This document shows positions 1 to 64,000 of a stretch of 64,000 nucleotides of DNA, piece after piece. Under the pieces are notes generated by a model. It did no database searches, had not been told where the DNA came from, and was given only the letters and a program-made list of their open reading frames with translations. The translations under genes were made by a program, and so were the position numbers. Within the stretch, counting starts at the first letter, position 1. The number at the start of each line of letters is the position of its first letter. Source of the DNA: Nocardioides sp. Kera G14 (GTDB taxonomy: Bacteria > Actinomycetota > Actinomycetes > Propionibacteriales > Nocardioidaceae); the NCBI RefSeq assembly GCF_020715565.1, contig NZ_CP085839.1:3162001-3226000 (forward strand). The letters run 5' to 3'.

Positions 1-922
1 GGACATCGAGCGTGTAGGGCGCGAGGATCTCGTTGGCCTTGGCGATCGCGGCGTCGAGGCTCGTGGATCGCACCGCGCCACGGTCGCTCTCGTCGACCTC
101 GCCGAGGTCGACGTACATCCGGAAGAGGTGGCCGCCCTCGCGCGGGATGAGCTGGATGCCGCCCTTCGGCGTCTGGACCTGGCACTTGGTGCGGATGTCC
201 GGGAAGTCGGTGACGGCGAGCGCATCCAGAACGGCCCAGGCGTGCATGGCCTGGGTGCCCTCGAGTCGCATGCCGAGCGCCTCGCGGACCGCACTGCGCG
301 CGCCGTCCGCGCCGACGACGTACACCGCCCGCACGGTCCTCTCCTCCCCCGCTCCTTCGCCGGCGGTCCGACGCAGGGTGACCTCGACCGGCCGCTCGCC
401 CTCGGGCAGCACCTTGAGGTCGATCAGCTCCCAGCCGTAGTCCGGTGCGATCCGCCCCGGCCCGAAGCGCGCTGCCTCGGCGAAGTAGTCGATCACCCTC
501 GCCTGGTTGATGATCAGGTGTGGGAACTCGCTGAAGCCGTCCGGGTCGTCGACGGTCCGCTGGGTGCGGACGATGCGGGACGGATCATCGGGATCGGTCG
601 ACCAGAAGTTCATCGCGGTGAGGTGGAAGGCCTCCGCGATGACGCGCTCGGCGAAGCCGAACGCCTGGAAGGTCTCGACGCTGCGGGCCTGGATGCCGTC
701 GGCCTGTCCCATCTCGAGCCGGCCGCCGCGACGCTCGATGATCCGGGTGTTGATCGTCGGGTACTGAGACATCTGTGCAGCGAGCAGGATGCCGGCTGGG
801 CCGGCGCCGACGATGAGCAGATCCATCTCGTCGGGCAGCTCGTCGGGTCGGTCGAGCCCGAGCCCGGCCGCGGGCTGGATCCGCGGGTCCGTGGTGACGT
901 AGCCGTGGTGGTGGAACTGCAT
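1..922 (-). CDS. FAD-dependent aromatic monooxygenase, MobA/phenol hydroxylase type (partial, 3' end outside window)
   Basis: At least 307 residues are present and the gene runs off the left edge. A Rossmann FAD motif GAGPAG follows an N-terminal leader that contains GYVTTDPRIQPAAG. GQADGI, the DG motif VGADGARS and IPREGGHLFRMYVD follow. From memory this pattern matches 3-hydroxybenzoate 4-monooxygenase (MobA) and phenol 2-monooxygenase, about 600-640 residues long, so roughly half is missing, including the GD motif. It would hydroxylate a phenolic ring using NADPH and O2. It is the last gene of the minus-strand operon seen here, 7 bp after the DUF3500 gene. The exact substrate is unknown. 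Confidence 0.85.
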   Translation of the reverse strand, partial: MQFHHHGYVTTDPRIQPAAGLGLDRPDELPDEMDLLIVGAGPAGILLAAQMSQYPTINTRIIERRGGRLEMGQADGIQARSVETFQAFGFAERVIAEAFHLTAMNFWSTDPDDPSRIVRTQRTVDDPDGFSEFPHLIINQARVIDYFAEAARFGPGRIAPDYGWELIDLKVLPEGERPVEVTLRRTAGEGAGEERTVRAVYVVGADGARSAVREALGMRLEGTQAMHAWAVLDALAVTDFPDIRTKCQVQTPKGGIQLIPREGGHLFRMYVDLGEVDESDRGAVRSTSLDAAIAKANEILAPYTLDV

Positions 923-929
923 CGTCGCG

Positions 930-2096
930 TCACGGCCTCTTGTAGACCTGCGGGACATACCATGCCTCGGTGTTGAGTGCGGCGTCCTCGGTGGCGCGGT
1001 GGGAGACGAGGCGGCGCTGGAGGTGCTCGCCGTTGGCGCCGTGCTGGCGGTAGTGGTCGAGCAGCAGGTCCTGGCCGAGGTCGTTGTGCAGGTCGCGCCA
1101 GACCGTGTGGACGTGCTGGCCGGCCGCGACCGCGTTGTCCGCCTCGACGAGCAGGCCCGAGGTGGAGACCCGGTAGTAGTGCGCGGTGTCGGGCCGCGTG
1201 CCGCCGGCCCAGGCGAAGTGGAGCAGCTTCGGGTCCTCGGCCAGCACCTGCTCGCGGTACTGCGCGCTGATCTCCTCGGGACCGGTCTCCACGAAGCGCA
1301 GGAGCAGGTTGCGCACGGCCTCGAGCTGCGCACCGTCGAGGTCGGCACCGCTCACCCCGGACGGCGCGGCCTTCACGAAGCGGACCGCCTCACGGTCGGC
1401 GTCGGTGATCTCGTAGCCGACGATGCCCAGGTCAACCGGGTCGGACCACTCCTCCGCGCCGACGTACGGCACCTGCCGGGTGACGAAGTCGGCCGGGGCC
1501 ACGTCGTGGATGACGGCCTCCTCGCGCAGGTCGGTCGAGAGGCCGTCGAGGATCTCGAAGGCCATCTCCTCGCTCTGCCCCAGCGGGTTGAGCACGCCGG
1601 CCGGGATCGGCATCGCACCCATCGCGAACGGCGTGATCGTCAGGTAGCGCTGGGCGACGATCGTGAATGAGAGCGAGAGGTGGTGGCCGATGATCCGCCA
1701 GCCCCAGGTGTCCTCGAACCCGGGGCGACCGAAGATCGTGATCCAGTAGTTCTCGGGGTCACGGAACTCGCCGGCGATGACGCCGAAACCGCGCTCGATG
1801 ACCTCCATCTCCCGCAGCAGGTTCTCGGTCGCCATGACCGAGAGCACCTGGCTGTAGCCGCGCATGGAGAGGCCGGACTTGATCAGGGCGTGGGCCAGGA
1901 TCCGCTGGTGGTGGTCGAGCTTGTTGAGGGCGACGCCGGTGCGGTCGGGCTTCGGGATGAAGTCCCAGTCGAGGCGACGCGGGTCGTCCATCGCGGGGAT
2001 GTGCATCTGGCCGCGCAGGTCGGGAGCCAGGGAGTCGAGCAGTGCCCAGGTGGTGAAGAGCATGCGCTTGATGGTCTGCGGGGCCTCGTAGTGCAT
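930..2096 (-). CDS. DUF3500 family protein, copy 1
   Basis: A 388-residue protein of the DUF3500 family, which has no established function to my knowledge. The family core is visible: FGRPGFEDTWGWRIIGHHLSLSF at about residues 122-144, with WGW at 131-133 and GHH at 137-139. It has no signal peptide or membrane segment. The start 2 bp after the aldehyde dehydrogenase stop fits tight coupling in the operon. A second, divergent DUF3500 protein lies at 12459-13748 in the opposite arm of the same probable regulon. Its place among hydroxylases, FAH and aldehyde dehydrogenase suggests a catabolic enzyme, but this is inference. Confidence 0.8.
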   Translation of the reverse strand: MHYEAPQTIKRMLFTTWALLDSLAPDLRGQMHIPAMDDPRRLDWDFIPKPDRTGVALNKLDHHQRILAHALIKSGLSMRGYSQVLSVMATENLLREMEVIERGFGVIAGEFRDPENYWITIFGRPGFEDTWGWRIIGHHLSLSFTIVAQRYLTITPFAMGAMPIPAGVLNPLGQSEEMAFEILDGLSTDLREEAVIHDVAPADFVTRQVPYVGAEEWSDPVDLGIVGYEITDADREAVRFVKAAPSGVSGADLDGAQLEAVRNLLLRFVETGPEEISAQYREQVLAEDPKLLHFAWAGGTRPDTAHYYRVSTSGLLVEADNAVAAGQHVHTVWRDLHNDLGQDLLLDHYRQHGANGEHLQRRLVSHRATEDAALNTEAWYVPQVYKRP

Positions 2097-2098
2097 GG

Positions 2099-3574
2099 TC
2101 ACTCCTGGAACGGGTTGGCGGTGAGGGTGTACTTCGTCTGCAGGTACTCGTGGATGCCCTCGTCGCCGCCCTCGCGGCCGAGTCCGGACATCTTCCAGCC
2201 GCCGAAGGGCGCGGCCGCGTTGGAGACGGCGCCGACGTTGAGCCCCATCATCCCGGTCTCGAGGCGCTCGATCATGCGCTGGCCGCGGGCGAGGGACTCG
2301 GTGAAGACGTAGGAGACCAGGCCGTACTCGGTGGCGTTCGCGAGCGCGACGGCCTCGTCCTCGTCGGCGAACGGCACGATCGCCGCCACCGGGCCGAAGA
2401 TCTCCTCGGTGAGCAGCGCGCTTCCAGCCTGTACGTCGGCCAGGACCGTTGCGGGATAGAAGAACCCCGCACCCCCGGCCGGTGCGCCACCGGTCCGCAC
2501 CGTGGCGCCATGCGTGACGGCGTCCTGGACGAGCTCGTCGGTCTTGGCGACGGCACGCTCGTCGATGAGGGGGCCGATCGCCACGCCCGGCTCGGTGCCC
2601 GGGCCCATGACGAGGTTCTTCACCCGGTCGGTGAGCCGGTCGGTGAACTCCTCGACGACGTCGGCGTGGACGAGCAGGCGGTTGGCCGCGGTGCAGGCCT
2701 GGCCGATGTTGCGGAACTTGGCGAGCATCGCGCCGTCGACGGCCTTGTCCAGGTCGGCGTCGTCGAAGACGACGAAGGGAGCGTTGCCGCCGAGCTCCAT
2801 CGAAGTCCGGAGCACGCCCCGAGCGGCCTGTGTGAGGAGCTGCTGCCCGACAGGCGTGGAGCCGGTGAAGGAGAGCTTGCGCAGCCGCGGGTCGGCGATG
2901 ATCGCCTCCGACATCGGGCCGGGCAGTTCCGTGGTGACGACGTTGACCACACCGGCGGGCAGGCCGGCCTCCTCGAGCAGCTGCACGAAGTAGGTCGTGG
3001 TCAGCGGCGTGAGCGCGGCGGGCTTGATGACGACCGTGCAGCCGGCGGCCAGTGCCGGCGCGATCTTCCGGGTGGCCATCGCCAGCGGGAAGTTCCACGG
3101 CGTGATCAGGTAACAGGGCCCGACGGGGTGCTGCGTGACGATCATCCGGCCGGAGTTCTCCGGGTTGGCGCCGTAGCGCCCTGAGACATGGGCGGTCTGC
3201 TCGCTGAACCAGCGCAGGAACTCGCCGCCGTACGCCACCTCGCCCCTCGCCTCGGCCAGCGGCTTGCCCATCTCGAGGGTCATCAGCAGGGCCACGTCGT
3301 CGGCCCGCTCCATGAGGAGGTCGAAGGCGCGCCGCAGGATCTCCGCGCGCTCGCGGGCCGGCGTCGCGGCCCAGGCGGGGAAGGCCTCGTCGGCCGCGGT
3401 CAGTGCTGCCAGGCCGTCGTCGACGGAGGCCGAGGCGACGGTGCGGATGACGGCGCCGGTCGCAGGGTTCTGGACCTCCAGGGTCGCGCCGTCGGACGCC
3501 GCCCGCCACTGACCGCCGATGTAGAGGCCGTCGTTGACCGAGGCGAGCAGGGTCGCCTCTCGCTGTGCGTTCAT
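2099..3574 (-). CDS. NAD(P)-dependent aldehyde dehydrogenase (GabD/semialdehyde type)
   Basis: Full-length 491-residue aldehyde dehydrogenase superfamily protein. [19 protein letters not shown] (157-175) is the cofactor-binding segment. The general base is E260 in MELGGNAP and the nucleophile is C294 in GQACTAANR. The closest general type is succinate-semialdehyde dehydrogenase. With RidA and FAH-family neighbours it more likely oxidises a (hydroxy or amino)muconate semialdehyde or a related ring-cleavage aldehyde, which is inference. It is cytoplasmic. It lies 10 bp after the RidA gene in the minus-strand operon. Confidence 0.88.
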
Positions 3575-3584
3575 GGGTCCTTCT

Positions 3585-3971
3585 TCAGTTGCTGAGCACG
3601 GCGAGCAGGTCGCAGTGCACGACGGCGCCGCGGTCGAGGCGCGCCGCGATCGCCTGGCGCGCGGGCCGGCTCTCGGGATCGGGGAAGGTCGCGAGCCACT
3701 CGCGGTTGAGCGCCTCGCGATCGTCGGGGTCGGTGAGGTGGAACGTCATCTTGAGGATGTCGTCGGTGCTGCCGCCGACCTCGGCCATCAGTGCACGGAC
3801 GTGCCCGAACACGTTCGCGAACTGGGTGTCCGCGTCGGCCGGCATCTCGCCGGTCTCCGGGTCGCGCCCGGTGAGGGCGCCGGTCGCGAGGAAGGGACCG
3901 ATCCGGCTGGCCGCCGGGATCGGGTTCACGTGGGAGAACCCGGCGAGATGGATGCTGGTGCGTTCGGCCAT
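3585..3971 (-). CDS. RidA/YjgF/YER057c/UK114 family protein
   Basis: A 128-residue single-domain protein of the RidA superfamily, which forms trimers and hydrolyses enamines/imines. Family features are GPFLATGALTGRDPETGE and the C-terminal ARQAIAARLDRGAVVHCDLLAVL, where the Arg before xAI fits the carboxylate-binding position. RidA relatives in aromatic pathways include 2-aminomuconate deaminase, and the adjacent aldehyde dehydrogenase and FAH genes make such a deaminating role plausible. A general housekeeping RidA role is less likely because the gene sits inside a catabolic operon. Confidence 0.85.
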   Translation of the reverse strand: MAERTSIHLAGFSHVNPIPAASRIGPFLATGALTGRDPETGEMPADADTQFANVFGHVRALMAEVGGSTDDILKMTFHLTDPDDREALNREWLATFPDPESRPARQAIAARLDRGAVVHCDLLAVLSN

Positions 3972-3974
3972 CGC

Positions 3975-4835
3975 TCAGCCCTCGGAGACGACGCGGTTCT
4001 CGATCGCCCCCAGGCCCTGGATCTCGGCGCGGACGACGTCGCCCACCTTGAGGAAGTTGCCGGTGGGCGCACCGATCCCGGACGGCGTACCCGTGGCCAG
4101 GATGTCGCCGGGCATGAGCGTGAACACCTGCGTGAGATACGCGATCTGCTCGTAGATGTTGTAGATCATGTCGTTGGTCGGCCAGTCCTGGCGGACCTCG
4201 CCGTTGACGGTGAGCGTCATCTGCAGGTCGAGCGGGTCGGCGATCTCGTCGTCCGTGGTCAGCCACGGTCCGATGGGACCGTGGGTGTCGAACGACTTGC
4301 CGAGGGTGAAGGTGGGCGAGCGCTTCTGGAGCCAGTCGCGCACCGAGACGTCGTTGGTGACGAGGTAGCCCGCGATGACCGACCGGGCGTCCTCGACCGA
4401 GACGTTCTTGCAGCGTTGGCCGATCACCACGCCGAGCTCGATCTCGTAGTCGAGGGCGTCGGAGATGTTCGGCTTCACGATGCTGTCGTAGGGACCGACG
4501 ATGCAGGAGACCTGCTTGTTGAACCACATCTGGTTCTCCGGGATCGGGATGCCGGCCTGGCGCGCCTCCTCGGCGTGCTCCTTGTAGTTCATCCCGATGC
4601 CCAGGTACTTCTGCGGGTTGTCGATCGGCGCCTCGAGGACGACGTCGGCCAGGGCGTACGTCGTGCCCTTGGCACCGAGCACCTGGTCGGTGAGCCCCGG
4701 CAGGATCGGCAGGATGGTGCGCAGCGACGTGCCCAGGATGTCGGAGACGTCGGTGATCCTCACACCGTCGGCGGTCTCGTCGACGCGGCCGATCCGGGTC
4801 GGGCTGTCGCCGATGTGGAAGCGTGCGATCTTCAT
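3975..4835 (-). CDS. Fumarylacetoacetate hydrolase (FAH) family protein
   Basis: A 286-residue FAH-family enzyme with the N-terminal FAH_N-like part and the catalytic C-terminal domain. GIGMNYKEHAEE and DYEIELGVVIGQ (acidic metal ligands) are seen, followed by GDILATGTPSGIGAP. Members cleave C-C bonds or hydrate/decarboxylate ring-cleavage products such as fumarylpyruvate, oxalocrotonate and OHED. The ATG at 4835 overlaps the stop of the DUF4440 gene by 4 bp and decides the start over an in-frame upstream extension. The substrate is not deducible, but the context suggests the product of an aromatic ring-opening route. Confidence 0.88.
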   Translation of the reverse strand: MKIARFHIGDSPTRIGRVDETADGVRITDVSDILGTSLRTILPILPGLTDQVLGAKGTTYALADVVLEAPIDNPQKYLGIGMNYKEHAEEARQAGIPIPENQMWFNKQVSCIVGPYDSIVKPNISDALDYEIELGVVIGQRCKNVSVEDARSVIAGYLVTNDVSVRDWLQKRSPTFTLGKSFDTHGPIGPWLTTDDEIADPLDLQMTLTVNGEVRQDWPTNDMIYNIYEQIAYLTQVFTLMPGDILATGTPSGIGAPTGNFLKVGDVVRAEIQGLGAIENRVVSEG

Positions 4836-5296
4836 GACTGATTCTCCTCGGTACGGCGGGCGAGATCCTCGGCCTCGCCGGCAATGGGCTTCCACACGTG
4901 CTCGCCGTCGGGCGTCATCTGGAAGCTGACGAAGCGCCACTTCCCGTCCTCGCAGCGGCGAAGGACCTGGATGACCTGCCCGGCGACCGTGCGCTCGGAG
5001 CCGTCAGGACTGCCGAGCCGGTTGGTGAGCCGGCCGGTCATGATCGCGACGTCTCCGATGAGGCGGATGGTCAGCTCGCCGCGGGTCGCGCCCTTGTACG
5101 GCGCCCGGGTGGCCACATGTTCGAGCAACTGCGCCTTCGTGTGGGTCAGGCCGGGCGCGTGCGTGTGGATCAGTGAGTCGTCGTAGAGGTCGCTCAGGGT
5201 GTCGAGGTCCAGGTCGAGCAGCGCCTGCTGACGGCGCTCCTCCACCGCGAGGATCTCCGCGCGGGTGGCCTCGTCCGCGAGGACGACAGCGCTCAT
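4832..5296 (-). CDS. DUF4440/SnoaL-like NTF2-fold protein
   Basis: A 154-residue protein with the NTF2-like pattern: N-terminal helix EERRQQALLDLDLDTLSDLYDDSLIHTHAPG, then strands ending GKWRFVSFQMTP. Such small cone-shaped domains act as isomerases, hydratases, lyases or subunits, and no catalytic assignment can be made here. It is translationally coupled on both sides (ATGA overlaps with the monooxygenase at 5293 and with the FAH gene at 4832). A role on the same substrate as its neighbours is therefore likely. Confidence 0.75.
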   Translation of the reverse strand: MSAVVLADEATRAEILAVEERRQQALLDLDLDTLSDLYDDSLIHTHAPGLTHTKAQLLEHVATRAPYKGATRGELTIRLIGDVAIMTGRLTNRLGSPDGSERTVAGQVIQVLRRCEDGKWRFVSFQMTPDGEHVWKPIAGEAEDLARRTEENQS

Positions 5297-6588
5297 GCCT
5301 TGGCCTTGGTCTGCGCGTGCTCGGTGCGGAAGCCCGTGGCTTCGCCGGCCTCGAAGCCGGGACGCGGGGCACCGACGAGGGCGTGGTACTTGCTGAAGAT
5401 CTCGTCGGCCTCGGCGAGCGGCAGTACCTCCTCGACGTCCTCGAACGGCTTGCCCTCGGTGCGCTCGGCCACCATGCGACGGATGACCTCGTAGCCCTCG
5501 CCCCGCATGTTCATGACGATCCGGTTGACGCCCTCACGGCGGGCGGCGTCGTACGCGACGAAGGCGGCGTGCGGGTCGTCCGGGTTCTCGACGAGCTTGT
5601 TGACGATGACCCGGGCGTCGAGCATGGCCTGCGTGATGCCGTTGCCGCCGCGCGGGTACATCGCGTGCGCGGCGTCACCGAGGAGGACCACGCGGCCGTC
5701 GACCCAGTTGTCGAGCGGGTCGTGCCGGATCAGCGGGAAGAGGTAGACCTCGCGGGCGTTGCGCATCATCTCCTGGACGTCGAGGAACGGGAGCCTGACG
5801 GTGTCGAAGAGCGGGATGACCTCGCTGATGTCGCCGACCTGGTTCCAGTCCTCGATGGTCTCCTCGCCGTTGGTCTCCGCGACCCAGTTGACGAGCGTCT
5901 TGCCGGTGCCCTCGAAGTTGTCCGCGATGGGGTAGACGATGAGGGAGGAGATGTTCGGGTCGCCGATGTGGAGGATCGTGTGGCCGCCGCGGAAGGGCTC
6001 CATGAGCGTCGTGCCGCGCCACATCGTGATGCCGGAGAAGTGCGGGGCCGACAGCTCAGGGAACATCTGCTTGCGGATCGCGGACTTGATGCCGTCCGCG
6101 GCGATGACCGCCCCGTGGCGCGCCGTGGCGGTGCTGCCGTCGGCCAGCTGCAGCTCGAGGGTCACGCCGGTCTCGTCCTGCGAGTAACCGTTGACCCCGG
6201 CACCGAGGTGGAACGCGTCCGCGCCGAGACGCTCGACCGCGACCTTGTAGAGCAGCATCTGGAGCGTGCCGCGGTGCACGAAGCGCTGCTCGTGCAGGTA
6301 GCCCATGTGGGTGCCGCACTTCTCGGCGTAGATCTCCTGGCCGAAGTGGTTGTAGAAGATCGAGTCCTCGGCGTCGACGGAGATCGCGCGGAACTCCTCG
6401 AGCAGGCCGAGGTCGTCGAGCTCCGCGGTGCCGACCGTCTTGATGTCGACGCCCACACCGAGCGGCTTGAGCTCCGGGACGACCTCGTAGACCGTCGGAC
6501 GGAGGCCCGCCTGGTGCATGCGCAGAGCCGTGAGCAGCCCCGCCGGGCCAGCTCCGATGATGGCGATGTCGAGGGCGGTGTCGGTCAT
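5293..6588 (-). CDS. FAD-dependent monooxygenase (PhzS/salicylate hydroxylase-like)
   Basis: A 431-residue single-component flavoprotein hydroxylase. GAGPAGLLTALRMHQAG near residues 12-28 is the dinucleotide-binding motif, AADGIKS gives the DG motif, and VVLLGDAAHAMYPRGGNGITQAM is the GD motif. Its length and motif spacing fit group A hydroxylases such as salicylate 1-hydroxylase or 5-methylphenazine-1-carboxylate monooxygenase. It should use NAD(P)H and O2 to hydroxylate or decarboxylatively hydroxylate an aromatic or heteroaromatic acid. It is the second gene of the operon, 6 bp after the dienelactone hydrolase. Confidence 0.88.
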   Translation of the reverse strand: MTDTALDIAIIGAGPAGLLTALRMHQAGLRPTVYEVVPELKPLGVGVDIKTVGTAELDDLGLLEEFRAISVDAEDSIFYNHFGQEIYAEKCGTHMGYLHEQRFVHRGTLQMLLYKVAVERLGADAFHLGAGVNGYSQDETGVTLELQLADGSTATARHGAVIAADGIKSAIRKQMFPELSAPHFSGITMWRGTTLMEPFRGGHTILHIGDPNISSLIVYPIADNFEGTGKTLVNWVAETNGEETIEDWNQVGDISEVIPLFDTVRLPFLDVQEMMRNAREVYLFPLIRHDPLDNWVDGRVVLLGDAAHAMYPRGGNGITQAMLDARVIVNKLVENPDDPHAAFVAYDAARREGVNRIVMNMRGEGYEVIRRMVAERTEGKPFEDVEEVLPLAEADEIFSKYHALVGAPRPGFEAGEATGFRTEHAQTKAKA

Positions 6589-6594
6589 GAGGAG

Positions 6595-7335
6595 TTACCT
6601 GTTCTCGGTGAGATCCGCGAGGAAGCGGACAGTTGCGTCCCACGCGCGGGCTGCGCTGCGGGGGTGGTACTTGAAGAGGTGCGGCACGGGTGAGTCGGCC
6701 GCCTTGGGGCTGGTGAAGGCGTGCGTCGTGCCGCTGTAGATCTGGAGCTCCCAGTCCAGGCCGGCGGCGTCGAGGCTGCGATGGAGCGCGCCCCGCTGCT
6801 CACCGGTGGCCATCGGGTCGTCGGCACCGGTGCAGATCAGCACCTGTGCCGATCCCGGCGCCGACCAGTCGTCCTCGAGCAGGTCGAGTCCGGCGTGGAT
6901 GGCGATCACGCCGTCGACCCGGGTGCCGGTGCGGAGCAGCTCGAGTGCCGAGGAGCCACCGAAGCAGTAACCCAGCAGCGCCAGCGGTCGCCCGGCGAAC
7001 TCCGGCTCGCCGGCGAGCGCCGCCAACGCCGCGTGCAGGCGACCGAGCCAGGTCGGGCGATCGGCCACCATCCCCCCGATGAGCGGACCGATCTCGTCGT
7101 TGCCGTGCGGGAGCAGCCGCTCGCCCCACACGTCGGCGAGGAGGACCGGGTGACCGAGGTCGGCGAGGCGCTGGGCCTTGTCGCGCATCTCGTCGCTGAT
7201 CCCGAAGGCGTCGTGGATGAGGAGCACTCCCGCCCGACGTACGTCGTCGGCAGAGGGATCCGAGGCGTCCGGAGCCACGACACACCCGAGCATCGGGGTG
7301 CCGTCGTAGGCGTAGGGGAGGTCGCGGATCAGCAT
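6595..7335 (-). CDS. Dienelactone hydrolase family protein
   Basis: A 246-residue alpha/beta hydrolase of the dienelactone hydrolase family. The nucleophile is C124 in GYCFGGS, the acid is D172 or D173 in GADDP, and the base is H205 in THAF. This Cys-Asp-His triad is the hallmark of carboxymethylenebutenolidase. It hydrolyses dienelactones or related enol-lactones from aromatic degradation. It is the first gene of the minus-strand operon, with its promoter in the divergent region 7336-7485, where a TTCGT-type operator (7356-7367) lies 20 bp upstream of the start. Confidence 0.85.
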   Translation of the reverse strand: MLIRDLPYAYDGTPMLGCVVAPDASDPSADDVRRAGVLLIHDAFGISDEMRDKAQRLADLGHPVLLADVWGERLLPHGNDEIGPLIGGMVADRPTWLGRLHAALAALAGEPEFAGRPLALLGYCFGGSSALELLRTGTRVDGVIAIHAGLDLLEDDWSAPGSAQVLICTGADDPMATGEQRGALHRSLDAAGLDWELQIYSGTTHAFTSPKAADSPVPHLFKYHPRSAARAWDATVRFLADLTENR

Positions 7336-7355
7336 GCCGAGGAGCCTAGATCAGG

Positions 7356-7367
7356 ATCGTGTACGAT
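7356..7367. promoter_or_regulatory. Palindromic operator, left promoter of the 7336-7485 divergent region
   Basis: ATCGTGTACGAT has 5-base arms ATCGT/ACGAT around two central bases. It matches the motif also seen at 7430-7441, 14490-14501 and 22604-22615. It lies 20 bp upstream of the dienelactone hydrolase start, so a bound regulator would control the minus-strand operon. GntR proteins of the FCD subfamily typically bind short palindromes of the NTnGTnTACnAN type, and two such regulators are encoded nearby. Confidence 0.6.
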
Positions 7368-7429
7368 TTCAAGCATGATTTGACAGCTTAGATTTTGGGA
7401 CTTGCGTCACATCGAAAAGCGTATATCGT

Positions 7430-7441
7430 TTCGTACACGAT
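7430..7441. promoter_or_regulatory. Palindromic operator upstream of ABC importer operon
   Basis: TTCGTACACGAT shares the TCGTNNACGA core with three other promoter-proximal sites in the window. It is 44 bp upstream of the permease start and just before a CRP-like box. It also shows that the permease start is at 7486, because an earlier in-frame ATG at 7402 would place the operator inside the coding region. Confidence 0.6.
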
Positions 7442-7448
7442 CCCATCG

Positions 7449-7464
7449 AGTGACCCCAGTCACA
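7449..7464. promoter_or_regulatory. CRP/GlxR-like box
   Basis: AGTGA-N6-TCACA (AGTGACCCCAGTCACA) closely matches the actinobacterial CRP-family consensus TGTGA-N6-TCACA. It lies between the palindromic operator and the permease start. Equivalent boxes precede the operons at 22700, 30859, 41870 and near 45600. Confidence 0.5.
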
Positions 7465-7485
7465 ACCCTTCAGGAGTCCTTTCTC

Positions 7486-8520
7486 ATGTCCGAAGCTGTC
7501 TCCCTCGCGCCGGTCGACGCCGCCACCAGCGGCTCGGGGAGCACGCCCGACGCCCCCCGCCCCAGCCGCCCCCGTCGCGACGCGGTGTGGTTCCTGTCGC
7601 GCTTCGCCGTCATCGGCGTCTGGATCGCCCTCGCCGTCCTGTTCTCGGCTCTTCGCCCGGACACGTTCATGACCTCCGGCAGCTTCAAGGTGATCTTCGG
7701 AAGCCAGTCCGCGCTCGTCTTCCTGACTGCCTCGCTGCTGTGCACGATCGTCGTCGGCGAGTTCGTCGACATGTCCGGTGCCTCGAACTTCGGCCTCTCC
7801 GCGGTCTTCGTCGCGGTGATGAACGTCAACCACGGGTGGAACGTCTGGGTCGCGTCGCTCGTGGCCCTCGCGCTCGCCGCGTTCGTCGGCTTCGTCAACG
7901 GGTGGTTGGTCGTGAAGATGGGGGTCAACACCATCGTCGTCACCCTCGGCATGAGCACCCTGCTGTTGGGCTTCGCGCTCTACCTCACCAACCTGATGCC
8001 CGTGAGCGGCCTCGCCCCGGACTTCCAGAAGATCGCCTCACAACCGGTGCTCGGCCTTCCGGTCAGCTTCTTCTACGGCCTGGCACTGATGCTCGGGTTC
8101 GCCTACCTCCTGCACTTCACGCCGCTGGGCCGCAACATGCGCTTCGTCGGCGAGAACCGCGAGGTCAGCCGGCTCGCCGGTGTGCGCGTGACCCGGGTCC
8201 GCTGGGGCGCGTTCACGACCGGCGGACTGCTGGCCGGCATCGGTGGCGTCCTGTCCGCCGCCGCCACCGGAGGCTTCGACCCCAACGTCTCGCAGAGCTA
8301 CCTGCTGCCCATCTTCGCGGCGACGTTCCTCGGCACCGCGATCCTCCAGCCCGGACGGTTCAACCCGCTCGGCACCCTGATCGCCGTCTACTTCCTCGCC
8401 ACCGGAGTGCTCGGACTCCAGCTCCTCGGCGCCACGGCGTGGGTCTCCAACGTCTTCTACGGCGGCGTACTCGTCGTCGCGGTGACGCTGTCGACCCTGC
8501 TCAACAGAAAGGCGCACTGA
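7486..8520 (+). CDS. ABC transporter permease, ribose/sugar (RbsC, BPD_transp_2) type
   Basis: A 344-residue membrane protein with about 8-10 hydrophobic segments, first near residues 38-58 (FAVIGVWIALAVLF). Signatures of the RbsC family are VGEFVDMSGASNFGLSAV, NGWLVVKMGVNTIVVTLGM and FAATFLGTAILQPGRFNPLGTL. The start is set by the AGGAG at 7472-7476, 9 bases upstream. It is the first gene of the operon permease - binding protein - ATPase - amidohydrolase - DUF3500. Despite the sugar-type family, the context suggests uptake of an aromatic or related metabolite. Confidence 0.9.
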   Translation: MSEAVSLAPVDAATSGSGSTPDAPRPSRPRRDAVWFLSRFAVIGVWIALAVLFSALRPDTFMTSGSFKVIFGSQSALVFLTASLLCTIVVGEFVDMSGASNFGLSAVFVAVMNVNHGWNVWVASLVALALAAFVGFVNGWLVVKMGVNTIVVTLGMSTLLLGFALYLTNLMPVSGLAPDFQKIASQPVLGLPVSFFYGLALMLGFAYLLHFTPLGRNMRFVGENREVSRLAGVRVTRVRWGAFTTGGLLAGIGGVLSAAATGGFDPNVSQSYLLPIFAATFLGTAILQPGRFNPLGTLIAVYFLATGVLGLQLLGATAWVSNVFYGGVLVVAVTLSTLLNRKAH

Positions 8521-8572
8521 CATGTCCCCGCAGCACTCCACCTCAGAACACCGCCCACAGAAAGAGTCAACG

Positions 8573-9760
8573 ATGACCAGCACCACCACCCCTGTCGCCT
8601 GGAAGCGCATGCGCAACTGGGCCTTCGCCACCGGTCTCGCCCTCTCGGGCGTCGCGCTGTCCGCCTGCGGCAGCAGCTCCGACGACGCCGGCTCCGACTC
8701 CTCGACGACGGCGGCCGCCTCGTCGAGCACCGACACCTCGACCGGCTCCGACGCGCTGGCCGACCTGACGAAGCCGCTGGACGCCTACCCCGTCCCGACC
8801 GACGCCGTGGACGCCAAGGCCCTGTCCGGCAAGACGATCTACTACATCCCGATCAGTCAGCAGGCGCCGCAGTTCTCCATCACCGCGAAGGGCCTGACCG
8901 CGGCAGCGGCCAAGGTGGGTGCCAAGGTCCAGGTGTGTGACGGCAAGGGCACGCCGACCGACATCGGCGCCTGCGTCGGCCAGGCCACGTCGGCGAAGGC
9001 CGCCGCCATCATCGTGGACGCGATCCCGTATGGCCTCGCCGCCAACGGCCTCGATGCCGCACAGAAGGCCGGCATCCCGGTCATCGTGGGCAACAACATC
9101 CCCGACGAGGCCCACCCGGCCAGCAAGACGCTCGCGTACGTCGGCCCCGAAGCCGGTGGCGACATGGAGAAGGCTCTGGCCCGGTTCGTCATCGCGGACT
9201 CCGACGGCAAGGCGAACCTGCTGATCAACGCCGACACCGACGGCCCGTCGCCGCTCGCGTGGGTCAAGGAGGGCCAGCAGATCTTCGACGACGAGTGCCC
9301 CGACTGCAAGGTCGCCACCAACAACGTCTCGTCGGCCAACTTCAACCTCGTCGTGCCGTCGACCAGCTCGGCCCTGCTCAAGGACCCGAACATCACCTAC
9401 GTCCAGTCGCAGTACGAGCAGTTCCTCCAGCCGACCCAGACGGCGATCCAGCAGGCCTCCCGCACCGGGATCAAGGTCCTCGACGGCGCCGCGGGCATCG
9501 CGAGCGTCAAGGCTGTCGAGGCCGGCACCCTCGTCGCCACCGCCGGTCAGGCCTCGACCTACCAGGGCTGGGTCTACCTGGACGCTGTCGCCCGCCTCAC
9601 CGCCGGCTCGGCCGTCCCGGACTACACCATCCCGGTCCGCCTCTTCACCAAGGACACCTTGGGTGACACCAAGGTGACCGAGGCCGCTCAGGACTCCGGT
9701 GAGTGGTTCGGTCCGACCACCTTCACGGACGACTTCGCGAAGCTTTGGGGCGTCGCGTGA
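8573..9760 (+). CDS. Sugar-type ABC transporter substrate-binding lipoprotein
   Basis: A 395-residue periplasmic-binding-protein-like (Peripla_BP_4, RbsB type) lipoprotein. Basic residues are followed by a hydrophobic stretch and the lipobox LSAC, then a Ser/Thr/Asp-rich linker. Core motifs such as AIIVDAIPYGLAANGLDAAQKAGIPVIVGNN fit the family. The ATG at 8573 gives a normal signal peptide, but an upstream ATG at 8522 is also possible and would add 17 residues. It delivers the ligand to the permease at 7486. The ligand cannot be read from sequence. Confidence 0.87.
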   Translation: MTSTTTPVAWKRMRNWAFATGLALSGVALSACGSSSDDAGSDSSTTAAASSSTDTSTGSDALADLTKPLDAYPVPTDAVDAKALSGKTIYYIPISQQAPQFSITAKGLTAAAAKVGAKVQVCDGKGTPTDIGACVGQATSAKAAAIIVDAIPYGLAANGLDAAQKAGIPVIVGNNIPDEAHPASKTLAYVGPEAGGDMEKALARFVIADSDGKANLLINADTDGPSPLAWVKEGQQIFDDECPDCKVATNNVSSANFNLVVPSTSSALLKDPNITYVQSQYEQFLQPTQTAIQQASRTGIKVLDGAAGIASVKAVEAGTLVATAGQASTYQGWVYLDAVARLTAGSAVPDYTIPVRLFTKDTLGDTKVTEAAQDSGEWFGPTTFTDDFAKLWGVA

Positions 9761-11367
9761 GCGAGCTCCACAACCGGGTCCCGGCGGGAGGCGCAAGCCT
9801 CCCGCCGGGCCCCCGGCTCGCGGTCGAGGGCATCAACATGACCTTCGGCAGCGCCCGGGTCCTGCGCAACGTCTCGATGGACGTGCGCCCCGGTGAGATT
9901 CATGCCCTGATCGGGCAGAACGGGTCCGGCAAGTCGACGCTCGCGAAGATCCTCACCGGTCTCTACCGCCCCGACGCCGGCAGCCGTGTCACGGTCGACG
10001 GCGTCGACCTCCAGCTGCCGATCCGGCCCGACGAGGCCCGCGCGGCCGGCGTCGCGGTCGTCCACCAGAGCCTGGGCCTGGTCCAGGACTCCACCGTCCT
10101 GGAGAACACCCGGCTCGGCCGGCTCACGGGCTCCCGATTCCTGCGCCGGATCGACTGGAAGGCCGAGGCCGCCGCGACGCGAGCCGTCTTCGAGCGCCTC
10201 GGCCCGCGGCAGATCCCGCTCGACCTCAAGGTCAAGGACCTGCGCGAGGACGAGAAGGCGGTCGTCGCCATCGCCCGCGCCGTCCAGGACCTGACCGAGG
10301 GCGGCGGCCTCATCATCTTCGACGAGTCGACCCGTGCCCTCGGGCGTGAGTCGCTCGAGCGCTTCTTCGGCCTGCTCGACAAGATCGTCTCCACGGGCAC
10401 CGCGGCCCTCCTCATCACCCACCGCCTCGAGGAGGTCGTCGAGGCGGCCGACCGGGTGACGGTGCTGCGCGACGGCGAGATCGTCGTGGCCGGCAAGGAG
10501 GTGGAGGGGATGACCAAGTCCGAGCTCGCCCACCTCATGCTCGGCCGCGAGGTCGAGGGCCTGGAGCACCGTACGCCGGCCTCCGCCGACACGGGCGCCG
10601 CGCCGGTCGTCGTCGACTCCCTGAAGGGCCTCGAGGTCCGCGACCTCTCCCTCAGCGTGCGTCCGGGTGAGGTCGTCGGGCTCACCGGTCTCAGCGGCTC
10701 GGGCCACGACGACGTCCCCTACCTGATCAGCGGTGTCAGCCGCGCCCAGGGTGGGACCGTCACGCTGCCCGACCGGACCGTGCCGCTCAAGGACCTCTCC
10801 CCCGCGAAGGCGATCAGCAGCGGCATCGCGCTGGTGCCCGAGGGCCGTGAGTCCGCGGGACTGGTGGGCGACATGACGGTGACGGAGAACATCTCCTTCC
10901 CGCAGACCTGCTCCGTGTCCAGCTCCGGGAAGGTGCGGCCGCTGAAGTCCGGCGCTGAGAAGGCGCTCGCCGCCGACTGGATCGGCCGGCTCGACGTACG
11001 TCCGCCGTGGCCGCACGCCGTCGTACAGAACATGAGCGGCGGCAACCAGCAGAAGGTGCTTCTGGCCAAGTGGCTGGCGACCGACCCGACGCTGTTGGTG
11101 CTGCACGAGCCGACCCAGGCGGTCGACGTCGGTGCCCGCAAGACCATCGTCGAGGCGGTCCGCGAGGCCGCCGCCCAGGGTCGGGCCGTCCTGGTGGCCG
11201 GATCCGACGAGAACGAGCTCGCACTGCTGTGTGACCGCGTGCTCGTGTTCAACAACGGCGTCGTCGAGCGCGAGCTCACCGGGGACATCACCCCGAAGGA
11301 GATCGTCGACGCGATCTACACCGGCGGCGAGCGCACCAAGCTCCGCCAGCGCCAGCCCACTGCATGA
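9757..11367 (+). CDS. RbsA-type ABC transporter ATP-binding protein (two NBDs)
   Basis: A 536-residue tandem ATPase. The GTG start overlaps the binding-protein stop (GTGA). NBD1 has an intact Walker A GQNGSGKST and Walker B LIIFDEST, but its signature is the unusual LREDEKAVVAIARA. NBD2 has a degenerate Walker A (GLSGSGHDDV), as is usual in RbsA, an intact signature MSGGNQQKV, and LHEPTQAVDVGAR, where His replaces the Walker B Asp but the catalytic Glu is kept. It energises the importer. The first 20 or so residues are encoded by a strong stem-loop (9780-9809). Confidence 0.88.
   Translation: MSELHNRVPAGGASLPPGPRLAVEGINMTFGSARVLRNVSMDVRPGEIHALIGQNGSGKSTLAKILTGLYRPDAGSRVTVDGVDLQLPIRPDEARAAGVAVVHQSLGLVQDSTVLENTRLGRLTGSRFLRRIDWKAEAAATRAVFERLGPRQIPLDLKVKDLREDEKAVVAIARAVQDLTEGGGLIIFDESTRALGRESLERFFGLLDKIVSTGTAALLITHRLEEVVEAADRVTVLRDGEIVVAGKEVEGMTKSELAHLMLGREVEGLEHRTPASADTGAAPVVVDSLKGLEVRDLSLSVRPGEVVGLTGLSGSGHDDVPYLISGVSRAQGGTVTLPDRTVPLKDLSPAKAISSGIALVPEGRESAGLVGDMTVTENISFPQTCSVSSSGKVRPLKSGAEKALAADWIGRLDVRPPWPHAVVQNMSGGNQQKVLLAKWLATDPTLLVLHEPTQAVDVGARKTIVEAVREAAAQGRAVLVAGSDENELALLCDRVLVFNNGVVERELTGDITPKEIVDAIYTGGERTKLRQRQPTA
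9780..9809 (+). other. Stem-loop with GCAA tetraloop inside the ATPase 5' coding region
   Basis: A 13-bp perfect inverted repeat, positions 9780-9792 and 9797-9809, closes on a GCAA (GNRA) tetraloop. It starts 20 bp after the binding-protein stop codon, where ABC importer operons often carry an mRNA-stabilising or attenuating hairpin. Here, however, it is translated as the N-terminus of the ATPase. There is no T-run, so it is not a classic intrinsic terminator. Confidence 0.65.
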
Positions 11368-11412
11368 CCATGGCATGACCACACCTGACCTCCCTACACA
11401 CGAGAGATTCCG

Positions 11413-12459
11413 ATGACTGTCGTCGACATCAACATCCACCACCTGCCCGAGGACCTCTTCACCAACGAGAAGATCCTCAACGGCTTCCTCAACAGCGCTC
11501 CCCGCGGCTTCGGCGAGATCGCCAGCGTCATCACGATGGAGGACGGCAAGAAGCAGCTCGTCCTCGAGAAGCCGAAGGGCTACCCGAACCTCAACTACGT
11601 CGAGGGTGACTACTCCACCGAGGCCAAGCTCAAGGCGATGGACGACGCCGGCGTCGACTACGGCGTCATGCGCGTGCCGGTCTGGCAGGAGTGGCTCGGC
11701 CTCGAGACCTGCCAGGAGGTCAATGACAACGCCGCCAAGATCGTCGCCGAGTCCAACGGCCGCCTCTTCTCCACGGCCTGCGTCCCGCCGTGGGGCGGCA
11801 AGGAGAACATCTACGAGCTCGAGCGCTGCCTCGACAACGGCGCCGTCGGCGTCCAGCTCGCGTGCCACTACGGCGAGCTCTACCTCGACGACGACGTCTT
11901 CAAGCCCTACCTCAAGGTGCTGAACGACAAGAAGGTCCCGGTCATCGTCCACCACACGCCGCTGCCGGTGGAGTGGAAGTCGGTCATCGACTACCAGAAC
12001 TTCCGTCGTGAGTACGGCCGCATCATCGACCAGGGCATCGCCGTCGGCCGCGAGGTCTTCAGCGGCATGTTCGACGAGTTCCCCGACCTGAAGTTCACCC
12101 ACACCATGCTCGGCGGCAACTGGTTCGCGGCCACCGCCCTCCTCACCCCGCACGCCCCCAAGGCCGGCGAGGCGATGCAGCGCCTGTCGACGACCGGCGG
12201 CGACAAGATCAAGCAGTACCTCGAGAACAACATCTTCTTCGACCTCACCCACCCGCACTCGTGGGGCAAGGTCCAGGTCGAGGCCGCGCTGAAGATCAAC
12301 GGTGCCGACCACTACATGTTCGGCTCCTCGTTCCCAGTCTTCCGCTCGTGGATGAGCCAGGGCGTCGAGTTCGTGAAGAACGAGCTCGAGATCAGCGACG
12401 CCGACCGCGAGGCCGTGCTCTACGGCAACGCCAAGAAGATGTTCAACCTTCCGATCTGA
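11413..12459 (+). CDS. Amidohydrolase-2/ACMSD-like family protein with altered metal site
   Basis: A 348-residue TIM-barrel protein of the aminocarboxymuconate-semialdehyde decarboxylase (ACMSD)-related amidohydrolase family. Retained ligand candidates are H9, H180 or H181 (VIVHHTP) and H230 (FTHTMLGG). The first His of the usual DxHxH is N7 (DINIH), and the usual Asp in GSDYP is S306 (GSSFP). The family includes metal-dependent decarboxylases, hydrolases and hydratases, and the substitutions mean metal use may be lost or changed. RBS GAGAGA precedes the start. The downstream DUF3500 gene overlaps by 1 bp (TGATG). Confidence 0.82.
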   Translation: MTVVDINIHHLPEDLFTNEKILNGFLNSAPRGFGEIASVITMEDGKKQLVLEKPKGYPNLNYVEGDYSTEAKLKAMDDAGVDYGVMRVPVWQEWLGLETCQEVNDNAAKIVAESNGRLFSTACVPPWGGKENIYELERCLDNGAVGVQLACHYGELYLDDDVFKPYLKVLNDKKVPVIVHHTPLPVEWKSVIDYQNFRREYGRIIDQGIAVGREVFSGMFDEFPDLKFTHTMLGGNWFAATALLTPHAPKAGEAMQRLSTTGGDKIKQYLENNIFFDLTHPHSWGKVQVEAALKINGADHYMFGSSFPVFRSWMSQGVEFVKNELEISDADREAVLYGNAKKMFNLPI

Positions 12460-13748
12460 TGAGCACCGCACCTGACGAGGACATCGACGGCTTCTTCTCC
12501 ACGGCCCGCACCGCGGGCCGGGAGGAGGCGGTCGAGCTTGCCGACGACTCCTACCGCGATCATCTCTACCCGACCGACGACCCGAAGCTGGCCGACGTCC
12601 GTGGGATGACCTACGAGGAGTTCGCGCAGGACCGATACCAGGCGCCGTTCCTGCGCGACCTGCTCTCCTACTGGGACGGCCTCTACCGAGAGCCGTTCGT
12701 CGGCCTGACCTCGGACGGTGTGGTGCTCGAGGGTCTCTACTCGCTCCCGACCGAGCCGACGTCGTACGACGGCCCGGCGCGAGCCGCGGAGCAGCTCGTC
12801 TCACTGCTGACGCCGGGTGAGACCGACGAGCTCTGCCACCCGATCGACGCCCCCCAGTGGCGCGCGTGGAGCAACCCGGAGTTCGAGGTCTACCGCGTCG
12901 GCCTGCGAATGGAGGTGCTGACCGACAACAAGGTCGACGCCATCCTCGAGATCCTGCGCGCCAGCCTCAGCACGGAGGGCTTCGACCGCGTCACCGAGGC
13001 GATGGCCCTCAACGGTTACCTCGGCAAGCTCTGCGACCTTCCGACGGTGATGAACGACCGCAGCTACTGGTTCTCCCTGTTCGGCACGCCCGATCCGCTG
13101 GAGCCGTGGGGCTGGCAGCTCTTCGGTCATCACGTGGCCCTGAACTTCGTCTCCGTCGGCGGTCGCCACGTGATCGCCCCCGTCTTCATCGGCGGCGAGC
13201 CGGCCCTCACCGACGACGGCGCCCACCCGCCGCTCTTCGCCGCCCGCGAGCAGGTCGCCCTCGAGCTGGCCTCGTCGTGGACCGAGGCGCAGCGCGCCCA
13301 AGCGGTCGTCTTCGACTCCGTGCTCGACCCGGCGATGCCCGAGGGCCGGCTCCACCCGGCCGATGAGCGGCACGTGGCGGGTGCCTTCCGGGACAACCGC
13401 GTCGTGCCCTATGAGGGCATCCGCGTCGCCGAGCTCGACGACGCCCAGCAGCAGCTGGTCCGCCGGATCGCCGAGGACTTCCTCCTGCTGTTGACCGAGG
13501 AGCAGCGGGCGCTCACGCTCGCCGAGTACGACGCCCAGCTCTCCGACACCTGGTTCAGCTGGTACGGCGCCACTGACGGCAGCCAGCCGTTCTACTTCCG
13601 GATCCAGAGCCCCGTGATCATCGCGGAACTGGACCACCACGCGGGTGTCTGGCTCAGCAACCGGCTGCCGGCGCGCTTCCACGTCCACACGACGCTGCGC
13701 CACCCGAACGGCAACGACTACGGCAAGGCGTTGATCGCTCAGTGGTGA
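12459..13748 (+). CDS. DUF3500 family protein, copy 2
   Basis: A 429-residue DUF3500 protein of unknown function. The family core YWFSLFGTPDPLEPWGWQ with GHHVALNF lies around residues 203-230, and the C-terminal part has TWFSWYGATDGSQPFYFRIQSPVIIAELDHH and FHVHTTLRHPNGNDYG. It is translationally coupled to the amidohydrolase gene. It overlaps the convergent GntR gene by 10 bp. Compared with copy 1 (930-2096) it is about 40 residues longer and shares the WGW...GHH core. Presence in both arms suggests they act on related intermediates. Confidence 0.8.
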   Translation: MSTAPDEDIDGFFSTARTAGREEAVELADDSYRDHLYPTDDPKLADVRGMTYEEFAQDRYQAPFLRDLLSYWDGLYREPFVGLTSDGVVLEGLYSLPTEPTSYDGPARAAEQLVSLLTPGETDELCHPIDAPQWRAWSNPEFEVYRVGLRMEVLTDNKVDAILEILRASLSTEGFDRVTEAMALNGYLGKLCDLPTVMNDRSYWFSLFGTPDPLEPWGWQLFGHHVALNFVSVGGRHVIAPVFIGGEPALTDDGAHPPLFAAREQVALELASSWTEAQRAQAVVFDSVLDPAMPEGRLHPADERHVAGAFRDNRVVPYEGIRVAELDDAQQQLVRRIAEDFLLLLTEEQRALTLAEYDAQLSDTWFSWYGATDGSQPFYFRIQSPVIIAELDHHAGVWLSNRLPARFHVHTTLRHPNGNDYGKALIAQW

Positions 13749-14401
13749 CCTTCGGCCGCGAGCTGGGCCTCGTACTTCGTGACGGCCTCGACGGTGTTGA
13801 GCTCGTGCTGCTTGGTCGCGGCCTCGATCGCCTCGGGCGAGGCGCCGGACTCGATCAGCTCGAGGATGCCGTCGTGCTCGGCGAGGGCGGCCTGCGCGCG
13901 GCCGGGGGCGTACCAGAAGGCCGCCTTGCGGATCAGCTCGAGCCGCGCCCACTCGTTCTCGACCATGTCCGCGAGGCGGCTGTCGCCGCACCGCGAGGCG
14001 AGCACCTGGTGGAACTCGCGGTTGAGCCGACCGAACCGGGCCGGGTCGAACGCCGAGAGTGCCTCGGCCATCTGGCGGTTGAGGGCGCGGGCGCCCTCGA
14101 TGTCCACCGGCGTGAGGTTCGGCGCGGAGAGGGCCGTGGCGTAGCCACCCAAGCGCGCCACGAGGCTCAGGCCGCGCTGCCAAGCGTCGGTGTCGAAGGT
14201 GCGGACGAGCGCGCCGACGTTGGGCACCATCTCGATCCAGCCTTCTGCCTCCAGCCGGCGCAGGGACTCCCGCCAGGGCACGGAGCTGATGCCGTGCTCC
14301 CGGACCAGCTGGTCGATCACGAGGCGGTGGCCGGGACCGTAGGTGCCGTCCATGATCCGCGCCTTGAGGATCTCGAACGCCTGGTCGGCCTTGCTCGGCA
14401 T
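13739..14401 (-). CDS. GntR family regulator, FadR/FCD subfamily
   Basis: A 220-residue regulator. The N-terminal winged helix-turn-helix runs from AFEILKARIMDGTYGPG through QLVREHGISSVPWRESLRRLEAEGWIEMVPNVGALV. The FCD ligand-binding domain follows, with REFHQVLASRCGDSRL supplying metal-site residues. The start at 14401 is preceded by GAGGGGG with good spacing. It is divergent from the RraA operon, whose promoter holds the perfect palindrome TTCGTATACGAA, so it is the best candidate regulator for that operator family. Inducers of FCD proteins are usually organic acids. Confidence 0.88.
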   Translation of the reverse strand: MPSKADQAFEILKARIMDGTYGPGHRLVIDQLVREHGISSVPWRESLRRLEAEGWIEMVPNVGALVRTFDTDAWQRGLSLVARLGGYATALSAPNLTPVDIEGARALNRQMAEALSAFDPARFGRLNREFHQVLASRCGDSRLADMVENEWARLELIRKAAFWYAPGRAQAALAEHDGILELIESGASPEAIEAATKQHELNTVEAVTKYEAQLAAEGHH

Positions 14402-14489
14402 CGAACCCCCTCGCGTGTACGCCGGTCGTGTGAAGGCCACATCGTACGGCAGCACCGCGCACAAATCCTTGTGCCATCACATATCTGAC

Positions 14490-14501
14490 TTCGTATACGA
14501 A
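14490..14501. promoter_or_regulatory. Perfect 12-bp palindromic operator upstream of RraA operon
   Basis: TTCGTATACGAA is self-complementary and lies 20 bp before the RraA start in the divergent region 14402-14520. It is the cleanest copy of the motif seen at 7356, 7430 and 22604. Its TCGTATACGA core is typical of FCD-type GntR operators. Confidence 0.68.
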
Positions 14502-14520
14502 TCATCGGAAGGAACCCCCA

Positions 14521-15213
14521 ATGAATCCCGCTCTCCGCGAGAAGCTGACGACGGCGCCCGTGGCCGGACTCTCGGCCCAGTTGCGCAAGCGTGGGCTCGA
14601 GGGCGTCTTCATCGACGGCGTCCGCCCCCTGGCCCCCGGCCAGAGCTTCGTGGGAACCGCCAGGACACTGCGCTTCCTCCCCCTGCGTGAAGACCTCTTC
14701 ACGGAGTACGGCGGTGGCTACAACGCCCAGAAGCGCACCTTCGACGCCGTCGAGGAGGGCGAGGTGCTCGTGATCGAGGCCCGGGGAGAGAAGGGCTCGG
14801 CCACGCTGGGCGACGTACTCGCGATCCGTGCCCACGCCCGCGGGGCTGCCGCGATCGTCACCGACGGCGGGGTCCGTGACGCCGAGGCTGTCGCCGCGGT
14901 CGGCATCCCCGTCTTCAGCGCCGGCGCCCACCCCGCCGTCCTCGGCCGCAAGCACGTCCCCTGGGACGCGGACCTCGCCATCGCCTGCGGCGGCGCGACC
15001 GTGCAGCCCGGCGACATCCTTGTCGGTGATGCCGACGGCGTCATCGTGATCCCTCCGGCGCTGGCCGAGGAGGTCGCTGACGACGCCCTCGCGCAGGAGG
15101 ACGAGGACGGCTGGATCGCCGCACGTGTGGCGGAGGGCCACCCGATCCAGGGACTCTTCCCCATGAACGCCGAGTGGCGCGCGAAGTACGACGCCGAACA
15201 GTCGACGCCATGA
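14521..15213 (+). CDS. RraA-like family protein (HMG/CHA aldolase or oxaloacetate decarboxylase type)
   Basis: A 230-residue RraA-fold protein. GDVLAIRAHARGAAAIVTDGGVRD contains the conserved metal and pyruvate-binding residues of class II pyruvate aldolases of this fold (Arg and Asp in GVRD). Members act as 4-hydroxy-4-methyl-2-oxoglutarate/4-carboxy-4-hydroxy-2-oxoadipate aldolase or oxaloacetate decarboxylase in aromatic degradation, while the RNase E regulator role is unlikely in this context. AAGGAAC precedes the ATG. It is the first gene of a plus-strand operon and overlaps the next GntR gene by 4 bp. Confidence 0.85.
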   Translation: MNPALREKLTTAPVAGLSAQLRKRGLEGVFIDGVRPLAPGQSFVGTARTLRFLPLREDLFTEYGGGYNAQKRTFDAVEEGEVLVIEARGEKGSATLGDVLAIRAHARGAAAIVTDGGVRDAEAVAAVGIPVFSAGAHPAVLGRKHVPWDADLAIACGGATVQPGDILVGDADGVIVIPPALAEEVADDALAQEDEDGWIAARVAEGHPIQGLFPMNAEWRAKYDAEQSTP

Positions 15214-15926
15214 GCCTCGCCGAGCCTGCCCACGGCGAGCCGGTCGAGATCAGCAAGTCCCGCCGCGCCCACGCCTGGATCCGGGAGCGGATCACCAGCG
15301 GTGCCTACGGGCCCGGCTACCGCCTCGTCCTCACCTCGCTCGCCGCCGAGCTCTCGATGAGCGTCGTCCCGGTGCGCGAGGCCATCCGCGAGCTGACCGC
15401 CGAGGGGCTCGTGACGTTCGAACGCAACGTCGGCGCCCGCGTCACGATGGTCGATCCGGCGCAGTACCAGCACGCCATGCAGGCGATCAGCGTCGTGGAG
15501 AGCGCGGCGACCGCACTGTCGGCCGCCCACCTCACCGCCGAGGACCTGCGCCGCGCCCACGAGATCAACGACCTGATGCGCGAGCGCGTGGACCACCTCG
15601 ACGCACGGCTGTTCAGCAGCCTCAACCAGGAGTTCCACCACATCCTCTACTCCCGGTGCCCCAACCCGCGACTGCTCGAGATCGTCGAGGGCGAGTGGGC
15701 CCGGCTGGGCCATCTGCGCGACTCGGTCTCGACGTTCGTGCCGGGTCGCGCACCCGAGTCGGTCGCCGAGCACGACGCGATGCTCGGCCTGATCGAGGGC
15801 GGTGCCTCCGCCGACGAGATCGAGCAGGCCGTACGCCGACACCGGACCGGTTCGCTGTCCGCATTCCTCACCACCCACGACGCGCCGCCTGCGCGTCCCG
15901 AAGGAGCCCTTCATGTTGCCCCCTGA
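15210..15926 (+). CDS. GntR family regulator, FadR/FCD subfamily (second copy)
   Basis: A 238-residue regulator with a winged helix (SRRAHAWIRERITSGAYGPGYRLVLTSLAAELSMSVVPVREAIRELTAEGLV) and an FCD domain (NQEFHHILYSRCPNPRL). The ATG at 15210 overlaps the RraA stop (ATGA). It resembles the regulator at 13739 in the FCD core, so the two are probably paralogues. Being inside the operon it is likely autoregulated, and it could bind the same TTCGTATACGAA-type sites. Confidence 0.88.
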   Translation: MSLAEPAHGEPVEISKSRRAHAWIRERITSGAYGPGYRLVLTSLAAELSMSVVPVREAIRELTAEGLVTFERNVGARVTMVDPAQYQHAMQAISVVESAATALSAAHLTAEDLRRAHEINDLMRERVDHLDARLFSSLNQEFHHILYSRCPNPRLLEIVEGEWARLGHLRDSVSTFVPGRAPESVAEHDAMLGLIEGGASADEIEQAVRRHRTGSLSAFLTTHDAPPARPEGALHVAP

Positions 15927-16698
15927 GACTCTCGACAGCCTCGCGGCCGAGCTGGCCGAGGCCGACCGGACGCGGACGGTGATCCCGCGGATCACCGCGC
16001 GCCACCCCGAGGCGACGGTCGAGGACTCCTACGCGATCCAGCGGGCGTGGCGTGACCAGCAGCTCAAAGCGGGCCGACGCCTGATCGGTCGCAAGATCGG
16101 GCTCACGTCCAAGGCGATGCAGGCCTCCACGGGAATCACCGAGCCGGACTACGGCGTGATGTTCGACGACACGGTGTGGGAGAACGGCGCTGTGGTGCCT
16201 CATCACAACTTCTCGAACGTCAGGATCGAGGTCGAGCTCGCTTTCGTGCTCAAGTCCACGCTGGAGGGCCCGCACTGCTCGGTCTTCGACGTCCTGCGTG
16301 CCACCGAGTACGTCGTGCCGGCGCTGGAGATCCTCAACTCCCACCTCGAGCTTGAGGGTCGCACCATCGTCGACACGATCGCCGACAACGCCGCGTACGG
16401 CGGCCTGGTGCTCGGCGGGAATCCGACGCCGCCCGACGCGGTCGATGTCCGGTGGATCTCGGCGCTGCTCTACCGCAACGAGACGATCGAGGAGACCGGA
16501 GTCGCCGCCGGCGTACTCAACCACCCGGCGACCGGCGTCGCCTGGCTGGCCAACAAGCTCCACCAGCACGGTGACCGGCTCGAGGCCGGCGAGGTGATCC
16601 TCGCCGGGTCGTTCACCCGCCCGATGTGGGTCGAGCGCGGTGACTCGGTGCTCTGCGACTTCGGACCGATGGGGACGATCTCATGCCGGTTCCAGTGA
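15913..16698 (+). CDS. hpaH: 2-oxo-hept-4-ene-1,7-dioate hydratase-like protein (HpaH/MhpD family)
   Basis: A 261-residue hydratase of the FAH-like fold. [22 protein letters not shown] and [17 protein letters not shown] are typical of HpaH, with [10 protein letters not shown] supplying the E-x-E metal ligands. It hydrates 2-hydroxy-hepta-2,4-dienedioate or 2-hydroxypenta-2,4-dienoate after meta-cleavage. The start at 15913 has GAAGGAG upstream and lies 14 bp inside the GntR gene. The next gene encodes the matching aldolase, whose start overlaps by 16 bp. Substrate C5 versus C7 cannot be settled by eye. Confidence 0.83.
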
Positions 16699-17492
16699 CT
16701 CCGACACTGCGTCATCGCCTCGGCGACGCCGGACGCCAGGGCCGCCCGCTCGCCGGGATGTGGGTCTGCAGCGGAAGTCCCGTCGTCGCCGAGATCTGCG
16801 CCGGCAGCGGCCTGGACTGGCTGCTGATCGACATGGAGCACGCGCCGATCCACTTCGAGTCGGTGCTCGCCCAGCTCCAGGCGGTGGCGGCCTATCCGAT
16901 CACCCCGGTGGTGCGGGTGCCCGGCTACCTACCGGTGATGATCAAGCAGGTCCTCGACCTCGGTGCACAGAACATCCTGATGCCGATGATCGACACCGCC
17001 GAGCAGGCCGAGGCCGCCGTCCGCTCGGTCCGCTATCCGCCGGATGGGATCCGCGGGGTCGGCTCCGCGCTCGCGCGCTCGGCCCGGTGGAACCGGATCG
17101 ACGACTACCTCACGAATGCGGGCGAGTACGTCTCGCTCTTCGTGCAGATCGAGTCGGCCACCGGTGTCGAGAACGCCGCCGAGATCGCCGCGGTCGACGG
17201 CGTCGACGGCGTCTTCGTCGGCCCCTCGGACCTCGCCGCGTCGATGGGCCTGATCGGCCAGCAGACGCACCCCGACGTCGTCTCCTCGGTGAAGCGTGCC
17301 TTCGCCGCGGTCAAGGCCGCCGGGAAGCCGGTCGGCGTCAACGCCTTCGACCCGACCGCCGCCGAGGACTACCTCGCCTCCGGTGCGGACTTCATCCTCG
17401 TCGCCGCCGACGTCGCGATGCTCGCGCGCGGTACCGAGGGACTGGCCGCCCGATGGGTCGGCGTCGACGACGCCGGCCGCGCCGGCTACTGA
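16683..17492 (+). CDS. hpaI: HpcH/HpaI aldolase family protein
   Basis: A 269-residue class II metal-dependent pyruvate aldolase. [29 protein letters not shown] (metal Glu) and [10 protein letters not shown] (metal Asp) are all present. HpaI cleaves 4-hydroxy-2-oxo-heptane-1,7-dioate to pyruvate and succinate semialdehyde, and it follows the hydratase exactly as in the homoprotocatechuate lower pathway. The aldehyde product could feed the aldehyde dehydrogenase at 2099-3574. Family promiscuity is wide, so the natural substrate is uncertain. Confidence 0.85.
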
Positions 17493-17507
17493 GAAGGAGG
17501 ACTCCGT

Positions 17508-19241
17508 ATGAATGACGTCCTCGTGGTCGGGAGCGGGCCGACCGGCGCCGCGACCGCGCTGCTCCTCGCCCGCCACGGCCTCTCGGTGACGCTGGTCAGC
17601 CGGGCCACGTGGGCGGCCGACTCACCGCGGGCCCACATCACCAACCAGCGCACCATGGAGGTGCTGCGCGCCGTCGGGCTCGAGGCGCAGTGCCGCGCAC
17701 AGGCCTCCCCGCTCGGGTCCATGGCCAACCAGGTGTTGTGCACCTCGCTGGCCGGCGAGGAGTTCGGGCGGGTCTGGTCGTGGGGCAACGACCCCGGACG
17801 GATGGGCGACTACCTCACCTCCAGCCCCGGCGTCGGCTGCGACCTCCCGCAGGACCGGCTCGAGCCGATCCTCATCGGCGAAGCGGCCCGTCTGGGCGCG
17901 CGGATCCGGTTCCAGACGACGTTCCTCGACCTCACCCAGGACGACGACGGTGTCGCGGTCGAGGTGCTCGACCAGCTCACCGGTCGCACCGAGACGCTTC
18001 GCGCGTCGTACGTCGTCGGCGCCGACGGCGGCCAGAGCCCGGTCGCCGAGGCGGTCGGCGTGACCTTCACCGGCAAGGCCGGGGTCGGCAACGCGATGAA
18101 CGTCCGGTTCACCGCCGACCTGTCCGGCCTGGTCGCCCACCGGCCGGGCTCGCTCTTCGAGGTGATCCAGCCCGACCGTCCCGACCGGCTCGGCCACGGC
18201 ATGGTGCGGATGGTGCAGCCGTGGCACGACTGGATCGCGGGCTTCGTCCACCTCGGTGAGGCGAACTCCAAGCTGACCGCCGAGGAGGCCCTGGTCGAGG
18301 TCCGCCGACTGATCGGTGACGACTCCATCGACGTCACCATCACGGGCCTCTTCCCCTGGCGGGTCAACCACGTCGTCGCCGACACGTACGCCGTCGGCCG
18401 GGTCCTCCTCGCCGGCGACGCCGTCCACCGCCACCCTCCGATGAACGGCCTCGGCGCGAACACGTGCATCCAAGACGCCTACAACCTCGCGTGGAAGCTG
18501 GCCTACGTCCTCCAGGGCAGGGCCGGAACGGGCCTGCTCGACTCCTACACCGCCGAGCGTCGCCCGGTCGGCGAGCAGATCGTCGACCGTGCCATCACCA
18601 GCTGGCACCAGGGCCGCGACCTGCTGCCCGCGCTCGGGCTCGACCCGACCGCGCCGGTGGCCGAGCGCGAGGCGGCCTACGGGCTGCTCTCCGAGCCGAG
18701 CGAGGAGGGCGAGAAGCGTCGTGAGGCCCTCGCGACCGTGCTGGCCGAGAAGGCCTACATCTTCGAGGCACACGGCGTGGAGATGAACCAGCGCTACGCC
18801 TCCTCCGCGATCGTCGGCGACGGCACGCCGTTCACCTTCGACCGTGATCCCGAGCTGGTCGCCCAGCAGACGAGCACCCCCGGCGCCCGTCTCCCGCACT
18901 GCTGGGTCGGCTCCGCACGTCGTACGGTCTCGACCCTCGACCTCACCTCGCCCGAGCGGTTCACGCTGCTCACGCGCGTCCGGGGAGCGGCGTGGGCCGA
19001 CGCCGCGACCGCGGTCGCCGCAGAGCTGGGCATTCCGATCGAGGCGGTCCGGATCGGGCCCGGCGCCGACGTCGCCGACCTCTATGGCGACTTCGCCCGA
19101 CTCTCGGAGATCGAGGAGGACGGCTGCCTCCTCGTCCGGCCGGACCAGCACGTCGCCTGGCGCAGCCGCGGGCTGCCGGACGACCCGGCACGCACCTTGG
19201 GCGACGTACTCGCCACGATCCTCGACCGACCCACCCGATGA
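17508..19241 (+). CDS. FAD-dependent phenol hydroxylase-type monooxygenase (577 aa)
   Basis: Large group A flavoprotein hydroxylase. It contains GSGPTGAATALLLARHG (residues 6-22), the DG motif VGADGGQS, and the GD motif VLLAGDAVHRHPPMNGLGAN followed by QDAYNLAWKL. A C-terminal thioredoxin-like domain ends with DGCLLVRPDQHVAWR, as in TfdB/MhpA-type phenol hydroxylases. AAGGAGGA precedes the ATG. It hydroxylates a phenolic substrate in the cytoplasm. It is paired in the operon with a close relative at 20064 that differs in the GD motif. Confidence 0.88.
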   Translation: MNDVLVVGSGPTGAATALLLARHGLSVTLVSRATWAADSPRAHITNQRTMEVLRAVGLEAQCRAQASPLGSMANQVLCTSLAGEEFGRVWSWGNDPGRMGDYLTSSPGVGCDLPQDRLEPILIGEAARLGARIRFQTTFLDLTQDDDGVAVEVLDQLTGRTETLRASYVVGADGGQSPVAEAVGVTFTGKAGVGNAMNVRFTADLSGLVAHRPGSLFEVIQPDRPDRLGHGMVRMVQPWHDWIAGFVHLGEANSKLTAEEALVEVRRLIGDDSIDVTITGLFPWRVNHVVADTYAVGRVLLAGDAVHRHPPMNGLGANTCIQDAYNLAWKLAYVLQGRAGTGLLDSYTAERRPVGEQIVDRAITSWHQGRDLLPALGLDPTAPVAEREAAYGLLSEPSEEGEKRREALATVLAEKAYIFEAHGVEMNQRYASSAIVGDGTPFTFDRDPELVAQQTSTPGARLPHCWVGSARRTVSTLDLTSPERFTLLTRVRGAAWADAATAVAAELGIPIEAVRIGPGADVADLYGDFARLSEIEEDGCLLVRPDQHVAWRSRGLPDDPARTLGDVLATILDRPTR

Positions 19242-20059
19242 CGGAGAAGACCATGACCGAGACCCCTCGTCGCCCCGGCGGCCCGCGTCGGCCCCCGCCC
19301 CGTCAGGTGGAGGTCGTCGCCACGCGTCGGCTGACCCCGAACCTGCTCGCGATCACGTTCGGCGGGGAGTCGCTGGCGACCTTCGCCGAGCCGGTGCCGA
19401 CCGGCCACCTCAAGGTCTTCCTGCCGGAGGCCGACGGCAGCATGCGGGTCGGCGTCGCCGGTGCGGACGGCATGGTCGAGTGGCCTGACGGCCGCCCGAC
19501 GATGCGCACCTACACGCCGCGCCGTTTCGATCCCGAGTCGAAGACGATCGAGGTGTGGTTCGTCCTCCACGGTGACGGCCCCGCCGCGCAGTGGGCGGCC
19601 CGGGCCACGGTCGGTGACCGTGCCGCGATCGGCGGCCCCGGTGGTCGCTTCAGCATCGAGCCCGACGCCACGCAGTGGTGGATCGCAGGCGACACCAGCG
19701 CCGTCCCGGCCGTCGCGACGCTGATCGAGGCACTCCCCTCCGACGCCACGGCCGAGATCCACCTCGAGGTCGACAGCGCCGACGACCAGATCACCCTGCC
19801 GGACCATGCGGGAGCCACCGTGACCTGGCACGTCCGCGCCGAGGGCCAGACGCCCGGCGAGACGCTCCTCGAGGCCGTCACCTCCGCCGACGTCTCCCCC
19901 GGCACCCACCTCTGGGCGGGCTGCGAGGCGGCCGCCGTACGCCGGATCCGCGCCCACGCGCTCGGGGAGCTCGGCCTCCCGCGCGACCACGTGACCACCC
20001 GCGGTTACTGGCGCATCGGCGCGGCCAACCACCCCGACCACGACTACGGAGAGGACTGA
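19238..20059 (+). CDS. Siderophore-interacting-type FAD-binding oxidoreductase
   Basis: A 273-residue protein of the siderophore-interacting (SIP) family. The FAD-binding motif RTYTPR is present, then GGPGGRFSI and the C-terminal NAD(P)-side motif WWIAGDTSAVPAVATLIEALP. Known members reduce ferric siderophores. No iron uptake gene is near, and the gene lies between two flavin monooxygenases, so a flavin or electron-transfer role is possible (inference). The ATG at 19238 overlaps the upstream stop, and an alternative ATG at 19253 has a better-spaced GGAG. Confidence 0.82.
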   Translation: MTEKTMTETPRRPGGPRRPPPRQVEVVATRRLTPNLLAITFGGESLATFAEPVPTGHLKVFLPEADGSMRVGVAGADGMVEWPDGRPTMRTYTPRRFDPESKTIEVWFVLHGDGPAAQWAARATVGDRAAIGGPGGRFSIEPDATQWWIAGDTSAVPAVATLIEALPSDATAEIHLEVDSADDQITLPDHAGATVTWHVRAEGQTPGETLLEAVTSADVSPGTHLWAGCEAAAVRRIRAHALGELGLPRDHVTTRGYWRIGAANHPDHDYGED

Positions 20060-20063
20060 GCCG

Positions 20064-21824
20064 ATGCGCACCCTGGAACTCGACGTCTTCGTCGTCGGCG
20101 CCGGCCCGACCGGGCTCTCGACCGCCGCCCTCCTCGCCCGTAGCGGTGCGACGGTCGCGGCCATCACCCGCTACGCCGGCCTGGCGAACTCGCCGCGCGC
20201 CCACATCATCAACCAGCGCACGATGGAGGTCTTCCGCGACCTCGGCCTCGAGCAGCGCGTGGCCGACGCCGCGATGCCGGCGTCCCTCATGGGACAGGTC
20301 GTCTGGATGGAGAGCTTCGCCGGCCCGGAGATCGCCCGCCGGCGCGGCTGGGGAGCCGGCGCCGACCGGCTCTCCGACTACGCCGCCGCCAGCCCCTGTG
20401 TGCCGACGAACATCCCGCAGCAAGTGCTCGAGCCGATCCTGGCCGACGCCGTCCGGGAGTTCGGCGGTGAGGTGATCTTCAACCTCGAGCTCGTCTCCAT
20501 GCGCGACGACGGCGACCGGGTCGTCTCGCAGTGCCGCGACCGGATCACCGGCGAGGAGGTCGAGGTCGTCTCCCGCTACGCCGTCGGCGCCGACGGGGAC
20601 AACTCGGTCGTCTGCCGCGAGCTCGGCTTCGAGGTCGAGGGCGCGAGCGGGCTCGGCCACATGGTCAACTACTGGATCGAGGCCGACCTCACGGCGTACG
20701 CCGAGCACCGCCCCGGCGCCCTCTACGTCGTCTTCCGTCCGGGTGGCCCGATGGTCGACAACGCCGTCTTCGTCAACGTCCGGCCCTGGCACGAGTGGGT
20801 CATGTCGATCCCCTACGACCCCGAGGCCGGCGAGCTCGACCGCAGCGAGGCCGAGGCCACCCGCCTCGCCCGGAGGTACGTCGGCGACGACTCCCTCGAG
20901 CTGCGGCTGATCGGCGCCTCGACCTGGACGGTCAACCAGGTCTTCGCCCCGCTGATGCACCGCGGCCGCGTCGTGATCGCGGGCAACGCCGCCCACCGCC
21001 ATCCCCCGGCCGGCGGGCTCGGCGCCAACACCTGCGTCCAGGACGCCTTCAACCTGGCGTGGAAGCTGCAGCTGCTCCTCGACGACGAGGCCGGCACGGA
21101 CCGCGAGACGCTGCTCGGCTCCTACACCGACGAACGCGCTCCCGTCGCCCGTCAGATCGTCGAGCGGGCCAACGCCTCGTTCGCCGCCCTGATGGCGATC
21201 CCGGGTGCGATCGGCCTGCGGCCGGGACAGGCGGTCGACGAGGCCGAGGCCGCACTCGCCTCGCGTTTCTCGGCCGGACCCGACGGCGCCGCCCGCCGCG
21301 CGGCCCTGGCCGAGGCGCTGGTGCTGCAGGACGAGAACTTCAACGCCCTCGGCGTCGAACTCGGCCAGCGCTACGTCTCCGCGACCATCGTGAGTGACGG
21401 CTCAGCGTTTCCCACCGAGCCCGACGAGGCGCTCTCCTACACGCCCTCGTCCGTCCCGGGCTCGCCCCTCCCGCACGCATGGCTCACCCGCGGCCGGGAG
21501 CTGCTCTCCTCGCACGACGTCGTCGGCCGCGGCCGCTTCACCCTGCTGACCGGGATCGGCGGCGAGCGGTGGCTCGAGGCCGCAGGCAAGGTCGCGGCCG
21601 ACCTCGGCGTCGACCTCGACTGCGTCGCCATCGGCCCGGGCCTCGAGGTCGAGGACCCGTACGGCGACTGGGCGCAGCTCCGCGGGACGTCGGCGGACGG
21701 CTGCCTGCTCGTGCGTCCCGACCGCTACACCGCCTTCCGGGCGGCGAGTCTCGCGGACGACCCCGAGACCACGCTGCGCCGGGCTGTCGAGACCGCCCTC
21801 GGCCGACGGTCCCCCGAAGGCTGA
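20064..21824 (+). CDS. FAD-dependent phenol hydroxylase-type monooxygenase (586 aa), GN instead of GD
   Basis: A 586-residue relative of the protein at 17508. It has GAGPTGLSTAALLARSG, the DG motif VGADGDNS and a C-terminal thioredoxin-like domain ending DGCLLVRPDRYTAFR. The normally strict GD motif reads VVIAGNAAHRHPP, with Asn replacing the Asp that contacts the FAD ribose. It probably still binds FAD but may be impaired or specialised. GGAGAGG precedes the start 4 bp after the SIP gene. It may hydroxylate the same or the next intermediate. Confidence 0.87.
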   Translation: MRTLELDVFVVGAGPTGLSTAALLARSGATVAAITRYAGLANSPRAHIINQRTMEVFRDLGLEQRVADAAMPASLMGQVVWMESFAGPEIARRRGWGAGADRLSDYAAASPCVPTNIPQQVLEPILADAVREFGGEVIFNLELVSMRDDGDRVVSQCRDRITGEEVEVVSRYAVGADGDNSVVCRELGFEVEGASGLGHMVNYWIEADLTAYAEHRPGALYVVFRPGGPMVDNAVFVNVRPWHEWVMSIPYDPEAGELDRSEAEATRLARRYVGDDSLELRLIGASTWTVNQVFAPLMHRGRVVIAGNAAHRHPPAGGLGANTCVQDAFNLAWKLQLLLDDEAGTDRETLLGSYTDERAPVARQIVERANASFAALMAIPGAIGLRPGQAVDEAEAALASRFSAGPDGAARRAALAEALVLQDENFNALGVELGQRYVSATIVSDGSAFPTEPDEALSYTPSSVPGSPLPHAWLTRGRELLSSHDVVGRGRFTLLTGIGGERWLEAAGKVAADLGVDLDCVAIGPGLEVEDPYGDWAQLRGTSADGCLLVRPDRYTAFRAASLADDPETTLRRAVETALGRRSPEG

Positions 21825-21827
21825 GCC

Positions 21828-22592
21828 GTGCTCGACGACGTACGCCGACCGGCCTATGCCATCGCCAGCGTCGACCACGCGCTGCGGCTGATCGTCCTGC
21901 TCCAGGCCGGCGATCCGGTCACGGTGACGGCTGCGGCACACGAGCTGGGGGTGGCCCGATCGACGGCCCATCGCCTGCTCCGGATGCTCGTCTACCGCAA
22001 CTTCGCGAGGCAGGACGAGGCGCGTGCCTACCGTGCGGGCTCGGCCCTCACGGGCGCCGAGCCGGCCGAGCCGCACGCCGCCCTGCGCGAGCTCTCGCGG
22101 CCACACCTCACGGTGCTCGCGGGGGCGGTCGGCGAGTCGGCGCACCTGGCGGTGGCGACGGGACTGCGCACGCGTTTCGTCGCGTCGGCGGAGTGCTCGC
22201 GAACGCCGCGGATCGAGTCGCACGAGGGCCGTGTCGTGCCGGCGCACCGGGCCTGCGCCGGCCTCTTCGCCCTCGCCTCGCTCCCGGCCGAGAAGCTCGC
22301 CGACTATGTCGACGGCTTCTCGGCCGAGCCCGAGGTGCAGCCGGACTTCCCGCGGCTGCGCCGCGAGCTGCTCCGCGTCCGCGACCGGGGCTTCGCGATC
22401 GGTCACGGGCTCAGCGCGCAGGGCGTCTCCTGCGTCGGCGTGCCGGTGCGCTCCGCCGACGGCCTGCTCGTCGGGGGCGTCTCGATCTCGCTCCCGACGA
22501 GTCGCTTCCGGGTCGAGCGGGTGCCCGCGCTGGTCTCCGTCCTTCACCGCACTGCGGGCGCGCTCGAGGCGGACCTCCGCCCCGCCCAGTGA
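21828..22592 (+). CDS. IclR family transcriptional regulator
   Basis: A 254-residue regulator with a GTG start 3 bp after the monooxygenase. The N-terminal winged helix includes VTVTAAAHELGVARSTAHRLLRMLVYRNF. The effector domain includes RTPRIESHEGRVVPAHRACAGLFALAS and GISCVGVPVRS-like sequence (SCVGVPVRSADG). IclR members sense aromatic acids and often activate their degradation genes. It probably controls this operon or the next monooxygenase gene, whose promoter lies directly downstream. Confidence 0.88.
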   Translation: MLDDVRRPAYAIASVDHALRLIVLLQAGDPVTVTAAAHELGVARSTAHRLLRMLVYRNFARQDEARAYRAGSALTGAEPAEPHAALRELSRPHLTVLAGAVGESAHLAVATGLRTRFVASAECSRTPRIESHEGRVVPAHRACAGLFALASLPAEKLADYVDGFSAEPEVQPDFPRLRRELLRVRDRGFAIGHGLSAQGVSCVGVPVRSADGLLVGGVSISLPTSRFRVERVPALVSVLHRTAGALEADLRPAQ

Positions 22593-22603
22593 TCACATCC
22601 GAT

Positions 22604-22615
22604 TTCGTACACGAA
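22604..22615. promoter_or_regulatory. Palindromic operator upstream of the 22700 monooxygenase
   Basis: TTCGTACACGAA has 5-base arms TTCGT/ACGAA, the fourth copy of the operator found at 7356, 7430 and 14490. It sits between the IclR stop and the monooxygenase gene, followed at once by an 18-bp perfect palindrome and a CRP-like box. Confidence 0.62.
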
Positions 22616-22623
22616 CCTATTGA

Positions 22624-22641
22624 CGGTGATATATATCACCG
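22624..22641. promoter_or_regulatory. 18-bp perfect palindrome
   Basis: CGGTGATATATATCACCG is fully self-complementary and unusually AT-rich in the centre for this genome. It lies 59 bp before the 22700 start. It could be an operator for the adjacent IclR or MarR protein, and it overlaps the region where a promoter would be expected. Confidence 0.6.
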
Positions 22642-22652
22642 CATATCTTCTC

Positions 22653-22668
22653 TGTGACGGGGCTCACT
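22653..22668. promoter_or_regulatory. CRP/GlxR-like box
   Basis: TGTGA-N6-TCACT (TGTGACGGGGCTCACT) differs by one base from the CRP-family consensus TGTGA-N6-TCACA. It lies 32 bp before the monooxygenase start codon. Confidence 0.5.
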
Positions 22669-22699
22669 CCCGTTCCCAGACTCTGAAAGAGGTTCACCC

Positions 22700-23830
22700 A
22701 TGGTCAGCAGCGCGCTCGTCGTCGGCGGCGGCATCGGCGGTCTCTCCGCCGCCCTCGCATTCCAGCAGAAGGGCATCGACACCACCGTCGTCGAGCGCCA
22801 GTCCGATGTGCACTCGTCGGTCTTCGGCGTCGGCATCATCCAGCCGATGAACGCGCTCCGCGCGCTCGACATCATCGGCTGTGCCCAGGACTGCATCGCC
22901 GAGGGCTATGCGGCCAAGCGGTGGGGCGGCCTCTACTCCACCGACGGTCACTTCATCAAGGAGATGCCCGGCACCCCGGTCCCCGGTGTCGACCTCCCCC
23001 CGATGAACGGCCTCACCCGCCCGAAGCTCCACGAGATCCTGACCCGTCACGCCCTCGAGGCCGGCGTCACCATCCGCTACGCGACGACCTTCACCGAGCT
23101 CAAGGACGACGGTGACGGCGTCGACGTCACGTTCACCGACGGCAGCACCGGCCGCTACGACCTCGTCGTCGGTGCCGACGGCGTCTACTCCAAGACCCGT
23201 GAGTACGTCGTGGAGGGCGAGGTCGCGCCCTACTACATCGGCCAGTCGGCGTACCGGGTCAACATCCCGCTCCTGCCGGAGATCGACTCGATCATCCTGC
23301 AGGCCAGTCCGGCCGGCATGGCCGGTCTCGTGCCGATCGGCAAGGACCTCGCCTACCTCTTCTACAACGCGCAGATGGAGAAGCAGGCTCCCGACTCCGG
23401 CATGGACAGCGCGGAGAAGCTCCGCGAGTACCTCGCCCCGTTCGGCGGCTTCATGGGTACGATCCGCGACGAGTTCATCACCGACGAGTGCGACATCGTG
23501 CTGCGCCCCGAGGAGTCCCTCATCGTCGACGCCCCGTGGCACAAGGGCAGGATCGTCCTGATGGGCGACGCCGTCCACGCCATCACCCCGCACCTCGGCC
23601 AGGGCGCCGCGCAGGCGATCGAGGACGGCGTCGTGCTCGCCGACTCACTCTCGAAGCACGACAACCTCGAGGACGCCTTCGCCGAGTACACCGACCGCCG
23701 CTTCGAGCGCTGCAAACTCGTCGTCGACACCTCGCTCGACATCGCCGAGTGGGAGATGGGACGCAAGCCGGGCTACGACAACGTCGCGGCCACCGAGCAC
23801 GTCCTCGAGGTGATGGCGCAGCCGCTCTGA
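22700..23830 (+). CDS. FAD-dependent monooxygenase (3-hydroxybenzoate 6-hydroxylase/salicylate hydroxylase-like)
   Basis: A 376-residue group A flavoprotein hydroxylase. It contains GGGIGGLSAALAFQQKG near residues 8-24, the DG motif VGADGVYS, and the GD motif IVLMGDAVHAITPHLGQGAAQAIED. Length and motifs fit hydroxylases of small phenolic acids. GAAAGAGG precedes the ATG. The promoter region upstream is dense with candidate sites (TTCGT-type operator, 18-bp palindrome, CRP-like box). It is followed by a MarR gene that appears to have its own promoter. Confidence 0.88.
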   Translation: MVSSALVVGGGIGGLSAALAFQQKGIDTTVVERQSDVHSSVFGVGIIQPMNALRALDIIGCAQDCIAEGYAAKRWGGLYSTDGHFIKEMPGTPVPGVDLPPMNGLTRPKLHEILTRHALEAGVTIRYATTFTELKDDGDGVDVTFTDGSTGRYDLVVGADGVYSKTREYVVEGEVAPYYIGQSAYRVNIPLLPEIDSIILQASPAGMAGLVPIGKDLAYLFYNAQMEKQAPDSGMDSAEKLREYLAPFGGFMGTIRDEFITDECDIVLRPEESLIVDAPWHKGRIVLMGDAVHAITPHLGQGAAQAIEDGVVLADSLSKHDNLEDAFAEYTDRRFERCKLVVDTSLDIAEWEMGRKPGYDNVAATEHVLEVMAQPL

Positions 23831-23856
23831 CGAGCCATGCCGGGATCGTGCGTCGC

Positions 23857-23869
23857 TACGATTCGCCGG
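23857..23869 (+). promoter_or_regulatory. Leaderless-type -10 element for the MarR gene
   Basis: TACGAT (23857-23862, matching TANNNT) is followed by 6 bases and then the GTG at 23869, which would be both transcription and translation start. No Shine-Dalgarno sequence precedes this GTG, supporting a leaderless transcript and choosing it over the GTG at 23848. Confidence 0.5.
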
Positions 23870-24321
23870 TGAGCGAACCACGACGCGATCTCGCCGACGT
23901 CCTGCGCGAGCTCGGGTGGACCATCCACCGACGGGCCCCCGAGCGCGCGGGCGTCGGCCCGATCCCCACGACCGAGGTGGCGTTGCTCAAGCAGGTCGTC
24001 GAGAACCCCGGCGCCACGGTCGGCGAGCTCGCCCAGGCGTTGGGGCTGCGACAGCCCAACGTCAGCCGGGCGGTTGCGACGCTCTGCGCGCAGGGCCTGG
24101 TCACCAAGGAGTCGAGCCCGACCGACCGGCGGATCACCCACGTGCGTGCGACCGACCTCGGACGCTCCGAGCACGAGGCGATCACCGCCGGCTGGTCGGA
24201 GCCGATCGAGGCCGCCCTCTCCTCACTGAGCGAGAAGCATCAGCGCACGCTCGGCGCCGCCGAGGAGGCGCTGACGGCCCTGTACGCCGCCCTGCGCGGC
24301 AGCGACGAGCTGCCGAGGTAG
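23869..24321 (+). CDS. MarR family transcriptional regulator
   Basis: A 150-residue winged-helix regulator. TTEVALLKQVVENPGATVGELAQALGLRQPNVSRAVATLCAQGLVTKE is the DNA-binding core and SPTDRRITHVRATDLGR is the wing. MarR proteins respond to phenolic compounds and often repress flavin monooxygenases or efflux genes. It follows the 22700 monooxygenase by 38 bp. The last 82 bp overlap the 3' end of the convergent hydrolase gene, an unusually long convergent overlap. Confidence 0.82.
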   Translation: MSEPRRDLADVLRELGWTIHRRAPERAGVGPIPTTEVALLKQVVENPGATVGELAQALGLRQPNVSRAVATLCAQGLVTKESSPTDRRITHVRATDLGRSEHEAITAGWSEPIEAALSSLSEKHQRTLGAAEEALTALYAALRGSDELPR

Positions 24322-25073
24322 GGGTCGGCCCAGGCGCTGATGATCCGTGCCGCGCGCTGTGCCCGACCGGGCAGCGTCAGCAGATGGTCGGAACCCTCCA
24401 GGGAGACGAAGCTGCGCGGATGCCGCGCCGCGTTGAAGATGTCAGCGGCGTTGTCGACGCCGACGGTGTCGTCGGTCGGGGAGTGCATGACCAGCAGGGG
24501 TCGGCCCAGAGCAGCCACGCGGTCGAGCAGATGGGCACGGCGTACGTCCTCGACGAAGTCGCGCTTGAGGGTGAGCGCCTTACCGCCGATCAGCCACTCG
24601 GCGTCACCCTCGGCCAGCACCCGGGAGACGAGCGCGTCGTAGTGGTGCTCGACGTGACTCGGGTCGCTGGGCGCCGCGATGCTGGCCACGGCCCGCACGG
24701 TCGGGTGGACGCTCGCGGCCGCGATCGCCGCCGCCCCGCCCCACGAGTGCCCGACGACGAGATCGGCGGTCGTGCCGCGCTCCGTCATGGCATCGATGGC
24801 GCGCAGGGTGTCCGCCACCTTCACCGTGAAGGAACCATCACCCCAGTCGCCCTCGGAGTCGCCCAACCCCAGGTTGTCGAAGCGCAGCATGCCGATCCCC
24901 TCGGCCGCCAGCTGCCGAGAGATCCGCGAGGCGGCCGGGCAGTCCTTGCCCAACGTGAAGCCGTGTGCGAAGACGCCCCATCCACGGACCTCGCCCTGGG
25001 GAAGGTCGATGATCCCGGCCAGCGACGGGCCGGTCGAACTGGCGAAGCGGATCCGCTCGGACGTGGTGCTCAC
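24240..25073 (-). CDS. Alpha/beta hydrolase (OsmC-associated hydrolase type, stand-alone)
   Basis: A 277-residue alpha/beta hydrolase from a GTG start. FAHGFTLGKDCPAASRISRQLAAEGIGMLRFDNLGLGDSEG is typical of the hydrolase half of bifunctional hydrolase/OsmC proteins. GHSWGGAA carries the nucleophile Ser, SPTDDTVG the acid, and GSDHLL the His. No OsmC domain follows. The C-terminal tail after DPYLGSS is encoded opposite the end of the MarR gene and looks like a read-through extension. The substrate is unknown. Confidence 0.8.
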   Translation of the reverse strand: MSTTSERIRFASSTGPSLAGIIDLPQGEVRGWGVFAHGFTLGKDCPAASRISRQLAAEGIGMLRFDNLGLGDSEGDWGDGSFTVKVADTLRAIDAMTERGTTADLVVGHSWGGAAAIAAASVHPTVRAVASIAAPSDPSHVEHHYDALVSRVLAEGDAEWLIGGKALTLKRDFVEDVRRAHLLDRVAALGRPLLVMHSPTDDTVGVDNAADIFNAARHPRSFVSLEGSDHLLTLPGRAQRAARIISAWADPYLGSSSLPRRAAYRAVSASSAAPSVR

Positions 25074-25130
25074 GGCCGCGATTATGACGTGCGAGTGCCC
25101 CCGCGGTCGCCCTGTTCTGCGTGGTCGAAC

Positions 25131-25985
25131 CTACGGAACTGCCACCGCCCACTGCGCTGCCCGCAGTGTGTTGACCATCAGCATGGCGATGGTCATGGGC
25201 CCGACCCCGCCGGGCACCGGCGTGAGGCACTTCGCGAAGCCCTCCAGCTCCTCGGCCCTCACGTCGCCGGTGAGCCCGGTCGGCGTGCGATGGATCCCGA
25301 CGTCGATGACCGTGGCACCCGGCTTGACGTGCTCCCGCCCGATCAGTCCCTGCACTCCCGTGGCGACCACGAGGATGTCGGCCTCCCGGGTCGCCGAGAT
25401 CAGGTCACGGGTCTCCTTGTGCGCGACGGTGACCGTCGCGTCGCGGTTGAGGAGCATCTGCCCCATCGGTCGCCCGACGAGGTCGGAACGGCCGACCACA
25501 CACGCCTTGGCGCCCTCGATGGTGACGCCCTCGGAGTCGAGGAGCTCGATCACTCCCGCCGGGGTGCAGGGTCGCAGCCCCGGCTGGTCCCGGGCGAGCA
25601 GGCCGGCGCTCGCCGTCGTCAGCCCGTCCACGTCCTTGCTCGGCGGGATCCGATTGATCAGGGCACCGCTCTCCAGTCCCGCCGGCAGCGGAAGCTGCAG
25701 CAGGATGCCGGAGACCACCGGATCCTGAGCCAGGCGGTCGATGACCCCGGCGACCTCCGCCTGCGTCGCCTCGGCAGGAAGCGAGACATGCAGGTCCTGC
25801 ATGCCCGCCTCACGCACCGCCTTCCGCTTCGCGGCCACGTAGACGGCGCTGGCCGGATCGTCTCCGACGAGGATGGTGGCCAGCCCGGGCGCCGTGGACG
25901 GGTCGGGATGGAGGCGAGCCACCTCCGAGGCGACCTCCGCACGGATGCGGCGAGCCACCGCCGTTCCGTCGATCCTCCTGGTCAC
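25131..25985 (-). CDS. folD: Bifunctional methylenetetrahydrofolate dehydrogenase/cyclohydrolase
   Basis: A 284-residue FolD. YVAAKRKAVREAG contains the catalytic Lys, QLPLP and KDVDGLT line the folate site, and PVPGGVGPMT is the family signature. It converts 5,10-methylene-THF to 10-formyl-THF via methenyl-THF with NADP+. The GTG start at 25985 is preceded by GAGGAGG and lies 10 bp after the purU stop. In this operon it oxidises the methyl carbon removed by the LigM-like demethylase. The gene is probably a pathway-specific paralogue of the housekeeping folD (inference). Confidence 0.93.
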   Translation of the reverse strand: MTRRIDGTAVARRIRAEVASEVARLHPDPSTAPGLATILVGDDPASAVYVAAKRKAVREAGMQDLHVSLPAEATQAEVAGVIDRLAQDPVVSGILLQLPLPAGLESGALINRIPPSKDVDGLTTASAGLLARDQPGLRPCTPAGVIELLDSEGVTIEGAKACVVGRSDLVGRPMGQMLLNRDATVTVAHKETRDLISATREADILVVATGVQGLIGREHVKPGATVIDVGIHRTPTGLTGDVRAEELEGFAKCLTPVPGGVGPMTIAMLMVNTLRAAQWAVAVP

Positions 25986-25995
25986 AACGGCCTCC

Positions 25996-26850
25996 TCACG
26001 CGAAGACGATGGTGTGGTTCTGGTGACGTACGACGCGGTCCTCGCTGTGCCAGGCCACGGCACGCGAGAGCACGGCCCGCTCGACGTCCGCGCCGCGCCG
26101 CTGCAGGTCGGCGGCCGTGTCGGCGTGGGTCACCCGGACGACGTCCTGCTCGATGATCGGGCCCTCGTCGAGGTCCTCGGTGACGTAGTGAGCCGTGGCT
26201 CCGATCAGCTTCACGCCCCGCTCCTTGGCCTTCGCGTACGGTCCGGCCCCGATGAAGGCGGGCAGGAAGGAGTGGTGGATGTTGATGATCGGGACGCCGA
26301 CCTCGGTGATGAAGCTGCCCGAGATGATCTGCATGTACCGGGCCAGCACGATGAAGTCGACGTTGCCCTTCAGGAGTCGGAGGTGTTCCGCCTCGGCGGC
26401 GGACTTGTCCGGCCCGGAGGAAGGCACGTGGAAGAACGGGATCCCGAAGGACCGGACCTCCTCGGCCGTGTCGGTGTGGTTGGAGATCACCATCGCCACG
26501 TCGATCGGCAGCTCACCGCGGCGGTGGCGCCAGAGGAGGTCCAGGAGACAGTGGTCCGACTTGGAGGCGAAGATCGCCACACGCTTGCGCACCGACATGT
26601 CGCGCAGTGCGAACTCGAGCTCGAAGCCGGCGCGCAGTGCCTCCGTCAGGTCGGCCTCGATGTCAGGAAGCACTGCCGCGAGGTGCTCGACCCCGAAGAC
26701 GGTCCGTTGGAAGAAGGTTCCGCCTTCGGGGTCGTCGGAGTACTGGTCGAGCGAGATGATGTTGGCGTCCCGCTTGCTCAGTACGTTGGCGACCGTGGCC
26801 ACGATGCCCGTGCGGTCGCGTCCCTTGACGATCAGGGAGGCATGGTTCAC
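25996..26850 (-). CDS. purU: Formyltetrahydrofolate deformylase
   Basis: A 284-residue PurU with an N-terminal ACT domain (SLIVKGRDRTGIVATVANVLSKRDANI) and a formyltransferase-like catalytic domain. IINIHHSFLPAF and EDLDEGPIIEQD supply the Asn, His and Asp active-site residues. It hydrolyses 10-formyl-THF to formate and THF. The GTG start overlaps the MetF stop by 4 bp. Placed with metF and folD it regenerates THF for the demethylase and discharges the C1 unit as formate. Confidence 0.93.
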   Translation of the reverse strand: MNHASLIVKGRDRTGIVATVANVLSKRDANIISLDQYSDDPEGGTFFQRTVFGVEHLAAVLPDIEADLTEALRAGFELEFALRDMSVRKRVAIFASKSDHCLLDLLWRHRRGELPIDVAMVISNHTDTAEEVRSFGIPFFHVPSSGPDKSAAEAEHLRLLKGNVDFIVLARYMQIISGSFITEVGVPIINIHHSFLPAFIGAGPYAKAKERGVKLIGATAHYVTEDLDEGPIIEQDVVRVTHADTAADLQRRGADVERAVLSRAVAWHSEDRVVRHQNHTIVFA

Positions 26851-27716
26851 TGCAGGTTCTCCTTGAACTCGTCGATCCACGCCGAGGTGGCCTGGAGGCC
26901 ACCGAACGTGTAGAAGTGCAGCTTCACCTCACCGTGCACCTCCGGACGGAGCTGCTCGGCCAGCGCATGGATGAAGCGGTCGGGGCCGGCCGTGCCCATC
27001 AGGTTCGTGATGGAGAGCCCGTACTTCTTGGCGATCCCGGCACTCGTCCCGATGCCGAACCGGGTCGCGTAGCGCAGCAGTCGTCGTACGCCGGCAGGCC
27101 CGGGCACACCGACACGGATGGGCATCTCGACACCGCGTCGACGAGCTTCGGCGATCCACTCCAGGACGGCGTCGACGTCGAAACCGAACTGCGTGATGAC
27201 GTCGCCCGGGATCTGTGCCTCGCGCAGGGCCGCGGCCTTCGCCTCGAGGGAGGACCACAGCACGTCCGCGGTGATCTCGGGGTGACCTTCCGGGTAGCCC
27301 GCGACGCTGATGTGGCGCACGCCGTGGCTCGCGAGGGCGCCGCTGCGGATCACGTCGAGTGAGTCGTTGAACGGTCCGTGCGAGACCGACGGGTCGCCGG
27401 CGACGACGAAGATGCTGTCGTTCGCGCCGACGCTCTCGAGGCCGGCGAGGAACTCCTCCAACTGCGAGACCGACGCGAGACGACGGGCTGAGACGTGCGG
27501 GACCGGGACGAACCCGAGGTCCCGTGCAGTCCGCGCCGCGACGAGGCGCGTGTCCAGGTCCTCGTGCTCGAGATAGGTGACGTTGATCCGAGTGCCCTGC
27601 GGGATCGAGGGCGCCGCCTCACGGAGGTGGTCGACGTCCTTGCCGGTCATCTCCAGGGAGAAGTCGGCGAGAAGCGTGCACACCGCCTCGGTGGTGGCCG
27701 TCTGGGTGGACTTCAC
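26847..27716 (-). CDS. metF: Methylenetetrahydrofolate reductase-like protein (MetF family)
   Basis: A 289-residue TIM-barrel protein of the MTHFR family. SLEMTGKDVDHLREAAPSIPQGTRINVTYLEHED, FVPVPHVSARR and AGYPEGHPEI match the family folate- and FAD-binding segments. In this operon it would run in the oxidative direction, converting 5-methyl-THF formed by demethylation to 5,10-methylene-THF. The GTG start is 4 bp downstream of the LigM-like stop. It resembles the MetF that accompanies ligM in lignin-degrading sphingomonads (from memory). Confidence 0.88.
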   Translation of the reverse strand: MKSTQTATTEAVCTLLADFSLEMTGKDVDHLREAAPSIPQGTRINVTYLEHEDLDTRLVAARTARDLGFVPVPHVSARRLASVSQLEEFLAGLESVGANDSIFVVAGDPSVSHGPFNDSLDVIRSGALASHGVRHISVAGYPEGHPEITADVLWSSLEAKAAALREAQIPGDVITQFGFDVDAVLEWIAEARRRGVEMPIRVGVPGPAGVRRLLRYATRFGIGTSAGIAKKYGLSITNLMGTAGPDRFIHALAEQLRPEVHGEVKLHFYTFGGLQATSAWIDEFKENLQ

Positions 27717-27720
27717 GCGG

Positions 27721-29061
27721 TCACGCCTTGTCGCGGTACGCGGTGCGGGCCGTGACGTCGTACGGAGCCGGCTCGACGGTCGCACGGAGCCGCGGGAAGC
27801 CGAGGTCGGCGTCGGGCGCGGTTCCGGCGCCGGGGTGAAGGCCCCAGACGACCTCGACCTGCGTGCCGGGCGCTGCGTACTCCTTGTCGACGAGGGTCAG
27901 CGCCATCACGGTGCCGACCGGGTCCAGCCAGTCGGTCTGGAAGGTCACGCCGACGAGTTCGCCGCTCGCCGTCTCGACCCGGTTGCGCCAGTAGTGGTGG
28001 ACGTAGCCGGGGTCCTCGCCGAGGACGCGCTTCACGTCGTCGAGGTCGAAGACCAGCGTGACCTTCGTGCGCGGGGCGTCCGTCTTCGCCTTCGCCAGCG
28101 CGTCACGGCCGATGAAGTCGTGGTCGAGGTTGATCGAGCGGCCGTAGTCCAGCTCGTACGGCGAGCAGTAGAAGTCCTCGATGTTCTCGGAGTAGAAGCT
28201 GCCCTGGAGCGGCTTCTGGCCCTCGTAGGAGAAGAGCGAGACCCACTGGCGGTAGTCCTTGAGTGTCGGGTCGGTGTAGATCGCCGGCGTCGGCGACGGG
28301 ATCCACCCGCTGCCCTGGCTGGCGGTCGGGTAGGACATGGCGCCCTGGTGGACCAGGCCGTACTGCTGTCCGGCGTCGAGGAGGGCCTCCTTGACGGCGG
28401 CCGCGTCCTTCCAGTCGCCGATGAACTCGGCGCCCGCCTGGCCGGCCATGCCGTGGCGGAGCGCACGGACGGGGCGTCCCGCGATCGTGACCATGGCGGA
28501 GTGGAAGAACTTGATGTCCGGGAACGGACCACCGAGGACGTCCTCGATGAGCCGGGCGGCCAGCGGGCCCTGGATCTGGTAGCGGAACAGGGCCGGGTCA
28601 CGGCCGTCGCGGCGGGCCCCGGTCTCGCGGTTGACCCTGAACTCGACGTCGAGGCCCTCACGCTCGGCGTGGTACATCACCCAGTTCTGGGCGGGCGGCG
28701 GGCCGCTGAGCGTGTACTCCTCGTCGCCGGTCCGGAGCAGGATGCCGTCGGTGATGATGTTGCCGTCCTCGGCGACCGGGACGAACTGCTTGGCCTGCCC
28801 GATGGCGAACTTCTCGTAGTTGTTGGCACTGGTGAGGGAGAGCGCCTTGGTGGCGTCGGGCCCACTGATGAAGGTGTCGGACATGTGGAACGAGAGGTCG
28901 GCGAGCGTCACGCGGTCGTACCAGGCGTGCTGCTCGATCTTCCAGCCCGCGTACTCCGGCAGCACCACGTCCGGGAACCACGGTGCGGCGTTGGGCTTCC
29001 AGAGCAGGTTGACCGCGGATCCGGCCCTGTCGAGTCCGTCCTGAACGCTGGGTGTTGCCAT
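27721..29061 (-). CDS. THF-dependent O-demethylase, LigM/GcvT-like aminomethyltransferase family
   Basis: A 446-residue GcvT-fold protein related to LigM (vanillate/3-O-methylgallate O-demethylase) and DmdA. It contains NAAPWFPDVVLPEYAGWKIEQHAWYDRVTLADLSFHMSD at the N-terminus and GMAGQAGAEFIGD mid-protein, and a C-terminal GcvT_C-like barrel (GRDALAKAKTDAPRTKVTLVFD). It transfers an aryl O-methyl group to THF, giving a phenol and 5-methyl-THF. The downstream metF, purU and folD close the C1 cycle. A LacI-type operator lies at the divergent promoter. The actual methoxy substrate is unknown, and sarcosine or dimethylsulfoniopropionate are alternatives. Confidence 0.82.
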   Translation of the reverse strand: MATPSVQDGLDRAGSAVNLLWKPNAAPWFPDVVLPEYAGWKIEQHAWYDRVTLADLSFHMSDTFISGPDATKALSLTSANNYEKFAIGQAKQFVPVAEDGNIITDGILLRTGDEEYTLSGPPPAQNWVMYHAEREGLDVEFRVNRETGARRDGRDPALFRYQIQGPLAARLIEDVLGGPFPDIKFFHSAMVTIAGRPVRALRHGMAGQAGAEFIGDWKDAAAVKEALLDAGQQYGLVHQGAMSYPTASQGSGWIPSPTPAIYTDPTLKDYRQWVSLFSYEGQKPLQGSFYSENIEDFYCSPYELDYGRSINLDHDFIGRDALAKAKTDAPRTKVTLVFDLDDVKRVLGEDPGYVHHYWRNRVETASGELVGVTFQTDWLDPVGTVMALTLVDKEYAAPGTQVEVVWGLHPGAGTAPDADLGFPRLRATVEPAPYDVTARTAYRDKA

Positions 29062-29096
29062 CTGCTTCTCCTCTGAAGGGCGACGTGGTCCACGTC

Positions 29097-29112
29097 ACTA
29101 AATCGAATTAGT
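29097..29112. promoter_or_regulatory. LacI-type operator between ligM-like operon and lacI gene
   Basis: ACTAAATCGAATTAGT is a 16-bp palindrome with a central CG and one mismatched pair, the usual shape of a LacI/GalR operator. It lies 36 bp from the LigM-like start and 91 bp from the LacI-type gene, so the regulator would control both. Confidence 0.62.
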
Positions 29113-29202
29113 AACCGGATCATATGTCGGCGATGATGTGGTGGCAAGGCTCACACCGCGGATTCCGCCGTAGGGTGTGACGCCGTCGAGAGGAGAGAAG
29201 AG

Positions 29203-30123
29203 ATGGCGGGTCGGGTGAGCATGCGCGATGTCGCTGCCGCGAGCGGTGTCTCGCCGGCGACGGTGAGTTTCGTGCTCAACAACGTCGCCGGCCAGACGAT
29301 CTCCCCCACCACGCGGAAGCGTGTCGAAGAGGCGGCGCGGTCACTCGGCTACGTGCCCCACGGGATCGCCCGCGCCCTGCGGGAGGGCTCCTCGCGCATC
29401 GTCGTGCTCAACATCGGCCAGAACCTCGAGGGCAACTACTCCCAGACCTACGTCCGCGGCCTCGGCGACGAGCTGGCCCGCCACGAGCACGTCCTCCTCG
29501 TGCAGCACCAGGAGCTGACCGACGACTCGCTCAAGCAGATCCAGGATGCCGTCTCACCGCGCGCGGTCATTCGATTCGCGCAGCGCTACCTCACCGGGCA
29601 CGAGCTCGACGACGGCGGCTGGCAGTCCGGCCTGGCGTCACACACGGCCGCGCAGATCGGCCACCTGGCCGAGCGCGGTCACACCCGCATCGCCATGGCG
29701 ATCCCCGAGGACCGACCGCCGCTGAGCACGGTCAGGCTCCACTTCGCCGAGGAGACCGCTCGGAACCTTGGCCTGGCTCCCCTCCAGCCGTTCTTCATCC
29801 CCGCCTCGCGGCGTGACGCCGCTCGAGCACTCGAGGAGCTGCTCGCCGAGAACGGGAGCATCACCGCCGTCGCCGGCTTCGTCGACGAGACGGCGCTTCG
29901 GACCGTCAAGGCGGCCCTCGACCTCGGCCTGCGTGTGCCCGAGGACCTCGCCGTGATCGGGTACGACGCGACGCCGTACGGCGAGCTCGCCACGCCCGCC
30001 CTGAGCACGGTGCACATCGACGCCGAGGCCCACGGCCGCCACACGGCGCGGAGTGTCCTCGGCCTCGCGGTCGACGACCTCGTCACCCAGACCGCGCACG
30101 TGATCCAGCGCGAGTCGACGTGA
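29203..30123 (+). CDS. LacI family transcriptional regulator
   Basis: A 306-residue regulator. The N-terminal HTH is VSMRDVAAASGVSPATVSFVLNN, and the hinge is RKRVEEAARSLGYVPHGIARALREGSS. A somewhat short periplasmic-binding-like domain ends with VPEDLAVIGYDATPYGELATPALSTVHID. GAGAGGAGAGAAGAG precedes the ATG. It is divergent from the LigM-like demethylase operon and very likely represses it through the palindrome at 29097-29112. The effector may be the methoxylated aromatic. Confidence 0.88.
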   Translation: MAGRVSMRDVAAASGVSPATVSFVLNNVAGQTISPTTRKRVEEAARSLGYVPHGIARALREGSSRIVVLNIGQNLEGNYSQTYVRGLGDELARHEHVLLVQHQELTDDSLKQIQDAVSPRAVIRFAQRYLTGHELDDGGWQSGLASHTAAQIGHLAERGHTRIAMAIPEDRPPLSTVRLHFAEETARNLGLAPLQPFFIPASRRDAARALEELLAENGSITAVAGFVDETALRTVKAALDLGLRVPEDLAVIGYDATPYGELATPALSTVHIDAEAHGRHTARSVLGLAVDDLVTQTAHVIQREST

Positions 30124-30126
30124 GCG

Positions 30127-30738
30127 TCAGCTGCCGAGGAGACGGACCCAGCTCGCCGTGAGCTCGGCGAGCATGGTCTCGCGGTCCACCTTCCAGGCGC
30201 CGTCCTCGTAGTTCTGCGCGATGAAGTCGAGCTCCGCCATCGCGAGCACGCCCTTGAAGTGCCGTACGCCGACGTCGAAGCGGTTCGCCTCGGTGAGGCC
30301 GTCCTCGACGTCGCTGATGGCCTCCTCCATCCAGCGCTCGACCAGGTTGCCCAGGTCGCGGTCGACCGCGGCGGCCTCCCGTCCGATGCGGATGAGCGGC
30401 CGGATGTCCGGCCAGCGCTCGGACGTGCGCCGCATCCAGGCCCCGATCGCCTCCGGGGTGCCCTCGGCCACGACCTCGACGAGCTCCCGCGCCGTCGAGC
30501 CATGCCGCGGTGAGCGGCTGCGCTGGAGGGTCTCGTTGAGCTGCTCGTCGATCAGCGCCTTCATCAGGTCGGCGCGCGAGGGGAAGTACGCGTAGAAGGT
30601 GACCCGGGTCGTGCCGGCCGCCTTCGCGATGTCGTCGACCGTGGTGGCCGCATAGCCCTGCTCGGTGAAGAGACGGAGCCCCGAGTCCAGGAGCAGGCGT
30701 CGCGTCATCTGCTTCTGCTGCTCGCGGAGGGAGGCCAT
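30127..30738 (-). CDS. TetR family transcriptional regulator
   Basis: A 203-residue regulator. The HTH is LFTEQGYAATTVDDIAKAAGTTRVTFYAYFPSRADL and an all-helical ligand-binding domain follows. It is divergent from the P450 operon, and the intergenic region carries an inverted repeat (30775-30795) as likely operator. It is convergent with the LacI gene, with only 3 bp between their stops. Confidence 0.88.
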   Translation of the reverse strand: MASLREQQKQMTRRLLLDSGLRLFTEQGYAATTVDDIAKAAGTTRVTFYAYFPSRADLMKALIDEQLNETLQRSRSPRHGSTARELVEVVAEGTPEAIGAWMRRTSERWPDIRPLIRIGREAAAVDRDLGNLVERWMEEAISDVEDGLTEANRFDVGVRHFKGVLAMAELDFIAQNYEDGAWKVDRETMLAELTASWVRLLGS

Positions 30739-30774
30739 GCAAGAACCCTACCTCTTTGCTCAGATCATTGACAG

Positions 30775-30795
30775 TGTGTCAAGACACGTGACACA
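30775..30795. promoter_or_regulatory. TetR-type inverted repeat at P450 promoter
   Basis: TGTGTCA and TGACACA form 7-bp arms separated by 7 bases. The site lies 37 bp from the TetR start and 64 bp before the P450 start, fitting shared control of both genes. Confidence 0.55.
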
Positions 30796-30809
30796 GTGCA
30801 CAGCGTTCG

Positions 30810-30825
30810 CGTGACAGCAGTCACA
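30810..30825. promoter_or_regulatory. CRP/GlxR-like box
   Basis: CGTGA-N6-TCACA (CGTGACAGCAGTCACA), one base from the consensus TGTGA-N6-TCACA, lies 34 bp before the P450 start. Confidence 0.5.
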
Positions 30826-30858
30826 CGCGATGTGCCCCCGGCCACTCAAGGAGCAACG

Positions 30859-32070
30859 ATGACCTCGACCACGTCGACCGGCGCCGCAGCGCCGACCTCC
30901 GATCTCGACCTCTTCGCCGACGCCGTCCTGACGGACCCCTATCCGACGTACGCCGCACTCCGCGCCCTCGGCCCGGTCGTCCACCTGACCACGAACGACG
31001 TCTACGCGCTCACCTCCTACGACGCCGTGCGTGACGCACTCGCTGACTGGGAGACCTTCTCCTCGGCCCACGGCGTCGGCTTCAACCCGGGCGTCAACGA
31101 GGCACTGGCCGGGACCTCCCTGGCGAGCGACCCGCCACAGCACACCGCGCTGCGCGCCGCACTCACCGAGAACCTCTCGCCCCGCGCACTGCGCGGCCTC
31201 AAGGGCCAGATCGACGCGAAGGCGGACGCGCTCGTCGCCTCGCTCGTCGAGCAGGGCAGCTTCGACGCGATCGACGCCATCGCCCGCCAGTTCCCGCTCG
31301 AGGTCGTGGCCGACCTGATCGGCTTCACCGGCGAGGTCCGCGACCACATGCTCACCTGGGGGAAGGCCGCCAACCAGGTGATCGGCCCGATGAACCCGCG
31401 CACGATCGAGTCCTTCCCCATCGCCGGCGAGCTCTACGCCTGGTGTGCGGGCGTGAAGCAGGAGGACCTCGCTCCCGACTCCATCGGCTACGGCATCTTC
31501 GAGGCCGAGAAGCGTGGCGACATCCCCGCCGACGCGTCGGGCCCGATCATCCACCAGTACCTCGCCGCGGGCGTCGAGAACACCGTCAGCGCCCTCGGCA
31601 ACATCCTGTCGCTGCTCACCGCGCACCCCGACCAGCTGGCCCAGATCCGCGAGGACCCGTCGCTCATCCCCGCAGCGTTCAACGAGGTGCTCCGCTTCTG
31701 GGCGCCGATCAACGCGTGGGGCCGCGAGACGACCCGCGAGGTCACCATCGCCCGCGGTGACGACACCGGGATCACCATCCCCGCCGGCGCCCGCGTCGCC
31801 CTCCTGCTCGGCTCGGGCAACCGCGACGAGCGGCACTACGAGAACGCCGACACGTTCGACATCACCCGCAACCCGACCGACCACCTCTCCCTCGGGTACG
31901 GCGTCCACGGCTGTGCCGGCCAGGGACTCGCCCGCCTCGAGGCGCACGCGCTGATCGACGCGCTCGCCCGTCGGGTCGAGCGCTTCGTCGTCGGCGACGA
32001 GCTCCGCGTCCCGCACAACATCACCCGGAGCATCGACTCGCTCCCCGTCCTGGAGGTCGTCCCCGCATGA
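30859..32070 (+). CDS. Cytochrome P450, CYP199A-like (possible aryl O-demethylase)
   Basis: A 403-residue class I P450. The heme Cys is C352 in LGYGVHGCAGQGLARLEA, ExxR is in NEVLRF, and the I-helix reads AGVENT (237-242), where Asn241 stands at the usual acid-alcohol Thr. The segments TFSSAHGVGF, LLLGSGNRDERHYENADTFDITR and TRSIDSLPV resemble CYP199A 4-methoxybenzoate demethylases (from memory). It would oxidise a benzoate-like substrate, releasing formaldehyde if it demethylates. Its ferredoxin and reductase follow directly. AAGGAG precedes the ATG at 30859. Confidence 0.85.
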   Translation: MTSTTSTGAAAPTSDLDLFADAVLTDPYPTYAALRALGPVVHLTTNDVYALTSYDAVRDALADWETFSSAHGVGFNPGVNEALAGTSLASDPPQHTALRAALTENLSPRALRGLKGQIDAKADALVASLVEQGSFDAIDAIARQFPLEVVADLIGFTGEVRDHMLTWGKAANQVIGPMNPRTIESFPIAGELYAWCAGVKQEDLAPDSIGYGIFEAEKRGDIPADASGPIIHQYLAAGVENTVSALGNILSLLTAHPDQLAQIREDPSLIPAAFNEVLRFWAPINAWGRETTREVTIARGDDTGITIPAGARVALLLGSGNRDERHYENADTFDITRNPTDHLSLGYGVHGCAGQGLARLEAHALIDALARRVERFVVGDELRVPHNITRSIDSLPVLEVVPA

Positions 32071-32273
32071 GCACTCTTCTCACGATCGAGCTCGACGTCC
32101 CGCGCTGTGAGGGCCACGGCCTCTGCGAGGAGGCCGCACCCGACCTGATGCACCTCGACGACGAGGGCGACCTCGTCCTCGACGTGGCGCAGGTCGAGGA
32201 GGACACTCCTGAGGCCCGCGCCGCTGCTGCGGCCGTGCGCGTCTGCCCGGTCGCGGCGCTGAAGCTGGCCTGA
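32067..32273 (+). CDS. 3Fe-4S ferredoxin, P450 partner
   Basis: A 68-residue ferredoxin with C14, C20 and C60 (CEGHGLC...CPVAAL). His17 takes the place of the second cluster Cys, which indicates a 3Fe-4S cluster as in actinobacterial P450 redox partners. The ATG overlaps the P450 stop (ATGA), and the reductase gene starts 2 bp downstream. It shuttles electrons from the reductase at 32276 to the P450. Confidence 0.9.
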   Translation: MSTLLTIELDVPRCEGHGLCEEAAPDLMHLDDEGDLVLDVAQVEEDTPEARAAAAAVRVCPVAALKLA

Positions 32274-32275
32274 GG

Positions 32276-33382
32276 ATGCGTCGGATCGTCGTCGTCGGCA
32301 ACGGCATCGCCGGGCTGACCGCCGCCGACACGCTGCGCGACGCCGGCTTCGACGGCGAGCTCACGATCGTCGGCGACGAGCCGGCCTACAGCCGTCCCGC
32401 GCTCTCCAAGGCGCTGCTGCGCAACGACCTCACCGCACACGAGCTCCCGCCGACGACGCACGGAGCGACTGAGCTCATCGGCGTGCGTGCGACGGCGCTC
32501 TCCGTCGAGTCGCGTGAGGTCACGCTCGACGACGGCGAGCTGCTGCCCTTCGACGGCCTGGTGATCGCGACCGGCTCGCGCGCCCGCCGCCTCTCCGACC
32601 TGCCGGGCGAGCTCACCCTGCGCGGCCTCTCCGACGCCCTCGCCCTCCGGGACCGGGTGGCGGAGAGGCCGAGCGTGCTCGTCATCGGCGGCGGCCCGCT
32701 CGGCATGGAGGTCGCCTCCGGCTGCCTCGAGGCCGGATGCGCCGTCACCCTGGTGTCACAGGGGATGCCGCTCGTCGCGCAGTTGGGTCCTCACCTTGCC
32801 GACGTCTTCGTCGCGGCCGCCCGCGCCCATGGGCTGACCATCGTCGAGAGCGCCGGCGCGCGTCTCGAGGAACGTGACGGCGTGACCGTTGCGGTGCTCG
32901 CGGAGGGCAGTGTCATCGGCGCGGAGCTGGTCGTCAGCGCCGTCGGCGACGTGCCCAACACTGAATGGCTCGCGTCGTCGGGCCTGTGCGCCGGTGGCCC
33001 GATCACGGTCGACACGCGTGGCCTCGTCGGCCCCGGCGTCGCAGCGGTGGGTGACCTGGCCGCGTTCCCGTCGGCGTACGGGATGCGGCGGGTGCCCCTG
33101 TGGAGCAGCGCGATCGAGCAGGCCAAGGTCGCCGCGCGCGCCCTGGTCCTCGGCGAGGAGGCGCCCGAGCTGGCCTTCCAGTCCTACTTCTGGACCGAGG
33201 GATTCGGCCTCAACCTCAAGGCCGTCGGCGACATCCCTGCCTCCGAGCCGACGTACGTCGACGGCGACCCCGCCGATCCGGCGGCGGGCGTCCTGCTGCA
33301 GTGGCCCGGTGCCGCGGCGGCGCTCAACGTCCGAATCCCCATCCCCAAACTGCGGCGGCTCACCGAGCCGGCGTTCACCTGA
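32276..33382 (+). CDS. NAD(P)H:ferredoxin reductase (FAD-dependent pyridine nucleotide-disulfide type)
   Basis: A 368-residue flavoprotein. It carries the FAD motif GNGIAGLTAADTL, the NAD motif VIGGGPLGMEVASG, ATGSRAR, and the second FAD contact GVAAVGDLAAFPS. YFWTEGFGLNLKAVGDI is typical of the ferredoxin-reductase C-terminal domain, which here is shorter than in common 400-residue homologues. It completes the three-component class I P450 system with 30859 and 32067. Confidence 0.88.
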   Translation: MRRIVVVGNGIAGLTAADTLRDAGFDGELTIVGDEPAYSRPALSKALLRNDLTAHELPPTTHGATELIGVRATALSVESREVTLDDGELLPFDGLVIATGSRARRLSDLPGELTLRGLSDALALRDRVAERPSVLVIGGGPLGMEVASGCLEAGCAVTLVSQGMPLVAQLGPHLADVFVAAARAHGLTIVESAGARLEERDGVTVAVLAEGSVIGAELVVSAVGDVPNTEWLASSGLCAGGPITVDTRGLVGPGVAAVGDLAAFPSAYGMRRVPLWSSAIEQAKVAARALVLGEEAPELAFQSYFWTEGFGLNLKAVGDIPASEPTYVDGDPADPAAGVLLQWPGAAAALNVRIPIPKLRRLTEPAFT

Positions 33383-33415
33383 GGCACCATGCCCGAAATG
33401 CAAGGAGAAACACCC

Positions 33416-35122
33416 ATGAGCGGAGCACAGGCCCCGAGCCGCTTCGTACCGACCCTGATCGCCGGCTGTCTCGGCGTCTTCGTCGCGCAGGTGGCGTACT
33501 CGCTGCCCGCATCCATCCTCGGCACCATCCAGCAGGACCTCGGCATCTCGGGCGCCGATCTCACCTGGGTCAGCGCCGCCTTCGCCGCCGCGATGGTCAT
33601 CTTCGAGCTGACCTTCGGCGTCGTCGGTGACATCTTCGGCCGCAAGCAGCTCCTGCTCGGCGGCCTCGCGCTCCTCGCCGCCGGTGAGCTCATCACCATC
33701 CTCGGCGCCTCGCACGTGCACACGCTGTGGATCGGCCAGGCCGTCGCCGGCATCGGCGCGGGTGCGCTCTACCCGATCTCGCTCACGATGATCGCCGCCG
33801 CCGCGCCGGACGCGAAGGCCCGTGCCAACGCGATCGCCCTGTGGGCCGGGTTCCTCTCCGTCGGTGCGGCCGTCTCGCCGATCACCGCCGGCGCGCTCGC
33901 CGAGAACGGCCACTGGAAGTCCAGCTTCTGGATCCCGCTCGCTCTCGCGGCCGTCGCCTTCGTGATCTCCTTCGCCGCGTCGAACTCCTCGGCCCCGGAG
34001 GGTCGCAAGCTGGACCTGCCCGGCCAGGCCACGCTGATCATCGGTCTCGTCTCCCTCATCTGGGCGCTCACCCAGGGCTCGGAGATCGGCTACGGCGAGG
34101 GCCGGATCATCGTCGGCCTCCTCTTCGCCGCGGTGTTCCTCGTGGCCTTCGTGATCGTCGAGCTCCGCTCGGCCTCGCCGCTGATCCATCTGTCGCTCTT
34201 CACGAACCGCGCCTTCGCGATCACCGGCATCACCGCGGTCGTGGGCATGTTCGCCTACCTCGCGACCTGCTTCTCGATGACGATGTTCCTCGGTTCCGTT
34301 GCCCACATCGGCGCGGTCTGGATCGGCATCCTCTTCCTGGTCATCCAGGTCCCGGCGTTGCTCCTCGTGCCGCTCGTCGCCAAGCTGATCCACTCGGTCA
34401 GCCCGCAGTGGGTCCTCACGGCCGGCTTCGCCTTCATCGGCGTCGCGGCCTTCTGGTCCTCGACCTTCGATGCGCATGACTTCGTGACGTCGCAGGGCGC
34501 CCCGGACAACTCGCAGTGGGTCCGGTTCATCGGCCCGATGATCCTCAACGGCATCGGCTTCGCGCTGACCGTCGGCTCGATCACCGCCGTCGCGATCAAC
34601 TCCGTGCCGCTGCGCCTCGCCGGCATGGCGTCCGCCACCACCAACCTGCTGCGTGACTTCGGCTTCGCGCTCGGTCCGGTGCTCGGCGGCGCACTCTACA
34701 ACTCGATCGCCAAGGGCAGGTTCAACGACGGCCTCGACGCCGCGTTCGGCGAGTCGGCCAAGCAGGGCTTCACCGTCCTCCACCAACCGCTCGACCCGCA
34801 CGTCCCGACCGACGCCGTCATGGGCGCCCTGCACGGCATCAGCGGAGCCGGCCCGCTGGCCGTCAACTCGGTGCAGACGCTGACGGACCCCGCGAGCGGT
34901 AAGCCGTTCGTGGACATGCCGTTCGCGCTGCACGACCTGGCGTTCACGTCGCTGAGCAACGCGTTCAACACGACGTTCCTCGTGGCCGCGCTCTGCGCGC
35001 TCGTGTCGGCCGTCCTCACTGCCGTCGGCCTGATCGGCGCCAAGTCCGGCTCCGACTCCGACCGTGAGTTCGCCGCCGAGATGGGCACCGACGTGATCCA
35101 CGAGGTCACCGGCGCGCACTGA
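33416..35122 (+). CDS. MFS transporter, DHA2-like (about 14 TM segments)
   Basis: A 568-residue major facilitator protein with many hydrophobic segments. Motif A-like GVVGDIFGRKQLLLGG lies in the first loop. The start at 33416 has AAGGAG upstream and is preferred to an in-frame ATG at 33389. A long hydrophilic insertion around residues 440-500 (FNDGLDAAFGESAKQGFTVLHQPLD...) precedes the last TM segment, as in several DHA2 exporters. As the last gene of the P450 operon it may import the substrate or export a product. A strong hairpin terminator follows. Confidence 0.87.
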   Translation: MSGAQAPSRFVPTLIAGCLGVFVAQVAYSLPASILGTIQQDLGISGADLTWVSAAFAAAMVIFELTFGVVGDIFGRKQLLLGGLALLAAGELITILGASHVHTLWIGQAVAGIGAGALYPISLTMIAAAAPDAKARANAIALWAGFLSVGAAVSPITAGALAENGHWKSSFWIPLALAAVAFVISFAASNSSAPEGRKLDLPGQATLIIGLVSLIWALTQGSEIGYGEGRIIVGLLFAAVFLVAFVIVELRSASPLIHLSLFTNRAFAITGITAVVGMFAYLATCFSMTMFLGSVAHIGAVWIGILFLVIQVPALLLVPLVAKLIHSVSPQWVLTAGFAFIGVAAFWSSTFDAHDFVTSQGAPDNSQWVRFIGPMILNGIGFALTVGSITAVAINSVPLRLAGMASATTNLLRDFGFALGPVLGGALYNSIAKGRFNDGLDAAFGESAKQGFTVLHQPLDPHVPTDAVMGALHGISGAGPLAVNSVQTLTDPASGKPFVDMPFALHDLAFTSLSNAFNTTFLVAALCALVSAVLTAVGLIGAKSGSDSDREFAAEMGTDVIHEVTGAH

Positions 35123-35145
35123 CGCATCCAGTCCCGGACACAGAG

Positions 35146-35172
35146 AAGGCCCCCGCCGTTGGCGGGGGCCTT
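35146..35172. terminator. Intrinsic terminator hairpin
   Basis: A 12-bp perfect stem (35146-35157 with 35161-35172, AAGGCCCCCGCC and its complement) has a 3-base loop GTT. It lies between the convergent MFS and CocE genes. TTCC follows on the plus side and the flanking A residues give a short T-run on the minus side, so it may act in both directions. Confidence 0.8.
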
Positions 35173-35228
35173 CCTTGTGTGGCGCTGCGATCAGACGTGA
35201 CTCAGACCGGCAGCGCCGCGTCGACGAC

Positions 35229-36959
35229 TCAGTCGTTGACGACGAACGGCAGGACGAGACGCGTCGGGTGCTCGGCGTCGCGGTAGATCTTGTGCGTGAC
35301 CGGGTGGCCGACCGGGAGGTGGAAGGCGTCCGGGGGCAGCATCGAGTTGTGGTCGTCGACCAGCGGCTCGTTGCAGGAGAGCTCCACGACGACCTGGTGG
35401 CCCGGCAGGATCGTGGCGGCGAACGGGTAGACCCGCAGCACGTACTCCTCGATCGCGCCCGGCTCGACCGGCACCTTGCGGGTGAGCGGGTGGATCGGGC
35501 TGCCGACGGTGGACTCCTCGGCATCCAGCTCGCGCATCGAGGCCTTGAGGTACGCCGTCGTCAGCAGCTGACGCTTGCCACCCGGCGCCACGTCCCACAT
35601 CCGCATGATCCAGTTGGTGTCCGTCGCGTCGATGGAGGCGAACAGGTGGAACGCCCCGGTGCCCATCAGCTCGATCGGCTCGAGCAGCGGATCGGTGGAC
35701 CACGAGAGGATCTCCACCTTGCCGGTCACGGTGAGCGGCGCCTGGTAGAAGCCGTCGGGGGCGGCGTACTCGGAGCCCATGATCTCGGGCTCGTAGGAGA
35801 GCTTGCGTCGGGGCCGGAGGAAGAGGTCGCGGTACTCGACCGGTTTCGTCGGGAACGCGTCGCCGACGGAGAACTTCTTCGAGCCCTCGATGAAGACCGA
35901 CACAGCCGGCTCGGTGTCGACGCCGTTGTCGATGCCCTTGATCCACTTGTCGTACCAGCGGAACATCTTGTCCTGCTCCTCGATGAACGGACGTGACGTC
36001 ATCGGGGGGTAGGGGTCGATCGACAGCTTCTTGTGGGCCGAGGGGATCCGGTTGAAGAGCTCGATGGTGCCGTCCATCGTCCAACCACGGCCCTGGTTGA
36101 TCTGCACCCAGACCGGGATGTCGATGTTCTCGGCGAGGTTGACCGGGTTGCGCTCCTCGTACCACTCGCCATCGACGTCGTTCATCACGATGTCGAACCA
36201 GGCCTCGTGGTTCTTCGGGTAGTGCAGCGTGTGGACGAGGTTCGGCCACGCCTGGACGTCGGGGTCCTGGAGCCGCTCGGCGACCTTGGCCTCGATCTCC
36301 TCCACGCTGTAGGTCTCGAGCATCCGCGACGTGATCCGGTCGGTGAAGGCCCACCCGGAGTCGCCGCCGCGACCCTCGCGGGCCGCGCGGGGCATCAGCC
36401 ACATCACGCCGCCGTGATAGGTCGTCTCGTAGAAGTCGAAGTGACCGCCGGGGACGAAGATCGCCTTGAGGCTCGGCGGACGCTCAGCGGCCGCAAGCAC
36501 CTGCATCGATCCGAAGTAGGAGGTGCCGATCATGCCGACGTTGCCGTCGCACCACGGCTGCGCCGCCACCCACTCGATCAGGTCGTAGGCGTCCTGGCCG
36601 AGCGGCACCCCGCCGGCGTTGTAGTTGCCGACGTGGTCACCTTCGGAGTAGCCCGAGCCGCGCAGGTCGCCGATCACGTGCACGTAGCCCTCGGAGACGA
36701 CACGCGCGGTGTCGCCTGCCTCGATGCAGCCGTCCCACATCGGCGACGGCCGCTTCTGCGGAGGCATCGTGAGGGCGAGGGCCTGGAGCTCCTTGCCGTA
36801 CGGCGACAGGGCGATGAGCGCCGGCCGCGGCTCGTCGAACGAGTCGGTGTAGGCGTCGGCCGCAAGGTTGATGCCGTCACGCATCGGGACGACGAGGTCC
36901 TTGAGTGCGGCGATCTTCTGCGTCCCGGCGACGATGGTCTTACTGGTGGTCTCGCGCAT
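35229..36959 (-). CDS. CocE/NonD family hydrolase (X-Pro dipeptidyl-peptidase S15 type)
   Basis: A 576-residue alpha/beta hydrolase. VPMRDGINLAADAYTDSFDEPRPALIALSPYG opens the catalytic domain, S147 in GTSYFGS is the nucleophile, and the C-terminal jelly-roll starts near FDLPVG-like sequence and ends PTRLVLPFVVND. Family members hydrolyse esters or acyl amides (cocaine esterase, alpha-amino acid ester hydrolase). It is the last gene of the minus-strand operon and starts 1 bp after the MBL gene stop. The substrate is unknown. Confidence 0.86.
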   Translation of the reverse strand: MRETTSKTIVAGTQKIAALKDLVVPMRDGINLAADAYTDSFDEPRPALIALSPYGKELQALALTMPPQKRPSPMWDGCIEAGDTARVVSEGYVHVIGDLRGSGYSEGDHVGNYNAGGVPLGQDAYDLIEWVAAQPWCDGNVGMIGTSYFGSMQVLAAAERPPSLKAIFVPGGHFDFYETTYHGGVMWLMPRAAREGRGGDSGWAFTDRITSRMLETYSVEEIEAKVAERLQDPDVQAWPNLVHTLHYPKNHEAWFDIVMNDVDGEWYEERNPVNLAENIDIPVWVQINQGRGWTMDGTIELFNRIPSAHKKLSIDPYPPMTSRPFIEEQDKMFRWYDKWIKGIDNGVDTEPAVSVFIEGSKKFSVGDAFPTKPVEYRDLFLRPRRKLSYEPEIMGSEYAAPDGFYQAPLTVTGKVEILSWSTDPLLEPIELMGTGAFHLFASIDATDTNWIMRMWDVAPGGKRQLLTTAYLKASMRELDAEESTVGSPIHPLTRKVPVEPGAIEEYVLRVYPFAATILPGHQVVVELSCNEPLVDDHNSMLPPDAFHLPVGHPVTHKIYRDAEHPTRLVLPFVVND

Positions 36960-36960
36960 G

Positions 36961-37887
36961 TCAGTGCTCCTGCGTGTAGCCGTGGAGGGTGGTGAAGAAG
37001 GGCGACGGCTCGAGAGTCGGGTCACCTGTGTAACCGAGCTCGGACGCCAGCTTCTCGAAGGGTGAGTAGACGGAATCGCTTGCCCCGCTGGGGATCCGAC
37101 CCACAGCGTCGCGGATCTCGGCCTCACGGGCGAGACTCGCCCGGAGCGCCTCGCGGGCACCGTCGGCGTCGAGCGCGACGTCGAACGGCGTCTGGTCGGC
37201 GCGACGGTAGGGATGGCCGAGGTAGAGGTGCTGCGGCTCCAGCGCGACGACGCACTCGAGCGAGGCCCGGTAGGCGTCGGGGTCCTCGTAGCCCGGGAAG
37301 CCGCTGGCCGCGCCGTAGCACTGGGCGGCATCGCCGACGAAGACGTGCTCAGCTGCTCCGTCCCCAGACTCGACGACATAGGCGACGGCGCCTGGCGTGT
37401 GACCCGGGATCGCGACGACCCGCACGGAGACACCACCCAAGTCGAGGACGTCACCGTCCTTGACCGTGAGGGAGGGTTCCATCTCGCCCGAGATGGCATC
37501 CAGCACCTCGCACACCTTCTTGGCGCGGAGCGCGTCGGTGTCGACGTACTCACCGCGGAGCGACAGTGCCTCCTCGACGTGCGCCTGGCGCGAGCTGAGG
37601 AAGTGGGCGTCGACCTCGGAGATGACGACCTTGGCCTGGCGGCCCGTCGCCTCCCAGAGGGCGAAGGCCCCACCGACGTGGTCGATGTGGCCGTGCGTGA
37701 GGAGGATCCACGTCACGTCCTCGATGCGCCTGCCCAGCTTCTCGAGCTCGGCCGGCACGTTGGCCGCGGACGCCGTCACGCCGGTGTCGACCAGGGCCAG
37801 GCCTCCCCCTGTCTCTGTGCAGTCGATCAGGTAGGAGAAGAGCGCGAAGCGGCCCCACGGCGCCGCAATCGGAAGGACGTCCGTCAT
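36961..37887 (-). CDS. MBL-fold metallo-hydrolase
   Basis: A 308-residue metallo-beta-lactamase superfamily protein. The zinc motif is HGHIDH (H65, H67, D69, H70), with later ligands in IPGHTPGAVAYV and FVGDAAQC. It could be a lactonase, thioesterase or aryl-ester hydrolase, and nothing narrows this by sequence alone. It overlaps the upstream esterase gene by 4 bp and so belongs to the same transcript. Confidence 0.85.
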   Translation of the reverse strand: MTDVLPIAAPWGRFALFSYLIDCTETGGGLALVDTGVTASAANVPAELEKLGRRIEDVTWILLTHGHIDHVGGAFALWEATGRQAKVVISEVDAHFLSSRQAHVEEALSLRGEYVDTDALRAKKVCEVLDAISGEMEPSLTVKDGDVLDLGGVSVRVVAIPGHTPGAVAYVVESGDGAAEHVFVGDAAQCYGAASGFPGYEDPDAYRASLECVVALEPQHLYLGHPYRRADQTPFDVALDADGAREALRASLAREAEIRDAVGRIPSGASDSVYSPFEKLASELGYTGDPTLEPSPFFTTLHGYTQEH

Positions 37888-38798
37888 GAGAGGAACTCGG
37901 CGGTCTCGGCGAACGCGCGGTAGTACTCCGGGATCCAGAAGAAGTGCTGGACGAAGCCGTGACCGGCGCCCTCGTAGCGCGACACCTTCGCCTCGACGCC
38001 GGCCTCGCGGAGGCGCTCGCCGTAGAGCTCGGCCTCGTCGCGGAGCGGGTCGAACTCGCCGGTGATGATCAGCGCCGGCGGGAGACCGGTGAGGTCCTCC
38101 CGCTTGATCGGCGAGACCTTGGGGTCGGCGGGGTTGGCTCCGGAGTTGAGGTAGAAGGCGTTGAACGGCTTCAGGCCGGCGGTCTCGAGGCCGTATCCGA
38201 CGGCGTTCTCGCGCAGCGACGGGTAACGGTCGATGTCGAAGTCCAGGTCGAGCGACGGGTAGAAGAGCACCTGCTGCGTGATGACGTCGAAACCGTCGTC
38301 CTTGGCCATGCCCGCGACGGCGGCGACGAAGGTGCCACCCGACGAATCCCCAGCCAGGGCAAGGGTCTCACCGTCCCAGCCGAGGATCGCACCCTGGTCG
38401 GCGACCCAGCGGACGACGCCGTAGCAGTCCTCCAGGCCGGCCGGGAAGGCATTCTCCGGAGCGAGGCGGTAGCCCACCGAGACGACCTTGAGGCCCGTCT
38501 CCTTGGCGAGCGCACGGGCGATGTGGTCGTGCGTCTCGAGGCTGCCGAGGAAGAAGGCGCCGCCGTGGAGATAGACGAGCACGCCGTACGTCGACCGCTC
38601 CTCGGCCGCGTAGATCCGCACCGGCACCTCACCGGCGGGGGTCTTCGCGACAAGGTCCTCGACGGAGTGGAGCGGCAGGCGCTCGGCCAGCGGGGTCACG
38701 TGTGACTCGTCGAAGGCCCGCATGGCGACCGGGTCGAGCTCGGCCGGAGGAGCCGGCAGGCTCGCGAGGACCTTCGCGATCTCGGGGTGGAGCGGCAT
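37884..38798 (-). CDS. Alpha/beta hydrolase fold-3 esterase (HSL family)
   Basis: A 304-residue hormone-sensitive-lipase-type carboxylesterase. The oxyanion motif HGG is at 78-80, the nucleophile S152 in GDSSGG, the acid D250 in GEFDPLRDE and the base H280 in GAGHGF. It is cytoplasmic with no signal peptide. It hydrolyses short-chain or aryl esters. It is one of four hydrolase-type enzymes in this operon, downstream of a flavin monooxygenase that could generate an ester or phenol. Confidence 0.88.
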   Translation of the reverse strand: MPLHPEIAKVLASLPAPPAELDPVAMRAFDESHVTPLAERLPLHSVEDLVAKTPAGEVPVRIYAAEERSTYGVLVYLHGGAFFLGSLETHDHIARALAKETGLKVVSVGYRLAPENAFPAGLEDCYGVVRWVADQGAILGWDGETLALAGDSSGGTFVAAVAGMAKDDGFDVITQQVLFYPSLDLDFDIDRYPSLRENAVGYGLETAGLKPFNAFYLNSGANPADPKVSPIKREDLTGLPPALIITGEFDPLRDEAELYGERLREAGVEAKVSRYEGAGHGFVQHFFWIPEYYRAFAETAEFLS

Positions 38799-38803
38799 GG
38801 CGA

Positions 38804-39946
38804 TCAGGCCCCGGCCGCGGAGGTGGTGGCGCCGATCTCGCCCGGCTTCTGGCCGGGGAAGACGTCGTTGACCTCGTCCTCGGACCAGCCGTTGCGCGAG
38901 AGCCGCTGGAGCTCGTCGGTGACCGGCTTCCGGGCGGCCTGGAAGGCGGCGAGGGCCTCGGGGAGCGTGTCCGCCTCACGGAGCGCCTTGGTGAGCGCAC
39001 CGGCGTCCATGATCGCCGAGTTGGCGCCCTGGCCCTGGTGGTGGCACATGGCGTGGGCGGCGTCACCGATGAGGGTGACGGCGTCGGAGTGCCATACGTC
39101 GACGGGGTCGATGTCGTAGACGGCGCGGATGTTGACGGTGTTCATGTCGAGGTTGCGGGTCGCCGCCACGATGCGCTCGTCGAAGCCCTCGACGGTCCTG
39201 AGGATGTCCTCCTTGGTGACGGTGGGCGCCCAGGTGGAGTCCGGGTTGAGCGCCGTGATGTCGAAGGAGAGCTGGCCGCGCGAGAGCAGCGGGAGCAGGT
39301 AGACCTTGGTGCCACGGCCGATGTACATCCGCAGCTTGCCGTCGTCGACCATGCCGGGGGTCTCGGCGATGTCGATGACCGCCCGGTAGGCGTGCTCGCC
39401 GGCGAAGACCGGCTGCTGGTCGCTGAAGAGCTGCTCGCGGACGGTCGACTTGATGCCGTCGGCACCGATCACGAGGTCGGCCGTGACCGTCTCGCCGTTG
39501 GCGAAGGTCAGGGTCACCCCACCTGACGCGTCGCCGTTGGCCGTGTGGTCAATGATCTTCTCCAGCTTGTGGCCGACCTTGACCATGCCCTCCGGCAGGA
39601 CGCCGACGAGCGCGTCGATGAAGTCGCCGCGGTGGATCAGGTGGGTGGTGGTCTCGTAGACGTCCTTCTCCGGCCACTCCTCCTCCATGATCGGGTGGCC
39701 CTCGCCGGTCAGGATCTGGAACGCCTCGCTCGGGTTGGAGACGGCCGCGATGGCGTCGAAGATGCCGAGGTCGCGGAAGAGACCCATCGTGGACGGGCGC
39801 AGGCCGATGCCGGCGCCGACCTCACGGATGGCGGAGGCCTGCTCGTAGACGGTGACATGGGCGCCCGCGAGGCTGAGGGCCTTGGCCGCAGCGGCGCCGC
39901 CGTAGCCGGCACCGATGATGGCGACGTTGAGGTTCGAGATGTCCAT
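38804..39946 (-). CDS. FAD-dependent monooxygenase (salicylate hydroxylase-like)
   Basis: A 380-residue group A hydroxylase. It contains GAGYGGAAAAKALSLAG near residues 12-28, the DG motif IGADGIKS, and the GD motif TLIGDAAHAMCHHQGQGANSAIMDAG. It hydroxylates an aromatic acid or related ring using NAD(P)H. It is sandwiched between the phosphotriesterase-family enzyme (10 bp gap) and the HSL esterase (5 bp gap). This is the sixth such flavoprotein in the window. Confidence 0.87.
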   Translation of the reverse strand: MDISNLNVAIIGAGYGGAAAAKALSLAGAHVTVYEQASAIREVGAGIGLRPSTMGLFRDLGIFDAIAAVSNPSEAFQILTGEGHPIMEEEWPEKDVYETTTHLIHRGDFIDALVGVLPEGMVKVGHKLEKIIDHTANGDASGGVTLTFANGETVTADLVIGADGIKSTVREQLFSDQQPVFAGEHAYRAVIDIAETPGMVDDGKLRMYIGRGTKVYLLPLLSRGQLSFDITALNPDSTWAPTVTKEDILRTVEGFDERIVAATRNLDMNTVNIRAVYDIDPVDVWHSDAVTLIGDAAHAMCHHQGQGANSAIMDAGALTKALREADTLPEALAAFQAARKPVTDELQRLSRNGWSEDEVNDVFPGQKPGEIGATTSAAGA

Positions 39947-39956
39947 CAGGATTCCT

Positions 39957-40949
39957 TCAGTTCTTTCCGGGCGTGAGGGTCAGGAACTCGGTCGGGTTCG
40001 TGACGAAGATGGTGTGGATGTCGTCCTCGCTGACCCCGGCGTTGCGCAGGTCGGGGATGAGCGTGTCGAAGATGTAGTTGACGGTGTGGCCCTTGACGCC
40101 CGGCCAGCCCAGCGGGCTGCAGTTGGCGTCGGCGCCCGCAAGGACCTGCTTGATGTGGCCGTCGGCGAGGAAGCCGAGCAGGTGGTCGAGGCGGTCCTGG
40201 CGGTGACGGCCCCAGAAGGGCGGGTCGGGCAGCTCGAGGTCGTAGCCGAAGGTGTCGAAGCCGATCCGGCCGCCCTTCTCCGTGAGCAGGTCCTGCTTGA
40301 CCTTGCCCTGGCTGACGCCGTCGTCGGCGTGGCCGAAGAGGACGCGGTCGAGCGGGAGGCCCTCCTCCGCGAAGACCTCGAGCGCCGGGTCCGTGTCGAC
40401 CGCGAGGTGGGTGAAGATCGGCACGCCGGTCTCGACAGCCGCACGCGCGGCGGCGCGGTAGATGCGGAGGTCGAGCTCCTTCATCCTGAAGCCGCGGCTC
40501 ACCCCGACCTTGATGATGCCGGCCTTGGCGGTGGTGTCGCCGCCGATGCCGACGGTGATCTCGTGCAGGAACTGGCGGTAGAGGTAGTCCACCGAGGCAC
40601 GCTCGAAGAACGGCAGCGCCGTGTCGCCGCCGACGAAGCCGGTGCAGGCGATGATGTGCAGGCCGGTCTTCGCGCTCAGCGACTTGTAGTAGTCGAGGTC
40701 GCGGCCGTTGCAGATTCCCGTCGCGTCGACGTAGCCGCCCGCACCGCCGCCGTAGTCGCGGATGTGCTCGTGGAAGGCGCGCAGCTTCGGGACGGTCTCC
40801 TCGTAGCGGACCTCCGGGGTCTTCCACCAGGTCGTGTCGAGCTCGGAGCCGGGCATGCCGTAGCCGATGTGCTCGTGGATGGCGGTGAAGCCGAGCTCCT
40901 CCGGCGCGATCGGGCCGAGGACGGTGTTGATCCGCTCGATGGTCGTCAT
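39957..40949 (-). CDS. Phosphotriesterase (PTE) family metal hydrolase, intact active site
   Basis: A 330-residue TIM-barrel amidohydrolase of the PTE/lactonase-like family. The opening TVLGPIAPEELGFTAIHEH is diagnostic. All six expected metal ligands are visible: H25 and H27, K147 (carboxylated Lys), H181, H207 and D274. Family members hydrolyse lactones, phosphotriesters or amides, and no phosphorus context is present. It lies 3 bp downstream of a paralogue that has lost every ligand, which suggests the two products act together. Confidence 0.87.
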   Translation of the reverse strand: MTTIERINTVLGPIAPEELGFTAIHEHIGYGMPGSELDTTWWKTPEVRYEETVPKLRAFHEHIRDYGGGAGGYVDATGICNGRDLDYYKSLSAKTGLHIIACTGFVGGDTALPFFERASVDYLYRQFLHEITVGIGGDTTAKAGIIKVGVSRGFRMKELDLRIYRAAARAAVETGVPIFTHLAVDTDPALEVFAEEGLPLDRVLFGHADDGVSQGKVKQDLLTEKGGRIGFDTFGYDLELPDPPFWGRHRQDRLDHLLGFLADGHIKQVLAGADANCSPLGWPGVKGHTVNYIFDTLIPDLRNAGVSEDDIHTIFVTNPTEFLTLTPGKN

Positions 40950-40952
40950 GGG

Positions 40953-41870
40953 TCAGGCTCCCTTCACGGCGCTGACGGAGAGCAGCGCGGCGGGGTTGGT
41001 CACGAGGATCTGCTCGCGCAGCTCCTCCGGCAGGGACGTGATCAGGACGTCGTACGTCGTCTCCGGCATCTCACCCTCGTCGTAGCCGAAGGCGAGTGCG
41101 GCGCCGCCGGTCGCGACGAGCGTGCGCTCCGCGTTGCCGGCCCCGGCGAACGAGACGGCCGCGGCGAGCTGGTCGAGACCGGCGAAGACCACGTAGGCGC
41201 CCTGCTCGGCGATCGCGGCGGCGGCATCACCGGCGTCGGACACCGCGACGCGCGCGGCGTCGAGGCCCTCGGAGAGCGCGACCGCGAGCTCGGCGACCGG
41301 GTCGGTGCCGGCACGGAAGGTGAGCGGGACGCCGGTGCGGAGAGCGGCGCGGGCGGAGCCCCGGAGCTGGCTCTCGTCGGTCGGCGTCATGCCGGCCGCG
41401 GTGACGGCCGTGGAGACCAGGCCGGCGGAGCCGCGGCGCTCGACGCGCGGCACGACCATGCCCTCGGTCACCTCGTTGCCGTAGAGGACGTCGAACTTCT
41501 CGGCCGGCCACGGGGTGGGCGGGTTGGTCTGCGGGGTGAGGAAGTAGCCGCCCAGCATGCCCTCCTCCATCTGGCCCGCGGAGGCGACGATGTGGACGCC
41601 CGTGGCGCGGGAGAGCGCCTCGAGCAGCGGGACGTCGCGGCCGGCGAACATGCCGCCGGCGTCGACGACGGTGCCGCCACCGGCCGCCTTGAAGGCGGTC
41701 AGCTTGTCGGCGATGGCCCGGAAGATCACGGACCGGTCGAGCTCGATGTCGTAGGCGTACTGCGCTCCCGGAAGCACCGAGAGAAGTCGCTCGCCGACGG
41801 CGACGAGGCCGAGTTCGGCAGCGGGGACAGGACCGAGAACGGTGTTCGCGGTGTTGCTGGTGGCGGTCAT
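40953..41870 (-). CDS. Phosphotriesterase-like pseudoenzyme (all metal ligands lost)
   Basis: A 305-residue protein clearly paralogous to its downstream neighbour: TVLGPVPAAELGLVAVGERL aligns with TVLGPIAPEELGFTAIHEHI. By hand alignment the ligand positions read G26, R28, S153, R186, D212 and G255 or G256, so no binuclear metal centre can form. The frame is open and codon use is normal, so it is not a decaying pseudogene. It is the first gene after the GntR-UTRA operator and may be a structural or regulatory partner of the active enzyme. Confidence 0.78.
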   Translation of the reverse strand: MTATSNTANTVLGPVPAAELGLVAVGERLLSVLPGAQYAYDIELDRSVIFRAIADKLTAFKAAGGGTVVDAGGMFAGRDVPLLEALSRATGVHIVASAGQMEEGMLGGYFLTPQTNPPTPWPAEKFDVLYGNEVTEGMVVPRVERRGSAGLVSTAVTAAGMTPTDESQLRGSARAALRTGVPLTFRAGTDPVAELAVALSEGLDAARVAVSDAGDAAAAIAEQGAYVVFAGLDQLAAAVSFAGAGNAERTLVATGGAALAFGYDEGEMPETTYDVLITSLPEELREQILVTNPAALLSVSAVKGA

Positions 41871-41908
41871 TGGATCCTCACGGCGTCGTGAATGTGGCGC
41901 AGGGCACC

Positions 41909-41924
41909 TGTGGTACCGGTCACA
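41909..41924. promoter_or_regulatory. CRP/GlxR-like box
   Basis: TGTGG-N6-TCACA (TGTGGTACCGGTCACA) differs from TGTGA-N6-TCACA by one base. It lies 38 bp upstream of the pseudoenzyme gene, between it and the GntR operator. Confidence 0.5.
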
Positions 41925-41942
41925 GTAGGCGAACGATTTACA

Positions 41943-41965
41943 CAGTGTCAACTAAACAGACACTG
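41943..41965. promoter_or_regulatory. Inverted repeat, probable GntR-UTRA operator
   Basis: CAGTGTC and GACACTG are perfect 7-bp arms separated by nine AT-rich bases. The site is just downstream of the GntR-UTRA gene and 72 bp upstream of the hydrolase operon start. This suggests the operon from 41870 leftwards has its own regulated promoter. Confidence 0.6.
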
Positions 41966-41976
41966 AGAATGCCGAA

Positions 41977-42714
41977 TCAGTTGTTGGTACTGAACCGGTA
42001 CTTGAACTGGTCGGGCAGGTGGGTGTTCGCGCGCCAGCCGACGAGGCGGCCCGCGCGGGTGTGGAAGCGCGACTCGACCTCCAGCACGGGCGACCCCTCC
42101 GGAAGGGCCAAGAGCTCTGCCGCCTCCGATGAGGCGGCAGTGGCCCAGGCCTCGTGCTCGACTCGGGCGACCACGACGCCGAACTGCTGCTCGAGCAGCA
42201 CGAAGGCCGATCCGCTCTCCTCCAGCTCCGCGACCGAGGGGCGGAAACCGGCAGGGGCGTCGAGCCAGATCTGACCGACGGCCAGCGGCTCGCCGTCGAC
42301 GGCGATCAGCCGTCGGAAGTGCAGCAGCTTCGCGTCGTCGCGGAGCCCGATCCGCTCCATCTGCTCGGCCGTCGGCTCGACGAGGTCGAGGTCCCAGACC
42401 CGTGAGACCGGCTCGAGGCCCTCGCTGCGGAGGAAGCCGAGCAGTCCACCCAGGCGAAGGCTGTCGGGACGACGTACGGGCCGCCCTGCGCCGTGGACCG
42501 GGAACGTCCCCTTGGCACGCTCCCGGTACACGTAGCCCTCGTCGGAGAGCTCCTTGAGCGCCTGACGGATGGGGGCACGACTGACGCCGAAACGGCGGAT
42601 CAGGTCCTCCTCCGTCATCGGTCGGTCGACGGGCGTCACCTCGGTGACGATCTCATCGCGCAGGATCGTCTTGATCTGGCGATAGAGAGGGACACCCGAC
42701 GAGCGATCGATCAT
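41977..42714 (-). CDS. GntR family regulator, HutC/UTRA subfamily
   Basis: A 245-residue regulator. The winged helix PLYRQIKTILRDEIVTEVTPVDRPMTEEDLIRRFGVSRAPIRQALKELSDEGYVYRE is followed by a UTRA domain (LLHFRRLIAVDGEPLAVGQIWLD ... VEHEAWATAASSEAAELLALPEGSPVLEVESRF). It lies between the ABC importer genes and the hydrolase genes on the same strand. It probably responds to the transported substrate or a product and acts at the inverted repeat 41943-41965. Confidence 0.9.
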   Translation of the reverse strand: MIDRSSGVPLYRQIKTILRDEIVTEVTPVDRPMTEEDLIRRFGVSRAPIRQALKELSDEGYVYRERAKGTFPVHGAGRPVRRPDSLRLGGLLGFLRSEGLEPVSRVWDLDLVEPTAEQMERIGLRDDAKLLHFRRLIAVDGEPLAVGQIWLDAPAGFRPSVAELEESGSAFVLLEQQFGVVVARVEHEAWATAASSEAAELLALPEGSPVLEVESRFHTRAGRLVGWRANTHLPDQFKYRFSTNN

Positions 42715-42718
42715 GGCG

Positions 42719-43834
42719 TCAGTTCTTCCACTCCTGCGCCTGCTTCACAACTGCGGCCTCGTCGAAGTCGTTCGCGGCGGCGAGCAGCGAGTTGTCGTAG
42801 AGCTTCGACGGGTCGGCGATCTTCCCCGTGAGACCGAGGTAGGCGATGTCGGCGTCCCAGCGCTCGGGAGCGAGGTACCCCCACTGCCCGTTGGTGCCCT
42901 TCTTGAACTGGCTGACCGTGGCGAGCAGGGCAGCCTTGCCCTGCGCCAGGGCGGCGTCCTCGGAGACGTTCTTCGGCTTGCTGGCCGGGTACTTCTCCCA
43001 GTTCATCCTGACGGCTGCCTCGGGGTTGGTCTGCGCGAAGACCGCGGCCTCCATGTAGGCCTTGAGGTACTTGCCGTACGCGTCCATCTGCGCCTTGCTC
43101 GCGTCGTCACGGACCAGGAAGCCGGCGGCGAAGGTCTGGGCGACCGAGGTCGGAAGCGGGAGCGTGCGCACCTTGACGCCGGCGGCCGGGGCCGAGACGG
43201 CGATCTCGGAGTTGTTGGCCACGATGGCGTCGACCGCACCGTTCTGGAGCTGCGCCATGGCGGCGGCGACCGGCATGGCGACCGGCTTGATCGAGTCGCC
43301 GTCCGCGCCGTCGGCCTTCACGTTGGCGCGGGCGAAGGTCTCGAACGGCGCGCCGAGCGCGCTCATGCTGACCTTCTTGCCGGCAAGGTCCTTCGCCGAC
43401 TGGATGGGCGAGTCCTCGGCGACGACGATGCTGGTGCTCGGCGCCTGGTAGGGCGTGAAGACCCACTTCAGGCCGAGGTCCTGGCCCTTCGCGCTCGGGA
43501 CGATGATCGTGTCGGGGACCGAGTTCACCAGGTCCGCCTTGCCGGCCGAGACGAGGCCGACCGCCTGCGCCGGCTGCCCGGCGAGGGAGACGACCTTGAC
43601 GTTCAGGCCCTCGTCCTTGAAGTAGCCGAGCTTCTCGCCGAGCCAGTTCGGGATCGCGCCGGGCGTGCCGTCGGGGAACGGCGTCGCCAGCGTGATCGTG
43701 GTGAGCTTGCTGCCGTCCGCAGCGGTGCCCGAGTCCGAACCGCCGCACGCTGCGGTCAGCGCGACGGACAGTACGGCGACACCGGCTGCTGCGCCGCGGA
43801 TCAGTCGCTTCCGCATCGGTGAGGAAGTGGTCAT
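42719..43834 (-). CDS. ABC transporter substrate-binding lipoprotein (NMT1/SsuA/TauA-like)
   Basis: A 371-residue lipoprotein. The signal peptide RKRLIRGAAAGVAVLSVALTAAC ends at the lipobox Cys, then GGSDSG. The NMT1-type binding domain contains LGEKLGYFKDEGLNVKVVSL, GKADLVNSVPDTII and GVKVRTLPLPTS. Family ligands include sulfonates, nitrate, aromatic acids and phthalates. The start at 43834 has GAAAGG at suitable spacing, unlike the ATG at 43849. It is the ligand receptor for the permease and ATPase upstream. Confidence 0.88.
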   Translation of the reverse strand: MTTSSPMRKRLIRGAAAGVAVLSVALTAACGGSDSGTAADGSKLTTITLATPFPDGTPGAIPNWLGEKLGYFKDEGLNVKVVSLAGQPAQAVGLVSAGKADLVNSVPDTIIVPSAKGQDLGLKWVFTPYQAPSTSIVVAEDSPIQSAKDLAGKKVSMSALGAPFETFARANVKADGADGDSIKPVAMPVAAAMAQLQNGAVDAIVANNSEIAVSAPAAGVKVRTLPLPTSVAQTFAAGFLVRDDASKAQMDAYGKYLKAYMEAAVFAQTNPEAAVRMNWEKYPASKPKNVSEDAALAQGKAALLATVSQFKKGTNGQWGYLAPERWDADIAYLGLTGKIADPSKLYDNSLLAAANDFDEAAVVKQAQEWKN

Positions 43835-43882
43835 GGTGGTGCCTTTCATGAGAGGTGGAGGAGAGAGAGGTTGGGGCGGCGG

Positions 43883-44749
43883 TCAGCGGCCGCCGCGGCG
43901 GCTCTCGGCGGACCAGAAGGTCAGCCGCTTGCGGATCGCGACGAGGACGAGGACGAGCAGCCAGCCGATGACCCCGAGCAGGACCATGACGGCGAAGATG
44001 CTGGCGGTGTCGAGCACCTGCTGCATCTGCACGGTGAGCACACCGAGGCCGGCGGTACCGGCGAGGAACTCGGCGACGATCGTTGCGGTGATCGCCTGCA
44101 CCAGTGAGATCTCGAGCCCCGTGAAGAGGAACGGCAGCGAGTTCGGCAGGACGAGCTTGGTGAAGCGCTGCCAGGTCGAGGCGCCCAGCGACCGCATCAC
44201 GTCGAGCCGCTCGGGCTCGACCGACTTGAAGCCCGCCATGCCGGCCACCAACACAGGGAAGAAGGTCACCAGCGAGACCAGCATGATCTTCGACTCCGAG
44301 CCGAAGCCGAACCAGATGATGAAGAGCGGTGCGAACGCGATCTTCGGCACCGACTGGAAGGCGACGATCACCGGGTTGACGATCCGCTCGACGATCCGCA
44401 CCTGCGACAGGAGCAGTGCGAGGAGCAGGCCGACGACGGCGCCGAGCCCGAAGCCGGCCAGGATCTCCACCATCGTGACCCGGGCGTGGTACCAGTAGCC
44501 GGCAGGGTCGCTCGGGCTGGTGCTGAGCCCGTCGACCAGCGCGTCCCACACCGCCTTCGGTGTCGGCAGGATGACGGGGCGCACGTCGAAGAGCTCGATG
44601 TAGCCCCACCACGCCACGATGATGAGGGCGACGAAGACGGGCACTCCGATGAGCTCGGGGAGGCGTTCCCGCCAGCTCGTCCGCCTCGTGGGCACGAGGG
44701 CGCTCGCCACGGCGCTGGGCGCCTCCGGCTGCTGGACGTCGAGGGCCAT
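43883..44749 (-). CDS. ABC transporter permease (SsuC/TauC-like, BPD_transp_1)
   Basis: A 288-residue membrane protein with about six TM segments. FQSVPKIAFAPLFIIWFGFGSESKI is the conserved coupling region, and LPFLFTGLEISLVQAITATIVAEFLAG matches the SsuC/TauC family. It starts 2 bp after the ATPase stop. It forms the channel of a nitrate/sulfonate/taurine-type importer, which in actinobacterial catabolic operons often takes up aromatic acids (inference). Confidence 0.9.
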   Translation of the reverse strand: MALDVQQPEAPSAVASALVPTRRTSWRERLPELIGVPVFVALIIVAWWGYIELFDVRPVILPTPKAVWDALVDGLSTSPSDPAGYWYHARVTMVEILAGFGLGAVVGLLLALLLSQVRIVERIVNPVIVAFQSVPKIAFAPLFIIWFGFGSESKIMLVSLVTFFPVLVAGMAGFKSVEPERLDVMRSLGASTWQRFTKLVLPNSLPFLFTGLEISLVQAITATIVAEFLAGTAGLGVLTVQMQQVLDTASIFAVMVLLGVIGWLLVLVLVAIRKRLTFWSAESRRGGR

Positions 44750-44751
44750 GA

Positions 44752-45570
44752 TCAGTCTCCCGTCTTGGCGCCGAGCAGGCGGCGCAGGTGGTCGGCGGCC
44801 TCGTTGAAGCCGGTGGTGGCCATCACGGAGAGGTCGCGGGGTCGAGGCAGGTCGACGTCGTGGATCTCCGCGATGCGGCCGGGCCGCGCGGCCATGACGA
44901 CGACGCGGTCGGCGAGGAAGAGGGCCTCGTTCACGCTGTGGGTCACGAAGACGACGGTCTTGCCCGTGGCCTCCCACACGCGGAGCAGTTCGAGGCCCAT
45001 GTTCTCCCGCGTCTGGGCGTCCAGAGCGCCGAAGGGCTCGTCCATCAGCAGGATCTTGGGGTCGTGGAGCAGGGCGCGGGCGATGCTCACGCGCTGCTGC
45101 ATGCCGCCCGAGAGCTCATAGGGGTAGAGGCCGGCCGCGTGACCGAGACCGACGATCTCGAGCAGCTCCAGGGCGCGCTGCCGGGCTGGCTTCCGGGGAA
45201 GCTTCAGCACCTCGGCCGGCAGCACGACATTGTCGAGCACCGTGCGCCACGGGAAGAGCGCCGGCTGCTGGAAGACCATCCCGACGAGGGGGCTGGGGCC
45301 GTCGCTGACCCGGCCGTCGATCCGCACCTCGCCGCCCGTGGCCGTGGCCAGGCCTCCGAGGATCCGCATCAACGTGCTCTTCCCACACCCCGAGGGTCCG
45401 AGCACCGAGATGAACTCGCCGTCGGCGATCTGCAGGTCCACGTCCTGCAGGGCGCGGACCTCGCCGCCCGACTTCGAGCTGAACACCTGGCTGACCCCGC
45501 GGATGTCGATGAACGCCTCCGCCTCCGACGGACGCCGTCCGTTCCCTGTGTCGCTGACCGACAACTGCAT
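44752..45570 (-). CDS. ABC transporter ATP-binding protein (SsuB/TauB-like)
   Basis: A 272-residue ATPase with Walker A GPSGCGKST, signature LSGGMQQR and Walker B ILLMDEPFGALD. It is cytoplasmic and drives the importer with 43883 and 42719. It is the first gene of the long minus-strand run 45570 to 35229. Tandem CRP-like boxes lie 33-62 bp upstream of its start. Confidence 0.92.
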   Translation of the reverse strand: MQLSVSDTGNGRRPSEAEAFIDIRGVSQVFSSKSGGEVRALQDVDLQIADGEFISVLGPSGCGKSTLMRILGGLATATGGEVRIDGRVSDGPSPLVGMVFQQPALFPWRTVLDNVVLPAEVLKLPRKPARQRALELLEIVGLGHAAGLYPYELSGGMQQRVSIARALLHDPKILLMDEPFGALDAQTRENMGLELLRVWEATGKTVVFVTHSVNEALFLADRVVVMAARPGRIAEIHDVDLPRPRDLSVMATTGFNEAADHLRRLLGAKTGD

Positions 45571-45602
45571 CGCTTCTCCTCGATAGAGCCCTCAGATCGA
45601 CC

Positions 45603-45632
45603 TGTGACGACCGTCACGTGACCTGCGTCACG
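45603..45632. promoter_or_regulatory. Two overlapping CRP/GlxR-like boxes
   Basis: TGTGA-N6-TCACG (45603-45618) and CGTGA-N6-TCACG (45617-45632) stand in tandem, sharing two bases. They lie in the 209-bp divergent region between the ABC ATPase (minus) and the nitrilase gene (plus), much closer to the former. The rest of this region holds a short AT-rich stretch near 45633-45660 and nothing else recognised. Confidence 0.5.
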
Positions 45633-45779
45633 ACATATTGTTGGTTTGTTATGCCAATTGCAACCCTTCGCGACGAATTGCCGGGGTCCCGCACGGTCTC
45701 CGGGCCGCGTGGGGTGTGATGACGGGCATCGGCGGGCACTCTGCCTCCGACGATCCGACCGACCTGGGGGACTGACCTG

Positions 45780-46586
45780 ATGACTGCGCCCGACCCTTCC
45801 GCCGAAGCACCCGACTCAGTCCGCGTCGCCGCCTGGCAGGCGGTGCCCGGCCCTCTCGACGTCGAGGGCAACCTCGAACGCCTCGACGCCGTGGCGGCCG
45901 AGGCCGCTGCCCAGGGCGCGTCCGTACTGGTCACGCCGGAGATGTTCCTGACCGGCTACGCCATCGGGGCCGACGAGGTGCGGCGCCTCGCCCTCGAGCC
46001 TGCCGCGTTGCCGATCGCCGAGATCGCCCGTCGCCACGACATCGCGCTGCTCGTCGGTTGGCCCGAGGATCAGGACGAGGCGGTCTACAACTCCGCGGCC
46101 TTCCTCGACCGCCACGGATCGATGGTCGCGATCCATCGCAAGATCCACCTGTGGGGCGACCTCGACCGGGCCCAGTTCGTCCCCGGCACGGAGGCTCCGG
46201 CGACCTTCCCGGTCGAGGGCCGGAAGCTCGGCGCACTGATCTGTTACGACGTGGAGTTCCCCGAGGCCGTCCGGCATCTCGCGGTGCAGGGGGCTGTCGC
46301 CGTACTCGTGCCGACGGCGAACCCACAGGGCGCCGACGAGGTGCAGGACGTCCTGCTGCGCGCCCGCGCCGTGGAGAGCGGCGTGGGGATCGTCTACGCC
46401 AACTACGCCGGCTCCGACGGCCAACTCAGTTACAACGGCCGCAGCACCATCGTGGCGCCCGACGGGACCATCGTCGCCCAGGCCTCGGCCGAGGACGAGG
46501 AGCTGCTGGTCGCCGATCTCCCGCTCGGCTCGAAGCTCGGCGCGGACTACCTCCGGGATCGCCGGGCCGAGCTCTACCACCCGTGA
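45780..46586 (+). CDS. Carbon-nitrogen hydrolase (nitrilase superfamily)
   Basis: A 268-residue single-domain amidase with the complete catalytic triad: E54 in TPEMF, K121 in HRKIHL and C155 in ICYDVEFPE. The sequence pattern is closer to aliphatic amidase/carbamoylase or R-amidase types than to true nitrilases. GGGGGA precedes the ATG. The next gene (FUSC) overlaps it by 4 bp, so they are co-transcribed. The substrate is unknown. Confidence 0.87.
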   Translation: MTAPDPSAEAPDSVRVAAWQAVPGPLDVEGNLERLDAVAAEAAAQGASVLVTPEMFLTGYAIGADEVRRLALEPAALPIAEIARRHDIALLVGWPEDQDEAVYNSAAFLDRHGSMVAIHRKIHLWGDLDRAQFVPGTEAPATFPVEGRKLGALICYDVEFPEAVRHLAVQGAVAVLVPTANPQGADEVQDVLLRARAVESGVGIVYANYAGSDGQLSYNGRSTIVAPDGTIVAQASAEDEELLVADLPLGSKLGADYLRDRRAELYHP

Positions 46587-47620
46587 CCTCGAGCCCTCGA
46601 CTCCCCCTGCACAGGCGGCTCGTCCAGGTCGGGCCGCACAACAACGCCCACCTGATCGCGGCCCGAGCCTCGGTCTCCCTCGGAGTGCCGCTGGTCGTGC
46701 TCTCCGGGATCGGTCATCCGGAGTGGTCGCTCTATGCCGCGTTCGGTGCCTTCGCGTCCCTCTACGGCCGCGAGCGCGGAGGCTGGCAGCGCACCCGACT
46801 CCAGCTCGTCATCGCCCTCACCCAGACGGCCTGCGTGACGCTCGGCGCCCTCGTCGGCGCGAGCAGCGCGCGGGCATGGTGGGCGGTGCCGATCGCCGCG
46901 TTCATCGCCGGCGGCGCCGCATGGGAATCCGCGCGGATGGGGTGGCATCCGCCCGGAGCACTCTTCCAGGTCTTCGGCTTCGCCGCCGTCGCCTCCGTCC
47001 CGGGCCACCTCTCCGACGTCGGTACGGCGGCCGCCTGCTCGGCCTCCGCCGCGGCCTTCGCCCTTGTGGTCGGTGCCGTCGGATCGCTGTGGCGCCATGA
47101 CTGGATCGACCCGCGGGAGCCTCCGATCGGGGGACGTGCCGGCGGCCGGATCCCCTACGCCGTCCTGTCCGCAGTCGGCGTGCTTGTCGCCGGACTGGTC
47201 GCGACCGGCAGCGGGATCGGCCGCCCCTACTGGGCGATGGTCGCCGCCGCGGTCCCCCTGGCCGCCCGTGACTGGAACGCCCAGCTGACCCGCGGGTTGC
47301 AGCGACTGATCGGCACGGCCCTCGGACTGGCCGCCGCTGTCGCGCTGCTCGCCCTGGACCCGCGCGGTCTCGTGCTCATCGTCGTGGTCGTGTGCCTCCA
47401 GGCGCTCGCCGAGCTGCTGATCGGACGGAACTACGCCCTGGCACTGATCGCGGTCACGCCACTCGCACTCCTGATGGGAAACCTGGCCGCACCTATCCCG
47501 GCGCACACGCTGGTCACCGAGCGTGGCCTCGAGACCCTCACCGGCGTGCTGATCGCCCTGGTGCTCGGAGGTGTCGTGACGCTGGCGCGGACGCGCCGGA
47601 TGCGGCAGGGCATGCCCTAG
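46583..47620 (+). CDS. FUSC family membrane protein
   Basis: A 345-residue membrane protein from a GTG start that overlaps the amidase stop. Two clusters of hydrophobic helices (about residues 22-135 and 175-335) are separated by the loop WRHDWIDPREPPIGGRAGG, and IGHPEWSLYAAFGAFASLYG is typical of FUSC/aromatic-acid-exporter-like proteins. Family members export aromatic acids. Here it may protect the cell from pathway acids, which is inference. Confidence 0.8.
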   Translation: MTSSPRLPLHRRLVQVGPHNNAHLIAARASVSLGVPLVVLSGIGHPEWSLYAAFGAFASLYGRERGGWQRTRLQLVIALTQTACVTLGALVGASSARAWWAVPIAAFIAGGAAWESARMGWHPPGALFQVFGFAAVASVPGHLSDVGTAAACSASAAAFALVVGAVGSLWRHDWIDPREPPIGGRAGGRIPYAVLSAVGVLVAGLVATGSGIGRPYWAMVAAAVPLAARDWNAQLTRGLQRLIGTALGLAAAVALLALDPRGLVLIVVVVCLQALAELLIGRNYALALIAVTPLALLMGNLAAPIPAHTLVTERGLETLTGVLIALVLGGVVTLARTRRMRQGMP

Positions 47621-47631
47621 GGTGCGACGGC

Positions 47632-48168
47632 ATGAGCTACCAGTCCCCCGGCTTCCCGCCCGTCCCACCCGTCCTGGTGCCGACGTACGCCTATGCGGGC
47701 TGGTGGCAGCGCGTCGGTGCCTACGTGATCGACCAGCTCGTGGCGCTGCTCGCCGGCATCCCGGTGCTGATCGGGATCGTGCTGCTCATCGCGGGCAGCG
47801 ACGCGACGACCCACACGGACCTCGACGGCACGACGGTCATCGACGACGCCTCCCTCAACGGCCTCGGCGTGGTCGGCATCATCGTGATCGTCCTCGGCGT
47901 GATCTTCATGATCGCCTTCACCATCTGGAACATCGTCTTCCGCCAGGGCAGCAGCGGCGCCTCGCTCGGCAAGAGTGCGCTCGGCCTGCTGCTGGTGAAG
48001 GAGGAGACCGGCAAGCCGGTCGGCGCGGGCATGTCGTTCCTGCGCCAGCTCTGCCACATCCTCGACAGCTTCTGCTACATCGGCTACCTGTGGCCGATCT
48101 GGGACGACAAGAAGCAGACGTTCGCCGACAAGTGCGTCTCGTCGGTGGTCATCCAGCAACGGTCATGA
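47632..48168 (+). CDS. RDD family membrane protein
   Basis: A 178-residue protein with a short Pro-rich N-terminus. Next comes the RDD domain: GWWQRVGAYVIDQLVALLAGIPVLIGIVLLIAG, a second TM segment IIVIVLGVIFMIAFTIWNIVF, and GASLGKSALGLLLVKEETGKP. A TANNNT element (TAGGGT, 47618) lies just before the ATG and no clear ribosome site is visible, so the gene may be leaderless. Its function is unknown. It overlaps the convergent ABC permease gene by 20 bp. Confidence 0.83.
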   Translation: MSYQSPGFPPVPPVLVPTYAYAGWWQRVGAYVIDQLVALLAGIPVLIGIVLLIAGSDATTHTDLDGTTVIDDASLNGLGVVGIIVIVLGVIFMIAFTIWNIVFRQGSSGASLGKSALGLLLVKEETGKPVGAGMSFLRQLCHILDSFCYIGYLWPIWDDKKQTFADKCVSSVVIQQRS

Positions 48169-49669
48169 CGATCCGCGCCCGCTCGGCCGGCTCCAGCCAG
48201 CGGTCGCGCACGGTGAGCAGCCGCCAGGCCGACCAGCCGACGAACGGCGCGGCGACGAGGACCGACAGCGGCCATGCGTCGACCTGAGCCAGCCCGGTGA
48301 AGATCAGGCTGGTCAGCGTCGTCGTCAGCGCGAGCTTCGAGGAATAGCCCACCATCGCCAGCGGGGGCGCCGGAGTCGAGCGCGCCGAGCGCAGGTCGAC
48401 GCTGTACGGCGACCTCGCACTCCACCGCAGGCCGGCGGAGACGACCTGCCCGAGCACGACGATCCAGGTGCAGAGCAGCGCCGCGAGCTGCGAGGAGGTC
48501 GGCGGGCCGGCGCGGAGCGCGGCGAGCAGCAGCGTGACTGCGGACGCCGCCCACAGGAACTCGAAGAGCACCCAGGCACGGGCGGCGAAGACCGTGCGCG
48601 GCTCGACGGGGAGGCTCTCGCGCCAGAGGATGCCCCGGCCCTCGAGGGTCCAGGCGTTGACGCCGAAGAGGAGCGCACCGCCGGAGGCGACCAGGCCCGG
48701 GAGGATCATCAGCTGGTGCCAGGCGAGGCCGCCGGCGATCGCGACCAGGCCCGGCCCGATCGCCAGGACCGTCACGCCGCGCCGCATCGGTACGGCCCGC
48801 CACACGGAGGCCCGGTCGATCCGGATCATCATCGCGAGGTCGGAACGCAGCGTCGGCCGGGCGCGGAAGTGGCCCGACTCGACCGACGTCTCCTCGCGCG
48901 GGACACGGTGCGCGGCGAGGGTGGCCGGCACCGCGCCGAGCACCGTGGCAGCGACGAAGAGGGCCACCATGATCACGACGGCGACTGCCCAGCCCCAGCT
49001 CCAGCCGCCGACCATGAGCGCGACGAGCCGGCTGGTGGGGAGTCGGTCGAGGACGGGGGCCAGGTGGTGGGTGACCTGGAGGACCGCGACGGCGAGCACG
49101 ACCGCCAGCCCGATCACGCGGGCGGCGATGAGGCCGCCCGGCAGGCGGCGGAGCCATTCGAAGGTCCAGGCCACGACCTGACCGATCGCCGTCGAGGCGG
49201 CGATCCAGGGAAGCAGGCCGATCACGACGGGGACGAAGTCGTGGCGGCCGAGGGCGTAGGAGGCACTTCCGAGGAGCAGCCAGGACTGGATCAGCCAGGC
49301 GATGTTGAGCGGCGCGAGCAGGAGGGCGCCGAGATGGTCGGTCGTCGGGCTGATCGGGAAGGCGACGACCTGGTCACGTGCGACCAGCTCGCGCCCACCA
49401 CCGCTGGCGATCGCGGAGCCGATCGCGAGCAGCAGGAAGCCGGCCATGGCGCTCGGAAGGAGGATCAGCAGGTTGAACGCGTAACCGTCGCCCCCGGCAC
49501 CGGGAGAGAAGGCCGGGATCACAGCTGCGGCGATGGTGATCGTCGTGAACACTCCGAGGCCGGTCCAGAAGCGCCGACGGCCCCGTGTCGCCGTACGGAA
49601 GCGGAGCAGGTGGCCGAGGTCAGCGGCGGCCCTGGTCCAGGCGCTAGTCCAGGAGGCCGCGATAGGCAC
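48149..49669 (-). CDS. ABC exporter membrane subunit
   Basis: A 506-residue protein with about 12 hydrophobic segments and few charged residues within them, such as YAFNLLILLPSAMAGFLLLAIGSAIASGG. It starts most likely at the GTG 49669 with GAGGAGGGG upstream, inside the end of the ATPase gene (26-bp overlap). No strong family motif was recognised beyond ABC-2-like topology. Together with the ATPase at 49644 it forms an exporter of unknown substrate. Confidence 0.72.
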   Translation of the reverse strand: MPIAASWTSAWTRAAADLGHLLRFRTATRGRRRFWTGLGVFTTITIAAAVIPAFSPGAGGDGYAFNLLILLPSAMAGFLLLAIGSAIASGGGRELVARDQVVAFPISPTTDHLGALLLAPLNIAWLIQSWLLLGSASYALGRHDFVPVVIGLLPWIAASTAIGQVVAWTFEWLRRLPGGLIAARVIGLAVVLAVAVLQVTHHLAPVLDRLPTSRLVALMVGGWSWGWAVAVVIMVALFVAATVLGAVPATLAAHRVPREETSVESGHFRARPTLRSDLAMMIRIDRASVWRAVPMRRGVTVLAIGPGLVAIAGGLAWHQLMILPGLVASGGALLFGVNAWTLEGRGILWRESLPVEPRTVFAARAWVLFEFLWAASAVTLLLAALRAGPPTSSQLAALLCTWIVVLGQVVSAGLRWSARSPYSVDLRSARSTPAPPLAMVGYSSKLALTTTLTSLIFTGLAQVDAWPLSVLVAAPFVGWSAWRLLTVRDRWLEPAERARIVMTVAG

Positions 49670-50369
49670 GCGCCCCCTCCTCACCGGCCATGGCTGCGGC
49701 GTCGAGGGTGGCGACCTGGGCCCCGCTGCGTAGCACCAGCACCGAGGAGCAGGCCTCGATCGCGAGCTCACGCAGGTGGGTGGAGACGAGCACGCAGGCA
49801 CCGCGGGCGCGGGCGTCACTGATCGTCTCGAGCGTCGCCTCGACGCCGATGGGGTCCACGCCGTCGAAGGGTTCGTCGAGCAGGAGCACTCCGGGCCGGT
49901 GGAAGGCGGCGAGGGCGACCGAGAGGCGTCGGCCCATGCCGTGGCTGAATCCGGAGGTCACGCGGTGCGCGACGTCGCCGAGGCCGAAGCGCTCGAGCAG
50001 GTCGCGGGCGCTCTCCTCCCACCCCGGCTCCATGCGGCGCAGGCGCGCGGAGAGCTGGAGGTGCTCCCACGGGGTCGCGCGCGGCACCAGCCCACCGACG
50101 TCGGGGCAGTAGCCGACCGACTGCTTGACCGCCAGGGGCTGGCGACGTACGTCGAAACCTGCGACCACGACTCGCCCCTCGGTGGGTGGAACCACCCCGG
50201 CGATGACCCGCATCGTGGTCGACTTGCCCGCGCCGTTCCTCCCCAGGAGCGCGGTGCTCTGGCCGGCGGCAGCGATCAGGTCGACGCCGCTGACGGCCTC
50301 GACCTCACCGAAGCGGACGTGGAGACCCTCCACGACCACCGCTGGAAGAGCTGGGACTTGCTCACTCAC
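49644..50369 (-). CDS. ABC exporter ATP-binding protein
   Basis: A 241-residue ATPase with Walker A GRNGAGKSTT, a signature region that reads FSHGMGRRLSVALA instead of LSGGQ, and Walker B VLLLDEPFDGVDP. YCPDVGGLVPRATPWEHLQLSARLR is typical of ABC-2 exporter ATPases. It is the first gene of a two-gene minus-strand operon, divergent from the TetR gene at 50519. Confidence 0.88.
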   Translation of the reverse strand: MSEQVPALPAVVVEGLHVRFGEVEAVSGVDLIAAAGQSTALLGRNGAGKSTTMRVIAGVVPPTEGRVVVAGFDVRRQPLAVKQSVGYCPDVGGLVPRATPWEHLQLSARLRRMEPGWEESARDLLERFGLGDVAHRVTSGFSHGMGRRLSVALAAFHRPGVLLLDEPFDGVDPIGVEATLETISDARARGACVLVSTHLRELAIEACSSVLVLRSGAQVATLDAAAMAGEEGARAYRGLLD

Positions 50370-50477
50370 TACAACGATTCTCCCGGGGTGCGGTGTGTCG
50401 GGACCACGGTCGCACGGCTGGCTTCACCTGGCCATGGTGACTAGTGCCGGCGGCCGAACGGAGGATGAATAAAAAGT

Positions 50478-50511
50478 CAGTCTTGACTGTTTGTTTGTGA
50501 CCGCCGAGACT
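50478..50511 (+). promoter_or_regulatory. Promoter and palindromic operator of the TetR-Atu operon
   Basis: CAGTCTTGACTG (50478-50489) is a palindrome with 5-bp arms, a likely autoregulatory TetR operator. It overlaps a -35 TTGACT (50483-50488). A weak -10 GAGACT (50506-50511) follows at 17 bp, and 7 bases later comes the GTG start at 50519, consistent with a leaderless transcript. Confidence 0.5.
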
Positions 50512-50518
50512 GGCAGAC

Positions 50519-51166
50519 GTGACCCAGGCCACGCGAGTTCCGCAGGAGGAGCGCACCCGCCTCATGCGGGCCCGTCTGCTGGAGGCGGCGGTCGAGGTCC
50601 TCGTCGAGCGTGGCTTCGCCAATACGACGACCACCCTCGTCTCCGAGCGCGCCGGCGTCTCGCGCGGCGCCCAGCTCCACCACTTCCCCACCCGCAACGA
50701 CCTGGTCTTCGCGGCGGTCGAGCACGTCATGACCACACGGGGAGCGGAGCTCGCCGCCGCGGCCGAGGCGCTGCCGACCGGGTCGTCGCGTACCCGGGCG
50801 GTGCTGCAGCTCTTCGCCGACCACTTCACCTCGCCGATGTTCACGGCGGCCCTCGAGCTCTGGGTCGGGGCCCGGACGGACCCGTCGCTGCTGGCGCTGG
50901 TGGGCCCGCTGGAGCAGCAGATGGGCCGGTCGGCCCACCGGCTGGCCGTCAGGCTGCTCGAGGTCGACGAGTCCGTCCCGGGCCAGCGCGAGCTCGTCCA
51001 GGCCACCCTCGACCTGATCCGCGGGCTCGGGCTCGCCTCCACCATCAGCGCCGACACCCGGCGCCGTAACCGGATCCTCGACCACTGGGCCACCGTCCTC
51101 GACGCCGAGATCCGGGTTTCGGCCCCTCGAAATCCGGCTTCTGGCCCCGCGAAAGGTGACTCATGA
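50519..51166 (+). CDS. TetR family transcriptional regulator
   Basis: A 215-residue regulator from a GTG start. The HTH is EVLVERGFANTTTTLVSERAGVSRGAQLHHFPTRNDL. It overlaps the TIGR03084 gene by 4 bp and heads the acyl-CoA degradation operon, so it is probably its autoregulated repressor, responding to an acyl-CoA. The palindrome at 50478-50489 is the likely site. Confidence 0.88.
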   Translation: MTQATRVPQEERTRLMRARLLEAAVEVLVERGFANTTTTLVSERAGVSRGAQLHHFPTRNDLVFAAVEHVMTTRGAELAAAAEALPTGSSRTRAVLQLFADHFTSPMFTAALELWVGARTDPSLLALVGPLEQQMGRSAHRLAVRLLEVDESVPGQRELVQATLDLIRGLGLASTISADTRRRNRILDHWATVLDAEIRVSAPRNPASGPAKGDS

Positions 51167-51966
51167 CCATTCTCGACGACCTCCTCACCGCCCTGACCGC
51201 CGAGGGTGACCGCCTGCGCGAAGCGGTCGGACTCCTCACCGAGGACCAGTGGCGTACGCCGACGCCGGCCGAGGGCTGGGACATCGCCACGACGATCGTC
51301 CATCTCGCGTGGACCGACGAGGCCTCCCTGCTCGCGACCCGTGCCGCGGCCGGCGACACGGAGGAGTGGGACGAGCTCGTCCTCGAGGCGATCCAGGATC
51401 CCGAGGGGTTCGTCGACGCCGAGGCCCGGGCGGGAGCGACGGCGACGGCCGCGCAGATCCTCGAGCGATGGGACGCCGCCCGCACCGCCCTGCCCCCGGC
51501 CCTGCTCGCCGCGACCGGCAAGCTGCCCTGGTTCGGTCCGGCGATGTCGCCTGCATCCATGGCGACCGCGCGGCTGATGGAGACCTGGGCGCACAGCCTC
51601 GACGTCTTCGACGCCCTCGGCCTCGTCCCGGAGCAGACCGACGCGGTCCGTCACGTCGCCCACCTCGGCGTACGCACCCGCGGATTCGCCTACGCCGCGC
51701 GCGGCCGCTCCGCTCCCGATGCGGAGATCCAGGTGACCCTCGTGCTGCCGTCGGAGGAGGTCATCAGCTTCGGCCCCGACGACGCCGCGCAGACGATCAC
51801 CGGCTCCGCGTGGGACTTCGCCCGCCTGGTCACCCAGCGCGTCCACCGCGACGACACCGATCTCGTCGCCTCCGGCCCCGACGCCTCGCAGTGGTTGGAG
51901 ATCGCCCAGGCCTTCGCCGGCCCTCCCGGTGCCGGTCGCGCACCCCACGGAAGGGATGCCTCATGA
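51163..51966 (+). CDS. TIGR03084 family protein (DinB/maleylpyruvate isomerase-like)
   Basis: A 267-residue protein with the mycothiol-dependent maleylpyruvate-isomerase/DinB N-terminal fold: EDQWRTPTPAEGWDIATTIVHLAWTDEAS carries a metal-ligand His, and METWAHSLDVFDALG another. A C-terminal sterol-carrier-like half follows, with ITGSAWDFARLVTQR. TIGR03084 proteins are common in actinobacterial Atu-like clusters, but their reaction is not established as far as I know. It is coupled by 4-bp overlaps on both sides. Confidence 0.83.
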   Translation: MTILDDLLTALTAEGDRLREAVGLLTEDQWRTPTPAEGWDIATTIVHLAWTDEASLLATRAAAGDTEEWDELVLEAIQDPEGFVDAEARAGATATAAQILERWDAARTALPPALLAATGKLPWFGPAMSPASMATARLMETWAHSLDVFDALGLVPEQTDAVRHVAHLGVRTRGFAYAARGRSAPDAEIQVTLVLPSEEVISFGPDDAAQTITGSAWDFARLVTQRVHRDDTDLVASGPDASQWLEIAQAFAGPPGAGRAPHGRDAS

Positions 51967-53741
51967 CCGGGCCCCTCATCGTCGCAAACGTCTCCGGCTT
52001 CTACGGCGACCGCCTCTCCGCCATGCGCGAGCAGCTCGAAGGCGGCCAGGTCGACGTGATCACGGGTGACTGGCTGGCCGAGCTCACCATGCTCATCCTC
52101 GGCAAGGACCAGATGCGCACCGGCGGCGAGAACCTCGGCTACGCCAAGACGTTCCTCGCCCAGCTCCGCGACTGTCTCGGGCTCGCGCTCGAGAAGGGGG
52201 TCAAGATCGTCAGCAATGCCGGCGGGCTCAACCCGTCCGGCCTCGTTGCCGCGATCGGCGAGATCGACACCGGCTCGGGTCGAAAGCCGCGGGTCGCGTA
52301 CGTCGACGGCGACGACCTCCGCGCGTCCGGGCTGTTCCCCGGCGCACTCACCGCCAACGCCTACCTCGGTGCCTTCGGCATCGCTCGAGCTCTCGAGGCG
52401 GGTGCGGATGTGGTCATCACCGGCCGCGTCACCGACGCCTCGATCGTGATGGGGCCGGCGATCCACCACCACGGCTGGACCCGCGACTCGCTCGACGAGC
52501 TCGCCGGCGCACTGATCGCCGGCCACGTCATCGAGTGCGGCACCCAGGCCACCGGCGGCAACTTCGCCGGGCTCTTCGACGCCCTCCGCGACGGCCGCCT
52601 CAAGGACCCTGTCAAGCCGTTCGGCTTCCCGATCGCCGAGATCGCGTCCGACGGCTCCTTCGTGGTCACCAAGCACCCCGGCACCGGGGGCCTCGTCACC
52701 GCCGACACGGTCTCCGCCCAGCTCTTCTACGAGATCCAGGGGTCGACGTACCTCAATCCCGACGTGAGCGCCGACCTCACCACCATCGCCATCGAGGACC
52801 TCGGCGACGACCGGGTCCGCGTCGCCGGCACGAAGGGCCTGTTCCCGCCGGCGCAGCTCAAGGTCGCCGTCAACGAGCTCGGCGGCTGGCGCAACCAGGT
52901 GGAGTTCGTCCTGACCGGCCTCAATATCGAGCAGAAGGCCGAGCTGCTCCGCGCCCAGGTCGATGCCGCGCTGCCCCCGGAGCTCAAGCACTCCTGGTCC
53001 TCCTACCGCACCCCCGCCGCCGACTCCTCCACCGAGGAAGGCGCCGCCACCCTCCTCCGCCTCACCGCCTGGTCGAAGGACGCCGACGCCGTCGGCCGCG
53101 CCTTCACCGCCCCCGCCATCGAGCTCGTCCTCGCCTCGATCCCCGGCTTCCACGTCACGGCACCCCCCGGCAAGCCCAGTGCTTATGGGGTCTACCGCCC
53201 CCAGTACGTGGATCGGTCCGAGGTGACTGAGACCGTCCACCTGCCCGACGGGGACGTCGAGAGCATCCCGGGCCCGGACCGGACCGAACGGACGGGCTCC
53301 GCCGCGACTGGGTCCCGAGAGAGCGCCGAAGGCGCTCACGAGGGAGTTGGTCGCGTCGCGGCGGAGCCAGATCCGGGCGGGCCGGGCCGGGCCGGGCCCA
53401 CCCGCCGGACCCCGCTGGGCGACCTGGCCTACGCCCGATCGGGAGACAAGGGCGGCAACGCGAATATCGGCCTCTGGATCCCAGCAGGTCGTCCGGATGC
53501 TGCAGTGGAATGGCTTCTCGACACGGTGACCGCGGAGTGGATCCGCCACCTCATGCCCGAGGCCAAGGAGCTCGACGTCGAGATCGTCCCGCTCCCGAAC
53601 CTCCGTGGCGTGAACGTCATCGTGAAGGACATCCTCGGTGCCGGGGTGGCTGAGGGCGTCCGCTTCGACCCGCAGGCGAAGGCCATCGGCGAATGGCTGC
53701 GCAGCCGGGTCGTCGACATCCCCGAGGAGTTCCTGCGATGA
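51963..53741 (+). CDS. AtuA-like (DUF1446) protein with inserted palindromic linker
   Basis: A 592-residue protein. The DUF1446/AtuA domain covers about residues 1-430, with NVSGFYGDRLSAMREQLEGG, SNAGGLNP and GADVVITGRVTDASIVMGPA. The C-terminal AtuA-associated domain starts near LAYARSGDKGGNANIGLW (about residue 488). Between them is a Gly/Pro/Arg-rich linker encoded by a large palindromic repeat. AtuA is required for acyclic terpene (citronellol/geraniol) use in Pseudomonas, with no clear reaction. The ATG overlaps the upstream stop by 4 bp. Confidence 0.85.
   Translation: MTGPLIVANVSGFYGDRLSAMREQLEGGQVDVITGDWLAELTMLILGKDQMRTGGENLGYAKTFLAQLRDCLGLALEKGVKIVSNAGGLNPSGLVAAIGEIDTGSGRKPRVAYVDGDDLRASGLFPGALTANAYLGAFGIARALEAGADVVITGRVTDASIVMGPAIHHHGWTRDSLDELAGALIAGHVIECGTQATGGNFAGLFDALRDGRLKDPVKPFGFPIAEIASDGSFVVTKHPGTGGLVTADTVSAQLFYEIQGSTYLNPDVSADLTTIAIEDLGDDRVRVAGTKGLFPPAQLKVAVNELGGWRNQVEFVLTGLNIEQKAELLRAQVDAALPPELKHSWSSYRTPAADSSTEEGAATLLRLTAWSKDADAVGRAFTAPAIELVLASIPGFHVTAPPGKPSAYGVYRPQYVDRSEVTETVHLPDGDVESIPGPDRTERTGSAATGSRESAEGAHEGVGRVAAEPDPGGPGRAGPTRRTPLGDLAYARSGDKGGNANIGLWIPAGRPDAAVEWLLDTVTAEWIRHLMPEAKELDVEIVPLPNLRGVNVIVKDILGAGVAEGVRFDPQAKAIGEWLRSRVVDIPEEFLR
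53272..53378. repeat. In-frame palindromic repeat within the AtuA-like gene
   Basis: Nested inverted repeats: outer arms 53272-53278/53372-53378 (7 bp), main arms 53295-53308/53355-53368 (14 bp perfect), inner stem 53321-53327/53331-53337 (7 bp, loop GAA). It is followed by three tandem GGGCC-type units. It keeps the reading frame and encodes only a disordered linker, about residues 437-472. Confidence 0.72.
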
Positions 53742-54883
53742 CGAGTGCGCACGCAGCAGACCTGTTCGAGCTCGGCGCGGAGTTCGCCCGGCGTCAGATC
53801 GCCCCCCACCTCCAGGACTGGGAGGACGCGCAGGAGATCCCACGGTCCCTGCACGAATCCGCAGCAAAACAAGGGCTTCTGGGCGTCGGCTTCCGCGAGG
53901 AGGTGGGCGGCGAGGGCGGCACGTTGGGCGACACCGTGGCCCTCACCGAGGGCCTGATCTCCGAGGGCACGAGCAGCGGACTTCTCGCCGGCCTCTTCAC
54001 CCACGGCATCGCCCTCCCCCACATCGCCGCGCACGGCAGCGCCGACCTGATCGACCGATACGTCCGCCCCACCCTCGCGGGAGAGAAGATCGGCGCGCTC
54101 GGGATCACCGAGCCCGGCGGGGGTTCCGACGTCGCGCACCTCACCACACGGGCCGAGCGCGACGGTGACCACTGGGTCATCAACGGCTCGAAGACCTTCA
54201 TCACCAGTGGGGTCCGGGCAGACTTCATCACCCTCGCGGTCCGCACCGGCGGCCCCGGTGCCGGTGGCGTCAGCCTGATCGTTGTCGACAAGGACACCGA
54301 GGGAGTCACGGTCGACCGCAAGCTGGCGAAGATGGGCTGGCACTGCAGCGACACAGCGGAGCTGGGGTTCGTCGACGTACGCGTGCCACTCGAGAACCTC
54401 GTAGGCCAGGAGAACAAGGGATTCGGCTACATCGCGGAGGCCTTCGTCACCGAGCGGATCGCCCTGGCGGTGCAGGCCTACGGCATCGCCGCGCGGTCCC
54501 TGCAGCTGACCACGGCGTACGCGAGGGAGCGCGCCACCTTCGGCAAGCCACTGATCGCCCGGCAGGTCGTGCAGCACAAGCTCGTCGAGATGCACCGCCT
54601 CGTCGAGGTGGCGAAGGCGTACACGCACCAGGTCATCGACCAGTACGACCGGAGCGGCACCACCGCCGAGACGATCGCCGCCGCCGTACTGGCCAAGCAG
54701 ACCGCGGTCGACGCCAGCCAGACCGTCTGCAACGAGGCCGTCCAGCTCCACGGAGGCGCCGGCTACATGCACGGCACCGAGGTCGAGCGCCACTACCGCG
54801 ACACCCGCATCCTGCCCATCGGAGGAGGAGCCACCGAAGTGATGACCGATCTCGCCGCCAAACTCCTAGGACTGACCGCATGA
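53738..54883 (+). CDS. Acyl-CoA dehydrogenase
   Basis: A 381-residue flavoprotein. It contains ALGITEPGGGSDVAHL (FAD/substrate loop), ATFGKPLIARQVVQHKLVEM and the C-terminal VQLHGGAGYMHGTEVERHYRDTRILPIGGGATEVM. It introduces a 2,3-double bond into an acyl-CoA and, next to carboxylase genes, most likely acts on a branched substrate as citronellyl-CoA or isovaleryl-CoA dehydrogenase does. ATGA overlaps join it to the AtuA-like and carboxylase genes. Confidence 0.88.
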   Translation: MTSAHAADLFELGAEFARRQIAPHLQDWEDAQEIPRSLHESAAKQGLLGVGFREEVGGEGGTLGDTVALTEGLISEGTSSGLLAGLFTHGIALPHIAAHGSADLIDRYVRPTLAGEKIGALGITEPGGGSDVAHLTTRAERDGDHWVINGSKTFITSGVRADFITLAVRTGGPGAGGVSLIVVDKDTEGVTVDRKLAKMGWHCSDTAELGFVDVRVPLENLVGQENKGFGYIAEAFVTERIALAVQAYGIAARSLQLTTAYARERATFGKPLIARQVVQHKLVEMHRLVEVAKAYTHQVIDQYDRSGTTAETIAAAVLAKQTAVDASQTVCNEAVQLHGGAGYMHGTEVERHYRDTRILPIGGGATEVMTDLAAKLLGLTA

Positions 54884-56472
54884 GTACGTCGACCCCGACC
54901 GTGTCCGCGAATCGAGAGGCGATGCTCGCCAAGCTCGCCGACCTCGACGCCGAGCACCTCAAGGCGGTCACCGCCGGCGGGAAGTACATCGAGCGCCACC
55001 ACGCGCGTGGCAAGCTCACCGCCCGCGAGCGGATCGAGCTGCTCCTCGACGAGGGCAGCCCGTTCCTGGAGCTGATGACGCTCGCGGGCTGGGGCACCGA
55101 GTTCACCGTCGGCGGCTCGACCGTCACGGGCATCGGCGTCGTCAGCGGTGTCGAGTGCATGGTGATCGCGCACGACCCGACGGTGAAGGGTGGCTCGATC
55201 AACCCGGTCTCCATGCGCAAGACCGGACGCGCGATGCAGATCGCCGAGGAGAACATGCTTCCGACGGTGACGCTCGTCGAGTCCGGCGGCGCCGACCTCC
55301 CGCACCAGAAGGACATCTTCATCCCCGCGGGCAAGGGCTTCCGCGACATCACCCGTGCCAGCGCACGCAAGCAGCCCACGGTGGCCCTGGTCTTCGGCAA
55401 CTCCACCGCCGGTGGGGCCTACATCCCCGGCATGAGCGACTACATCGTGATGGTCGACGGTGGCGCGAAGGTCTTCCTCGGCGGCCCGCCGCTGGTGAAG
55501 ATGGCGACCGGTGAGGAGAGCAACGACGAGGAGCTCGGTGGTGCGCGCATGCACGCGACGACGTCGGGCCTCGCCGACTACCTCGCCGTCGACGAGCAGG
55601 ACGCGATCCGCCTGGGTCGACGCATCGTCGCGCGGCTCAACGTCCCGAAGCGCGGCGCGAGGTTCACCGGTGAGTACGCCGAGCCGCTGCTCGATCCCGA
55701 GGGGCTGCTCGACATCATCCCGACGGATCTCAAGGAGCCGTTCGATCCGCGCGAGGTGATCCTCCGCCTCGTCGACGGCCCGTCGGCCACCAACGAGGCG
55801 GCCTTCGACGAGTTCAAGCCGCTCTACGGCTCCTCGCTGGTGACCGGGTGGGCCCGGATCCACGGTCGCCCGATCGGCATCCTCGCCAACGCGCAGGGCA
55901 TCCTCTTCAGCAAGGAGGCACAGAAGGCGACGCAGTTCATCCAGCTCGCCAACGCCTCCGACACCCCCCTGCTCTTCCTGCACAACACCACCGGATACAT
56001 GGTCGGCAAGGAGTACGAGCAGGGCGGCATCATCAAGCACGGCGCGATGATGGTGAACGCCGTCTCCAACTCGAAGGTCCCGTCGATCTCCATCCTCATC
56101 GGGGCGTCGTACGGCGCCGGCAACTACGGCATGAACGGCCGCGCCTACGACCCGCGGTTCCTCTTCACCTGGCCCAACGCGAAGTCCGCGGTCATGGGTC
56201 CGCAGCAGCTCGCCGGCGTCATGGACATCGTCGCCCGGGCCTCCGCCGCGTCGAAGGGGGTCGCGTACGACGAGGAGGCCGGCGCCGCCACGCGAGCCTT
56301 CGTCGAGGAGATGATCGAGGCCCAGTCACTGCCCTACTTCCTCTCCGGAATGGTGTACGACGACGGGATCATCGATCCGCGTGACACCCGCGACATCCTC
56401 GGCCTCTGCCTGTCCGTCATCGAGAACCAGCCGATCGAGGGAACCCTCAACTTCGGCGTCTTCCGGATGTGA
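54880..56472 (+). CDS. Acyl-CoA carboxylase beta (carboxyltransferase) subunit
   Basis: A 530-residue carboxyltransferase. ESGGADLPHQ, FGNSTAGGAYIPGMSDY and KMATGEESNDEELGGA match methylcrotonyl-CoA and geranyl-CoA carboxylase beta subunits. LLFLHNTTGYMVGKEYEQGGIIKHGAMMVNAV and GASYGAGNYGMNGRAYDPRF form the second half. It transfers carboxyl from biotin to the gamma-carbon of a 3-methyl-enoyl-CoA. The partner biotin subunit is directly downstream. Confidence 0.92.
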   Translation: MSTSTPTVSANREAMLAKLADLDAEHLKAVTAGGKYIERHHARGKLTARERIELLLDEGSPFLELMTLAGWGTEFTVGGSTVTGIGVVSGVECMVIAHDPTVKGGSINPVSMRKTGRAMQIAEENMLPTVTLVESGGADLPHQKDIFIPAGKGFRDITRASARKQPTVALVFGNSTAGGAYIPGMSDYIVMVDGGAKVFLGGPPLVKMATGEESNDEELGGARMHATTSGLADYLAVDEQDAIRLGRRIVARLNVPKRGARFTGEYAEPLLDPEGLLDIIPTDLKEPFDPREVILRLVDGPSATNEAAFDEFKPLYGSSLVTGWARIHGRPIGILANAQGILFSKEAQKATQFIQLANASDTPLLFLHNTTGYMVGKEYEQGGIIKHGAMMVNAVSNSKVPSISILIGASYGAGNYGMNGRAYDPRFLFTWPNAKSAVMGPQQLAGVMDIVARASAASKGVAYDEEAGAATRAFVEEMIEAQSLPYFLSGMVYDDGIIDPRDTRDILGLCLSVIENQPIEGTLNFGVFRM

Positions 56473-56495
56473 CTGCAGCTATGAAAGGCAGCCCC

Positions 56496-58493
56496 ATGAC
56501 CACCATCACCAGGGTCCTCGTGGCCAACCGCGCCGAGATCGCCTCGCGCGTCTTCCGCACGTGCCGTCGCCTCGGCATCTCCACCGTCGCCGTCTTCTCC
56601 GACGTCGACGAGCACCTGCCGTACGTCGGCCACGCCGACCTCGCGGTCCACCTGCCCGGCAACTCACCGACGGAGACCTACCTCCGCGGCGACCTGATCA
56701 TCGAGGCCGCACGCAGGGCCGGAGCCGACGCCATCCACCCCGGTTACGGCTTCCTCTCCGAGAACGCCGACTTCGCGGCCGCCGTCGAGGCAGCCGGGCT
56801 GACCTGGATCGGCCCGACTCCTGACTCCATCACGAAGATGGGCTCGAAGGTCGGCTCCAAGGAGATCATGCGGGCCGCCGGCGTACCCGTCCTGGAGGCT
56901 CCCGAGCACCCGACCGACGCCGACCTCCCTCTCCTCGTGAAGGCGTCCGCCGGTGGTGGCGGCCGCGGCATGCGGGTCGTCAGATCCCTTGCAGAGCTGG
57001 GCCCTGAGATCGACAAGGCCCGCGCCGAGGCCGAGTCGGCGTTCGGCGACGGCACCGTCTTCGTCGAGCCGTACGTCGAGGAGGGCCGTCACGTCGAGGT
57101 GCAGGTCATGTCGACGACCGTCGTCGGCGACCGCGACTGCTCCATCCAGCGCCGCCACCAGAAGGTCGTCGAGGAGGCGCCCGCACCCGCGCTGCCCGAC
57201 CACGTCCGTGAGGCACTGCACGACGCCGCCCGCAAGGCCGTCGAGGCGATCGACTACCGCGGCGCCGGGACGGTCGAGTTCCTCTACGACCCCTCCGCTG
57301 AGCGGTTCTTCTTCCTCGAGATGAACACCCGACTCCAGGTGGAGCACTGCGTCACGGAAGAGGTCACCGGCCTGGACCTGGTCGAGCTGCAGCTCCTCAC
57401 TGCCGGTGGTGCCGTCGGCCTCAGACCGGTCACGCAGGAGGGCCACTCCATCGAGGTCCGCGTCTACGCCGAGGACCCGGCAGCCGACTACCAGCCCCAG
57501 ACCGGACTCCTCACTGCCTTCGAATTCCCCAGCAGGGAAGGGATTCGCCTCGAGACAGGCTTCGCCAGCGGCAACCAGGTCAGCACGTTCTACGACGCCA
57601 TGCTGGCCAAGGTCATCAGCACGGCCGGCACTCGCCGGGAGGCGGCCGGCCAGCTGGTCGCTGCCCTCCGCGACGCGCGGATCCATGGACTGACGACCAA
57701 CCGCGAGCAGCTCATCTCGATCCTGGAGGACGAGCGCTTCCTCGCCGAGGACGTCTCGACCAAGTTCCTCGCCGACGACCCGCACACCGGCGCTCGCGAC
57801 CAAAACGTCACGGTGACCGTTGGCGGTGAGAGTGACCGCTCAGAAGGGTCACCCACGGCGCGAACGGTCACGGTGACCGTTTGCGAGCGGCTCGCCGCGG
57901 CTCTCGCACTCACGGCTCGCGCCGCCGGCGCACGTGTGGTCGTGCCCCACATGGCGACCTCCTGGCGCAATGTCCCGTCGCAGTCCCAACGGGTCACCTT
58001 CACCGATGGCAGCAGCGCAGAGTTCTACGGCACTCGCACAGGCTTCGCAGCAGAGGGCGTCACGGTCATCTCCGCCACCGCAGAGAAGGTGGTGCTCGAG
58101 GTCGACGGTGTCCGCACTCCCTTCACCACCACCGTGAGGGGCCTGCCCGACCACGAGACGGTCGACGTGGACTCGATCCACGGTCACACCGCCCTCACGA
58201 GAGAGCCGCGGTTCACCGACCCCGCCGACCGGGTGGAGGAGGGCAGCCTGCTCGCCCCGATGCCGGGCGCCGTCGTGGCCGTCCACGCCAAGGTCGGCGA
58301 CGAGGTCGCGGAGGGCCAGCCCCTGCTCGTCCTCGAGGCCATGAAGATGCAGCACACGATCACGGCCCCCCACGCCGGCCAGGTCACAGAGCTTGATGTC
58401 GCCGTCGGCGACCAGGTCACCGGCGGGACAGTCCTCGCCGTCGTACACAACCCAGATTCCGAGACAGCAGCAACCGAGGAGCAGTCCGCATGA
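56496..58493 (+). CDS. Acyl-CoA carboxylase alpha subunit (biotin carboxylase plus biotin carrier)
   Basis: A 665-residue biotin enzyme. The biotin carboxylase domain is residues 1 to about 430, with GYGFLSENADFA, KASAGGGGRGMRVV, EMNTRLQVEHCVTE and HSIEVRVYAEDP. A short BT-like linker domain follows, then a biotinyl domain with LEAMKMQH in which K617 carries biotin. AAAGG before the ATG at 56496 decides the start over earlier GTG/ATG codons (56469, 56481). Residues around 437-462 are encoded by duplicated palindromes (VTVTV repeats). Confidence 0.92.
   Translation: MTTITRVLVANRAEIASRVFRTCRRLGISTVAVFSDVDEHLPYVGHADLAVHLPGNSPTETYLRGDLIIEAARRAGADAIHPGYGFLSENADFAAAVEAAGLTWIGPTPDSITKMGSKVGSKEIMRAAGVPVLEAPEHPTDADLPLLVKASAGGGGRGMRVVRSLAELGPEIDKARAEAESAFGDGTVFVEPYVEEGRHVEVQVMSTTVVGDRDCSIQRRHQKVVEEAPAPALPDHVREALHDAARKAVEAIDYRGAGTVEFLYDPSAERFFFLEMNTRLQVEHCVTEEVTGLDLVELQLLTAGGAVGLRPVTQEGHSIEVRVYAEDPAADYQPQTGLLTAFEFPSREGIRLETGFASGNQVSTFYDAMLAKVISTAGTRREAAGQLVAALRDARIHGLTTNREQLISILEDERFLAEDVSTKFLADDPHTGARDQNVTVTVGGESDRSEGSPTARTVTVTVCERLAAALALTARAAGARVVVPHMATSWRNVPSQSQRVTFTDGSSAEFYGTRTGFAAEGVTVISATAEKVVLEVDGVRTPFTTTVRGLPDHETVDVDSIHGHTALTREPRFTDPADRVEEGSLLAPMPGAVVAVHAKVGDEVAEGQPLLVLEAMKMQHTITAPHAGQVTELDVAVGDQVTGGTVLAVVHNPDSETAATEEQSA
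57804..57881. repeat. In-frame duplicated palindromes within the biotin carboxylase gene
   Basis: TCACGGTGACCGTT occurs twice, 60 bp apart (57808-57821 and 57868-57881). The second is part of a 19-bp palindrome with 9-bp arms (57863-57881). Between them a further inverted repeat GTGACC/GGTCAC (57832-57837/57847-57852) sits at the midpoint, giving a symmetrical array. It is translated as two VTVTV segments in a domain linker. Confidence 0.65.
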
Positions 58494-59656
58494 GCACCAC
58501 CGCCTTCACTGAGTCCGAGGAGCGCCTCGAGCTCCGCAAGCAGGTCTTCAAGCTGGCCAGCAAGTACGGCCAGGAGTACTTCCTGGACAAGGCCCGCAAG
58601 GGCGAGAAGACCACCGAGCTCTGGCTCGAGCTCGGCAAGAACGGCTACCTCGGCGTGAACCTCCCTGAGGAGTACGGCGGCGGTGGCGGCGGCATCGGAG
58701 ACGTGATGGCCGTCCTCGAGGAGCTCGGCGCGGCCGGCGCCCCGATGCTCATGATGGTCGTCAGCCCGGCGATCTGCGGCACGGTCATCACGAAGTTCGG
58801 CACCGAGGAGCAGAAGCAGCGTTGGCTGCCGGGCATCGCCGACGGCACCGAGACGATGGCCTTCGCGATCACGGAGCCCGACGCCGGCACCAACAGCCAC
58901 AACATCATCACCGCCGCCCGCAAGGACGGTGACGAGTGGGTGCTCAACGGCCGCAAGGTCTTCATCTCCGGCCTCGACGAGTCCAAGAACGTGCTCGTCG
59001 TCGCGCGAACCGAGGACTCCAAGACGGGCAAACTCAAGCCCTGCCTCTTCATCGTCTCCACGGACGCGCCCGGATTCGAGTTCACGCCCATCCCGATGGA
59101 CTTCGTGAGCCCGGAGACGCAGTTCCAGGTCTTCATCGACGACGTCCGCCTGCCTGCCGACGCCCTCATCGGCGACGAGGACGGCGGCCTCTTCCAGCTC
59201 TTCGCCGGTCTCAACCCCGAGCGGATCATGGCGTCGGCGTACGCCACCGGCATGGCCCGCTTCGCCCTCTCCAAGGCGACCGCCTACGCCTCGGACCGCA
59301 CCGTCTTCACGACGCCGATCGGTGCCCACCAGGCGATCGCGCACCCGCTGGCGCAGGCCCACATCCAGGTCGAGCTCGCGCGCCTGATGACCCAGAAGGC
59401 CGCCGCCCTGGTCGACGCCGGCGACGACATGGCCGCGGGCGAGGCCGCCAACATGGCCAAGTACGCCGCCGCCGAGGCCTCCGTCTTCGCGGTCGACACG
59501 TCGGTCCACACGTTCGGCGGCAACGGCCTCACGCAGGAGTACGGCATGGGCGCCCTCGTCGGCGGCGCCCGCGTCATGCGGATCGCCCCCGTCAGCAAGG
59601 AGATGATCCTCAACTTCGTCGCCATGCACTCCCTCGGCCTCCCGAAGTCGTACTGA
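58490..59656 (+). CDS. Acyl-CoA dehydrogenase (second)
   Basis: A 388-residue acyl-CoA dehydrogenase. It contains MAFAITEPDAGTNSHNIITAARK, ERIMASAYATGMARFALSKATAYASDRTVF and SVHTFGGNGLTQEYGMGALVGGARVMRIAPVSKEMI. The overall pattern matches long-chain or citronellyl/branched-chain dehydrogenases with an unusual QEYGM after GGNG. It overlaps the carboxylase gene by 4 bp and the hydratase by 1 bp. It probably acts on a different chain length or position than the dehydrogenase at 53738. Confidence 0.88.
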   Translation: MSTTAFTESEERLELRKQVFKLASKYGQEYFLDKARKGEKTTELWLELGKNGYLGVNLPEEYGGGGGGIGDVMAVLEELGAAGAPMLMMVVSPAICGTVITKFGTEEQKQRWLPGIADGTETMAFAITEPDAGTNSHNIITAARKDGDEWVLNGRKVFISGLDESKNVLVVARTEDSKTGKLKPCLFIVSTDAPGFEFTPIPMDFVSPETQFQVFIDDVRLPADALIGDEDGGLFQLFAGLNPERIMASAYATGMARFALSKATAYASDRTVFTTPIGAHQAIAHPLAQAHIQVELARLMTQKAAALVDAGDDMAAGEAANMAKYAAAEASVFAVDTSVHTFGGNGLTQEYGMGALVGGARVMRIAPVSKEMILNFVAMHSLGLPKSY

Positions 59657-60399
59657 TGTCGCTGGTCTCGTACGCCGTCGCCGACTCGGTCGCGACGATC
59701 ACGCTGGATTCGCCGGCGAACCGGAATGCGCTCTCGCGGCAGCTCGTCACGGAGCTGCTCTCCTCCTTGGACGCGGCTGCTGAGGATGCTTCCGTGAAGG
59801 TGGTCGTCCTGACCAGTGCCGACCGGGTCTTCTGCAGCGGCGCCGACCTGTCGGAGGCCTCGACCACGCCGATGATCGAGGGCGCCCGCGCGATCATCGG
59901 CCTGCAGCGCGCCATCCTCGCCCTCCCGAAGCCGGTGATCGTCGCCCTGCGGGGGCCGGTGCGCGCCGGAGGCACCGGCATCGTCGCTGCTGCCGACATC
60001 GTGATCGCCTCCGACCAGACGAACTTCCAGCTCACCGAGGTCAAGCTCGGCCTGGCCCCGGCGGCCATCTCGCTGACGCTCCTGCCTCGACTCGGCAGCC
60101 GTCAGGCGGCGTACACCTTCCTCGCCGGCCAGAAGTTCGGCGCCGACTACGCCGCCTCCGCCGGGTTGGTGACGAAGGCCGTCGCGGCCGCTGAGCTGGA
60201 CTCGATCGTCGAGGCCGCCGCGGCAGAGATCGTCACGGGTTCGGCCCAAGGCCTGCGGGAGACCAAGAGGCTGCTCAACGCCGCGATCATCGCCGACATC
60301 GACGCCCGCGGCGAGGAGATCGCCGCGTTGTCGGCGCGACTCTTCGACAGCCCGGAGGCTCACGAGGCGATGACGGCCTTCCTCTCCCGCGGTCGCTGA
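59656..60399 (+). CDS. Enoyl-CoA hydratase/isomerase family protein
   Basis: A 247-residue crotonase-fold protein. NRNALSRQLVTELLSSLD, DRVFCSGADLSE (first oxyanion loop) and RAGGTGIVAAADIVIASDQTNFQLTEVKLGLAP follow the family. Probable role is hydration of the carboxylated enoyl-CoA (isohexenylglutaconyl-CoA or methylglutaconyl-CoA hydratase, AtuE/LiuC type). No lyase (LiuE type) is seen in the window to finish the pathway. It is the last gene of the operon, ending 20 bp before the convergent TetR gene. Confidence 0.88.
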   Translation: MSLVSYAVADSVATITLDSPANRNALSRQLVTELLSSLDAAAEDASVKVVVLTSADRVFCSGADLSEASTTPMIEGARAIIGLQRAILALPKPVIVALRGPVRAGGTGIVAAADIVIASDQTNFQLTEVKLGLAPAAISLTLLPRLGSRQAAYTFLAGQKFGADYAASAGLVTKAVAAAELDSIVEAAAAEIVTGSAQGLRETKRLLNAAIIADIDARGEEIAALSARLFDSPEAHEAMTAFLSRGR

Positions 60400-60419
60400 C
60401 CGGCGCGCGGCCGGGCGCC

Positions 60420-61085
60420 TTACTTGACCTGGCTCAGGTGGACCATGGCGTCATAGAGCTGCCCGTCGGTCATGGGTGGCTCCGGGATCGGGTGCGCCCG
60501 CTCGGCACGGTAGGCGTCGAGCATGAGGTAGAGATAGCGCCGCCAGGCCATCGGAGCAGTGGCGCTCGTCGCGTCGATGATCCGGCCGTTCGACCAGATC
60601 AGGTTGACGATGTCGGCCTGGGTGATGTCGGCACGCGCTGCCCCAGCCTCCTGGGCGCGGGTGAGGACGTCCTCGATCTGCTGACACATCTCGTCGTGGA
60701 TGCGTTCGGTCTCCGCGCTGTCGGTGAAACGGCGCGAGAGGAAGTCGTTGAACCCGCGGTCGCCCACCTGCATCGCGAACAGATTCTCCAAGTAGTGGAC
60801 GAAGCCCTCCCAGGGGTCCTCCTTCGCCAACGCCTTCGTCGCTCCCTCCAGGAACTCCTGGACCCGCGGGCGGAAGGCGGCCATGAGCAGGTCCAGGCGG
60901 GTCGGAAAGTGGCGATACAGGGTGCCGATCGCGACGCCGGCATCGCGCGCGATCTTCTCGAGAGAGGCATCCACGCCCTGCGCCGCGAACTCGGCTTGCG
61001 CGGCGGAGATCAACTTCGCACGCCGCTCTTGGGCGTCGCGCCGCATCGGCTTCGGCACCTCGTCGACTCGGCTCGCGCTCACCAC
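60420..61085 (-). CDS. TetR family transcriptional regulator
   Basis: A 221-residue regulator from a GTG start. The HTH is EFAAQGVDASLEKIARDAGVAIGTLYRHFPTRLDL, with a C-terminal domain of the SbtR-like type ending PPMTDGQLYDAMVHLSQ. It is divergent from an MFS exporter across a repeat-rich intergenic region. It most likely represses the exporter and itself. Confidence 0.88.
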   Translation of the reverse strand: MVSASRVDEVPKPMRRDAQERRAKLISAAQAEFAAQGVDASLEKIARDAGVAIGTLYRHFPTRLDLLMAAFRPRVQEFLEGATKALAKEDPWEGFVHYLENLFAMQVGDRGFNDFLSRRFTDSAETERIHDEMCQQIEDVLTRAQEAGAARADITQADIVNLIWSNGRIIDATSATAPMAWRRYLYLMLDAYRAERAHPIPEPPMTDGQLYDAMVHLSQVK

Positions 61086-61088
61086 ATG

Positions 61089-61176
61089 ATTCTATCCAGA
61101 TCCTGAGGCACCCCTCCGGAATAGAATGAGGCACCCCTCCGGTTAGGTGATCATCCGATACCGGAGGGGTGCCTCA
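61089..61176. promoter_or_regulatory. Repeat-rich divergent regulatory region (TetR/MFS)
   Basis: A 16-bp unit TGAGGCACCCCTCCGG occurs at 61104-61119 and 61127-61142 as direct repeats and at 61161-61176 inverted. The last two form perfect 16-bp arms around an 18-base loop. ATTCTAT (61089-61095) and ATAGAAT (61121-61127) form another inverted pair around the first copy. The units probably bind the TetR protein at 60420. Confidence 0.65.
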
Positions 61177-61211
61177 CCTTGGCACTCCGACACGACCCAG
61201 CAGGAGTGACC

Positions 61212-62699
61212 ATGAGTACCGACCAACTGGCCCCGCCCGACCCGCACCACGCCCGCCGATGGCTGGCGCTCGGCGTCATCCTCATTGCGCAGATGATGCT
61301 GCTTCTCGACGCCACGATCGTGAACGTCGCGCTGCCGTCGATGCAGGAGGACCTCGGCTTCTCCGACGCAAGTCGCGGGTGGGTCGTCACCGCCTACCTG
61401 CTGAGCTTCGGCAGCCTGCTCCTCCTCGGCGGCCGACTCGCCGACGCCTTCGGCCGCAAGACGACCTTCATCGCCGGGCTGGCAGGCTTCGCGATCGCCT
61501 CCGCGGTCGCCGGCGCGGCCCCGAACATCGAGACGCTGATCACCGCCCGGGCGGTGCAGGGTGGCTTTGCGGCGGCCATGGCGCCCGCGGCCCTGTCGCT
61601 GATCACCGTGATCTTCACCGACCCGAAAGAGCTCAACAAGGCCTTCGCGATCTTCGGCGCGGTCGCCGGCAGCTCCTCGGCACTCGGCCTGATGCTCGGC
61701 GGCCTCCTGACCGACTATGTCGACTGGCGCTGGACCATGTACGTCAACATCGCCTTCGCGATCGTCGGGATCCTCGGCGGCCTGGCCCTGCTGCACAACT
61801 CTGCCGACGCCGACAAGCCCAAGCTCTCGGTGCCGAGCACGGTCCTGGGCTCGGCAGGCGTCTTCGGCCTGGTCTTCGGTGCCGCCAAGGCCGAGACCGA
61901 CGGCTGGGGTGCGGCCCTCACGCTGACCTCGCTGATCCTCGGGGCGGTGCTGCTCGTCGGCTTCGTCGTCCTCCAGAAGGTCGACCGCAACCCTCTCGTC
62001 CCGCTGCGGATCCTGGCCGACCGCAACCGCGCTGCCGGCCTCGTGACGCTCCTGCTCGGACAGGCGGCCGTGTTCGCCCTCTTCCTGTTCCTCACCTACT
62101 ACTTCCAAGAGGTGCTGGGCTACTCGCCCCTCCGGACCGGCGTGGCCTTCCTGCCGATGATGCTGACGGTCGTCGTGGTCGCCACGCTCACGCAGAGCCT
62201 GCTGACGAAGCACCTCACCCTGAGGGCCGTCGTGGCCGGCGGCCTGATCGTCGGTGGGGTCGGGGCTGCGCTGCTCACCCGGGCCGACGCGAGCACGCAC
62301 TATGCCTCCTGGGTGCTACCCGGGCTGATCCTCGCCGGAGTCGGCATCGGCTCCGCCATCGTCTCCGCTGTCGCCCTCGCCCAGATGGGCGTCGAGGGGC
62401 GCGACGCGGGCGCTGCCGGCGCGGTCAACAACGTCTTCCAGCAGCTCGGCGCGGCGCTCGGCATCGCCATCATCAGCACGTTCGTCGCCACCGCCAGCAA
62501 TGACTACCTGGCCGATCACGGCTCAACCGCCGTCATCGACGCCACCGTGCACGGCTTCTCCGTGGGGTTCTGGTGGGCCGCCGGCGCCTTCTGGGCCGGC
62601 GCCCTCATCTCCGGAGCTCTGATCCGCGGCGGCACCCGCCTCCACCACGAACCCGGTCAGCCGGAGCCGCTCGACGAGTTCGTCGGCGGACTGGTCTGA
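61212..62699 (+). CDS. MFS transporter, EmrB/QacA (DHA2) drug-exporter type
   Basis: A 495-residue membrane protein with about 14 TM segments. The DHA2 signature LLDATIVNVALPSMQEDLG is in the first TM region, and GGRLADAFGRKTTFIAG is motif A. AAALGLMLGGLLTDYVDWRW-like sequence (SSALGLMLGGLLTDYVDWRWT) matches motif C. AGGAG 5 bases upstream sets the ATG at 61212. It is divergent from TetR and probably a proton-driven exporter of a toxic organic compound. Confidence 0.9.
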   Translation: MSTDQLAPPDPHHARRWLALGVILIAQMMLLLDATIVNVALPSMQEDLGFSDASRGWVVTAYLLSFGSLLLLGGRLADAFGRKTTFIAGLAGFAIASAVAGAAPNIETLITARAVQGGFAAAMAPAALSLITVIFTDPKELNKAFAIFGAVAGSSSALGLMLGGLLTDYVDWRWTMYVNIAFAIVGILGGLALLHNSADADKPKLSVPSTVLGSAGVFGLVFGAAKAETDGWGAALTLTSLILGAVLLVGFVVLQKVDRNPLVPLRILADRNRAAGLVTLLLGQAAVFALFLFLTYYFQEVLGYSPLRTGVAFLPMMLTVVVVATLTQSLLTKHLTLRAVVAGGLIVGGVGAALLTRADASTHYASWVLPGLILAGVGIGSAIVSAVALAQMGVEGRDAGAAGAVNNVFQQLGAALGIAIISTFVATASNDYLADHGSTAVIDATVHGFSVGFWWAAGAFWAGALISGALIRGGTRLHHEPGQPEPLDEFVGGLV

Positions 62700-62742
62700 C
62701 CTGCACCAACCCAACTCCAACCACCACCGACAGGACACCATC

Positions 62743-63360
62743 ATGACCACCATCAGCATCATCGGCACCGGCAACATGGCCACCGCCATCGGCAGTCGTG
62801 CCGCCAAGCACGGCCACACGGTCGAGATCCTCGGACGCAACCAGGCCAAGGCCCAGGCGGCCGCCGACTACATCGGCCCAGGAGCCACCGTCGGCACGTA
62901 CGGCGCCCCACCCACGGGTGAGATCGTCGTCCTGGCGGTCCTCTATCAGGGCGCAGTCGACGCGGTCGCCTCCTACGGCCAGGCGTTGTCGGGGAAGATC
63001 CTCGTGGACATCACCAACCCCTTCAACGCCGACGGGACCGGCATCGTGACGATGGTGGGCAACTCGATCGCCCAGCAGATCGCGTCGGTCGCTCCTGCGG
63101 GCACCCACGTGATCAAGGCCTTCAACACGATCTTCCGCAACGTGTTGGCCGAGGCCCTGCCTCTGGATGCGCTCTTCGCCGGAGGCGACGCGGAGGCGAG
63201 GGCCCGCTTCGCAGCGTTCGTGGAAAGCTTGGAGATGCGGCCGCTCGACGCGGGAGGGCTGGAGTCGACGTACGCCCTCGAGTGGGCCGCCATCGTCCTG
63301 ATGGGCCTCGCCCGCAACGGCGCGGGGTGGGACGTCGCTCTCAGCGCCCGCTTGGGCTGA
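62743..63360 (+). CDS. NADP(H)/F420 oxidoreductase-like protein (Rossmann fold)
   Basis: A 205-residue protein starting MTTISIIGTGNMATAIGSRAAKHGHTVEILGR, a Rossmann nucleotide-binding motif. ILVDITNPFN and HVIKAFNTIF are typical of the NADPH-dependent F420 reductase / pyrroline-5-carboxylate-reductase-like family. It could interconvert F420 and NADPH, but the short family members are also of unknown function. It follows the MFS gene by 43 bp and is followed by a hairpin. Confidence 0.82.
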   Translation: MTTISIIGTGNMATAIGSRAAKHGHTVEILGRNQAKAQAAADYIGPGATVGTYGAPPTGEIVVLAVLYQGAVDAVASYGQALSGKILVDITNPFNADGTGIVTMVGNSIAQQIASVAPAGTHVIKAFNTIFRNVLAEALPLDALFAGGDAEARARFAAFVESLEMRPLDAGGLESTYALEWAAIVLMGLARNGAGWDVALSARLG

Positions 63361-63365
63361 CGATC

Positions 63366-63401
63366 GGCGGGGCCCGAGCCGCTGTCGGTTCGGGCTCCGC
63401 C
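63366..63401 (+). terminator. Stem-loop terminator-like hairpin
   Basis: A 15-bp stem (63366-63380 with 63387-63401, two G-U pairs in RNA) has a 6-base loop, 5 bp after the stop of the F420-reductase-like gene. No T-run follows, as is common for actinobacterial hairpin terminators. Confidence 0.6.
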
Positions 63402-63454
63402 GTCCGGCTCAGGAAGCTTGCGCTAGAAATTTCTCAAGATTCTATGTGAATTAT

Positions 63455-63470
63455 TCGAACGTACGTTCGA
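63455..63470. promoter_or_regulatory. LexA (SOS) box
   Basis: TCGAACGTACGTTCGA is a perfect 16-bp palindrome that matches the actinobacterial LexA consensus TCGAAC-N4-GTTCGA exactly. It overlaps the expected -35 region of the following gene, so LexA binding should repress it until DNA damage. Confidence 0.85.
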
Positions 63471-63478
63471 TCTCTTGA

Positions 63479-63491
63479 TAAGCTCAGGGCG
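63479..63491 (+). promoter_or_regulatory. Leaderless-type -10 element for the HNH gene
   Basis: TAAGCT (63479-63484, TANNNT) is followed by 6 bases and the GTG at 63491. There is no ribosome-binding site, so the transcript is probably leaderless. Confidence 0.5.
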
Positions 63492-64000
63492 TGGAATCCG
63501 GAACTCCATCGAGCGCAGCGCTCTCGGCCCTGAGCGGGGTCGAGGCGCTGTCGCGCGTGCGATGGAGTGACGTGGAGGAGGCCGACCTGCCGGTGGCTGC
63601 AGCTGCTCTCGCGCAGGCGAAGGCCCTCATCGAGGGTGCACTGGTCGCGGTCGCGCATGAGCTCGAGGTGACCGACGCCGCGGCGAAGCACGGGTGGGCG
63701 TCCGCGAAGGACTTCCTCACCGCACAGCTCGGTGGCTACAAGGGCTCCGGCGGCGGGCTGGTCCGGCTCGCCGAACAGACGAAGCTCCTCCCCCGACTCC
63801 GCGAGGCACTCAGCGCCGGTGAGGTGTCGCTCTCCCAGGCACGGGTGATCGCCCAGTCCGTGGCGAAGCTCCCGCGACCCGCCGAGGATCTGCGGGCTGC
63901 GGCGGTCGAGGCGATGCTGGCCCGGGCGGCCGGGTTCGACGCCTCGGACCTGGAGAAGCAGTTCGACGACGTCCTCACCGAGATCGACCCCGACAACACG
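63491..64000 (+). CDS. DUF222 (13E12 repeat family) HNH endonuclease, N-terminal part
   Basis: 170 residues are present and the frame is open to the window end, so the C-terminal HNH domain, if present, is outside. The DUF222 pattern is clear: VEEADLPVAAAALAQAKALIEGALVAVAHELE, HGWASAKDFLTAQLG, ARVIAQSVAKLP and a leucine/alanine-rich helical region. These proteins are abundant in Nocardioides and mycobacteria and are often under LexA control. A GTG start and leaderless promoter are inferred. The biological role is unknown. Confidence 0.85.
   Translation, partial: MESGTPSSAALSALSGVEALSRVRWSDVEEADLPVAAAALAQAKALIEGALVAVAHELEVTDAAAKHGWASAKDFLTAQLGGYKGSGGGLVRLAEQTKLLPRLREALSAGEVSLSQARVIAQSVAKLPRPAEDLRAAAVEAMLARAAGFDASDLEKQFDDVLTEIDPDNT

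Follow-up and report, generated by a model that had tools for sequence, protein, structure and literature searches.

A phosphotriesterase-family enzyme and its ligand-free paralogue are a conserved gene pair at the head of a six-gene core

Two paralogous genes and their metal ligand columns

Why would a bacterium keep, next to a phosphotriesterase-family gene with an intact set of metal ligands, a paralogue from which these ligands are gone? The question is raised by two adjacent genes on the minus strand of the window (here, the whole stretch of 64,000 nt from Nocardioides sp. Kera G14 that was analyzed): the gene for the ligand-free paralogue P0001 (305 aa; 40953–41870) and that for P0002 (330 aa; 39957–40949), the predicted active enzyme. 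The phosphotriesterase family (PF02126) includes PTE, OpdA, GkaP and SsoPox. An earlier, sequence-only reading of this DNA had described the two as paralogous over their length, and this was borne out for two whole genes: the two products are 27% identical over 338 columns in a pairwise comparison (E 1e-18), and in a Pfam profile search they score 57 bits (P0001) and 140.3 bits (P0002) against PF02126, above its gathering score of 22.4; at E ≤ 0.001, this is the sole Pfam match for either protein. Among NCBIfam models, both proteins stay below the cut-off of every model that they matched, including the equivalog for organophosphate hydrolase OPH (NF041153; cut-off 500 bits, 94.9 bits for P0002 and 47.3 bits for P0001). 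The best solved relatives in single-sequence searches are 4h9v for P0002 (116.8 bits) and 5w7h for P0001 (63.8 bits). When the 3.47 Mb genome, a single contig, was searched with P0001, just P0001 and P0002 were retrieved, with no third copy at E ≤ 0.001.

Alignment columns also agree, residue by residue, with the ligands assigned in that reading. P0002 retains the complete set (H25, H27, K147, H181, H207 and D274), whereas P0001 shows G26, R28, S153, R186, D212 and G255 at the same columns, so that none of the six ligands of the binuclear metal site is left. In the predicted models both proteins have the fold of the family, P0001 retaining the PTE barrel. Only 3 bases separate the stop codon of the P0001 gene from the start codon of P0002, with both genes in one frame, and the motif AAGGGAG lies just 5′ of the P0002 start, inside the P0001 gene; because of this spacing and motif, translational coupling of the two genes is likely.

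Searching with the P0001 protein, we obtained 1,935 proteins at E ≤ 0.001 among 7,998 scored, and examined the best 120 of them, query included. Exactly one ligand, the first His, is kept by 103 of these 120 proteins, 16 keep none and one keeps two (the first His plus the Asp of the last column), while the second His, the Lys and both later His are kept by none. Total ligand loss, as the sequence-only reading had it, thus holds for 16 of the 120 clade members, P0001 among them, but not as a clade-wide trait, with 103 retaining the first His; judging from these columns, the usual metal site cannot be formed by the ligand-free clade as a whole. Conversely, the pattern HHKHHD is found in all 121 sequences of the active type (the best 120 of 836 matches plus P0002). 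A set of 22 full-length paralogues from the genus of the window, which leaves aside a fragment of 180 residues (L109) and lower-scoring matches, contains 15 sequences with HHKHHD and seven with HHGHHD. A maximum-likelihood tree of 98 rows grouped the inactive rows in one clade and the active rows in another (100/100 each), separate from the 22 other paralogues, and a single origin of the ligand-free clade can be read from this topology. The tree joins both clades as sisters; long branches meet at that node, and their sister relation is less certain.

The pair and its operon across genomes

Stretches encoding a relative of the ligand-free copy numbered 183 in the genomic contigs (genome_contigs), and the best 80 of these 183 were kept as loci. 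In 79 of these 80 loci the active gene lies directly downstream of the ligand-free copy, on the same strand, with a gap of −4 to 60 bases (median 48; 78 loci, L057 and L025 excluded, with start codons set by a simple rule). Three of the 79 loci (L022, L025 and L071) have a frameshift in the active gene, due to assembly error or decay, and in the remaining 76 this gene encodes HHKHHD. The ligand-free copy is, in 79 of the 80 loci, a single open frame scoring 431–496 bits; we rely on these full-length scores, as a tally of open frames (79/79) holds by construction, the copies having been drawn from open frames. The sole exception is locus L057 (8001–9254), where a deletion runs from the ligand-free copy, which also has an early TAG, into the apparent end of the CocE gene; this locus is a decayed operon.

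In the reverse direction, both genes were sought in four genome samples with limits of 1e-50 or 1e-60, except for a limit of 0.001 in one search of the window's genus, where the weaker matches were other phosphotriesterases; very divergent relatives would escape these limits. The active gene and the ligand-free copy were each found in four of 98 genomes from the window's genus, in two of 396 from the phylum sample (the window's genome and G147, both also present in other samples) and in seven of 150 from genus g6, whereas genus g4 had 14 genomes with the active gene and 15 with the ligand-free copy, of 343. Altogether the active gene was found in 25 distinct genomes, and the ligand-free copy is adjacent to it in every one, the active gene being frameshifted in one of them (G761). 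The lone genome with only the ligand-free copy, G764, has an internal stop and a truncated match, and may be the same strain as L057. The 25 genomes overlap with the 80 loci (e.g., G761 with L022, and G048 with the Nocardioides locus L004) and, therefore, the counts of 79/80 and 25/25 are not independent. Nevertheless, the co-occurrence of both genes that the sequence-only reading had anticipated is found from either direction, and its conserved active/inactive pair stands, also in view of the selection on the inactive copy described below.

P0001 heads a core of six genes, in line with its earlier description as the first gene of a hydrolase block, and the order of this core is the same in 79 of the 80 loci: ligand-free copy, active copy, FAD monooxygenase, alpha/beta hydrolase, metallo-beta-lactamase (MBL)-fold hydrolase and CocE/NonD hydrolase. 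In the window, the last four are on the minus strand and encode an FAD-dependent monooxygenase (38804–39946; PF01494; 79/80 loci), an alpha/beta hydrolase of the hormone-sensitive-lipase type (37884–38798; PF07859; 79/80), an MBL-fold hydrolase (36961–37887; PF00753; 79/80, the gene being inverted in two of the 79, the Kocuria loci L063 and L082) and a CocE/NonD family hydrolase (35229–36959; TIGR00976, 201.7 bits with a cut-off of 66.3; 80/80, with its end only in L057). The corresponding tally for the active gene, 80/80, includes L057, which has no active gene and where the match must be to the paralogue or a remnant.

The surroundings of the core are more variable. Past the end of the operon (30127–35122) the window contains accessory genes for an MFS transporter (33389–35122, plus strand; PF07690; relative in 38/80 loci), a ferredoxin reductase-type FAD/NAD oxidoreductase (32276–33382, plus strand; PF07992; 52/80), a cytochrome P450 with an uncertain start codon (30796–32070, plus strand; PF00067; 55/80) and a TetR regulator (30127–30738, minus strand; PF00440; relative in 66/80). 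Directly upstream of the pair (41977–45570), all on the minus strand, there are genes for a GntR-UTRA regulator (41977–42714; PF00392 and PF07702; 5/80 loci) and for an ABC importer, consisting of an SsuA/NMT1-type substrate-binding protein (42719–43849; PF09084; relative in 1/80), a permease whose start is uncertain (43883–44977; PF00528; relative in 0/80) and an ATPase (44752–45570; PF00005). A nitrilase-family (CN_hydrolase) gene at 45780–46586, oriented divergently to the importer, could be part of the same pathway.

Two of the 80 loci are from Janthinobacterium and one is from Paracoccus. Loci from these two genera (L066, with the same cluster in L020 and L038) show, just upstream of the pair, a gene for a metallochaperone-type GTPase, CobW/ZigA-like, together with a GntR gene (5829–6980 in L066, from a domain scan of this locus alone); such a GTPase fits a supply of metal to the metalloenzymes of the operon. 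Among 72,556 plasmid records of PLSDB, the only match at E ≤ 1e-40 was that of Caballeronia insecticola (NC_021295.1; L153, 8425–18641), in which genes for TetR, P450, ferredoxin and reductase accompany the same six genes and the members of the pair overlap by 4 bases. This plasmid-borne cassette points to transfer across phyla. The operon probably encodes a hydrolase-rich catabolic pathway and it looks as if it moves between phyla; the pair would point to an uncharacterized, horizontally moving operon.

Selection, conserved blocks and the role of the ligand-free protein

Median dN/dS values (Nei-Gojobori; 2,194 of 2,346 pairs among 69 sequences, window included, after removal of loci that had frameshifts or lacked a clean FAD gene, with dS below 1 for the three genes and above 0.1 for the ligand-free copy) were 0.32 for the ligand-free copy, 0.25 for the active copy and 0.36 for the FAD monooxygenase; they lean high, as dS is probably underestimated because third positions are G+C-rich. 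The ligand-free clade is under purifying selection, and the neutral evolution by which the sequence-only reading would have been refuted was not seen. It could still be argued that the operon carries along the ligand-free copy as a relic in decay, given that it changes somewhat faster than its neighbor (median dN 0.192 vs. 0.158). However, its single open frame in nearly all loci, a dN/dS resembling that of the FAD monooxygenase, and the use of several synonymous codons for its invariant residues refute this as an explanation for the clade in general; because of the strict pairing, the single origin, the selection and the preserved fold, a relic is very unlikely.

Conservation in the ligand-free clade is concentrated in two near-invariant blocks, located from the invariant columns of alignment A1 and from DSSP of the models. 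The first, residues 100–124 of P0001 (41499–41573, minus strand), ends in LGGYFLTPQTNPPTPWPAE, corresponds to the loop after strand 3 and has a mean column identity of 93% over 80 rows. It contains new invariant polar residues (Y109, T112, Q114, T115 and W121) on the face of the pocket. The second, residues 133–150 (41421–41474, minus strand), reads E..EGMVVPRVERRG.AG, is found between helix 3 and strand 4, and has a mean column identity of 95%, with a clade-specific segment from M138 to R146; by barrel topology, its residues R142, E144, R145 and R146 would face away from the pocket. The C-terminal part is the least conserved, with 77% for residues 188–260 and 60% for residues 261–305, compared to 93–95% in the two blocks. 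Of 41 residues that are at least 93% conserved in the ligand-free clade, but conserved neither in the active clade nor in the other paralogues, 35 fall within residues 32–146; in an alignment with 6fqe, residues 29–41 fall in loop 1.

Phosphotriesterases are typically homodimers, and loops 1 and 3 contribute to the dimer interface of the Brevundimonas enzyme. Because the step from homodimer to heterodimer is an easy one after duplication, the most economical account is a non-catalytic subunit, and on the whole we find it somewhat probable that the ligand-free protein pairs in this role with the active phosphotriesterase-family enzyme in a step of the presumed catabolic pathway. After an old duplication, one copy would have retained the binuclear metal site, while the other would have lost it and become a partner of the active copy, serving to complete that copy's substrate pocket or to maintain its shape, with an effect on activity. 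Contact would probably be through the conserved loops after strands 1 and 3 of the ligand-free copy and the conserved segment before strand 4, and the pair would perform a hydrolysis step on a substrate of the pathway run by the operon. A more specific version, which we put forward tentatively and with slightly less than even confidence, is that of an obligate pseudoenzyme-enzyme heterodimer in which the loop GGYFLTPQTNPPTPWPAE of the inactive subunit lies against the active subunit to make a composite pocket, EGMVVPRVERR provides a second fixed contact, and the whole has been passed intact between Actinobacteria and Proteobacteria in one catabolic operon.

How far do the data single out the active copy as the partner? 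The order of the four other core genes is just as constant, in the same 79 of 80 loci, and, therefore, linkage alone does not distinguish the pair. In 74 of the 80 loci, the rank correlation of distances between the ligand-free and the active copy (0.879) was the highest of the 15 core pairs, whereas by Pearson the value for the ligand-free copy and the MBL gene (0.860) exceeded that for the two paralogues (0.826), and with the other genes regressed out the two values were tied (0.600 with MBL, 0.584 with the active twin). The MBL-fold gene (36961–37887) thus tracks the distance pattern of the ligand-free copy as closely as its twin does. On these equivocal values, coevolution supports a coupling of the two paralogues, although not uniquely. 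Models of the pair were made with AlphaFold as a single chain, fusing both proteins by read-through of the stop codon between the genes (TGA as W in the window). A first fusion (alignment A3) gave a pTM of 0.61, a value that is unreliable, as is the inactive half, with inactive single rows split across both halves in 8 of 8 sampled; a second one (alignment A5, with Georgenia ruanii L074 as query and the placement of 83 rows checked) gave a pTM of 0.55 and a low pLDDT in the stretch of the invariant block. Both values are about the level of two unplaced domains, with no confident placement of the halves, and speak neither for nor against a heterodimer. From the proposal of an obligate heteromer or a substrate sensor made in the sequence-only reading, the conserved pair is thus retained, but the step from it to either role is not carried by the equal ordering of the other core genes, by the fused models or by the domain content of P0001.

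A serious rival is that the ligand-free protein does a separate task in the same pathway without binding its twin, as a metal-independent enzyme or as a protein for ligand binding or delivery, exploiting the old pocket by means of newly conserved residues; we regard this as possible, though less likely. The new polar residues of the pocket face would fit this reading, as would the equal conservation of the other core genes, which is expected of separate steps. On the other hand, conservation is lowest in the C-terminal part, from which the rest of the pocket would have to come, the second block appears from the models to lie on the opposite face, and P0001 shows no recognized known catalytic motif. 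It could also be envisaged that P0001, encoded by the first gene of the core and with the fold of a substrate-binding barrel still in place, senses the substrate or regulates expression of the operon. However, nothing points to a DNA-binding or signaling domain in this protein, whose only Pfam match is PF02126, and other regulators are present in the loci (a TetR relative in 66 of the 80, or GntR in five); we consider this role unlikely.

Comparison with known systems

The phosphotriesterases are a textbook example in the study of enzyme evolution, and the usual view of them is as homodimers encoded by a single gene. If the non-catalytic subunit is real, this widespread lineage would show the natural conversion of a homodimer into a heteromer with a catalytic and a non-catalytic member, and could account for failed searches for activity when the gene with intact ligands is cloned alone. 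In the open-access full-text literature searched we found no description, for this family, of an active/ligand-free pair or of a ligand-free partner, in agreement with the sequence-only reading, although a related arrangement, AibH1H2, is known from the wider amidohydrolase superfamily; likewise, no relevant title linking a phosphotriesterase to CocE, P450, ferredoxin reductase or a gene cluster appeared among the open-access matches listed. The window pair resembles other PF02126 phosphotriesterases in fold and in the six ligands of the active copy, and differs from them in that an active and a ligand-free copy are fixed side by side.

For the kind of role that we propose for P0001, a parallel is offered by the trypanosome AdoMetDC-prozyme, described in PMC5201418, in which a dead paralogue activates its active partner by heterodimerization; as presented there, it is a eukaryotic AdoMetDC, of an unrelated family, and its complex is proven by crystal structure, whereas here it is a proposal from genes and models. 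Closer by descent is AibH1H2, the 2-aminoisobutyrate hydroxylase of Rhodococcus, which PMC12141560 describes as a heterodimer of two related amidohydrolase-superfamily subunits, one catalytic and one auxiliary. According to the same source, and unlike the window pair, it belongs to PF04909 and is an oxygenase with a Mn/Fe site; PF04909 is not matched by P0001 or P0002 at E ≤ 0.001. Compared with AibH1H2, the partner in the window lacks metal ligands, and in the samples searched it is never missing beside the active gene. With AibH1H2, a heterodimer of a catalytic and an auxiliary subunit is already known from the wider superfamily; it is the nearest precedent, and the pair described here appears to be new for phosphotriesterases.
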